26,598 nt of DNA. Origin: a virus. How positions within the stretch are numbered: the stretch's first letter is position 1; each line of letters opens with the position of its first letter. Made by a program: the position numbers and the translations under genes. This document shows positions 1 to 26,598 of the stretch, one piece after another. The DNA lies in the IMG/VR virus record IMGVR_UViG_3300020731_000073, positions 1 through 26,598 of that record; one strand, given 5' to 3'. The notes under the pieces were generated by a model that did not search any database, was not told the DNA's origin, and saw only the letters and a list, made by a program, of their open reading frames with translations.

Positions 1-284
1 GTCTCGGTGGTTGCGCCTGTTGAGATGGCTGGCTTAGTAGCCTTTACGCCGAGCAGGCGACCAAACTCTGGCACCTTGATTTCCAAGTAGCGGACGATTA
101 CGAAGTAGCCCGACGATACGAAGGGGAACACACGCTGGTACGCCTCTGCGGTAGTTATGTGGAAGCCAGCCTTGGCTCCGAGGGTGATGAACCAACCAAC
201 AAGGATTGGGGTGATATAACGGACGATTTCCAAACCGTATTCGTCTACTACGGCGTTGCCGCTAGTCGTTTCTGGTGTTGCCAT
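1..284 (-). CDS. Putative holin-like membrane protein (3' end outside window)
   Basis: The frame opens at an ATG at 284 and stays open to the window edge, giving 94 visible codons. A good Shine-Dalgarno, AAAGGAG, lies about 7 bases upstream. The protein starts MATPETTSGN and has two hydrophobic stretches, around residues 21-38 (YITPILVGWFITLGAKAG) and 49-66 (RVFPFVSSGYFVIVRY), followed by a polar tail. Two short membrane segments in a small protein placed directly after the minor tail genes fit a holin of the actinophage lysis region. Holins have little conserved sequence, so the call rests on topology and position. It could instead be another small phage membrane protein. The C-terminus and any endolysin lie beyond base 1. 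Confidence 0.55.
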   Translation of the reverse strand, partial: MATPETTSGNAVVDEYGLEIVRYITPILVGWFITLGAKAGFHITTAEAYQRVFPFVSSGYFVIVRYLEIKVPEFGRLLGVKATKPAISTGATTE

Positions 285-346
285 TCTGTGTCTCCTTTTC
301 AGAGTATCTAGAGCACCCCAGAGAAACCGAGATGCTTACTTATCTT

Positions 347-366
347 ACCGATGTCCGAGTATCGGT
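347..366 (-). other. Small inverted repeat between lysis-region genes
   Basis: ACCGAT (347-352) and ATCGGT (361-366) form a 6-bp stem with an 8-base loop in the 91-base gap between the coiled-coil gene and the holin-like gene. No T-run follows in the direction of transcription, so it is not a typical Rho-independent terminator. It could be a processing or translation-modulating hairpin, or chance. Confidence 0.3.
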
Positions 367-375
367 GTCAAAGAT

Positions 376-705
376 TTAGGAATCTATTTCAGGGGCCGAA
401 TCGCGCTTTAGGAGTTTTTCCAAACCTTTTTCAGCATCCGCCCGGTGCCACCCCAAGTGCCGTTCTACCTTGTCTTCTATGGAATCTAGGCGTAGGTCTA
501 TGCGCTCGAATTGGGTATCAGCGCGCTCAAACTTGAGGTCAATTTGGTCAAATCGGGTGTCGTGGCGTTCCAAAATAGAGAGGATTTTTTCGCTATCGCT
601 ATGCCCCTCGGAGCGCATTTTGTGACTAGAGTGCCAGTTTCCAATCGCAACGATAATCGTTGTGAATGCGGTTATACACGCTGCGATTACATACGGCTGG
701 GTCAT
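376..705 (-). CDS. Membrane-anchored coiled-coil protein, lysis region
   Basis: This 109-residue protein has an N-terminal hydrophobic segment at about residues 4-22 (PYVIAACITAFTTIIVAIG). A long charged helix follows (about 35-95) with recurring hydrophobic positions in the pattern RFDQID, KFERAD, QFERID, RLDSIED, KVER, typical of a coiled coil. It sits between the last minor tail gene and a holin-like gene. Small one-span membrane proteins with coiled coils are common in phage lysis cassettes, as holin partners or spanin-like factors. I do not recognise a specific family. The ATG at 705 has no strong Shine-Dalgarno, so its expression may depend on translation of the upstream gene. It ends in TAA. 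Confidence 0.7.
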   Translation of the reverse strand: MTQPYVIAACITAFTTIIVAIGNWHSSHKMRSEGHSDSEKILSILERHDTRFDQIDLKFERADTQFERIDLRLDSIEDKVERHLGWHRADAEKGLEKLLKRDSAPEIDS

Positions 706-744
706 AGCAGGATTTTAGACTGGGATTTCCAAATCTCGGTTGCT

Positions 745-2112
745 CTAAGAGGCTACGCCACAGTCGTAAATAAACATCTGCTGACTAACATTTGTAATCG
801 CAAAGGATGCCGAGCCCGAAAGTTTCATAGCGGCTTGCCACTTAAATTGTGGCCCTTGACCAAGATTCCAAGTTCTCGGAGTTTGGACAGCGCTTGGTAT
901 TTCCCAAAAGGTTTGTGCGCCTGTAATCGTTATTTGTTTACCATCGTAAGCACCAGTGATATCTATTTTGGTGATTTCTTGATACTGACCGCCACCTTGT
1001 AAAGCGTTTGGTGCGATTACTCCGATAGAAACTTCGGCAAGGTTGCTACTTGAGTTTTGACCAGAGGTTCCGTTTGTGACACTCACGGTTGGCTCGGTGG
1101 TGATAGTCGCAGTGGTAGAGGCAATAGTTGGGGTTTGGTTGAGCAACTGAATATTTACATTGGACATAAAGGTAGCGGTGGTCGAGCCAAAGAACTTGCT
1201 ATAGGTTCCGCCGCTGAAATACACTTCGTAGGCATTGGTGGAAACATTAGACCACGCCGAGGGTGCGGCCTGCGCTGTCGCCCCAGATGGATAAGTTCCG
1301 GTGAACCCCGTTCCTGTAGTTTGCCAATTACACCCAATAACCTGAACGCCATCGGCTAATCCAAACCCGGTTGCGATAACCGGGCCAGTACGGTTAATCA
1401 TATTTGGAACTTCGTTTAGCCAGCCACCTACATTTGTTCCAATAGCGTAAACGCCGTTGTTTGGAAGAGAGTAGGTGTGGCTGTTTGCTACTGGCGCGCC
1501 CGTTGCTGAACCGGTTGGGAAGTCAACCTGAATAGCCTCGGTGTAGATAGTTGGAACGGATAGGGTGGGAACTGTCGCCTGTCCACCCGAAAGGCTTACG
1601 CCTGTTCCGCTATTCAGCAGTTGTGGTGCGCCCGAAATCGTAAAAGTAGTTGTTAGTTCGGCTCGGTAGATTCGGTTAGGCAAGTATGGCGTAGTGGATA
1701 CGACACTTGGGAAATTGTGGATTGTGCCACTCGTGGTATTGGTGAACGCACTTGTGTCGGTGTATTCCGTTCCTTTTAGAACCACGACTGGTGAACGGAG
1801 TTGCCCGATAACTTCTTTCGGCGCACCCGCCAACGAGCCCATAACCCAAGCATCAGGGCCAGAGAGGGCTACCCAAACGGTGTCACCGATATTTGGAACA
1901 TACGACTCGGAGAACCGAATACGGTGCATTGGTGTCGTGTCGCCCGCGAGAGTGATACTTACGAATGGATAACTGTGCTTCTTGGCGGTGGTGTCGTAGT
2001 TGGGGTCGTAGCCAATCACCACAGCCATACGGATTTCCGTATTTGGCTGGTGGCGAAAGTCGCCATCGTTCTTGATGAGTTCGGCTAAACGCTTGAAGTC
2101 TGTAGTTGCCAT
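745..2112 (-). CDS. OB-fold-containing baseplate spike / minor tail protein
   Basis: This 455-residue protein starts at an ATG overlapping the TAA of the previous gene (TAATG). Residues about 28-95 read like the OB-fold domain of tail spike and hub proteins: beta strands around VVIGYDPNYD, YPFVSITLAGD, GDTVWVALSGPDAWVMGSLAG. The remaining 350 residues are rich in Thr, Ser, Gly and Asn with predicted beta character, and end with a compact region containing FWEIPSAV and a C-terminal YDCGVAS. It directly follows the DUF5047-type gene, as in actinophage tail-tip modules. It probably forms or caps the central tip and may contact the cell surface. No lysozyme or peptidase motif is visible. The spike role is inferred from the domain type and gene order. 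Confidence 0.7.
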   Translation of the reverse strand: MATTDFKRLAELIKNDGDFRHQPNTEIRMAVVIGYDPNYDTTAKKHSYPFVSITLAGDTTPMHRIRFSESYVPNIGDTVWVALSGPDAWVMGSLAGAPKEVIGQLRSPVVVLKGTEYTDTSAFTNTTSGTIHNFPSVVSTTPYLPNRIYRAELTTTFTISGAPQLLNSGTGVSLSGGQATVPTLSVPTIYTEAIQVDFPTGSATGAPVANSHTYSLPNNGVYAIGTNVGGWLNEVPNMINRTGPVIATGFGLADGVQVIGCNWQTTGTGFTGTYPSGATAQAAPSAWSNVSTNAYEVYFSGGTYSKFFGSTTATFMSNVNIQLLNQTPTIASTTATITTEPTVSVTNGTSGQNSSSNLAEVSIGVIAPNALQGGGQYQEITKIDITGAYDGKQITITGAQTFWEIPSAVQTPRTWNLGQGPQFKWQAAMKLSGSASFAITNVSQQMFIYDCGVAS

Positions 2113-3737
2113 TAGTTGACCTGTCCTTGGTCGTATGCGGCCTGACGGATAGCATCCTTTTTACTACCGTGGCGACGGGCGCGCGCGGTGATTTGTAGGG
2201 GGCTATCAAGGTCGAGTGGAATAACCAATTTGTCCACGAAGTAGGAAACGCTTCCATCGCTAGGCAAAGTTGGGTCAACGACAATACAGTTCTTGCGATA
2301 GGTCACATTGGGGCGGAAAGGCTCGACATTCAGCACCGTATCTCCCGGCGATACGCTTTGCGAAAGAACCACATCTTGCGAAGAGAAGTTGTTTAATAAA
2401 CGAATAGTCGTTCCTGCTGGAAGCGAGGTTGCATTTTTGGGAAGACGAACTGGTGAACAGATAATCGAACTGTAAAGTTGGCCCGTATAGACATCCATTT
2501 TGAGGTCGGTAAAGACTGTGGCGGCATCGTAGATACCCAAGTGCTTACGGCGAACCTTGATAATGTCTGCCACATCAAGAGCGGGATTCACGACTCCCTC
2601 GATAGAAACCTGCTCGTCAGCACCCACATACCAGTTGAGGTAAGTGTTAGCGGCGTTCTGAACCTGCTGAATTGTGTATAACTGCTTACGCCCAGACTCA
2701 CGACCAACGATACGGCCAAGCGGTCCTTGATAGTAGGTAGGCGAAGTTGGGTCATTGTCAATCGCTTCAGCGCGGAGTGGAACGGCGACTCCAACGCCTT
2801 CGCCAGTCGCAATAACGAAGTTCACGGTCTTGTCGACATTGATTTCACGAGTCACTTTGGTAAGTAGCCCACCATCACCATCTAGGAAACTCCAAACTGG
2901 CGGTAGCGAGTTCGGGTCGGGAACGGTGCGAAGAACGAACTTGCCTCTCGCATCTACAAACAATTCAGCACCAAGCGCAGTTGCTAGAGCCGTAATGTCT
3001 TGCCACGGCGAGCCTGATGAGGTAGCACCGTTATAGGAACTACCCATAATTACGGCATCGGTAATCGGCATATCAACTACGCCAGAGAAGTCAAACTCTG
3101 GTGGGCCAAAAGCGGGGTGAACCGGCCATCGGTTATTGATAAGAATCTTTATGGCTTCCATAATCGTTTGAGCCACATAGGTCTGCTCTGGGGTGATGTC
3201 AAACGAAGAGATAGCCTCGACTGGAATTGTGTATGGGGTGCGACCTACCGTGACCGGGCCGGTCCATTGGTTTTGAGACAAAACGAGCGATATGTCAGAC
3301 CCCTTAATGGTGGTCACGACATTTCCCTCTTTGTCTTCTTCAGTAGAAACGCTGGTGATTCGGAATACGCCCATAGGGATTAGTTCGTAGGCTTGGTTAT
3401 CTGGCACAAGCAAGTTTTCTGGGATTGGGGCTTGGCAAGTCCAAAGGGCAGGGTCAATCTGGCTTGAGTTCCAAAGAACGCCACGATAGACATACAACTG
3501 GTGAGCGTAAACATTGACAGGGCCGTAGGCATCGTAAAGGTCGGGAACGATACTCTCGTCTGTGATGGTGATTTCTACAGTTCGGCGCGCGTCTTGGGCC
3601 GTGTGGTCAACCGTGACAGTTCCCTTTTCGATATTTAGGTTTGTCACTAATCCGTGCGGAGACTTTGCTTTCACCACGACCATAGGGCGATTAGACCCCA
3701 AAAGGGATTGGCGCAGTTTGTCGCTCATCTTTTGCAT
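2112..3737 (-). CDS. Minor tail protein, DUF5047-like (tail hub)
   Basis: This 541-residue protein matches the general pattern I know for DUF5047 minor tail proteins of Streptomyces and related phages. The N-terminus has a MSDKLRQSLLGSNRPMVVVKA-type opening. A DARRTVEITITDE strand region follows, then PMGVFRITSVSTEED (about 118-132) and an IKGSD segment. Further on come a WQDITALATALGAELFVDARGKFVLRTVPDP region (about 245-275) and DNDPTSPTYYQGPLG (about 330). The C-terminal part, with NPALDVADIIKV, also fits. Such proteins act as the hub at the tail tip. The gene starts 2 bases after the preceding stop; GGAAG upstream is a plausible ribosome site. An in-frame ATG three codons later (3728) is an alternative start. 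It overlaps the next gene through TAATG. Confidence 0.82.
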   Translation of the reverse strand: MQKMSDKLRQSLLGSNRPMVVVKAKSPHGLVTNLNIEKGTVTVDHTAQDARRTVEITITDESIVPDLYDAYGPVNVYAHQLYVYRGVLWNSSQIDPALWTCQAPIPENLLVPDNQAYELIPMGVFRITSVSTEEDKEGNVVTTIKGSDISLVLSQNQWTGPVTVGRTPYTIPVEAISSFDITPEQTYVAQTIMEAIKILINNRWPVHPAFGPPEFDFSGVVDMPITDAVIMGSSYNGATSSGSPWQDITALATALGAELFVDARGKFVLRTVPDPNSLPPVWSFLDGDGGLLTKVTREINVDKTVNFVIATGEGVGVAVPLRAEAIDNDPTSPTYYQGPLGRIVGRESGRKQLYTIQQVQNAANTYLNWYVGADEQVSIEGVVNPALDVADIIKVRRKHLGIYDAATVFTDLKMDVYTGQLYSSIICSPVRLPKNATSLPAGTTIRLLNNFSSQDVVLSQSVSPGDTVLNVEPFRPNVTYRKNCIVVDPTLPSDGSVSYFVDKLVIPLDLDSPLQITARARRHGSKKDAIRQAAYDQGQVN

Positions 3738-3739
3738 AG

Positions 3740-6700
3740 TTAACTTCCGTAGGTGTAGCCGTAGCCGGGTGGTGCGGCTTCTACTGTATCAATCACTAGT
3801 TCACGATAGGGCTGTGTTGATGCGTAGTGCGTGACCTGAACATCAGTTTGGATAAAGACATAGCGACGCTCGGCTTCTACAGGGTCAATCAGGATTAGGG
3901 TTTCGCCTGTATTCAGCAGATTGAGGAAGTTAGGCCACTCTGCTTCGTTTTCCCAGATAACGGTGAGTTTGGAGTCACGGCCCTGAACCACACCAGCGAT
4001 TGTGTATGGTCGGCTAGAACCAAGTGGGTAGAAGATACCAACAGGGTGCTTCTGCGATTCCTCAACCTTGTTCTGAACGAGGATTGGGAAGCGTAGGGTG
4101 ACATCGCTAGAACTAGAAATCCACCAAGAGTTGACAGTAAGTTGGGTCGGCCCAAGTGAGGGTGAGGTCAATCCAGCCACAGGGGTAGTGGAGTCGTTGT
4201 TTGTAGAGGTCGCTTGGACACGATAGTAAATATTCTTGCTAGGCGAGCATTCGTAGTCATCTACATAGGCAACGCCCGCTGCTGAAATAGGCAGGTTCTT
4301 AGCCTTGCGAAGCGTGGTCCAATTCGTTCCGTTGTCTTCGGTTCGGTCAATCTTCACGGTATAAGAGTCGTTAGCCTCGTTGAGCCAGCCAGAGTTGTTC
4401 CAAGTAATTGCGGCCACATTCGTTCCGATTGCTTGTGGTGTTAGCACTTCTGTGGCCAATCCAGCGGCCGTAGCGGTCGCTAGTGAGCCGGAAGCGTGGA
4501 CATACCAAATAGGCGTGGTGAGTGGAACTGTGAGCGAGCCATCCCAGTTAGCGGCATCAATAATCACGGTTTCTTCGTTTGAGTTTCCATAGTCAAGAAC
4601 AATCTGACCTGAATCAGCCAAGTCATCAACATTGGAAAGGTTTACGAACTTCGCACCGATAAAGGTGGGCTCGGTTAGGGTAGCCGTGAAGTTTGGCAAA
4701 TCAGCACCAAGTTTTAGTTCGCGCGTTCCCTTGTCGTTGGTGGGGTCAAGAACCCATAGGGTCTGTGCGCCATCCATAGGCGTTGAGGCGGGAACGGCTA
4801 GTGAAGTTCCTGTTCCGATAGTGGGGTCACAGGCTGCTGAAATAGTCGGAATCGCACTATTCAGAACCGTGTAGTTGCTTGCCGTTCCGTCAATCGGAAG
4901 TGGTGGCGTCACGGCTTGGAACATCACATTGGAAAGGGCGTAGATATCACCCGGCACGACATTTGCCAACTGAAGTCGTGGACAAGCACGAGTCGCATTG
5001 ATGTAGAGCGAGGTGGGGCTCTGTGGCTGTGCTGTCACACGAGCGAGAATTGTGCTCGAGCCGATAGGCGTGTTTCCAATAGTCACTACTTGGACACCCT
5101 GACCAGTCGTGAGTGTCGTGCCAGCATTGATAGCCAAAGTGGTTGGTGATGGCAACGAGAATGTGCCTTGAGTGGTTGTTCCTGTGGAGTAGGCGAAAGT
5201 GGCATTGGTTGCTACTACAACTTGCGATGGTGCTTGAGCCACAATCGCTTGTGGGTAGAAAGCCTTGTCGCTCGTGGAGTTCGGGTTGGAGTTTAGGTCG
5301 AGGCCGACATTACAGACCTGAACGCCGAAATCTGCTGTAGTGGCAATAGGGCTAGTTGGGTCGTAGTGGGTCTTGCCATTACTTGTGCTGATAAAGTTGC
5401 CCGCCTCGTCATACCAGTCAATAAAGGCGTTAAAGGTAGGAACGGAGTAGGCGATATAGCCAGCAGTCGTCGATACGAGTGGTGCTGTGGTGGATACTGG
5501 TTGGCTCAAAGTTAAGGTCACATTGTCGCCAGCGATACCCGTGATTTTCGTTCCTGCTGAAATACCAGAACCGTTGATAGTCATACCTGTAAGCAGACCT
5601 GCTGGGGCTGTGGTGGAGAGGGTAAAGGTCGTTCCACTCGCAGAGGCCGCATTTAGGGCGAAGTAAGTGCTATTGATTGACTGAACGAAGCCAGCAAGCC
5701 CATACCAGCCAGAGGGCGTGACAGAAGCGGAGTTGGCACTAGACCAAGATAAACCATCATAGATTCCAATTTCGGTAGTTCCTGCCGCACCAGTCGTAGG
5801 AACTGATGGCTGAAGAATAAGTGGGTTGAGCAACTCTTCGCTACTCGTGAACTTGGTCGGTGCTGAAATAAAGACCGGCGTGTATTGAGGGAAGTCTGCC
5901 TTTGGTTGGAATGTTCCCACATAAACGATTCGGCTTCCTGCTGGCGTGACCGTCACTGGCGTAATCGCTGGTGGGGTTAGGTTGTAAGAGGGAGAACTTA
6001 AGGCAATATTGGGCGATAGGTTTGTTGCCGTTGTGCTAGCGGGTGTGCTGTAAAGGACATTTCCGGGGTTGGAAAGTGTCACGGCAAAAGTTCCGCCACT
6101 AGTGGTGGTGTTGCTAGTGATGCGAGTTCCCGGCTCGATACCGTCACCACGAATCGCCCAGCCCTGATATTGGTTAGCCGTAGCCGTGCCGGTCAAGGTG
6201 ACACTTTGGAAAATCTTTCCTGTCGTATTAGCCGTTGTGCCAGAGGTGAACGGAACGGTGTAGCCAGTTCCGGTCGGGCTAATGAGTTGGAGTATGTGCT
6301 CAAAGTTCTTTAGCGTGTAGGAAATCTCTACTTTTGCGCCAGTAAGTTTGTTGAAGCCAGTTCCTGCTGTTCCGCCAATAGTGAGGTTTGCGGATTCTAG
6401 GTAGTCGCCAACGCTTGTGTAAAGACCCTTAAACTCACCTTGACCGATTGTGTTCTTCTCGAAATAAACGATTTTGTTTGGTGATGGAACAACGGCTTGG
6501 TAAACCTGAATCTGCGTTCCTGATGGAATCTTAAAAGAAGAACTACTAAGTGGGCCGGTTGATTTGGTTCCGAACTTTTGGAAGTTCCAACCGTTTCCAA
6601 TAGGCTTGATGCTGAACGAAGTGTCTCCGCGCGTTCCGAGTGGAACATTTGGGCCGTGCCAATCAGCAGAAAGAGTGGCGGTCATCTTGCTTGACCCATT

Positions 6701-9700
6701 CACGAAACGAACTTGAGTTCCTGCCTTGATTAGAGCCTGTGTGCTGCAACCGTTAGTGCGGTCAAACAGACTTGCGGCACTTGAGTTCGTCATACGGATA
6801 GGAACGGTGCGTAGGTTCTGGTATTGGTATTTGATTGGGCTAGTGGAGACTAGATTCCTAAATCCAATAGCATCAGCAGTCGTCACGCCGAAGTCAATCC
6901 AACCGCCCTTAACTTCTGGCCCGGCGGCGTGGACACTAGCGATAGTTGCTACTTCGTAAAGATTTGACTGGACTACTTTGGTCGTTGTCTTGAGTTTCTT
7001 CTTCGACTTCTTTCCGCCAGTTCCACTTACTGCTAATTGTGCGACCGTAAAGTGGGTGTAGTAGACATTGATTTTCTTACCAGTTCCCTGACCGGGCGCA
7101 TAAAAAGCGTGGTGGGGGTCGTAAATCATCACCTTGAGTGGGTGTTCTTTGCTATTGCCCTTGAGAATCTGAAAACGAACTGGTTGGGCCGCGCTACCCG
7201 CACCAGTCTGAACATAGGAGTATTCGGGCTTTTTAGTGGTGTGCTCAATCTTTTCTGTCCACGACATCTTTGCCGTTGAGCCGTGATAGACAGGCGACTG
7301 AAGACCGAACGAAACATTTTCGTTTAGTGCGTGTGTCGAAAGGGAAGTTCCAGTTGGGCCAGACGGCACAGGGTAGTTGCGAGCCTGAATCGAATAGACA
7401 CCGCTAGTTGCTGTCTGCGAAACAGTCTGTAGCAAGACATTTTCACCACCACTAACAAGGCCGGTATTCGCATCAACCGTTCCGCCTATGTTGACCCAAA
7501 AAGTGCCAGATACAGGAAGACCAGCACCATTGATAGTGATGTTTCCCACTTGGCTAGTTGTGGTGATAGCCGTTCCTAACTTGGCATCAGTTCCAACAGG
7601 CAACTGGCTATAAATCTTTGTCTTGTCTAGTTTGGTGGAGATGTGTGTAGCCATAGCCCCCAACGAGACTTTCGTTCCTGCCGAGTCGGCACTAGTGGTC
7701 TGCCAGTTTCCCGTGCTTGTTGGGAAATCAGCATTATCCGAGGAAAGCAAGTTGTCGCTTGACTGAACAATCAAGTGGTTAATCGCATTATCACCATCGC
7801 TATAGACCGCCATCATTGGGAGTTGGGGTTGCGCTGGGTCAACTAAGAAGTGCTTGACATTCCAATCGCCAAACCAAGAGGCGTTTTGGAAAGACTTAGA
7901 TACCCGCACATAGGCGTAGTAAAGGGTGTTGTCCTTAAAACCAATAGAAGAGTCAATAAGAACTTGAGTTGAGTCGTCGTTTCCTATTTTTGACCAGACT
8001 GGTGTAGAAGTGTTTGGTGAAAAGCCAGCACTCTGATAAGTGGTTTCGTCAAAGACACGGACTTCCCATCCGTTCTGTGGGTCTTCGTCAAAGTCGCTGT
8101 ATTTCCAACCGATAGCGGGCGTTTCACCAGCCGAAAAAGTCACGGTGTCTGTTGGCTTGATTAGAACATCATCAACCGATGGGGCAGACCTAAAAACAAT
8201 GTGCATTCCGAGACTACGGAAAGCAACTTGCTTGCCCGGCGGAACGGCGGCCTGAATGTGCATCTGAACTCGTGAAAGGACATCGTGAGTCCACTCGACA
8301 TTGTTGGGGTCGTTTCCAAACAAAGAACCGAAGTGGGTCGTGTAGGCAACGCTTGAGTTGTTGGTGAAAGTGTCCTGCTGGGTTTCTGTCTTGTTAATAG
8401 GGTCGTAGAGTGAAAACAACTCTTTATCTAGACCGCCGTTCGCACCAAGCATTGTGTAGATAGGCTGAACCGACTGAACGCGCGCATATCGCCATCCGAG
8501 GCCGTCATACATTTGGAATTGGTTGAGGTCGGGTCGGTAGCAAATATCAGCAATATTTGGGTTTTGCGGCATCTGATACCAAAGAACTTGCGAACCCGCC
8601 GTGTGGCTATTAGCCATCTGCGTTCCAAGAAGAACTTGGTATGGGCCAGAGATATTGTCGGCGTTTAGCGAGACTGGTGCTGAAACTGGGTAAATCTTTT
8701 CTTGGAGATTGCCCGTGTCAATAGAAAGTTCGTAGGTCTTAACGATAGTAGAACTAGCGTTGTAAGCGTAGTTAGGCTGGAAAGACTTTACGGAAACCAA
8801 CTTAGAGCGCACCGTAGCGGCCTTGTCAACCTCAAGGAGTTGGCTAAAGACTGTGGTTAGAGTCGCCCCACTAGGAATAGTGAATGAGCCACTCGTCACG
8901 CTAACGCCAGTCAGGGTGCTTCCCGAAATACCTGTGTAGAAGACTTCTTTCGCTACTTTGTTGATAATTACGCTAAAAGTTCCGCTATTGAGCCAGTTTG
9001 TTGGGGGTGCGGTAAGGGTAATCGTTGTGGGCGTGGTGCTGATAGCCGTTGAGCCACTCGTGGTCGCCGTATAACTTTCTAACAGAACCAAGAAGTCGCC
9101 GGGCGAAAGTGGCTGCGCCAACTGAACCGAGATAATCGCGCCAACGGCATCGGTGTTCCCCGATTGGTTAAACGCACTATTCACGACTCCGTTTGTTCCA
9201 AAGTTCGTGGCGTTGTAGTTGTAGAAAGCGTAGAACGCGCTGTAGTAGGTGTATGAACTACCGACTGTTCCGAGGCTCGTGCTAACGGTAATAGTGAGGA
9301 CTGGGTTGATAGAAGTTGCTGAAATAGCGGAGATTGTTCCAATAGCCGTATCCGAGCCACTCGCAAAGATTTGCTGTCCAACGAATAGGTTGCCTGCTAG
9401 ATAACTAGCCGAACTGGCCGTAATAGTTAGGGTGCTTGCGGTCGTGACAGTAGCGGTGAACTTGCTATTGGCGACATTGATTACTGTGCTACCTGCTTGG
9501 GCGTCGGTAGCCAGACCACCGTTGCGAACGATTAGGTCTTGGTAGAAGAGGCCCTGCCGAATAGTTAGGGGCGTATCTACGGCGATTGAGTATGGAAGTG
9601 GTGAAACAGGAAGATAGGAGTAATTCTGGCCGTTCCCCATAAAGTTGATTCCTGTGCCAGTAAGGAAGAAGCGAGGAACTTCCAAACTAGTGTAAGAACT

Positions 9701-10390
9701 CTTGGTGTCTAGTGCCGCTAAGTGAATCGGTGTTCCGGCACTATAGATAGACCCTACGGTTATTCCTGCTGGCAAGTTGATAACAGCAGACGGAGTGCTA
9801 CCTGTGTTGGAGTTGTAGGTAATGTTGTAGGCCGTAAATGTCGCCGTGCCTATGGTGAAAGTAAAAGGGGCGGAAACTGGCAACTGGTGGGTTGGGTTAA
9901 AAGTGATTGTGGTGTCGCTAGAAGCAGTAGCCAACGAAAGGCGGCCGATTTCTGGCAAGGCAAAGTAGTTTGGATTAGCCAAAATAGCGGTCGCTGTTGG
10001 CGTAGAGGGGTTGTCGGTTCCCGAAACAGCAGAAGTCACGGTAAATGCCGTTTGTGTCGCGCTCGCAATCGTAAAAGTTCCGTTAAAGCCAGAAACGGCA
10101 GAACCAATAATTGTCACCGATTGACCGGCTACGAAAGAGTTGATAGCCGTGTAGGTGACTACTGTTCCACTACCAGAAATGCCCGTGATAGTTGTTCCGT
10201 TATTGAGGAACGGTGGAAAGATATCGGGGTATGAGGTGGGGAATCCGTAGCGACTCTCTACAACGATGCTCTCATCGCCAGCAGCCGAAGCGTAGGAGAG
10301 TTTGGTGTTGATATTGGGCTGACCGTTATTGCCGGTTGTGAGCCACGGCTTGTCGAAATCTAGGTAGGCGTCAGTGGTGATTGATGGCAT
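3740..10390 (-). CDS. Giant minor tail protein with FN3-like and repeated beta modules
   Basis: This 2216-residue protein is the largest in the window. The start follows an AGAGGA ribosome site. Most of it is Ser/Thr/Gly-rich beta sequence. A GQ-V-I-G module (near FVAGQSVTIIG) lies near the N-terminus. A domain around 7600-8500 contains DEDPQNGWEVRVFDETTYQ and looks fibronectin-III-like. A lysine-rich patch, KKSKKK, is encoded around 7000. Two G-x-G-I-x-x-G-T modules are encoded around 5470-5660 and 6020-6290. Near the C-terminus is another FN3-like stretch (SYTVKIDRTEDNGTNWTTL). The last 130 residues, with SSSDVTLRFPILVQNKV and PYRELVIDTVEAAPPGYGYT, resemble distal-tail/tip attachment domains. 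It lies between the tape measure region and the hub gene, so it is likely a tail-tip or side-fibre protein for host contact. The exact role is inferred. Confidence 0.72.
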   Translation of the reverse strand: MPSITTDAYLDFDKPWLTTGNNGQPNINTKLSYASAAGDESIVVESRYGFPTSYPDIFPPFLNNGTTITGISGSGTVVTYTAINSFVAGQSVTIIGSAVSGFNGTFTIASATQTAFTVTSAVSGTDNPSTPTATAILANPNYFALPEIGRLSLATASSDTTITFNPTHQLPVSAPFTFTIGTATFTAYNITYNSNTGSTPSAVINLPAGITVGSIYSAGTPIHLAALDTKSSYTSLEVPRFFLTGTGINFMGNGQNYSYLPVSPLPYSIAVDTPLTIRQGLFYQDLIVRNGGLATDAQAGSTVINVANSKFTATVTTASTLTITASSASYLAGNLFVGQQIFASGSDTAIGTISAISATSINPVLTITVSTSLGTVGSSYTYYSAFYAFYNYNATNFGTNGVVNSAFNQSGNTDAVGAIISVQLAQPLSPGDFLVLLESYTATTSGSTAISTTPTTITLTAPPTNWLNSGTFSVIINKVAKEVFYTGISGSTLTGVSVTSGSFTIPSGATLTTVFSQLLEVDKAATVRSKLVSVKSFQPNYAYNASSTIVKTYELSIDTGNLQEKIYPVSAPVSLNADNISGPYQVLLGTQMANSHTAGSQVLWYQMPQNPNIADICYRPDLNQFQMYDGLGWRYARVQSVQPIYTMLGANGGLDKELFSLYDPINKTETQQDTFTNNSSVAYTTHFGSLFGNDPNNVEWTHDVLSRVQMHIQAAVPPGKQVAFRSLGMHIVFRSAPSVDDVLIKPTDTVTFSAGETPAIGWKYSDFDEDPQNGWEVRVFDETTYQSAGFSPNTSTPVWSKIGNDDSTQVLIDSSIGFKDNTLYYAYVRVSKSFQNASWFGDWNVKHFLVDPAQPQLPMMAVYSDGDNAINHLIVQSSDNLLSSDNADFPTSTGNWQTTSADSAGTKVSLGAMATHISTKLDKTKIYSQLPVGTDAKLGTAITTTSQVGNITINGAGLPVSGTFWVNIGGTVDANTGLVSGGENVLLQTVSQTATSGVYSIQARNYPVPSGPTGTSLSTHALNENVSFGLQSPVYHGSTAKMSWTEKIEHTTKKPEYSYVQTGAGSAAQPVRFQILKGNSKEHPLKVMIYDPHHAFYAPGQGTGKKINVYYTHFTVAQLAVSGTGGKKSKKKLKTTTKVVQSNLYEVATIASVHAAGPEVKGGWIDFGVTTADAIGFRNLVSTSPIKYQYQNLRTVPIRMTNSSAASLFDRTNGCSTQALIKAGTQVRFVNGSSKMTATLSADWHGPNVPLGTRGDTSFSIKPIGNGWNFQKFGTKSTGPLSSSSFKIPSGTQIQVYQAVVPSPNKIVYFEKNTIGQGEFKGLYTSVGDYLESANLTIGGTAGTGFNKLTGAKVEISYTLKNFEHILQLISPTGTGYTVPFTSGTTANTTGKIFQSVTLTGTATANQYQGWAIRGDGIEPGTRITSNTTTSGGTFAVTLSNPGNVLYSTPASTTATNLSPNIALSSPSYNLTPPAITPVTVTPAGSRIVYVGTFQPKADFPQYTPVFISAPTKFTSSEELLNPLILQPSVPTTGAAGTTEIGIYDGLSWSSANSASVTPSGWYGLAGFVQSINSTYFALNAASASGTTFTLSTTAPAGLLTGMTINGSGISAGTKITGIAGDNVTLTLSQPVSTTAPLVSTTAGYIAYSVPTFNAFIDWYDEAGNFISTSNGKTHYDPTSPIATTADFGVQVCNVGLDLNSNPNSTSDKAFYPQAIVAQAPSQVVVATNATFAYSTGTTTQGTFSLPSPTTLAINAGTTLTTGQGVQVVTIGNTPIGSSTILARVTAQPQSPTSLYINATRACPRLQLANVVPGDIYALSNVMFQAVTPPLPIDGTASNYTVLNSAIPTISAACDPTIGTGTSLAVPASTPMDGAQTLWVLDPTNDKGTRELKLGADLPNFTATLTEPTFIGAKFVNLSNVDDLADSGQIVLDYGNSNEETVIIDAANWDGSLTVPLTTPIWYVHASGSLATATAAGLATEVLTPQAIGTNVAAITWNNSGWLNEANDSYTVKIDRTEDNGTNWTTLRKAKNLPISAAGVAYVDDYECSPSKNIYYRVQATSTNNDSTTPVAGLTSPSLGPTQLTVNSWWISSSSDVTLRFPILVQNKVEESQKHPVGIFYPLGSSRPYTIAGVVQGRDSKLTVIWENEAEWPNFLNLLNTGETLILIDPVEAERRYVFIQTDVQVTHYASTQPYRELVIDTVEAAPPGYGYTYGS

Positions 10391-10398
10391 AGGGTCCT

Positions 10399-13300
10399 CT
10401 AGATATTCTGCGCTATCAATGCCGTAGATGATGTCGCACTAGTTGTAGTGCTTGTATCTGGCGAGCCAATAACAGGGGTATCCGCACCGTGGTCGTTCGT
10501 TAGCGGATTGGTGTAGCAAAGGATATTTGGGGTGAAAATAGGCTCACCGGCGTAGTGGTCGAATCGGAAAGTGTTGCCGGGAACCAAATCCCAAACGATA
10601 GGAACATTGTTTAGCGAGCCATCCACGCCGACATACGAGCCCGAAAGCAAAACGGCTTCTTGGGTCTTGCCCGTTCCAATAATCGCCACGCTCACATCGT
10701 TGGCGATATCAGCAGTTAGGTTCATAATATTGCTCGAAAATGTGACATTCTCGACTCCACTAATAGTGGCGTTGTTAGAGATAGAGATTATTCCAGCAGT
10801 GGGTAGCCCGGTAGATGCGACTACATAAGGTGCAACGACAGAAGTGACTACAGAACCGCTAGGGATTCCCGTTCCCTGAACCAACATACCTACGATTACG
10901 CCCGTGACTGACCCATAGGTGTTCGCGCCAGCCAAAGTCGCAAGTTGGTTGCCTCCGCTAGAGAGCGTGAGGTTTAGGGATACCGAAGTTTGGGCTGGTG
11001 CTGGGCTTGCGATAAACGAGGTGGAGACTCCACCCATCACATCTGAATAGAGGCTTGAGGTGTAGCGAGAGCCAATCTGGTCAGCGTTGAGGGCTTCCAA
11101 ATCAGCAGCCGTATTCGACCCAATCCAACGCTGTCCGAGGATATAAGAGCCGACTGTAGTTCCGGCTAAGTGAACGCCACCGATAGTTCCATTCTGTAGT
11201 GAGACTACGCCGCTACCCGTTCCATCGTAGTTTGCTGCTGAAAGCGAAGAGCCGAGTGGGATAGTCCAAGCAAGGTAGAAAGGATTGGTGTTTCCATTGG
11301 CAAGCGTTGGCGACTGCTCGACTTCCCATAGATAGATGTAGTTCTGACTATCACCGTTGTAATAGGCGTTTTGTGCTGGTGCGTAGTTATCTAAGGAAGA
11401 GTTGTTGATGTAGAAAGAGTTGGTGCTATCTGTTGGGATACCAGTCACCTGCCAATACGGCGTTGGCCCTGAAGTCAAAACACTAGTATTCCAGCGCGCA
11501 CCCTCGCCACGGAAAGTTAGGTAAAGGCTCTTGCCACTATTAGTCGCTTGGGTATAGAGGCTAGAGATAGTGGAGTTGTTATCGCAGGTCACTAACGCCG
11601 GTGCTGATATGACGGTGGCGGTCCAAGTCGTGCTAGTCGTGCTAATAGGATTACTTACATAACCTATTAAAGCCGTGGTGTCGACATAGGTGAGGTAGCA
11701 AGTGCTAGATGTGACCCCAGCGCCAGACAAGAGAAGTACGCCCGTGCCAGAAATCATATTGCTTAGAGTTTGTGCGTCTGATGAGGATAGGTTTATCAAC
11801 TCATAGTTAGTGACTGGTTGGCCGTGGCGGTCGATAATCGTATTGGCATACCCTGTTGCTTGGAAATTAAACGGTGAGGTGATACCCGTAGTACTCACTA
11901 GCGAAATGCTTACGAACGAGGCTACCGGCGTTGAGCGATAAGTATCAATCGTTCCGGTGAAAATAAGGTTTTTTAGATATGGATAGAACCATATGTTTGA
12001 GCCTGTGCTTCCATAGAAACCATTTGTTTCATCTCCAAGCGAAACCATATTGGCTGTTCCTGTTAGTGCGCTCGGCGTTGTTGTGGATGTCGTGGCAACG
12101 ACAAAGTTGGTGCTAGTAGTGGAGACAATCTGGTAAATACCCGCATATAAGGAACCAGATATATTTACAGAAACCGTTTGACCCGCCTTAAAAGAGTTGG
12201 TGGCGTTAAAGGTGAGTTGTCCGCCCGAATAGGTGACACTAGTGATGTTCGCTTTCGTTCCGATAGAGTTCGCACCTAGAGGTGATGGGTCAATAGAGGA
12301 ATAGTAAGGGGGCGTTGGGCCTAAGACTACGGAGTAGGTGTTATTTCCCGGTGTGGTGACTATGCCCTTGTAGCGTTGGTCGCCATCCGAGAGCATAATG
12401 ACATCTCCTACCGACACGGTTTCCGATGGGCCAGTACCAGAATAGGAAAGGGGTTGTGCGAGGGTTGAGTTTGTAGCAATAACAAACGAAGCAGGTGAAT
12501 ACGAAGTAGGTAAATTGACTGCGGAGATTTCGCTAGAGAGGATTTGCGCTCCCAAACCAGAGTTCGTGGCACTAAGCACATAAACATTTTGATTTACGAT
12601 AGCCGTGATAGGTGCGGTGACTGTTCCGGCGACTGTTGGTGCGCCGACCGTTGAGGTGAAAGTAAAGGTTAGGGCAGAGGTGTTGATAGCCGTAATCGTG
12701 TTAGTTCCCTGAAGCGTTGCCGTTCCAGCACTAAGGGTCGCACCTACCTGTGGTGGCTGACCCGTGTAAGTTCCCATTAGCGAGCCAGCAGAGACATTGA
12801 GGGTTGATGACCTAGTGGCCCAAGAAGATACGCCGATAGTGGTTGCCGACGAAGTGGTTGACACAACAACGGAGTTGACCGTTCCAATAGCCAAGTCTGC
12901 TGAAACGCTAGAAGCAAAGATAGGTGTGTAAACAGTTAGCGTTGAGGTAGTGCTTACGGTCGCCGTTGTGTTGATAACAAGGTTGCCCTGCGTTGCCGTA
13001 GTAGCCGTTCCGACTACAGAAGCAAAGTAGTTTTGGATAGTTCCCACCGTGTTAAAGAACGATGCTGAAACCTTGTTGCCGCCCATAATCGTTCCTACGG
13101 GCTCGTAGGTTTCCAAAGTAGAAGCCGTTGCTACAACGGTGTTGCTACCAGAGGTGGCAGTGACGGAGAAAGTCGCCGTGAGGTTTAACCAGTTTGCCAC
13201 TATTGGGTTTTGGAAAGAAAGGGTTGTGTAAGTTCCCGAAATAGGCAAAGTTGCGGTCGTGCTAGTGACCCCACTAATAAGACCTAAGTAGTCGCCCTTG

Positions 13301-13986
13301 GCATCAAAAACCATTTGGCCGGGTTGCCACGAGCCGACTAGTGGTGTGTTCCCATTGGGGCCGCTATTAAAGACCGAGATTTGCGTTGAGGTTGTGGAAA
13401 CCACATAGTCGTATGTCCAATCGGGAACGATTCCCGTGATTTCAGCAGTAGGCGTTCCGCCCGAACAAGTAAAGTAAAGGCCTTGATTCATTTCGTTTCC
13501 CACATTGTATGGAGAAGAAATAACGGAAGAGTTTGTAAAGTTTGCATTGGTAATTGACTGCGTGATAGGGATTTGACCGGCCGAACCCACAGTTCCCCAC
13601 TCTGAATAAAAAGCAGGGGAGTTCTGCTGACTGTCGCCTTCCAAAACAACGACTTTTTGTGTAGCGGCGAAACCACTCGTGTCACTTACATAGATAAAGC
13701 CATCGCCGGTGTAGGTGTAGTTTTTGGCCGCTAAATACCAAGCACCACTTGGCACATAGGCGTATGGGGCTACTTGCGTATCTTGCGAAAGGCTTGTAAG
13801 GCTTGTAAAGAGTTTGGTGAGGTTATCTACGTGGACTTGGTAGATATTGGTATCAGCAGTTCTGATTGCCGTACAACTAAGGCGAGTTGTGTCGTTTTGT
13901 GCCGTTGCCCCATCGGGCGCGCCATTGATTACCCAATATCTAGGGTCGATATTTGCTGAAGTCGGAGTGGCGGTCAGAGTCTTCAT
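10399..13986 (-). CDS. Large Ser/Thr-rich beta minor tail protein
   Basis: This 1195-residue protein follows the tape measure gene and precedes the 2216-residue protein by only 8 bases. It starts MKTLTATPTSANIDPRYWVI, with an AGGG ribosome site upstream. The first 150 residues look like a folded domain (IYQVHVDNLTKLFTSL, PYAYVPSGAWYLAAKNYTY). Much of the middle is low-complexity Thr/Ser/Val beta sequence. It carries the same GQ-V-x-V/I module as the next protein (SFKAGQTVSVNISG, encoded about 12030-12265) and a GTGIPSGSVVTSV module near the C-terminus (about 10740-10960). No enzymatic motif is visible. Position argues for a tail-tip or decoration protein. I cannot assign a named family. Confidence 0.68.
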   Translation of the reverse strand: MKTLTATPTSANIDPRYWVINGAPDGATAQNDTTRLSCTAIRTADTNIYQVHVDNLTKLFTSLTSLSQDTQVAPYAYVPSGAWYLAAKNYTYTGDGFIYVSDTSGFAATQKVVVLEGDSQQNSPAFYSEWGTVGSAGQIPITQSITNANFTNSSVISSPYNVGNEMNQGLYFTCSGGTPTAEITGIVPDWTYDYVVSTTSTQISVFNSGPNGNTPLVGSWQPGQMVFDAKGDYLGLISGVTSTTATLPISGTYTTLSFQNPIVANWLNLTATFSVTATSGSNTVVATASTLETYEPVGTIMGGNKVSASFFNTVGTIQNYFASVVGTATTATQGNLVINTTATVSTTSTLTVYTPIFASSVSADLAIGTVNSVVVSTTSSATTIGVSSWATRSSTLNVSAGSLMGTYTGQPPQVGATLSAGTATLQGTNTITAINTSALTFTFTSTVGAPTVAGTVTAPITAIVNQNVYVLSATNSGLGAQILSSEISAVNLPTSYSPASFVIATNSTLAQPLSYSGTGPSETVSVGDVIMLSDGDQRYKGIVTTPGNNTYSVVLGPTPPYYSSIDPSPLGANSIGTKANITSVTYSGGQLTFNATNSFKAGQTVSVNISGSLYAGIYQIVSTTSTNFVVATTSTTTPSALTGTANMVSLGDETNGFYGSTGSNIWFYPYLKNLIFTGTIDTYRSTPVASFVSISLVSTTGITSPFNFQATGYANTIIDRHGQPVTNYELINLSSSDAQTLSNMISGTGVLLLSGAGVTSSTCYLTYVDTTALIGYVSNPISTTSTTWTATVISAPALVTCDNNSTISSLYTQATNSGKSLYLTFRGEGARWNTSVLTSGPTPYWQVTGIPTDSTNSFYINNSSLDNYAPAQNAYYNGDSQNYIYLWEVEQSPTLANGNTNPFYLAWTIPLGSSLSAANYDGTGSGVVSLQNGTIGGVHLAGTTVGSYILGQRWIGSNTAADLEALNADQIGSRYTSSLYSDVMGGVSTSFIASPAPAQTSVSLNLTLSSGGNQLATLAGANTYGSVTGVIVGMLVQGTGIPSGSVVTSVVAPYVVASTGLPTAGIISISNNATISGVENVTFSSNIMNLTADIANDVSVAIIGTGKTQEAVLLSGSYVGVDGSLNNVPIVWDLVPGNTFRFDHYAGEPIFTPNILCYTNPLTNDHGADTPVIGSPDTSTTTSATSSTALIAQNI

Positions 13987-14018
13987 TAGAACCCTACTCT
14001 ATCGCTAGTTTGGAAGAA

Positions 14019-17006
14019 TTAACGACCTAAAGAGCGTAATTGCCTGTGAAGTTCCTTAAATTGGTCATCAACATAGGTCTTGACTTCCCTGCCAACAGTC
14101 TTATCCATATTGCCGTGAACTTGGATGGTAAAAGCACCGGGGGCAATATGAACGACCGTTTCACCACGCCCAACGGCATTAGATGCACGCCCGTTTAGTG
14201 CTCGACCCGCCTGAACGCCCATAATGTGCACATTCAGCGCACCACCAGTAAAGGTCATCTTGTTGAGTTGGCCGATATTTGGGGTTGAGGGCTTGCTAGA
14301 GCCGCCACCACCAAACAGACCACCAAAGAATCCACCAATAGCACTAACCGCGCCACCGACTAAGTGGGCCGCGCCCTTAGCGATATTCGCAGCACCAGTG
14401 ACTAGGTGTTTGCCGACATTGAGAACAGCGTGACCAACGTGCGCGCTGAACTTGACATATGACTTGGCGACATCTTTTACGCCATTAAACAAGTGACCTG
14501 CTTCTTTGCTCGCCCACTTGCCGACATCTTTGGCCCCATTCCAAAGGTGATGTGCTGTGGTTGAGACAAAGTGGTTGATTTGTTTGTGCCACTTGATATA
14601 GGCCGCTGTCGCTGCAGCAACGGCTACGGAGACACCGAGAGTCTCTGGTCCGAGAGCCGCACCTGCTTCCATAGTTCCCGCAACTTCAGCACCAGTCGCC
14701 GCTTCGCCGCCCAGAGCCTCCGCACCACCGCCGCCAAACAGTCTGCCGACAAGGTTCTTACCCATAGAAACGAGGTTCTTCGCTTTACTAGCGAGGCCCC
14801 TGCCTTTCTTTAGGTCATCGATTAATGACTTGCCCTTTTTGACATCGTTCTCGACCGTCTTTAGGGGGTTGGAACTATTGCCCCCACCACCACCCATACC
14901 GCCTGACTGAATAGTGGAGATTAGGTTGTTGATTGCGTCAATTAGGTTGTTGGTAGCAGATAGTTGGTTATCGGCATTATCCGAGGCTTGACCAGCCCCA
15001 CTAACACCAAAGAGGTTGCCAGCAACGCCGAAGAAGCCCTTAAACAAGCCTTTCCAGCGGCCTTTCTTTGCCTCTTCACCAGCATCCTTAAAAAGAGTTT
15101 TGCCGAGATTGGAGTCAGCGATTTTCTCGAAGTATGAGGTTTTCTTCTTGAGTTCTTCTGCGCGCTTAGCCCAGTGAGCAGCCATAAATCCGCCGTGTTC
15201 GGCTTTCTGCTCATACGCCTTGATTTTCGCTGCGCGCTCAACTGCTGAAATGTCGGCTCGGTTGTTGAGCAAGCGACCCAAACGAGAACCGGCGGTCATT
15301 GGGTTGCCCTTGGCATCTGTCATTCCCCTATTTTGGAAGAACTGCTTAAAGAGCGAACCGGTCTTACGCAGTGTGCCACCAAGACTAAGAACCTTGCCCG
15401 ATAGAAGCGTGATGCTTTCCATAGCCATCTTGATTGGCGTGAGGAAGAGGTTTCGGGTGAACCAAGCGGCCGCCAAAATAGCAATCGCTTCGGTAAGACC
15501 CTTGTTCCCGGTAATCCAACCAATCAACTTGCTGATTGCGTTTATGATAATAAGAATTGCTGGCGTTAGTGCGACTAATAGTTTCGCCCAGATTTGGAGA
15601 ATCTTTACGAGTGCTGGCCCCGCAGCAATAAAGATAGGCGCTAGGGCAACCATTAGGTTTGCGACTGCTGTTGCTACGGCAGGAAGAATAGGCGCTAGCG
15701 TTGCGATTACCTTTACAAAACCCTGAAGCATCGCATTGAGTTGGCCGTTTTTCACCATTTTTGTAAAGGCATCGGCTATGGCTTTTACACCAACCATAAG
15801 GCTCTTGCTTACCGCTCCACCCATAGCATTAAAGATTCCGGCGAGGGTCTTCATATCTTTACTCGTTCCGATAATCTTATCCAAAGCCTTTGCCAATGGG
15901 GTGAAAATGTCGTTTGCTAACGTAAAGAACGGCGTAATCATTTGCAACAATACGGGAAGCAAGTTATTTACAAATAAGTCAACAAGAGGTTTAACCACTT
16001 GGAAGATAGTTCCAAGTTCGTTTCCCAATGAACCTAATACCGCCCCAAGAGCAGCACCCGCACTTTGGAAAAGTGGCATAAGTGCTGTCACTACGGTTCC
16101 GAGAGAAGTTGCTAGTGCCTTAAAGAACGGCAACAATCCCTGACCAATAGTTGTATAAATAATTTGGAAATCGTTTTTCAGCATCTCAATAGGCGAAGTT
16201 GCCACTTGAGCCGTGTTCTTAACGTGGTTGTTGATATCCACGAGAAGTTGTTGCTGGGCTGCGTAAAGACCATTGGTTGATTCCAAAGTCTTGATTCGCA
16301 TCTGTTCCGATTGCGACAGGGTGAATCCGTAGCGAGCCATAGCACTCATACGCTGCATCGGGTTCGCTAAAGTTCGGGTCAGCATACGAGCCGAAGAAGC
16401 AACCGAACCGCCGTGACCGCCACCCATTACCTCCGACAGGTTGATGGCGTCGGTAATCATAAGTTGCATATTTTGGCGAATGCCGTGTAGCGGTTGACCT
16501 GCCGCGCCTAAAGCACCTTTCACCGTTGGGCCGGTCGAAACCAACTTGGCGATATCGGTGTTAGTTAGAGCAAGAGTCTGCGCTTGGGTGATTTGCGCTC
16601 GGTTTACGCCCGTCTGAACAGAGAGGTAGTTTGATTGGTTGGCAAGCATTTTGGAATAGAACGCAGCACTCCAGTTGCCAGCAGCCTTTTGCTGGTCAAA
16701 TGTCTGCTTGGTCATACTTAGGTTGTATTGACTAGCAAGACCTTGGTTTGTTAAGAGGTTTGCTTGTACGGCCTGAACTTGCTCAAGTTGAGAAGCCGAA
16801 TCAACGGCTTTCTCAAACATTGTGCTAAGACCGATAATTCCAATCGTGCTTTTGATGAACTCACCGGCACGGCGGAACTCTTCTGTAATTTTTTCAGCAG
16901 CGACGTGCGCAGAATCCGTAGCCTGTGAAAGCGCGGTCTTCATAGAGGATGTGTCGGCTAAAAACCGTGCGCGGATGTCCATATTTCCGCCTTCGCCCAT
17001 ACTCAT
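14019..17006 (-). CDS. Tape measure protein
   Basis: This 995-residue protein sits right after the frameshifted tail chaperone, the standard place for the tape measure. It begins with an alpha-helical region (MDIRARFLADTSSMKTALSQ) typical of tape measures. Central hydrophobic segments are at about residues 285-345 and 440-520 (for example LVVALTPAILIIINAI-type runs), then come a charged helix (AKIKAYEQKAEHGG) and a Gly-rich zone. The C-terminal 60 residues end FKELHRQLRSLGR. At about 0.15 nm per residue it predicts a tail near 150 nm. The start at 17006 has a good GAGGTGA site 4 bases upstream; in-frame ATGs at 17000 and 16982 are possible alternatives. No clear peptidase or transglycosylase domain is seen. 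Confidence 0.9.
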   Translation of the reverse strand: MSMGEGGNMDIRARFLADTSSMKTALSQATDSAHVAAEKITEEFRRAGEFIKSTIGIIGLSTMFEKAVDSASQLEQVQAVQANLLTNQGLASQYNLSMTKQTFDQQKAAGNWSAAFYSKMLANQSNYLSVQTGVNRAQITQAQTLALTNTDIAKLVSTGPTVKGALGAAGQPLHGIRQNMQLMITDAINLSEVMGGGHGGSVASSARMLTRTLANPMQRMSAMARYGFTLSQSEQMRIKTLESTNGLYAAQQQLLVDINNHVKNTAQVATSPIEMLKNDFQIIYTTIGQGLLPFFKALATSLGTVVTALMPLFQSAGAALGAVLGSLGNELGTIFQVVKPLVDLFVNNLLPVLLQMITPFFTLANDIFTPLAKALDKIIGTSKDMKTLAGIFNAMGGAVSKSLMVGVKAIADAFTKMVKNGQLNAMLQGFVKVIATLAPILPAVATAVANLMVALAPIFIAAGPALVKILQIWAKLLVALTPAILIIINAISKLIGWITGNKGLTEAIAILAAAWFTRNLFLTPIKMAMESITLLSGKVLSLGGTLRKTGSLFKQFFQNRGMTDAKGNPMTAGSRLGRLLNNRADISAVERAAKIKAYEQKAEHGGFMAAHWAKRAEELKKKTSYFEKIADSNLGKTLFKDAGEEAKKGRWKGLFKGFFGVAGNLFGVSGAGQASDNADNQLSATNNLIDAINNLISTIQSGGMGGGGGNSSNPLKTVENDVKKGKSLIDDLKKGRGLASKAKNLVSMGKNLVGRLFGGGGAEALGGEAATGAEVAGTMEAGAALGPETLGVSVAVAAATAAYIKWHKQINHFVSTTAHHLWNGAKDVGKWASKEAGHLFNGVKDVAKSYVKFSAHVGHAVLNVGKHLVTGAANIAKGAAHLVGGAVSAIGGFFGGLFGGGGSSKPSTPNIGQLNKMTFTGGALNVHIMGVQAGRALNGRASNAVGRGETVVHIAPGAFTIQVHGNMDKTVGREVKTYVDDQFKELHRQLRSLGR

Positions 17007-17031
17007 CTACTCACCTCGCTTTCCAAACTAG

Positions 17032-17570
17032 TTATTGTGTTTTATCCATCGCCTCTTGCTGCTCGTGATTCCTGATTTGCCATACTGCCTGCCACTCAAC
17101 CAATTCCATTGCTGAAAGTGGTTTGTGGGCGGGAGAACCATCAAGAAGTTCGCCAACTGTTCTCCCCAACTTTTCCGCTAGTTCGTAGAGGAAACGTCGT
17201 TCTGGGTTGGCGAAGATTCTTTTCCCGCTGCCTCAACAGCATCATCGGTCATTCCTGAAAGTCGCATAGCCGCTTGAGCAATAACTTCAATAGGGCCTGA
17301 AGACTTAGCCATTACAGCCTCACGGTCCGAGTCCAAGAACACACGCTCGCCCGTTGTGGGGTCGTAGGTGCACTGAAGAACGAGGTCTGGGAGAATCTGC
17401 TGAATATTGAATTGTCCGTTTACGCTGGTAGCGATAGCGTTATCAATCATTAGAGCGCGTGACTTAGCCGAAAGCGACTTGACTAGAACCTCGACACCCC
17501 ATTGTGGGATGGCAACGAGTTCTGATTCAATATCGTCAGCGGCGAAAATCTTTGCTGATAGTTCTGACAT
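17032..17570 (-). CDS. Tail assembly chaperone, -1 frameshift product (G-T type)
   Basis: Reading the 130-residue chaperone frame to the slippery GGGAAAA at 17226-17220 and shifting -1 gives a 179-residue fusion: 117 codons before the slip and 62 after. The new tail begins RIFANPERRFLYELAEKLG and contains RTVGELLDGS and MELVEWQAVWQ. This is the usual signature of the T domain (LA-LG-TV-ELL followed by EL-EW). It stops at TAA 17034-17032, 25 bases before the tape measure start. In lambda-like systems the longer form bridges tape measure and tube subunits during tail assembly. The open -1 frame, the canonical heptamer and the position together make the recoding very likely. Its efficiency is unknown. 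Confidence 0.88.
17178..17570 (-). CDS. Tail assembly chaperone, unshifted form (G-like)
   Basis: This 130-residue protein has an AGGAGA ribosome site before ATG 17570. It begins MSELSAKIFAADDIESELV, has a central IPQWGVEVLVKSLSAKSRA and QQILPDLVLQCTYDPTTGERVF, and ends in a helix (VIAQAAMRLSGM) before the slip site. This matches tail chaperones of siphoviruses that lie between the tube gene and the tape measure. The zero-frame stop is TAG at 17180-17178, only 13 codons after the slippery heptamer. Most ribosomes would make this short form, which acts as the main chaperone in lambda-type tail assembly. Confidence 0.87.
   Translation of the reverse strand: MSELSAKIFAADDIESELVAIPQWGVEVLVKSLSAKSRALMIDNAIATSVNGQFNIQQILPDLVLQCTYDPTTGERVFLDSDREAVMAKSSGPIEVIAQAAMRLSGMTDDAVEAAGKESSPTQNDVSSTN
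17220..17226 (-). promoter_or_regulatory. Programmed -1 ribosomal frameshift slippery site GGGAAAA
   Basis: On the minus strand the zero-frame codons are GCG GGA AAA GAA, so G GGA AAA is in exact X-XXY-YYZ phase. Slipping -1 opens a 62-codon frame with a typical chaperone T domain. Lambda uses the closely related GGGAAAG at the same place. Confidence 0.88.
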
Positions 17571-17598
17571 CTGTAAATCTCCTAACTAGGGTTTATCC

Positions 17599-18330
17599 CT
17601 AGAGTGTAGTGCGGAATACAGGGCCAGTCACCTGTAATTCGCCATCAAATGTCACAACAGCACCAACGGCACTCTTGAGGTCATACTTGGTCAAAACGCC
17701 AGTTCCGTAGTACTTGGTGTCGCCAGTCAAACCGGTAAATCCACCGGGGGTTGCTGGGCCATAAACGAAGTTTCCGATACGGCCAGAGTCCTGCCAAGAA
17801 GAAAGACCGTTCATAATTGCGTCAATTCCACCTGCGTAGCCGGTGTTAACGGCAGTCTCGTCGAACATACCCGAAAAGGTAAGAGTCCAAGACTTCAGAC
17901 CAACGATAAAGGTCTTTACGCCATACTGCGAGAAAGTCGTGGTTTCAGCAGCCTCGATAGCGTATGGCAACGAGGCATCGTTGATGAACTCCGAGATGTT
18001 AATCATTGGAACCATTGGGGTAGCGACCGAAGTGGTAGCCACGTTGCCCGAAGAAACGGTCATTGAGGTTGTGCTTAGGGCCGTTCCGTAAACAGGAACA
18101 CCACCGAAGAACGCACCGTAAACCGAGTTTCCGGCCCCTGCGTAAGTCATTGGGTTGTTCTGCGTAAGCAACGAGCCAGTTCCAGCACCAGAGATGGTGA
18201 GGGAAGTGGTTGTGGTTGCCGTAGCGGTTGCTTGAACCAAAGAACCAGCAGTCAAACCGAGGTCATAACCGAGAGCAAGAAACGCATTCTTACCGTGCTG
18301 GAAAGTTGGAGTAGTTGTTGAAGTAGCCAT
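17599..18330 (-). CDS. Major tail tube protein, second paralog
   Basis: This 243-residue protein has an AGGAAAGGAA ribosome site before ATG 18330. It is clearly related to the upstream neighbour. Both start with a TTT-P/A-x-F-x-HGKN segment, both contain F-NDAS-x-x-YA-x-x-A-ETTTF (here FINDASLPYAIEAAETTTF), KTFI-GLK, and near the C-terminus KYDLKSAVGAVVTFDGEL against KFDIKSPVAGVVTNDMEL. An insert of about 70 residues after the N-terminal strand carries GGVPVYGTALSTTSMTVSS. Position just before the tail chaperone is the usual place of the tail tube gene. It lacks the C-terminal domain of the first copy, so it may be the main tube subunit. Confidence 0.8.
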   Translation of the reverse strand: MATSTTTPTFQHGKNAFLALGYDLGLTAGSLVQATATATTTTSLTISGAGTGSLLTQNNPMTYAGAGNSVYGAFFGGVPVYGTALSTTSMTVSSGNVATTSVATPMVPMINISEFINDASLPYAIEAAETTTFSQYGVKTFIVGLKSWTLTFSGMFDETAVNTGYAGGIDAIMNGLSSWQDSGRIGNFVYGPATPGGFTGLTGDTKYYGTGVLTKYDLKSAVGAVVTFDGELQVTGPVFRTTL

Positions 18331-18347
18331 TTTGGTCTATTCCTTTC

Positions 18348-19322
18348 CTAGTATCGGGCGAACCCGTAGTAAATTACTGCTGATGTGTTTGTTCCGCCAA
18401 TAGTCCACGCCAAGCGTGTGTATTGGTAGATTGTTCCGGTGAGCAAAGTCACCGAGCCGCCAGCACTTGAAAAAGTCGCAAGGTTGGCCCAAGTGGTGCC
18501 ATCCTGCGAGTGCTGAAATGCGAGCGAAATTGTTGGGTTCGTTCCTACGACCGTAGAAATACCCATAATCAAAGAGCCACCCTTAGTGGTAGAGGCTGTT
18601 CCTGAAGAAGCGGCTGGCGTTGAGGTGTAAGCCGTGCTATTTCCCGTAGTTGATACAACGAGGTATTGGCCGTTTCCGCGCCAAACTCCGCCATCGGCCT
18701 GAAGTTCCATATCGTTTGTGACAACGCCCGCGACTGGTGATTTGATGTCAAACTTCGTAGTCACGCCGTTCGCCATAAGGCAACGCTCGTTGTCGGTCGT
18801 GCCACCAGCGGGGAATACGAGAACTGACTTGTCTCCTGCCGTTGAGGTCGCACCGTGAATGATTGCGCTGGTTCCGCCGATAGTGCCATCGTGGAAGCCA
18901 GACAAGGTGATTGTGCCGTCTTTGAGGCCGGGAATAAAGGTCTTTGAGCCACCCTGTAAGAAAGTCGTTGTTTCTTCGGCTGCTACGGCGTAGGTCACGC
19001 TCGCATCGTTAAAGAATGGTGAAAGGTCGAAGCCCGCACCCGTGCTTGAGAGGGTCACAGACACGCCAGAAGCCGTTGCGGTGGCCGCTGCTGACAGAGT
19101 AATGTTCTGCCCCTGTATAGCCGTAATAGTCGCCCCAGAGGGGATTCCAGAGCCGCTAACGGACTGTCCGAGTGAGGCTGGCCCGATAACGGTCGTGGAA
19201 ACGATAACGGCACTGCCGTTGGTCGTGTTGGCCGTAATAACAGCAGAAGAGAACAATGGGTTCACGAAAAGAACTCGTGTGTTCTTACCGTGTAGGAAGT
19301 TAGGGGCGGTAGTGGTAGCCAT
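18348..19322 (-). CDS. Major tail tube protein, first paralog with extra C-terminal domain
   Basis: This 324-residue protein overlaps the stop of the small upstream gene through TAATG. The tube core is residues 1-20 and about 97-225 (FFNDASVTYAVAAEETTTF, KTFIPGLKDGTITLSGF, KFDIKSPVAGVV). Residues about 30-93 are an inserted beta module with GSGIPSGATITAIQGQNITL. Residues about 225-324 form a separate C-terminal domain, ending SLAFQHSQDGTTWANL and SAVIYYGFARY, of the beta-sandwich type that often projects from tail tubes. Two tube paralogs side by side suggest either a mixed tube or one tube plus one decorated or terminal ring. Tube identity is well supported; the division of labour is not known. 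Confidence 0.8.
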   Translation of the reverse strand: MATTTAPNFLHGKNTRVLFVNPLFSSAVITANTTNGSAVIVSTTVIGPASLGQSVSGSGIPSGATITAIQGQNITLSAAATATASGVSVTLSSTGAGFDLSPFFNDASVTYAVAAEETTTFLQGGSKTFIPGLKDGTITLSGFHDGTIGGTSAIIHGATSTAGDKSVLVFPAGGTTDNERCLMANGVTTKFDIKSPVAGVVTNDMELQADGGVWRGNGQYLVVSTTGNSTAYTSTPAASSGTASTTKGGSLIMGISTVVGTNPTISLAFQHSQDGTTWANLATFSSAGGSVTLLTGTIYQYTRLAWTIGGTNTSAVIYYGFARY

Positions 19323-19510
19323 TAGTTGTCGCTCGTTTCAGCATCTACTTTGGAAGCCGAGGCTGACACAATAAACCCATCGGCTAGAAGCCAAGAAATG
19401 CTCTCGCCGGGAAGGTCCGTGACCGTATCACCGGGATTGGCAGTCTTGCCGAGATACGACAAAGGAGACTGGTCAGTGACGACATACGCCACAGTATTTG
19501 ACTTAGCCAT
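19322..19510 (-). CDS. Small conserved-type protein upstream of tube genes
   Basis: I choose ATG 19510 because AGGAAAGG lies 4 bases upstream, giving 62 residues; the frame extends to 19543 without a better start. The protein reads MAKSNTVAYVVTDQSPLSYL and then PGDTVTDLPGESISWLLADGFI. The pattern of PGD-V-LP-x-S-x-x-WLL-x-DG-I is common in small proteins found next to actinophage head-tail genes, where a polypeptide of this size often precedes the tube gene. No enzymatic motif is visible. It overlaps the tube gene by one base (TAATG), so the two are probably translationally coupled. Function unknown; a tail assembly or head-tail role is a guess from position. Confidence 0.72.
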   Translation of the reverse strand: MAKSNTVAYVVTDQSPLSYLGKTANPGDTVTDLPGESISWLLADGFIVSASASKVDAETSDN

Positions 19511-19568
19511 AGTGCCTTTCCTAGTGAGGTTGCCTTGCGACAAATCGTATCACCACGTTTGGAAAAAC

Positions 19569-19841
19569 CTATTTGTCGTTTTCCTCTGCGACTTTGGGCT
19601 TTCTGGCTCTTTTGGCTGGTGGCTTGCTCACCCGATTGGGGTAGAAAGAGCGATTCGTCTTCCTGCCGTTTGGCCCGCCGTAAACATTGACAGCGATAAT
19701 CTCGCCATCTCGCTCGTGTGCTGAAATAAAGATGAAGTCGCCGCGCTCGTTGGAAACACGGATGGGGTCGTCTTTTCCAAACCCATTCCACTCGGAGAGT
19801 TCAATCCACGAGGGGGTGTGTTGAGGCGTAGGCGTTTTCAT
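19569..19841 (-). CDS. Small basic hypothetical protein
   Basis: This 90-residue protein has ATG 19841 with GAGG upstream. The central part looks like a small beta barrel: SWIELSEWNGFGKDDPIRVS, GDFIFISAHERDG, IIAVNVYGG, followed by RSFYPNRV. The last 20 residues are strongly basic (KPPAKRARKPK) and end in an acidic EEND. Similar short proteins with a W...G...F..F, VYGG and SF.P.RV pattern occur between neck and tube genes in actinophages. I do not assign a family name. The basic tail suggests contact with nucleic acid or an acidic partner, but this is inference. Confidence 0.68.
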   Translation of the reverse strand: MKTPTPQHTPSWIELSEWNGFGKDDPIRVSNERGDFIFISAHERDGEIIAVNVYGGPNGRKTNRSFYPNRVSKPPAKRARKPKVAEENDK

Positions 19842-19863
19842 AACGGCCTCTAATTTAGCCTAT

Positions 19864-20124
19864 TTATTGGAGTCTCTGCTGAAAACCGCAGTGGCAAATT
19901 AGATACCGACCCTGAATGGTGGCGGCTTCTACTGCTTCGGAGTGGTCACAACCACCCTCGCTGGTTTCGGTTGTTTCAGTTGCGGGTTCTGGCTGGTTTG
20001 GAAAGCCGTTGGAGAATCCCAACAGCCGCTCGACTGTTTCTAGCGCGCGGATAGATGCGACATTGGCGGCTTTGGCTGCTGAAATAGCGGCTTGAATCGC
20101 ATCGAGTTCGGGGTTATTGGACAT
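19864..20124 (-). CDS. Small protein with C-terminal Cys/His (zinc-ribbon-like) motif
   Basis: The start is ATG 20124, inside the 3' end of the tail terminator gene; a TTG three codons upstream is less likely. The 86 residues comprise an alpha-helical, Ala-rich N-terminus (IQAAISAAKAANVASIRALE), an acidic Glu/Thr linker, and a C-terminal segment with C-D-H near residue 60 and C-H-C near residue 78 (YLICHCGFQQRLQ). CxH plus CxC spacing by about 16 residues could bind one zinc ion. The gene lies in the neck-to-tube interval. I know no specific family; a virion or assembly role is inferred only from position. Confidence 0.66.
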   Translation of the reverse strand: MSNNPELDAIQAAISAAKAANVASIRALETVERLLGFSNGFPNQPEPATETTETSEGGCDHSEAVEAATIQGRYLICHCGFQQRLQ

Positions 20125-20542
20125 TGGCCTCAAAGTTTATTGTGAACTTGGGTCGGTTGCCATCATCATACGGCATTGGGCTAATCGTTCCAAGCGGGGC
20201 CATACGAAGAATATGGATTCCATCTATGACCTGTGTGCCAACTATTGAGGCTAGAGCCGTGCGAATGGTGTCAGCCCAAGCGTAGGTGTCTGGGTAATCT
20301 TCTGGCTCGCCACGAATCAGCAGTTGGATTTTGAGGTTGTCAATCGCAATCGCTTCTATCCCCATAGTGAGGCTCGGCGCACGACCGGGATAGGGCTGAA
20401 CCAGAACGGAAGCGTTAGGTGCTTCGGCTGGTAGGCGACCTAGAAAGAGATTCTGTCCGAGAACGAGTCCGTATGAACCGTATTTGGCAACGGTGATGTT
20501 GTTGACTAGATATTGGGCTAGTGCGTCAAGAATATTAGCCAT
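20114..20542 (-). CDS. Tail terminator protein
   Basis: ATG 20542 (MANILDALAQYLVNN) gives 142 residues and overlaps the end of the tail completion gene by 8 bases. The frame runs on to 20587 but those codons lie wholly inside the upstream gene. Features match phage minor capsid/tail terminator proteins: a helix at the N-terminus, then a strand region SVLVQPYPGRAP, KIQLLIRGEPEDYPDTYAWADTIRTAL (RG-P-D-Y-x-A), LASIVG, and a final strand with PKFTINFEANVQ. Such proteins form the ring that stops tube growth and joins the neck. The order adaptor, stopper, completion, terminator, tube is classical for siphoviruses. Confidence 0.83.
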   Translation of the reverse strand: MANILDALAQYLVNNITVAKYGSYGLVLGQNLFLGRLPAEAPNASVLVQPYPGRAPSLTMGIEAIAIDNLKIQLLIRGEPEDYPDTYAWADTIRTALASIVGTQVIDGIHILRMAPLGTISPMPYDDGNRPKFTINFEANVQ

Positions 20543-20957
20543 TAGTACCAAATCCACTCGTGTCGGATGCTGAAAAAACCTTACCACCGTAAAGCACAGC
20601 GTTCACTCGGTCAATAATTCCCTGTCGAAGTTCTGGTAGCCGCTCATCCATTGGTTGCTCTATGTATTTGGCTTGACCCCCGTTGGGGTGATTGAGTTGT
20701 AGGTCTTCGTGAATGTAGAGCGCGTAGGGGGCGTCGTAGGTGATAGCCACTTCTGGGAATCCCTTGCCGCTAATGATGTCTATGTGTCCGCTAGCCTGCA
20801 GATTTCCAGTATCCACCGGCACAAGATTCTGACTGTCGTTAAACACATTGTCGCCGTATTCCTTTAGAGCATCAAGCACGGCGAGGTTTATGTAGTCGGC
20901 TTTCTTGGCGATTGCCTCTATGTCGGCCTTATTAAAAGTGACTTGGTAGGAAATCAT
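20535..20957 (-). CDS. Tail completion / HK97 gp10-like protein
   Basis: This 140-residue protein has ATG 20957, with AGGTG six bases upstream. The TGCTGAAAT word overlaps the start codon. The HK97 gp10-like signature is clear: an N-terminal helix (AVLDALKEYGDNVFNDSQ), VPVDTGNLQASGHI at about residues 47-60, a strand EVAITYDAPYALYIHE at about 69-84, then GGQAKYIEQPMDERLPEL. In this family the VPVDTG-L motif and Y-x-x-HE are the hallmarks. The protein acts at the head-tail joint, completing the neck before tail attachment. It overlaps the terminator gene by 8 bases. Confidence 0.87.
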   Translation of the reverse strand: MISYQVTFNKADIEAIAKKADYINLAVLDALKEYGDNVFNDSQNLVPVDTGNLQASGHIDIISGKGFPEVAITYDAPYALYIHEDLQLNHPNGGQAKYIEQPMDERLPELRQGIIDRVNAVLYGGKVFSASDTSGFGTNG

Positions 20958-20965
20958 TTCAGCAC

Positions 20966-21391
20966 CTACTCAAAGTGGAGAGTCGTGTTGTATCCGTTTA
21001 GGCCGTTCTCGTCATAGTTGTTTTCCACATACATAATGATTGGGTGCTTGAGAATTGGCTGGGTCTGGTTTGGAACTGTGACTCGGCTTTCTGTGGTGAT
21101 ATTTGGGTAGAAGCCAGTTAGGTAGGCTCGACCCGAACTGTATCGGTCACGACCATCCATAGAGGGCATCACCTTAATCTCGTATTCCAAACGACAATTG
21201 TAAGCGACCGATGGGCCGTATTCCACCGTGCTATCGCTAGTTCCGTCTGTGCCTACATAGTGGCGACCATAGCCGTCTAAAACCACAGTTCCCTGACTGC
21301 CTTGGTTTGGAATAATATTCTCAACCAGAATCGTCTGGGTCATCAAAGCAACTAGGTCTGGGTCAATCCCAAAAGACGAAATATCGCTCAT
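20966..21391 (-). CDS. Head-tail stopper / head closure protein
   Basis: This 141-residue protein starts at an ATG overlapping the TAA of the adaptor gene (TAATG). It opens MSDISSFGIDPDLVALMTQT, has strands around TILVENI and GTVVLDGYGRHYVG, a central CRLEYEIKVMPSMDGRDRY, and a C-terminal HPIIMYVENNYDENG. Position between adaptor and gp10-like protein is that of the head closure or stopper protein, a small beta barrel. Sequence conservation in this family is low, so the call depends mainly on gene order, size and the beta pattern. Confidence 0.72.
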   Translation of the reverse strand: MSDISSFGIDPDLVALMTQTILVENIIPNQGSQGTVVLDGYGRHYVGTDGTSDSTVEYGPSVAYNCRLEYEIKVMPSMDGRDRYSSGRAYLTGFYPNITTESRVTVPNQTQPILKHPIIMYVENNYDENGLNGYNTTLHFE

Positions 21392-21912
21392 TAGCCGATG
21401 TCTTCCTGAACGACCTCAACAATGGTTTCTTGGATTTCACCAGCGATATCAAGAGGGTCATAGTTGCCAACGCCATAAGTCGAGGTGACACCCGTGACAG
21501 AGTTGGTCGGCCAAGCGTTCGGCTCGGCGTAGTAGGGGTCCATAAAGCCAACCTTGAGTTCCGCACCGAGGGCGCGTGGGTCGGCGTTCGCTGATGGTGG
21601 GGCAACTCGGCGTGAACGGATAAGCAAGTCTTTCGCCAAGCGCTCGTAGCGTTGGGCTCGGTCGCCAAGTGATTTGCTGATAGACAGACCACCGACGCTC
21701 TTGCTCTCACTTTGGGCTGCGCCAGTGAAGAAAGCCGCAAGGTTAAAGCAAGTATTAGAAGCGGCTCGGTATGGCTCGTTGTTGACCTCGCCTAAGTTAA
21801 AGTAGATTTCTTCGTCTTGAACGATTTGGTTGTCAATGTTCGTATCGCCAATGAGGTAGCGAACCGTGTCTTTTGGTGATGAGCCGGGGTTTGCGGAATA
21901 AGTCCAAGACAT
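21391..21912 (-). CDS. Head-tail adaptor (connector) protein
   Basis: This 173-residue protein has AAAGGA upstream of ATG 21912. The N-terminus MSWTYSANPGSSPKDTVRYL followed by IGDTN and QDEEIYFNLGE is the well-known adaptor pattern (SP-D-VR-LIGDT, then L-DEEI). The helical core follows with AASNTCFNLAAFF, VGGLSISKSLGDRAQRYERL and a basic LLIRSRRV. About 45 C-terminal residues extend the family core and end acidic (EIQETIVEVVQEDIG). The protein forms the ring under the portal. Neighbouring genes continue the neck in the normal order. Confidence 0.88.
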   Translation of the reverse strand: MSWTYSANPGSSPKDTVRYLIGDTNIDNQIVQDEEIYFNLGEVNNEPYRAASNTCFNLAAFFTGAAQSESKSVGGLSISKSLGDRAQRYERLAKDLLIRSRRVAPPSANADPRALGAELKVGFMDPYYAEPNAWPTNSVTGVTSTYGVGNYDPLDIAGEIQETIVEVVQEDIG

Positions 21913-21921
21913 AGTTATCCT

Positions 21922-22263
21922 TTACATTTGGGCGAAGTCAAACTTGATTGACCCCGTGAGAATACGCTGCGCCCCGCTAGAAGTCTGCGTTGCGGTGATT
22001 TGGAAATACCAACGACCAGAGGTGAGGTTGACCAACTCGTTGTCAGCCCATACAACCACTAGGTTTGATGAGCCATTAGTGCTGGTCAGGCCGTAAAAAC
22101 CGCTAGTTTTCGTGACCTGAACTGGGTTTGGTGGCTGGGCGATTTTCATCACAAAAGTCCAACCTGTGCTGAAATCAAGGGGTGTGCCACTCGAATCCAA
22201 CCAGAGAAAGTTAGCGTTCGGCAGTGAAGCGGCGGGCGTTGGGTATTCCAAAGTGTCGGGCAT
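21922..22263 (-). CDS. Small beta-sandwich virion protein, BppU-N-like
   Basis: This 113-residue protein is coupled to the repeat gene by TAATG. It reads as a single beta sandwich: ANFLWLDSSGTPLDFSTGWT, TFVMKIAQPPNP, TNGSSNLVVVWADNEL, GRWYFQITAT, QRILTGSIKFDFAQM. The pattern (strand with D-S-G-T-P-x-D-F-S, F-x-x-K-I, W-x-x-x-E-L, G-x-W/Y-x-F-x-I) resembles the N-terminal domain of baseplate and fibre attachment proteins such as BppU. It could serve as a docking domain or a head or neck decoration. The similarity is by eye; the exact role is unknown. It is the first gene between the accessory block and the neck. Confidence 0.65.
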   Translation of the reverse strand: MPDTLEYPTPAASLPNANFLWLDSSGTPLDFSTGWTFVMKIAQPPNPVQVTKTSGFYGLTSTNGSSNLVVVWADNELVNLTSGRWYFQITATQTSSGAQRILTGSIKFDFAQM

Positions 22264-23510
22264 TAGGGGTTATTCCATTTCCTCTCGGTAAACAAGGATA
22301 CGTCGTCCTCTTGGAAAGTCGCATTGGCCGAAGATTCCTCAATGACTGCTTGGCCGTGTTCTTGGCTAGTCACGCTATTTACCTCTTGGTCAATAAAGGT
22401 GTTGTAGTAATCCTTAAAGATAATTGGCGAGCCAATAATTAGCGGTACGAGAACTTTTATCGCAACTGTGAATTGCTTGAGTGAGTTATTACCCAACTCG
22501 GTAATTGCGCGCGACCGCACATCTTCAGCAGCGAGTCGTAAGGCCGCCGAAGCCGCAGCGAGGCGAGTTTGGAACTTGACACTCGAAGTCTTTTGCGTTA
22601 GGTTGGCCGAGCCAGACTCCGTGCGAGCCTGTGACCTTGTGGAAGATAGGGCTTGCTTTTCAGCAGAAGAACCAGAACGAATAATCGCCCTAGCCGCCGT
22701 TCCGACAGTAGCCATAATCGTTGCGTTGTAGGCGAGTTTGGAAATAGCGCGCTTGGTAATAGAGGTGGAGACTTGCGTGAGGGATACGGCAGAGGTCGAT
22801 GCTTTGCCCTGCGACTTGGTGGAACTAACGGCTTCCTTTTGGGAAGTAGAGCCAGACCTAATAAGTGTCTTGTTTGGCACGGCAATTTGGGTTAGGATTT
22901 CAGCAGTTGAGGCGAGTTTGGAAACCCCTCGAGCGCGCAAGGAAGTAGTTGCCTGAACGAGCGAGATAGAAGAAATCCCAAAAAGACCAGAAGATTTGGA
23001 AGAAGTAGACTTTTCGACCAGAGCCGTAGCCCCAGCATCCGAGCGGGTTTGCGACCGACTAGAGGATTGGCTCTCTATTTCAGCAGCCGAAGCAGAACGA
23101 ATCTTTCCTTGACTCTTGACCCCATCCGTGATGAAGTAGGTGGCTTCCAAACCAGTTTTATTGGTGGATTTGCTAGAAGCACTCCTTTGTGCCAATAGGA
23201 GACTAGCGACTTGCTCTTTGTAGAGGTTTTGGGATTTGGAAGATACCGCCGAAAAAGTAGCCAGAACCGAACTTGTTGGGTTATTGGCTGTGACCTTAAA
23301 TTGGGTTTGGAAAGCGTAAAGTGCAACCGAACTAATCGGGTTATTGGCAGTCGTCTTGGTATCAACGGTCTGGTCGAGTGCTGAAACGATACCTACTACG
23401 GAATAGACCTTGCCGATAGCACCATTGGCGTAAAGGCCACTAAAGGCCGTATCACCACCGCCGTTGTAGAGAGTTGAGAAGGCTCCGTAAGTCTGGGTAG
23501 TGACGGGCAT
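22263..23510 (-). CDS. 20-residue tandem repeat virion protein
   Basis: This 415-residue protein has an AAGGGG ribosome site before ATG 23510. Residues 1-50 are unique (MPVTTQTYGAFSTLYNGGGD). From about 51 to 350 the sequence falls into 15 consecutive blocks of exactly 20 residues with no gaps, for example TKSQGKASTSAVSLTQVSTS (231-250) and TRSQARTESGSANLTQKTSS (291-310). Residues 191-250 and 251-310 form a 60-residue higher-order repeat at about 40% identity. TANNP-SSV also recurs exactly 20 residues apart (near 55 and 75). Composition is rich in Ser, Ala and Lys/Arg. The C-terminus (351-415) is different and acidic. A beta-solenoid or fibre is likely. I recognise no family; position suggests a virion protein. 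Confidence 0.8.
   Translation of the reverse strand: MPVTTQTYGAFSTLYNGGGDTAFSGLYANGAIGKVYSVVGIVSALDQTVDTKTTANNPISSVALYAFQTQFKVTANNPTSSVLATFSAVSSKSQNLYKEQVASLLLAQRSASSKSTNKTGLEATYFITDGVKSQGKIRSASAAEIESQSSSRSQTRSDAGATALVEKSTSSKSSGLFGISSISLVQATTSLRARGVSKLASTAEILTQIAVPNKTLIRSGSTSQKEAVSSTKSQGKASTSAVSLTQVSTSITKRAISKLAYNATIMATVGTAARAIIRSGSSAEKQALSSTRSQARTESGSANLTQKTSSVKFQTRLAAASAALRLAAEDVRSRAITELGNNSLKQFTVAIKVLVPLIIGSPIIFKDYYNTFIDQEVNSVTSQEHGQAVIEESSANATFQEDDVSLFTERKWNNP
22413..23360 (-). repeat. 60-bp coding tandem repeats with 180-bp higher-order copies
   Basis: The region encodes about 15 units of 20 residues. The DNA is diverged, but some words recur at repeat spacing. TTTGGAAA occurs at 22737 and 22917, 180 bases apart, and TTTCAGCA at 22898 and 23078, also 180 apart. 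GGCGAGTTTGGAA occurs three times (about 22562, 22731, 22911), the first in a different reading frame from the other two. Confidence 0.75.
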
Positions 23511-23528
23511 AGCCCCTTACCTACCTGA

Positions 23529-24224
23529 CTAGTTGCTCATCAACCAAGTAGGTGTGACTGTCAGGGTGTCGTTTACGGCTAGAACTGGCGTTGAGGCATC
23601 AGCAAAGTTGGCGGCGTAAAGGAGTTTTCCTGAAGTTCCACTAGCAACTGTCGTGATGAAGTAGCCGGTTGAAGCAGTTGACCAAGCACCTGTGGCGGGG
23701 CCGAAAGTCACGGCAGTAGCGACAGTCTTCTGACCGCTTACGGCATCACCAATCTTGATAACCGCCGAAGTCGTTGCCGTTGCGGGGGCGTTCAGAACGA
23801 TTTGCGAAGAACCGGGGAGTGCGGTGATTACGAACAGGGAAGCCGCACCAGAACCCTGTGCGCCACCAGTAGCACCAGCGATGTCAATGCTCATACCTAC
23901 GGCGAGGCTTGCGTAAGTGCCGGTGGTGAAAGAGCCGACAGCAATCAAGTTGGAAGAAGTGACCGAACCGTTGAGGGTAGAAGCAGCAAAGGGTGTTGAC
24001 CAGATAGTTGAGAGGGCTGGTGCGCCGAACGAAACAGCCTTGCGAGCATAGCCAGAGCCAGTCTGCTCATACCAAGCCGAGCCAACTGCTGAAAGAGTCG
24101 TGGTGGCCGCTGGGATAGTTCCCGTAAAGAGGCCGATATAAAGCGAAGAGTAAGTCGTTGGGCTTGAGGTGATGACCTGATTCAGTAGGACATCAAGACC
24201 TTCGTTGATAAATACCTGTGCCAT
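23529..24224 (-). CDS. Virion protein with split beta fold and inserted module
   Basis: This 231-residue protein has AGGAG just upstream of ATG 24224, inside a possible hairpin. N-terminal MAQVFINEGLDVLLNQVI is followed by SSLYIGLFTGTIP, WYEQTGSGYARKAVSFGAPA, and later AVTFGPATGAWSTASTGYFI and GKLLYAANFADASTPVLAVN. The pattern of YIGLF-TG, SGYAR-x-x-V-x-F, V-TFG-ATG-W and G-LLY is known to me from short phage fibre- or decoration-type virion proteins, though I give no family name. Between the halves (about residues 88-160) lies an inserted Gly/Ala-rich beta module related to those in the tube and tip proteins. Its place in the accessory block suggests surface decoration or fibre attachment. 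Confidence 0.7.
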   Translation of the reverse strand: MAQVFINEGLDVLLNQVITSSPTTYSSLYIGLFTGTIPAATTTLSAVGSAWYEQTGSGYARKAVSFGAPALSTIWSTPFAASTLNGSVTSSNLIAVGSFTTGTYASLAVGMSIDIAGATGGAQGSGAASLFVITALPGSSQIVLNAPATATTSAVIKIGDAVSGQKTVATAVTFGPATGAWSTASTGYFITTVASGTSGKLLYAANFADASTPVLAVNDTLTVTPTWLMSN

Positions 24225-24256
24225 AGAGACTCCTAAAAGGGGTTTTCGCTGTCTCT
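24225..24256 (-). promoter_or_regulatory. Inverted repeat enclosing the ribosome binding site of the 231-residue virion gene
   Basis: In minus-strand order the leader is AGAGAC, AGCG, AAAA, CCCC, TTTT, AGGA, GTCTCT, then ATG. AGAGAC pairs with GTCTCT (6 bp) and AAAA with TTTT (4 bp) around a CCCC loop. The Shine-Dalgarno AGGAG falls in the internal loop and the outer stem ends at the start codon. Such a fold could limit translation. Confidence 0.5.
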
Positions 24257-24263
24257 ATCTTGC

Positions 24264-24291
24264 CACAAGATTTGGAAAATCTAGACTTGTG
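24264..24291 (-). other. Nested inverted repeats over the glycosyltransferase stop codon
   Basis: CACAAG (24264-24269) and CTTGTG (24286-24291) are complementary. Inside, AGATTT (24268-24273) and AAATCT (24277-24282) flank GGA, which includes a TTTGGAA copy. The repeats span the TAG of the upstream gene. No U-run follows, so a classical terminator is unlikely; a processing or mRNA-stability hairpin or a protein site is possible. Confidence 0.4.
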
Positions 24292-25525
24292 CGCCTCGCC
24301 ACCCGCCAAAGCGTTCTTCGCCCTTGACTGCTATGAGATTTGCTAGCACATAGGAGATATTGTGCTTCTGGTGAAACTCCGATGGGAAGTAGGTTAGGAG
24401 TCGGCTAGTTTGGAAGTCCATCTTGAGTTCTGGCACGAATCGGCGGAAGTTCTCGTCTATGAAATACCAAAACGAGTTTTCGTTGTAGAACGAATTGTGG
24501 GTCGGGTCTTGGAAAGCACCCCTACCGTCAGTCGAGGGCGTAATGCTCAAAACCATACCCCCATCAGCCAAAACACGATACATTTCGTTCCAAAGACCAA
24601 TCTTGTCTGGTATGTGCTCGAGGAAATCAGCAGCCCGAATAACGCCCACCGAGTTGTCTGGCATACTTGCCAAAACATCAAAGATATCGCCAACGATATC
24701 GGCATCGTGTAGGTCAACAGTTTGGAAGCCGGGCTTGGGATTGTGTGCTCCGCCCAAATCTAGAGCGCGTAAATGGTTGTCTCCGGCCCATTTCAGCAAA
24801 AGGTCGGAGATATAAATGTTGTACAACTCCAAAGTTCCGGCTTGGATTTTGGGGTTGATTTGGGGGTCGGCCTGTGTCTGATTCGCGTGGATACGCTGTA
24901 GATACAAGTTCTCCTTTATGTGGTGGAACTTGGTCTGTAGGTAGAGGCGACACATAAGGTCTTGGTCATCAAGGATTTCCAAACCGGGGTTGTACCCATT
25001 AGCCGAGTCGTATGCCTTACGAGTAAAGGCTCGTAGGTGATTTGGGGCGAACCAGATAAGGGAGATGTGGTGGGGGTGTGGAGATTTGGAATTGGTTATG
25101 TGGTATCCGTCTTCATCACGATACGACCATCCAAACCGAGAATCAAACTCGTTAAAGTTTGGAGTTCCGTCTTCGTTGATTTGGGCGAAATCCGAATAAA
25201 CAAAGCCAACTTCGGGGTTTTCAGCAAACGCCTTGGCAACTTTTTCCAAAGTAGTCGGCATCAACAGGTCATCGTGGTCTAGTTCCAAGAGGATTTCACC
25301 ACTACAGAGCGATACGGCTTCTGCCTTGAGTGCACCTACGGCCTTAGTCTCAACCTTTGACTGAACGATTTTTACGCGCTCGTCTGGTTTGGGCGCTTCC
25401 CACTCTGCGCCGTTATTCAGCAGAACTACCCATTCCCAATCCTCATACGATTGTGTTATGAGGCTTTCATAGGTTTCGTTGAGCCACTTTGGGTTGTGGC
25501 TGGGTGTGAATACTGAAATGGTCAT
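24281..25525 (-). CDS. Family 2-like glycosyltransferase fused to SAM methyltransferase
   Basis: I choose ATG 25525 (MTISVFTPSHNPKWLNETYE), 414 residues; a GTG three codons earlier is possible. Residues 1-235 form a GT-A glycosyltransferase: a typical first strand and Asn/Pro loop, the nucleotide-sugar/metal site ELDHDD (81-86) and a catalytic-base-like LDDQDL (185-190). Residues 250-400 form a class I methyltransferase: motif I ALDLGG (254-259), VDLHDAD (270-276), and DFLEHI (300-305) followed by EMYRVLADGG. The two activities would add a sugar and methylate it, or act on related steps. Actinophages are known to glycosylate capsid and tail proteins with glycosyltransferases encoded near structural genes, so virion proteins are the likely acceptors. 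Substrate and sugar are unknown. Confidence 0.87.
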   Translation of the reverse strand: MTISVFTPSHNPKWLNETYESLITQSYEDWEWVVLLNNGAEWEAPKPDERVKIVQSKVETKAVGALKAEAVSLCSGEILLELDHDDLLMPTTLEKVAKAFAENPEVGFVYSDFAQINEDGTPNFNEFDSRFGWSYRDEDGYHITNSKSPHPHHISLIWFAPNHLRAFTRKAYDSANGYNPGLEILDDQDLMCRLYLQTKFHHIKENLYLQRIHANQTQADPQINPKIQAGTLELYNIYISDLLLKWAGDNHLRALDLGGAHNPKPGFQTVDLHDADIVGDIFDVLASMPDNSVGVIRAADFLEHIPDKIGLWNEMYRVLADGGMVLSITPSTDGRGAFQDPTHNSFYNENSFWYFIDENFRRFVPELKMDFQTSRLLTYFPSEFHQKHNISYVLANLIAVKGEERFGGWRGAQV

Positions 25526-25542
25526 AAAGACCACTCTAGCAA

Positions 25543-26598
25543 CTAGCCAAGTGGGATAACTGTTATTTCAACGTTTTGAATGGTTCCACTGACGGAACCA
25601 CCAATTGAGGCTAATCCTTGAAATGCGTAAGTAGTGCTAGTGCTTCGCCCAGTAAACAAGTGCTGAATGGTTATTGTTGCGGTCTGAGCGTTTACGGTGT
25701 AATGGCTATAGGTGTTTGAATAAGTTGCAGAGCCATCCCAAATACGCATTTGAATGTTGTGACCCGTAGTGTCGCTGTTCGTCGCTTGCATTGTGAACAT
25801 CACTAAATAAGTTGTGTAGCCAGAAACGTTTGTAGCGGTGGCGACGGTGTTGTTAGGCAAACCAGATGTCAGAACACTTGAGTTTCCAATGGTTGTGCTG
25901 TTTCCGGGTGTTCCAAATAATGAAACTAAAGCAAGTTGCGCCGTTGTTCCGCTCGTTCCGCCAGCAGCAACCGGCAAAGTTCCTGCGGTTAGGGCAGATG
26001 TTGAGGTGGAATAAATGGCTCGGTTGGCAGCACCAAAAGTTGTGAGGTTCGTTCCGCCGTTAGCCGTTGGCAAAGTTCCCGTGACACCCGTGGTGAGTGG
26101 CAAACCCGTCACGTTCGTCATTGTTCCTGACGCTGGTGTTCCTAGTGCTGGCGTGACCAGCGTTGGCGAGTTGGCGAGAACTACGTTTCCCGTTCCTGTA
26201 GATGAGGTCAAAGTTGGTGATTGCGCCTGTGTTCCTGTTCCCGTTGAGGTCACGAACTGTGGCGTGGTAGTCGTATTACCAGCAAGTAATCCTACGGCAC
26301 TTGTTCCGCTACCGTAGAGTAAGGCGTTAGCGGTGATGGTATTCAGACCTGTTCCGCCGTTAGAAGTTGGCAGAGTTCCCGATACCCCAGTAGTTAGGGA
26401 GACATTGGTGATTGTGTTGTTCGCACCAGAAATTGTTTTGTTGCTTAGAGTGGCAACAATCGTATTAGTGACTAGGGTATCCGAGGTCGTAGTTGATGCC
26501 GGGAATAAGAAAGTCTGGTTGTTTGAGCCACCGTTAAAGTTCAGGTAGGCGTTCTGCCCACTATTGTTGCTATCCAAAATTGTTAGTGGAACATTGGG
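25543..26598 (-). CDS. Tail-fibre-like repeat protein (5' end outside window)
   Basis: The frame is open to the right edge; upstream of the TTG at 26577 it reads PNVPLTI with no stop, so the gene is truncated. About 350 residues are visible. It contains paired modules typical of phage fibres: GVSGTLPTSNGGTGL and GVTGTLPTANGGTNL, encoded about 300 bases apart, plus TPALGTPASGTMTNVTGLPL between them. The last 130 residues lack these repeats and look like a beta-sandwich tip (YTTYLVMFTMQATNSD, HNIQMRIWDGSATYSN, QNVEITVIPLG). Such proteins are elongated and end in a receptor-binding or trimer-forming domain. Its place upstream of the neck genes, away from the tail tip, is less usual. Confidence 0.75.
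   Translation of the reverse strand, partial: PNVPLTILDSNNSGQNAYLNFNGGSNNQTFLFPASTTTSDTLVTNTIVATLSNKTISGANNTITNVSLTTGVSGTLPTSNGGTGLNTITANALLYGSGTSAVGLLAGNTTTTPQFVTSTGTGTQAQSPTLTSSTGTGNVVLANSPTLVTPALGTPASGTMTNVTGLPLTTGVTGTLPTANGGTNLTTFGAANRAIYSTSTSALTAGTLPVAAGGTSGTTAQLALVSLFGTPGNSTTIGNSSVLTSGLPNNTVATATNVSGYTTYLVMFTMQATNSDTTGHNIQMRIWDGSATYSNTYSHYTVNAQTATITIQHLFTGRSTSTTYAFQGLASIGGSVSGTIQNVEITVIPLG

Follow-up and report, generated by a model that had tools for sequence, protein, structure and literature searches.

The locus described here raises the question as to what kind of protein an uncultured freshwater phage encodes between its capsid genes and its neck genes, in an open reading frame whose product is largely laid out as consecutive 20-residue units. 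The stretch of DNA analysed, referred to as the window, is an IMG/VR virus record of 26,598 nucleotides; the repeat gene and its parts lie in it as follows.

22263..23510, (-) strand: repeat protein, 415 aa, a complete ORF including the stop, with homologues that fill this slot on about 24 distinct viral contigs
23361..23510, (-) strand: N-terminal head, residues 1-50, with a YNGGGxTxFxGLY motif common to most family members
22461..23360, (-) strand: array of 15 units x 20 residues (residues 51-350), delimited by autocorrelation and PSSM; residues 131-318 are modelled as a beta-solenoid
22263..22430, (-) strand: conserved C-terminal tail, residues 361-415 plus the stop, modelled as disordered and ending TFQEDDVSLFTERKWNNP

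BLOSUM autocorrelation of residues 51-350, scored against 300 shuffles, peaks at lags of 20 (z = 6.7), 40 (6.2), 60 (10.6), 80 (8.7) and 100 residues (5.0), all other lags staying at |z| < 3. A 20-column PSSM places 15 units starting at residues 51, 71 and onwards to 331, each spacing being exactly 20 with no slip, which bears out the original prediction of some 15 units of 20 residues keeping their register from residue 51 to about 350. The repeats had also been called exact; this holds for their length, which is always 20, but not for their sequence, the identity between pairs of units averaging 20% (maximum 45%; shuffles 9.8 +/- 0.6%). The 60-residue higher-order repeat proposed at residues 191-250 and 251-310 is likewise present, with 38% identity between its two copies at the protein level and 52% at the DNA level. 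TRF detects no tandem repeat in the DNA of the gene, so the repeats are old. Within the unit, basic residues occupy positions 2 and 8, Glu, Gln or Leu positions 14 and 16, and small residues positions 3, 5, 10, 13, 18 and 20, a layout for which the earlier description as alternating small and basic residues was roughly right.

The repeat protein belongs to a family that shares this period, occupies a fixed genomic slot and evolves fast. Its relatives were located by using two neighbouring genes, those of the head-tail adaptor and of the 113-aa protein, as queries and then reading the gene in the same slot. The immediate neighbours in the window are the following.

21391..21912, (-) strand: protein in the head-tail adaptor position, phrog_1732, marking the start of the neck genes and syntenic with the Arthrobacter phage gp that comes before the head-to-tail stopper
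21922..22263, (-) strand: 113-aa protein, phrog_1084 (unknown function), directly downstream of the repeat gene, whose stop is overlapped by its start; a likely partner
23529..24224, (-) strand: 231-aa protein with a likeness to Pfam Gp80 (podophage GP4 fibre I); its gene lies immediately upstream of the repeat gene at 13 distinct loci, and it is a likely partner

In nearly every case the slot holds a diverged homologue, of 164 to 1095 aa. The family thus collected comprises 28 proteins (about 24 distinct) of roughly 3 to 20 units, each encoded immediately before the 113-aa gene; in every member whose locus extends that far, this gene is the next one downstream. Nearly all of 17 diverse slot proteins display the 20-residue period, which is weakest in the short members L013 and L018. 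Pooling 209 units yields a consensus of about x[KR]S[RV]A..[RK].[SG]AVA[EL]V[QE].TTS, and family-wide 244 successive unit spacings are exactly 20. When 1,740 ORFs are scanned with the repeat PSSM, scores of 28-171 are obtained for slot proteins and of no more than 8.4 for shuffled ORFs, and ORFs of any other kind do not exceed 25; six members outside the PSSM training (L078, L086, L100, L104, L150 and L166) score 41-107. Repeats taken from two disjoint sets of members align with each other at 97% probability (hhalign, E 2.5e-11). The repeat protein is 46% identical to its counterpart in L006, while three neighbour genes there are at 82-84%; it changes faster than its neighbours, as expected for an exposed part. 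Adaptor relatives at 35-45% identity (L108-L136) are without the repeat. Near a distant adaptor relative, other phage proteins at L130:9373-10977 and L131:9698-11635 show a weaker 20/40-residue period and the look of a right-handed beta-helix. At L165:6555-6992 (+), on a contig that has the 113-aa gene and a run of genes judged by eye to look like dioxygenases, the repeat-gene slot holds a 146-aa protein without repeats.

Searches of Pfam, PHROGs, 50,697 phage records and the PDB sequences gave no convincing relative of the repeat protein, and no cultured phage carries the gene. Within these collections the earlier statement that no described family has this pattern holds, and no confident match to a known repeat family, which would have spoken against it, occurred. 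Viral scans with the repeat protein or its close alignment matched only itself and its nearest relatives, PDB profile searches returned one match at E = 0.77 with the full-length profile and none with the C-terminal profile, and Pfam gave no match to collagen (G-X-Y) or to the YadA stalk in the repeat protein or 17 relatives. Several candidates were set aside: phrog_1890 was matched at E 0.004 to 0.012 by single members with no match in related records, which points to chance; a match to the repeat protein at E = 0.8 in the phage collection was rejected; and the Pfam entries Saf-Nte_pilin, DUF7024 and ACI44 were each matched by one or two members, probably through composition. A genome scan gave one weak adaptor match, in a Bacillota MAG, that is uninformative on the host.

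In terms of fold, the first indications come from the units themselves. Among 214 successive unit pairs, 12 of the 40 top covarying column pairs lie at spacing 2 (p 1.5e-10) and 1 of 40 at spacing 3, kinship among units inflating such tests though not specifically at spacing 2; the leading pairs include columns 4-6, 12-14, 6-8 and 2-4. The hydrophobicity profile of the repeats shows periodicity at 2 residues and hardly any at 3.6. Spacing-2 covariation and hydrophobicity together are, at the level of sequence, a beta pattern with two strands per unit. Supplied with 29 family rows, AlphaFold2 models residues 131-415 with a pLDDT of about 80 over 131-270 and about 70 by residue 310, and puts one 7-residue strand at positions 3-9 of the unit and another at 13-19, which matches the covariation; this is a monomer prediction with a pTM of 0.54, two of the five models being much poorer. 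A single-sequence run (pLDDT 36), the sole folding of residues 1-130, was uninformative and its helices were set aside. Compared with parallel beta-helices by VIA-align, the family-alignment model reaches Z up to 16.5 over 189 residues at 2.3 A; as Foldseek searches of PDB and BFVD with the same model yield nothing at E < 0.04, which is not significant, these matches bear on fold class and not on kinship.

A beta-solenoid fold is predicted for residues 131-318, with covariation as agreeing evidence. The original prediction had proposed such a fold or a trimeric fibre and named a disordered or helical model as the outcome that would count against it: the solenoid gains support from AlphaFold2 with the family alignment, from lag-2 covariation and, for fold class only, from VIA-align, and residues 131-318 are modelled as neither disordered nor helical, whereas residues 321-360 come out as a low-confidence helix and residues 361-415 as disordered. 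Residues 311-350 fit the repeat PSSM, yet much of this segment falls within the modelled helix. A repeat family absent from Pfam and PHROGs now has a unit consensus and a predicted fold.

The best reading overall, given about an even chance of being right, is that the repeat protein forms the solenoid shaft, variable in length, of a virion appendage whose anchor probably lies near the neck. About 15 coils of 20 residues would wind into a narrow, rigid single-chain beta-solenoid rod, each coil consisting of two 7-residue strands and two 3-residue turns, with small residues mostly on the inner strand face and basic or acidic ones on the outer. The usual rise per beta-solenoid coil being 4.8 A, the rod would be some 7 nm long. 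Most phage fibres are trimers, which favours, as does the presence of fibre genes next to the repeat gene, a beta fibre of three intertwined chains (a triple-stranded beta-helix, a beta-prism or similar) in which each unit forms one rung and the monomer solenoid is an artefact; the beta pattern and the whole-unit length changes would fit such a trimer equally well. However, AlphaFold2 with the family alignment gave a confident single-chain solenoid, and in both strands the odd positions are occupied mostly by small uncharged residues, as in a self-contained core, so that the trimer is considered possible but on the unlikely side.

On the single-chain reading, the solenoid shaft would be flanked by a short head at its N-terminal end and by a conserved, flexible tail at its C-terminal end. 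Nearly all members end in some version of the motif F-x-[DE]-[DG]-G-V-S-S-Y-x-E, and most start with a motif like NGGG..F.G. Family members differ in length by whole coils. The window protein, at 415 aa, is 20 residues longer than those of L006 and L008 (395 aa each), and alignment gaps measure 20, 20 and 20 residues between the window protein and L008 and 20, 20, 22 and 20 between L019 and L086; unit-sized gaps are favoured by aligners in periodic proteins, total length differences being independent of the aligner. The shaft would change its length through the gain or loss of whole coils, and inserted or extra N-terminal domains are present in some relatives: L012, L014 and L016 have about 530 additional N-terminal residues and L009 and L022 inserts of about 150 residues, the extensions and inserts tested having no Pfam match. 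Across the family, nature offers rods that range from about 3 to 20 coils.

The gene order (capsid, fibre block, repeat protein, 113-aa protein, adaptor, neck, tail), read from the window together with fuller related contigs, confirms the position between the capsid side and the neck that had been assigned to the gene. The fuller contigs have a scaffold-like protein and a major capsid protein (phrog_1005), the nearest cultured relatives of the latter being mainly Arthrobacter phages at about 50%, and then the fibre block, with collagen-like proteins and the GP4-fibre-I-like protein; next comes the repeat gene, followed by the 113-aa gene and the adaptor. The Gp80 match of the GP4-fibre-I-like protein scores 22.6 bits in the window, under the cut-off of 27, and 30.6 and 31.6 bits, over it, in the homologues L185 and L187. 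After the adaptor, the window continues with neck genes, the major tail protein and the tape measure; no sheath is recognised among its genes and the phage is therefore likely a siphophage. Past the tape measure, positions 3740-10390 and 10399-13986 (-) encode Thr/Ser-rich proteins of 2216 and 1195 aa without PHROG match, probably tail-tip proteins. The presumed tape measure protein at L184:8810-13315 (+) has a 40-residue period. Inside the fibre block, positions 24281-25534 (-) of the window encode a 417-aa GT2-methyltransferase fusion, which adjoins the repeat gene or sits one gene off in 9 loci (homologues so placed are found in L006, L008, L018, L022, L030, L041, L044 and L045) and may modify Ser/Thr-rich virion fibres.

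Gene position and the likeness to the LSH1 module discussed below suggest that the repeat protein, probably an undescribed kind of virion fibre, is located in the virion; conservation of the tail, together with analogy, suggests C-terminal anchoring near the neck. The C-terminal tail would dock there, its putative partners being the 113-aa protein and the GP4-fibre-I-like protein, while the more variable N-terminal side would point outward and make contact with the cell surface or with other surfaces. Where a gene lies does not settle where its product sits in the virion, and collagen-repeat fibre genes share the block; the protein could be a tail or side fibre attached to the tip or shaft of the tail, its gene simply lying within the fibre block. 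This is judged improbable, since the flanking partners are the 113-aa gene before the adaptor and the GP4-fibre-I-like gene, and the GP4 fibril is reported to be at the collar (PMC13243795). A disordered Ser/Thr-rich linker, glycosylated by the nearby GT2-methyltransferase fusion and repetitive through low-complexity drift, would suit shafts with 19-33% Ser+Thr, an enzyme gene adjacent or one gene off in 9 loci and the single-sequence pLDDT of 36, but it is very improbable, as it is ill-suited to the strict 20-residue register of about 24 proteins, to spacing-2 covariation and to unit-sized length changes, and the remaining loci examined, several of them truncated, yielded no such enzyme. If the neck-fibre reading is true, the family would represent an overlooked kind of appendage in aquatic siphophages.

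Among known folds, the predicted model shares the solenoid class with the parallel beta-helices of tailspikes and pectate lyases, with which the VIA-align scores were obtained; those are right-handed with three sheets, whereas the model has two strands per strict 20-residue coil, and Pfam detects no catalytic domain in the repeat protein or its relatives. Judging by the model, the nearest fold analogue is curli: CsgA has coils of about 20-23 residues with two strands and two turns, a variable number of coils, and small or hydrophobic residues facing inward with polar ones outward (PMC10192328). In contrast to CsgA, the unit columns of the window family lack the Asn...Gln ladder motif. The Curlin repeat profile (N-$-Psi-$-Psi-$-Q, twice per coil) has no Pfam match in the family, four members having been searched at E up to 10 and 18 at 0.01, and no curli secretion gene is present among the window's genes.

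As regards attachment, the neck fibres of Anabaena phage A-1(L), gp80-82, sit on a gp5 pentadecamer (PMC10966104), phage 7-7-1 has a pentadecameric collar, and the fibril of Ralstonia phage GP4 is reported at the collar (PMC13243795). Pentadecameric rings bearing neck fibres in A-1(L) and forming a collar in 7-7-1 make a neck site plausible for the repeat protein. The likeness to A-1(L) and GP4 lies in appendages anchored at the neck or collar, and a GP4-fibre-I-like gene adjoins the repeat gene; however, in A-1(L) the neck fibres consist of globular trimers strung into chains rather than of a solenoid, and neither system has a sequence link to the repeat protein.

The closest described system to the repeat-protein module is gp34-gp35-gp36 of Alishewanella phage LSH1, a three-protein module found in the virion by mass spectrometry (PMC13243795). 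Here the C-terminal part of gp34 is beta-helical, poorly predicted and continued by a disordered tail, gp35 has its match in the GP4 fibril, and gp36, of about 110 aa, is a small protein with an Ig fold; the authors work with the model virion-gp36-gp35-gp34, and they wondered about an unrecognised repetitive motif (PMC13243795). LSH1 and Slicko01 proteins carry lyase-like N-terminal domains (PMC13243795). Relatives of the module occur in Slicko01/Slickus01 (OQ508956, OQ508957), sequence comparisons being made with Alishewanella phage Slicko01, where a 1843-aa "hypothetical protein" (L192:3572-9100 (-)) has z of 8.7, 7.7 and 7.6 at lags 20, 40 and 60 and alternating hydrophobic positions in its repeats. 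No mention of this 20-residue period was found in the LSH1 paper (PMC13243795); the repeat offers an explanation for the poorly predicted part beside the gp34 domain, a puzzle of that paper.

The two modules resemble each other in composition and geometry, kinship not being detectable. The adjacent trio of a beta-helical, a GP4-fibril-like and a small protein may have its counterpart in the window, where the GP4-like and 113-aa genes flank the repeat gene, and a 20-residue period is found in the Slicko01 relative as in the window protein. However, the module follows the lysis genes in LSH1 and precedes the neck genes in the window. The repeats are not homologous to those of Slicko01 (hhalign probability 0; no PSSM match) and the partners not detectably so, hhalign giving no support for the 113-aa and 231-aa families. 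A broader synthesis, offered tentatively and rather unlikely to be right in all its parts, would make the window protein a single-chain, curli-like two-strand solenoid acting as the shaft, variable in length, of a fibre that is anchored at the neck and has its polarity reversed, with the anchor at the C-terminus and the payload at the N-terminus, its 20-residue coil having arisen at least twice, here and in Slicko01/LSH1, as a common solution for this appendage.

What the first reader, a model, noticed from the sequence alone, without database searches (positions are those of the whole stretch)
24281..25525. Glycosyltransferase-methyltransferase fusion within the virion gene block
One polypeptide holds a GT-A glycosyltransferase with ELDHDD and a class I methyltransferase with ALDLGG and DFLEHI. 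It is flanked by fibre and decoration genes. Several virion proteins here are extremely Ser/Thr-rich (1195 and 2216 residues, and both tube paralogs), which would offer O-linked acceptor sites. A phage-encoded system adding a methylated sugar to virion proteins is a coherent hypothesis, perhaps for surface shielding.
Basis: partly seen in the sequence, partly recalled or inferred. Interest (0 to 1): 0.7.

Follow-up and report, generated by a model that had tools for sequence, protein, structure and literature searches.

The report
Phage enzyme decorating collagen-like fibre protein
This lake phage gene makes a two-part enzyme that looks built to attach a sugar and then methylate it, and its relatives in bacteria and other phages usually sit near genes for collagen-like proteins, so the target is probably the phage's collagen-like fibre rather than its proteins at large.

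Summary
In detail: 24281-25525, on the minus strand, encodes one 414-aa protein with a GT-A family-2 glycosyltransferase and a class I methyltransferase, with conserved catalytic motifs. The fusion is an old family: 24 phage loci at 60-100% identity, Synechococcus phage S-CRM01 (40%), and 98 actinobacterial-scan relatives (80 kept).

A different partner appears. Collagen-like Gly-X-Y repeats lie near the gene in 74 of 80 actinobacterial loci, against 0 of 40 other regions and 0 of 40 other family-2 glycosyltransferase loci. In this phage the gene directly upstream, whose repeats lie just off the window, is such a fibre; S-CRM01 also has two collagen-repeat genes.

Best reading: the enzyme glycosylates the collagen-like fibre and O-methylates the sugar. 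Donor, acceptor residue and activity are inferred. Precedents are C. difficile SgtA, chlorovirus A064R and Mimivirus L230; this is a new variant.

The parts
24281..25525 (-). GT-MT gene: glycosyltransferase-methyltransferase fusion, 414 aa (ATG at 25525; GTG at 25534 would give 417 aa)
24794..25525 (-). GT-A glycosyltransferase domain (residues 4-247 of the 417-aa reading P0001)
   Evidence: Pfam PF00535; structural match to chondroitin polymerase 2z86_B, Z 24.4, 224 residues, rmsd 2.5
25268..25279 (-). DHDD, DxD-type metal/nucleotide-sugar motif (residues 86-89)
   Evidence: identical in 68 of 68 aligned relatives
24959..24973 (-). LDDQD, expected catalytic-base motif of family-2 GTs (residues 188-192; role recalled, not from a call)
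   Evidence: D189 and D190 in 68 of 68, D or E at 192 in 68 of 68
24323..24778 (-). class I SAM-dependent methyltransferase domain (residues 253-404)
   Evidence: Pfam PF08241; domain model pLDDT 95.3; best structural match 3dli_A Z 14.1, 143 residues, rmsd 2.9
24740..24763 (-). LDLGGAHN, SAM-binding motif I (residues 258-265)
   Evidence: intact here and in all viral rows; degenerate in 11 bacterial rows
24611..24628 (-). DFLEHI (residues 303-308)
24497..24508 (-). DPTH (residues 343-346), inside the block TPSTDGRGAFQDPTH..NENSFWYF
   Evidence: block largely kept even where motif I is lost
25543..26598 (-). C-terminal part of the collagen-like fibre gene, cut by the window's end; its Gly-X-Y repeats lie outside the window
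   Evidence: contig L224 is 99.84% identical to 15492-26598; its ORF directly upstream of the GT-MT gene (1058 aa, open at the contig end) has 85 G-x-y triplets and matches Pfam Collagen at 2e-36; the window itself has no run of 5 or more
23529..24224 (-). 231-aa Ser/Thr-rich protein downstream, possible fibre component
   Evidence: sub-threshold Pfam Gp80 match, 22.6 bits against cut-off 27

Best explanation
The gene encodes a soluble bifunctional enzyme whose acceptor is the phage's own collagen-like fibre, made from the gene directly upstream. The GT-A domain transfers a sugar from a nucleotide sugar onto the collagen-like region or onto a sugar already there. The fused methyltransferase then O-methylates that sugar with SAM. 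The reaction would happen in the cytoplasm before virion assembly. Shown: the two domains, their intact motifs, and the genetic linkage to collagen-like genes in bacteria and phages. Inferred: activity, the donor (dTDP-rhamnose or another 6-deoxyhexose is suggested by the Streptomyces clusters), the attachment residue, the order of the two reactions, and the benefit (stiffening or protecting the fibre, or masking its surface).
For: Collagen-like runs (12 or more G-x-y) lie near the gene in 74 of 80 actinobacterial loci, against 0 of 40 regions at set positions in 9 of the same genomes and 0 of 40 loci of other family-2 GTs in five of them. The nearest run lies in four different arrangements and in many families, so this is not one frozen operon. 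In 16 of 17 loci with RmlB and RmlC a collagen-like run (7 or more triplets) lies between them; RmlB/C/A were found in 18/21/23 of 80 loci and 0 of 40 controls. In phages a GxQ-repeat pattern is in 17 of 22 contigs with the gene, 15 of 15 of those of 39 kb or more, 0 of 9 sister contigs without it and 0 of 7 T4-like contigs. S-CRM01 has the gene and two genes annotated as collagen triple helix repeat. In anchored loci with at least 5.4 kb upstream, 8 of 8 with the gene have a collagen-like run, against 6 of 14 without it. One phage lineage adds two GT2+TPR genes beside the collagen fibre, the same layout as SgtA, which glycosylates collagen repeats (PMC7157674, passages). The most hydrophobic 19 residues average only 1.29, so the enzyme is probably soluble.
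Against: Linkage is not activity. Six of 80 bacterial loci have no run of 12. Of 43 phage lineages, 11 have a run in the DNA held, 11 have none although both flanks reach 5 kb, and 21 have short flanks; some of the 11 misses carry GxQ repeats elsewhere on the contig. In S-CRM01 the gene lies some 50 kb from the collagen genes. 42 of the 80 bacterial loci are Streptomycetaceae and several of the 22 phage contigs are near-copies, so rows are not independent. In 22 of 106 loci with repeats, all bacterial, there is almost no Ser/Thr inside the repeats, so a simple O-link to the repeat cannot hold for all. Eleven bacterial relatives have lost SAM motif I, so methylation is not part of the function everywhere.
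Confidence: 0.6

Rival explanations
1. One reading: the enzyme glycosylates the many Ser/Thr-rich virion proteins (tube paralogs, 1195-aa and 2216-aa proteins) at large, as a surface shield.
For: Those proteins are Ser/Thr-rich; the gene lies in the virion block; virion glycosylation is reported for other actinobacteriophages (cited in PMC13313380, passages).
Against: Ser/Thr content of the same proteins is about equal in sister phages without the gene (the 1195-aa and 2216-aa proteins had no such comparison). The bacterial relatives sit beside collagen-like genes instead.
Confidence: 0.12
2. It modifies the host's surface polysaccharide, for example to exclude other phages.
For: The best sequence and fold matches of the GT half are polysaccharide or teichoic-acid enzymes. 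Authors of PMC10202952 propose cell-wall modification or DNA protection for GTs of freshwater actinophages (passages).
Against: Consistent linkage to collagen-like genes, absent for 40 other GT2 loci of the same genomes; no membrane-like segment.
Confidence: 0.1
3. The methyltransferase-like half is not a working methyltransferase in this phage; it is an acceptor-binding module for collagen-like chains.
For: In 11 bacterial relatives motif I and DFxEH are lost while the block TPSTDGRGAFQDPTH..NENSFWY is largely kept; 10 of those 11 loci have collagen-like runs, L101 being the exception, so the block serves something other than SAM.
Against: Motif I, the acidic residue after the second strand and DFLEHI are intact in the window and in all viral rows.
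Confidence: 0.12
4. It modifies phage DNA (glycosylated or methylated bases).
For: DNA protection is offered for freshwater actinophage GTs in PMC10202952 (passages).
Against: The fold and sequence matches are family-2 polysaccharide and protein GTs; bacterial relatives lie beside collagen genes. Absence of modified-base genes could not be tested on a 26.6-kb fragment.
Confidence: 0.02

Closest known systems
SgtA of Clostridioides difficile (collagen-like BclA3 glycosyltransferase)
   Same: GT-A enzyme whose gene lies next to a collagen-like gene; it adds beta-O-GlcNAc to Thr in the collagen repeats in vitro (PMC7157674, passages). Two GT2+TPR genes of this layout stand beside the GT-MT gene in phage L005.
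   Different: SgtA carries a TPR tail and no methyltransferase is described; it acts on a spore protein, not a virion; sequence kinship was not tested.
Chlorovirus PBCV-1 A064R
   Same: Virus-encoded fusion of GT domains with a class I methyltransferase; adds and 2-O-methylates rhamnose on the virion's capsid glycan (PMC9614988, passages).
   Different: Two GT domains, the first likened to GT34; the acceptor is an N-glycan of the capsid protein, not collagen.
Mimivirus L230
   Same: Virus-encoded bifunctional enzyme acting on viral collagen-like proteins (PMC9614988, passages).
   Different: Lysyl hydroxylase plus GT; adds glucose to hydroxylysine; no methyltransferase.
Glycosylated BclA of Bacillus exosporium
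   Same: Spore surface protein (collagen-like: PMC8968730, passages) with a rhamnose glycan that carries a 2-O-methyl sugar (start of abstract of PMC6222408, search listing).
   Different: Bacillus spores; no GT-MT fusion was looked for there except in plasmids, where the nearest Bacillaceae GT (Peribacillus, 34% over 57% of the query) has no methyltransferase match but lies beside collagen-like and BclB-related genes.
Virion glycosylation by mycobacteriophages (Freeman et al. 2023)
   Same: Phage virion glycosylation; known here only as a citation in PMC13313380.
   Different: The paper is not held, so enzyme type and acceptors could not be compared.

Membership tests
GT-A family-2 glycosyltransferases | Glycos_transf_2 profile above its cut-off | tested here: met
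   41.6 bits against cut-off 23.3
GT-A family-2 glycosyltransferases | GT-A fold | tested here: met
   model pLDDT 94.6; 2z86_B Z 24.4 over 224 residues; Foldseek E 1.4e-14
GT-A family-2 glycosyltransferases | DxD and catalytic acidic motif conserved | tested here: met
   DHDD and DD of LDDQD identical in 68 of 68
GT-A family-2 glycosyltransferases | sugar transfer activity | not testable with these tools
   needs enzyme assay
Class I SAM-dependent methyltransferases | Methyltransf_11 profile above its cut-off | tested here: met
   25.2 bits against 21.2
Class I SAM-dependent methyltransferases | class I (Rossmann-like) fold | tested here: met
   domain model: 3dli_A Z 14.1, 143 residues, rmsd 2.9
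Class I SAM-dependent methyltransferases | SAM motif I intact in this protein | tested here: met
   LDLGGAHN in the window; lost in 11 bacterial rows of 68
Class I SAM-dependent methyltransferases | methyl transfer activity | not testable with these tools
   needs enzyme assay
Collagen-glycosylating enzymes (SgtA type) | gene adjacent to a collagen-like gene | tested here: met
   window and L224; runs near the gene in 74 of 80 bacterial loci
Collagen-glycosylating enzymes (SgtA type) | GT followed by TPR repeats | tested here: not met
   the C-terminal half is a methyltransferase; GT2+TPR genes are separate neighbours in L005
Collagen-glycosylating enzymes (SgtA type) | sugar transfer to collagen-repeat peptide | not testable with these tools
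   needs enzyme assay
A064R-type viral GT-methyltransferase | GT-A and methyltransferase in one virus-encoded chain | tested here: met
A064R-type viral GT-methyltransferase | three domains with two GTs | tested here: not met
   one GT and one methyltransferase only
A064R-type viral GT-methyltransferase | structural kinship with A064R domain 1 | tested here: inconclusive
   not among the rows shown; not compared directly
Phage virion-protein glycosylation systems | glycan present on virion proteins | not testable with these tools
   needs mass spectrometry

The most novel reading that the evidence does not exclude
The GT-MT fusion is the shared core of a dedicated collagen-decoration system that actinobacteria use on their own secreted collagen-like proteins and that their phages carry to dress collagen-like fibres in the same methylated sugar, so that phage fibres imitate the host's coat. 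Phages add exchangeable extras beside it (SgtA-like GT-TPR enzymes; a sulfotransferase with an APS kinase), making varied sulfated or methylated glyco-collagen fibres.
Probability: 0.25. Interest if true: 0.85.

Novelty: new variant of a known kind. Interest (0 to 1): 0.7.

Why it matters
Glycosylated collagen-like proteins are known from a few spore formers and from giant viruses. A single enzyme family linked to collagen-like genes across many actinobacteria and unrelated tailed phages would make post-translational decoration of bacterial and phage collagens a general process, and it gives a candidate enzyme, partner and sugar donor that can be tested. It would also replace the usual guesses for glycosyltransferases in freshwater actinophages (DNA protection or wall modification, as in PMC10202952, passages) with a testable one about fibres.

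Tried and rejected
Rejected: Ser/Thr richness as evidence of acceptors. That call's minus group includes short contigs L226, L230, L241, L248, L250 and L258 that could be truncated carriers, and others whose upstream part is not held; from the values printed there, taking only lineages shown without the gene, the two tube proteins stand at about 25 and 22%, so the picture is the same. Rejected: a simple rule that Thr or Ser in the repeat is the acceptor (22 of 106 loci with repeats have under 0.1 per triplet). Considered: Gln at the third position as the modified residue, since GxQ repeats track the gene (Y position Q 57% in bacteria, 70% in phages; the one minus lineage with collagen repeats has GAT/GPT repeats without Q); but Q falls to 13-26% in some bacterial loci, so it may be only a repeat preference.

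Led nowhere: promoter and terminator scan near the gene gave no more sites than shuffles; direct repeats were mostly inside the fibre gene. The GxQ DNA pattern is not specific in GC-rich Streptomyces genomes: in several the reversed control pattern rings as often, so the protein-level count with two control sets was used instead. Foldseek and VIA-align with the whole model listed GT chains in the rows shown, so the methyltransferase half was folded and compared apart. In print: nine searches of the open-licence library listed no paper that, by title or abstract start, describes a GT-methyltransferase linked to collagen-like genes in actinobacteria or phages; most subscription papers are not held.

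Full report
WHAT IS THERE. The window is a whole IMG/VR record of 26,598 bases with its tail and connector genes on the minus strand. The finding's coordinates hold one minus-strand gene, 414 aa from the ATG at 25525. Pfam places a family-2 glycosyltransferase at residues 7-125 and a class I methyltransferase at 280-329, both above the curated cut-offs. The AlphaFold2 model is confident (mean pLDDT 94.6, pTM 0.92). The GT half matches chondroitin polymerase best (Z 24.4, 224 residues, rmsd 2.5), with the Listeria rhamnosyltransferase RmlT and Bacillus SpsA among the next matches. The other half folded alone is a class I methyltransferase (3dli_A Z 14.1; sugar C3-methyltransferases KijD1 and TcaB9 about 13; many class I enzymes lie within 1-3 Z). 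No stretch looks like a membrane helix.

THE FAMILY. The first IMG/VR scan gave 24 confirmed relatives of 25 pattern matches, all with the fusion. A second scan with an alignment gave 206 confirmed of 307 pattern matches, of which the best 80 were kept. Among 50,697 phage records 11 match, and only two cover 80% of the protein; both are Synechococcus phage S-CRM01, 40% identical. In one genome for each of 84,980 species, 98 of 146 pattern matches are relatives; the best 80 were kept, all with actinobacterial titles and 46-57% identical. Twenty of these genomes were searched whole: 19 carry one copy, one carries two. In a 69-row quick tree the window lies in a 9-row viral clade (98), inside a 21-row viral clade (99) and a 31-row viral clade (93); five other viral rows fall among bacterial ones, so the gene has probably moved between phages and hosts, or some of those contigs are proviral. 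In 68 aligned members DHDD and the DD of LDDQD never vary.

The Ser/Thr figures are right. Sister phages sharing the 173-aa connector (42 loci) allow a test: some have the gene, some do not. The major tail proteins carry 25.8 against 25.0% and 24.8 against 23.0% Ser+Thr with and without it, the 231-aa protein 29.8 against 28.6%. Ser/Thr richness is a trait of this virion type and says nothing about the enzyme.

THE COLLAGEN LINK IN BACTERIA. Runs of 12 or more Gly-X-Y triplets occur in 74 of 80 actinobacterial loci (misses L028, L049, L050, L056, L093, L101, some cut by contig ends). Controls: 0 of 40 regions of 17,233 bases at set positions in 9 of the same genomes (0 at 10 or more triplets, 2 at 8 or more), and 0 of 40 regions around other family-2 GT genes in five of the genomes (2 at 10 or more, 7 at 8 or more; 40 chosen from 110 hits). 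Fisher p is about 8e-26 for either contrast, to be read with care because 42 loci are Streptomycetaceae (39 of 42 with a run; 35 of 38 in the rest). The nearest run lies downstream on the other strand (37), upstream on the same strand (28), downstream same (7) or upstream other (2), so the link was kept or remade in different arrangements. Two neighbours read in full are collagen-repeat proteins with a hydrophobic segment before the repeats (Pfam Collagen 4.7e-17 and 2.6e-19). In 18, 21 and 23 of 80 loci dTDP-rhamnose genes RmlB, RmlC and RmlA are near (0 of 40 controls; the queries came from one of the loci; the names are recalled from the sequences, not from a profile), and in 16 of 17 loci with RmlB and RmlC a collagen run of 7 or more triplets lies between them. 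Outside actinobacteria the nearest plasmid relative, a Peribacillus GT without a methyltransferase match, stands beside a BclB-related exosporium protein and a collagen triple-helix protein.

THE COLLAGEN LINK IN PHAGES. Contig L224 is 99.84% identical to the window over 11,107 bases and runs on upstream. There the gene directly before GT-MT, 17 bases away in the window, is a fibre of at least 1058 aa with 85 Gly-X-Y triplets, mostly G-x-Q, and a Pfam Collagen match of 2e-36. A DNA pattern for G-x-Q steps is in 17 of 22 contigs with the gene and in S-CRM01: in 15 of 15 contigs of 39 kb or more and 2 of 7 shorter ones; several contigs are near-copies of one another. It is in 0 of 9 sister contigs without the gene and 0 of 7 T4-like contigs, none of which has the fusion (one has a weak GT-only match). 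In the anchored set with at least 5.4 kb upstream, 8 of 8 loci with the gene have a collagen-like run (6 lineages) against 6 of 14 without (1 of 6 lineages) (Fisher 0.018 by locus, 0.015 by lineage; lineages judged by eye); that one lineage has GAT/GPT repeats without Gln. S-CRM01 has two genes annotated as collagen triple helix repeat in its virion block, some 50 kb from the GT-MT gene. Against: within the flanks held, 11 of 43 phage lineages show a run, 11 show none with both flanks at 5 kb or more, and 21 have short flanks.

EXTRA ENZYMES. In phage L005 two GT2+TPR genes stand between the fibre and GT-MT. SgtA of C. difficile has that layout, lies directly upstream of bclA3 and adds GlcNAc to Thr of the collagen repeats (PMC7157674, passages). 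In two different phage lineages (11 loci) a sulfotransferase-like gene and an APS kinase stand together near the gene.

HOW IT PROBABLY WORKS. SgtA-like or host enzymes, or GT-MT itself, put sugar on the collagen-like chain in the cytoplasm; GT-MT adds a sugar and its second domain methylates it. The Streptomyces clusters point to dTDP-rhamnose; no Rml gene was found near the phage copies (0 of 99 loci), so the phage would draw on the host's pool. PBCV-1 A064R is a proven virus enzyme of this general make, ending in a 2-O-methyl rhamnose on the virion (PMC9614988, passages). What residue is modified is open: Ser/Thr are common in the phage repeats (0.66 per triplet in the window's phage) but nearly absent in 22 bacterial loci. 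Eleven bacterial members have lost SAM motif I yet largely keep the block TPSTDGRGAFQDPTH..NENSFWY, so that block probably serves the acceptor rather than SAM.

VERDICT. A family of fused sugar- and methyl-transferases tied to collagen-like genes in actinobacteria and their phages is a new variant of known collagen and virion glycosylation. All statements about activity are inference.

Noticed in passing
L242:2976-4051 and L021:1004-2085 (also L020, L022, L118, L120, L141-L143, L244, L262): A sulfotransferase-like gene (Sulfotransfer_2, 23.4 bits against 22, in L242; no Pfam match in L021) directly followed by an APS kinase gene, beside collagen-like or fibre genes and GT-MT in two different phage lineages: possible sulfation of the same fibres.
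   Followed up: partly
L005:3783-5989 (also L110, L023/L146; relatives in L013/L129): Two tandem GT2+TPR genes between the collagen-like fibre and GT-MT, the layout of C. difficile SgtA; weak matches to SunS peptide S-glycosyltransferase.
   Followed up: partly
L092, L094, L095, L097-L099, L101-L103, L105, L106 (GT-MT genes): Eleven bacterial relatives have a degenerate SAM motif and DFxEH but largely keep the C-terminal block TPSTDGRGAFQDPTH..NENSFWY: likely pseudo-methyltransferases with a conserved surface.
   Followed up: partly
L249, L251-L255: A sister phage lineage without GT-MT has a 1401-1404-aa fibre with short GAT/GPT collagen repeats and no GxQ repeats.
   Followed up: partly
window 17599-19322: Two different major tail tube paralogs in tandem (243 and 324 aa), both matching PHROG major tail protein families.
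   Followed up: no
window 19384-19841: The mechanical ORF 19384-19791 (23% Lys+Arg) overlaps 19569-19841, which weakly matches DUF7246; the second is probably the real gene.
   Followed up: no
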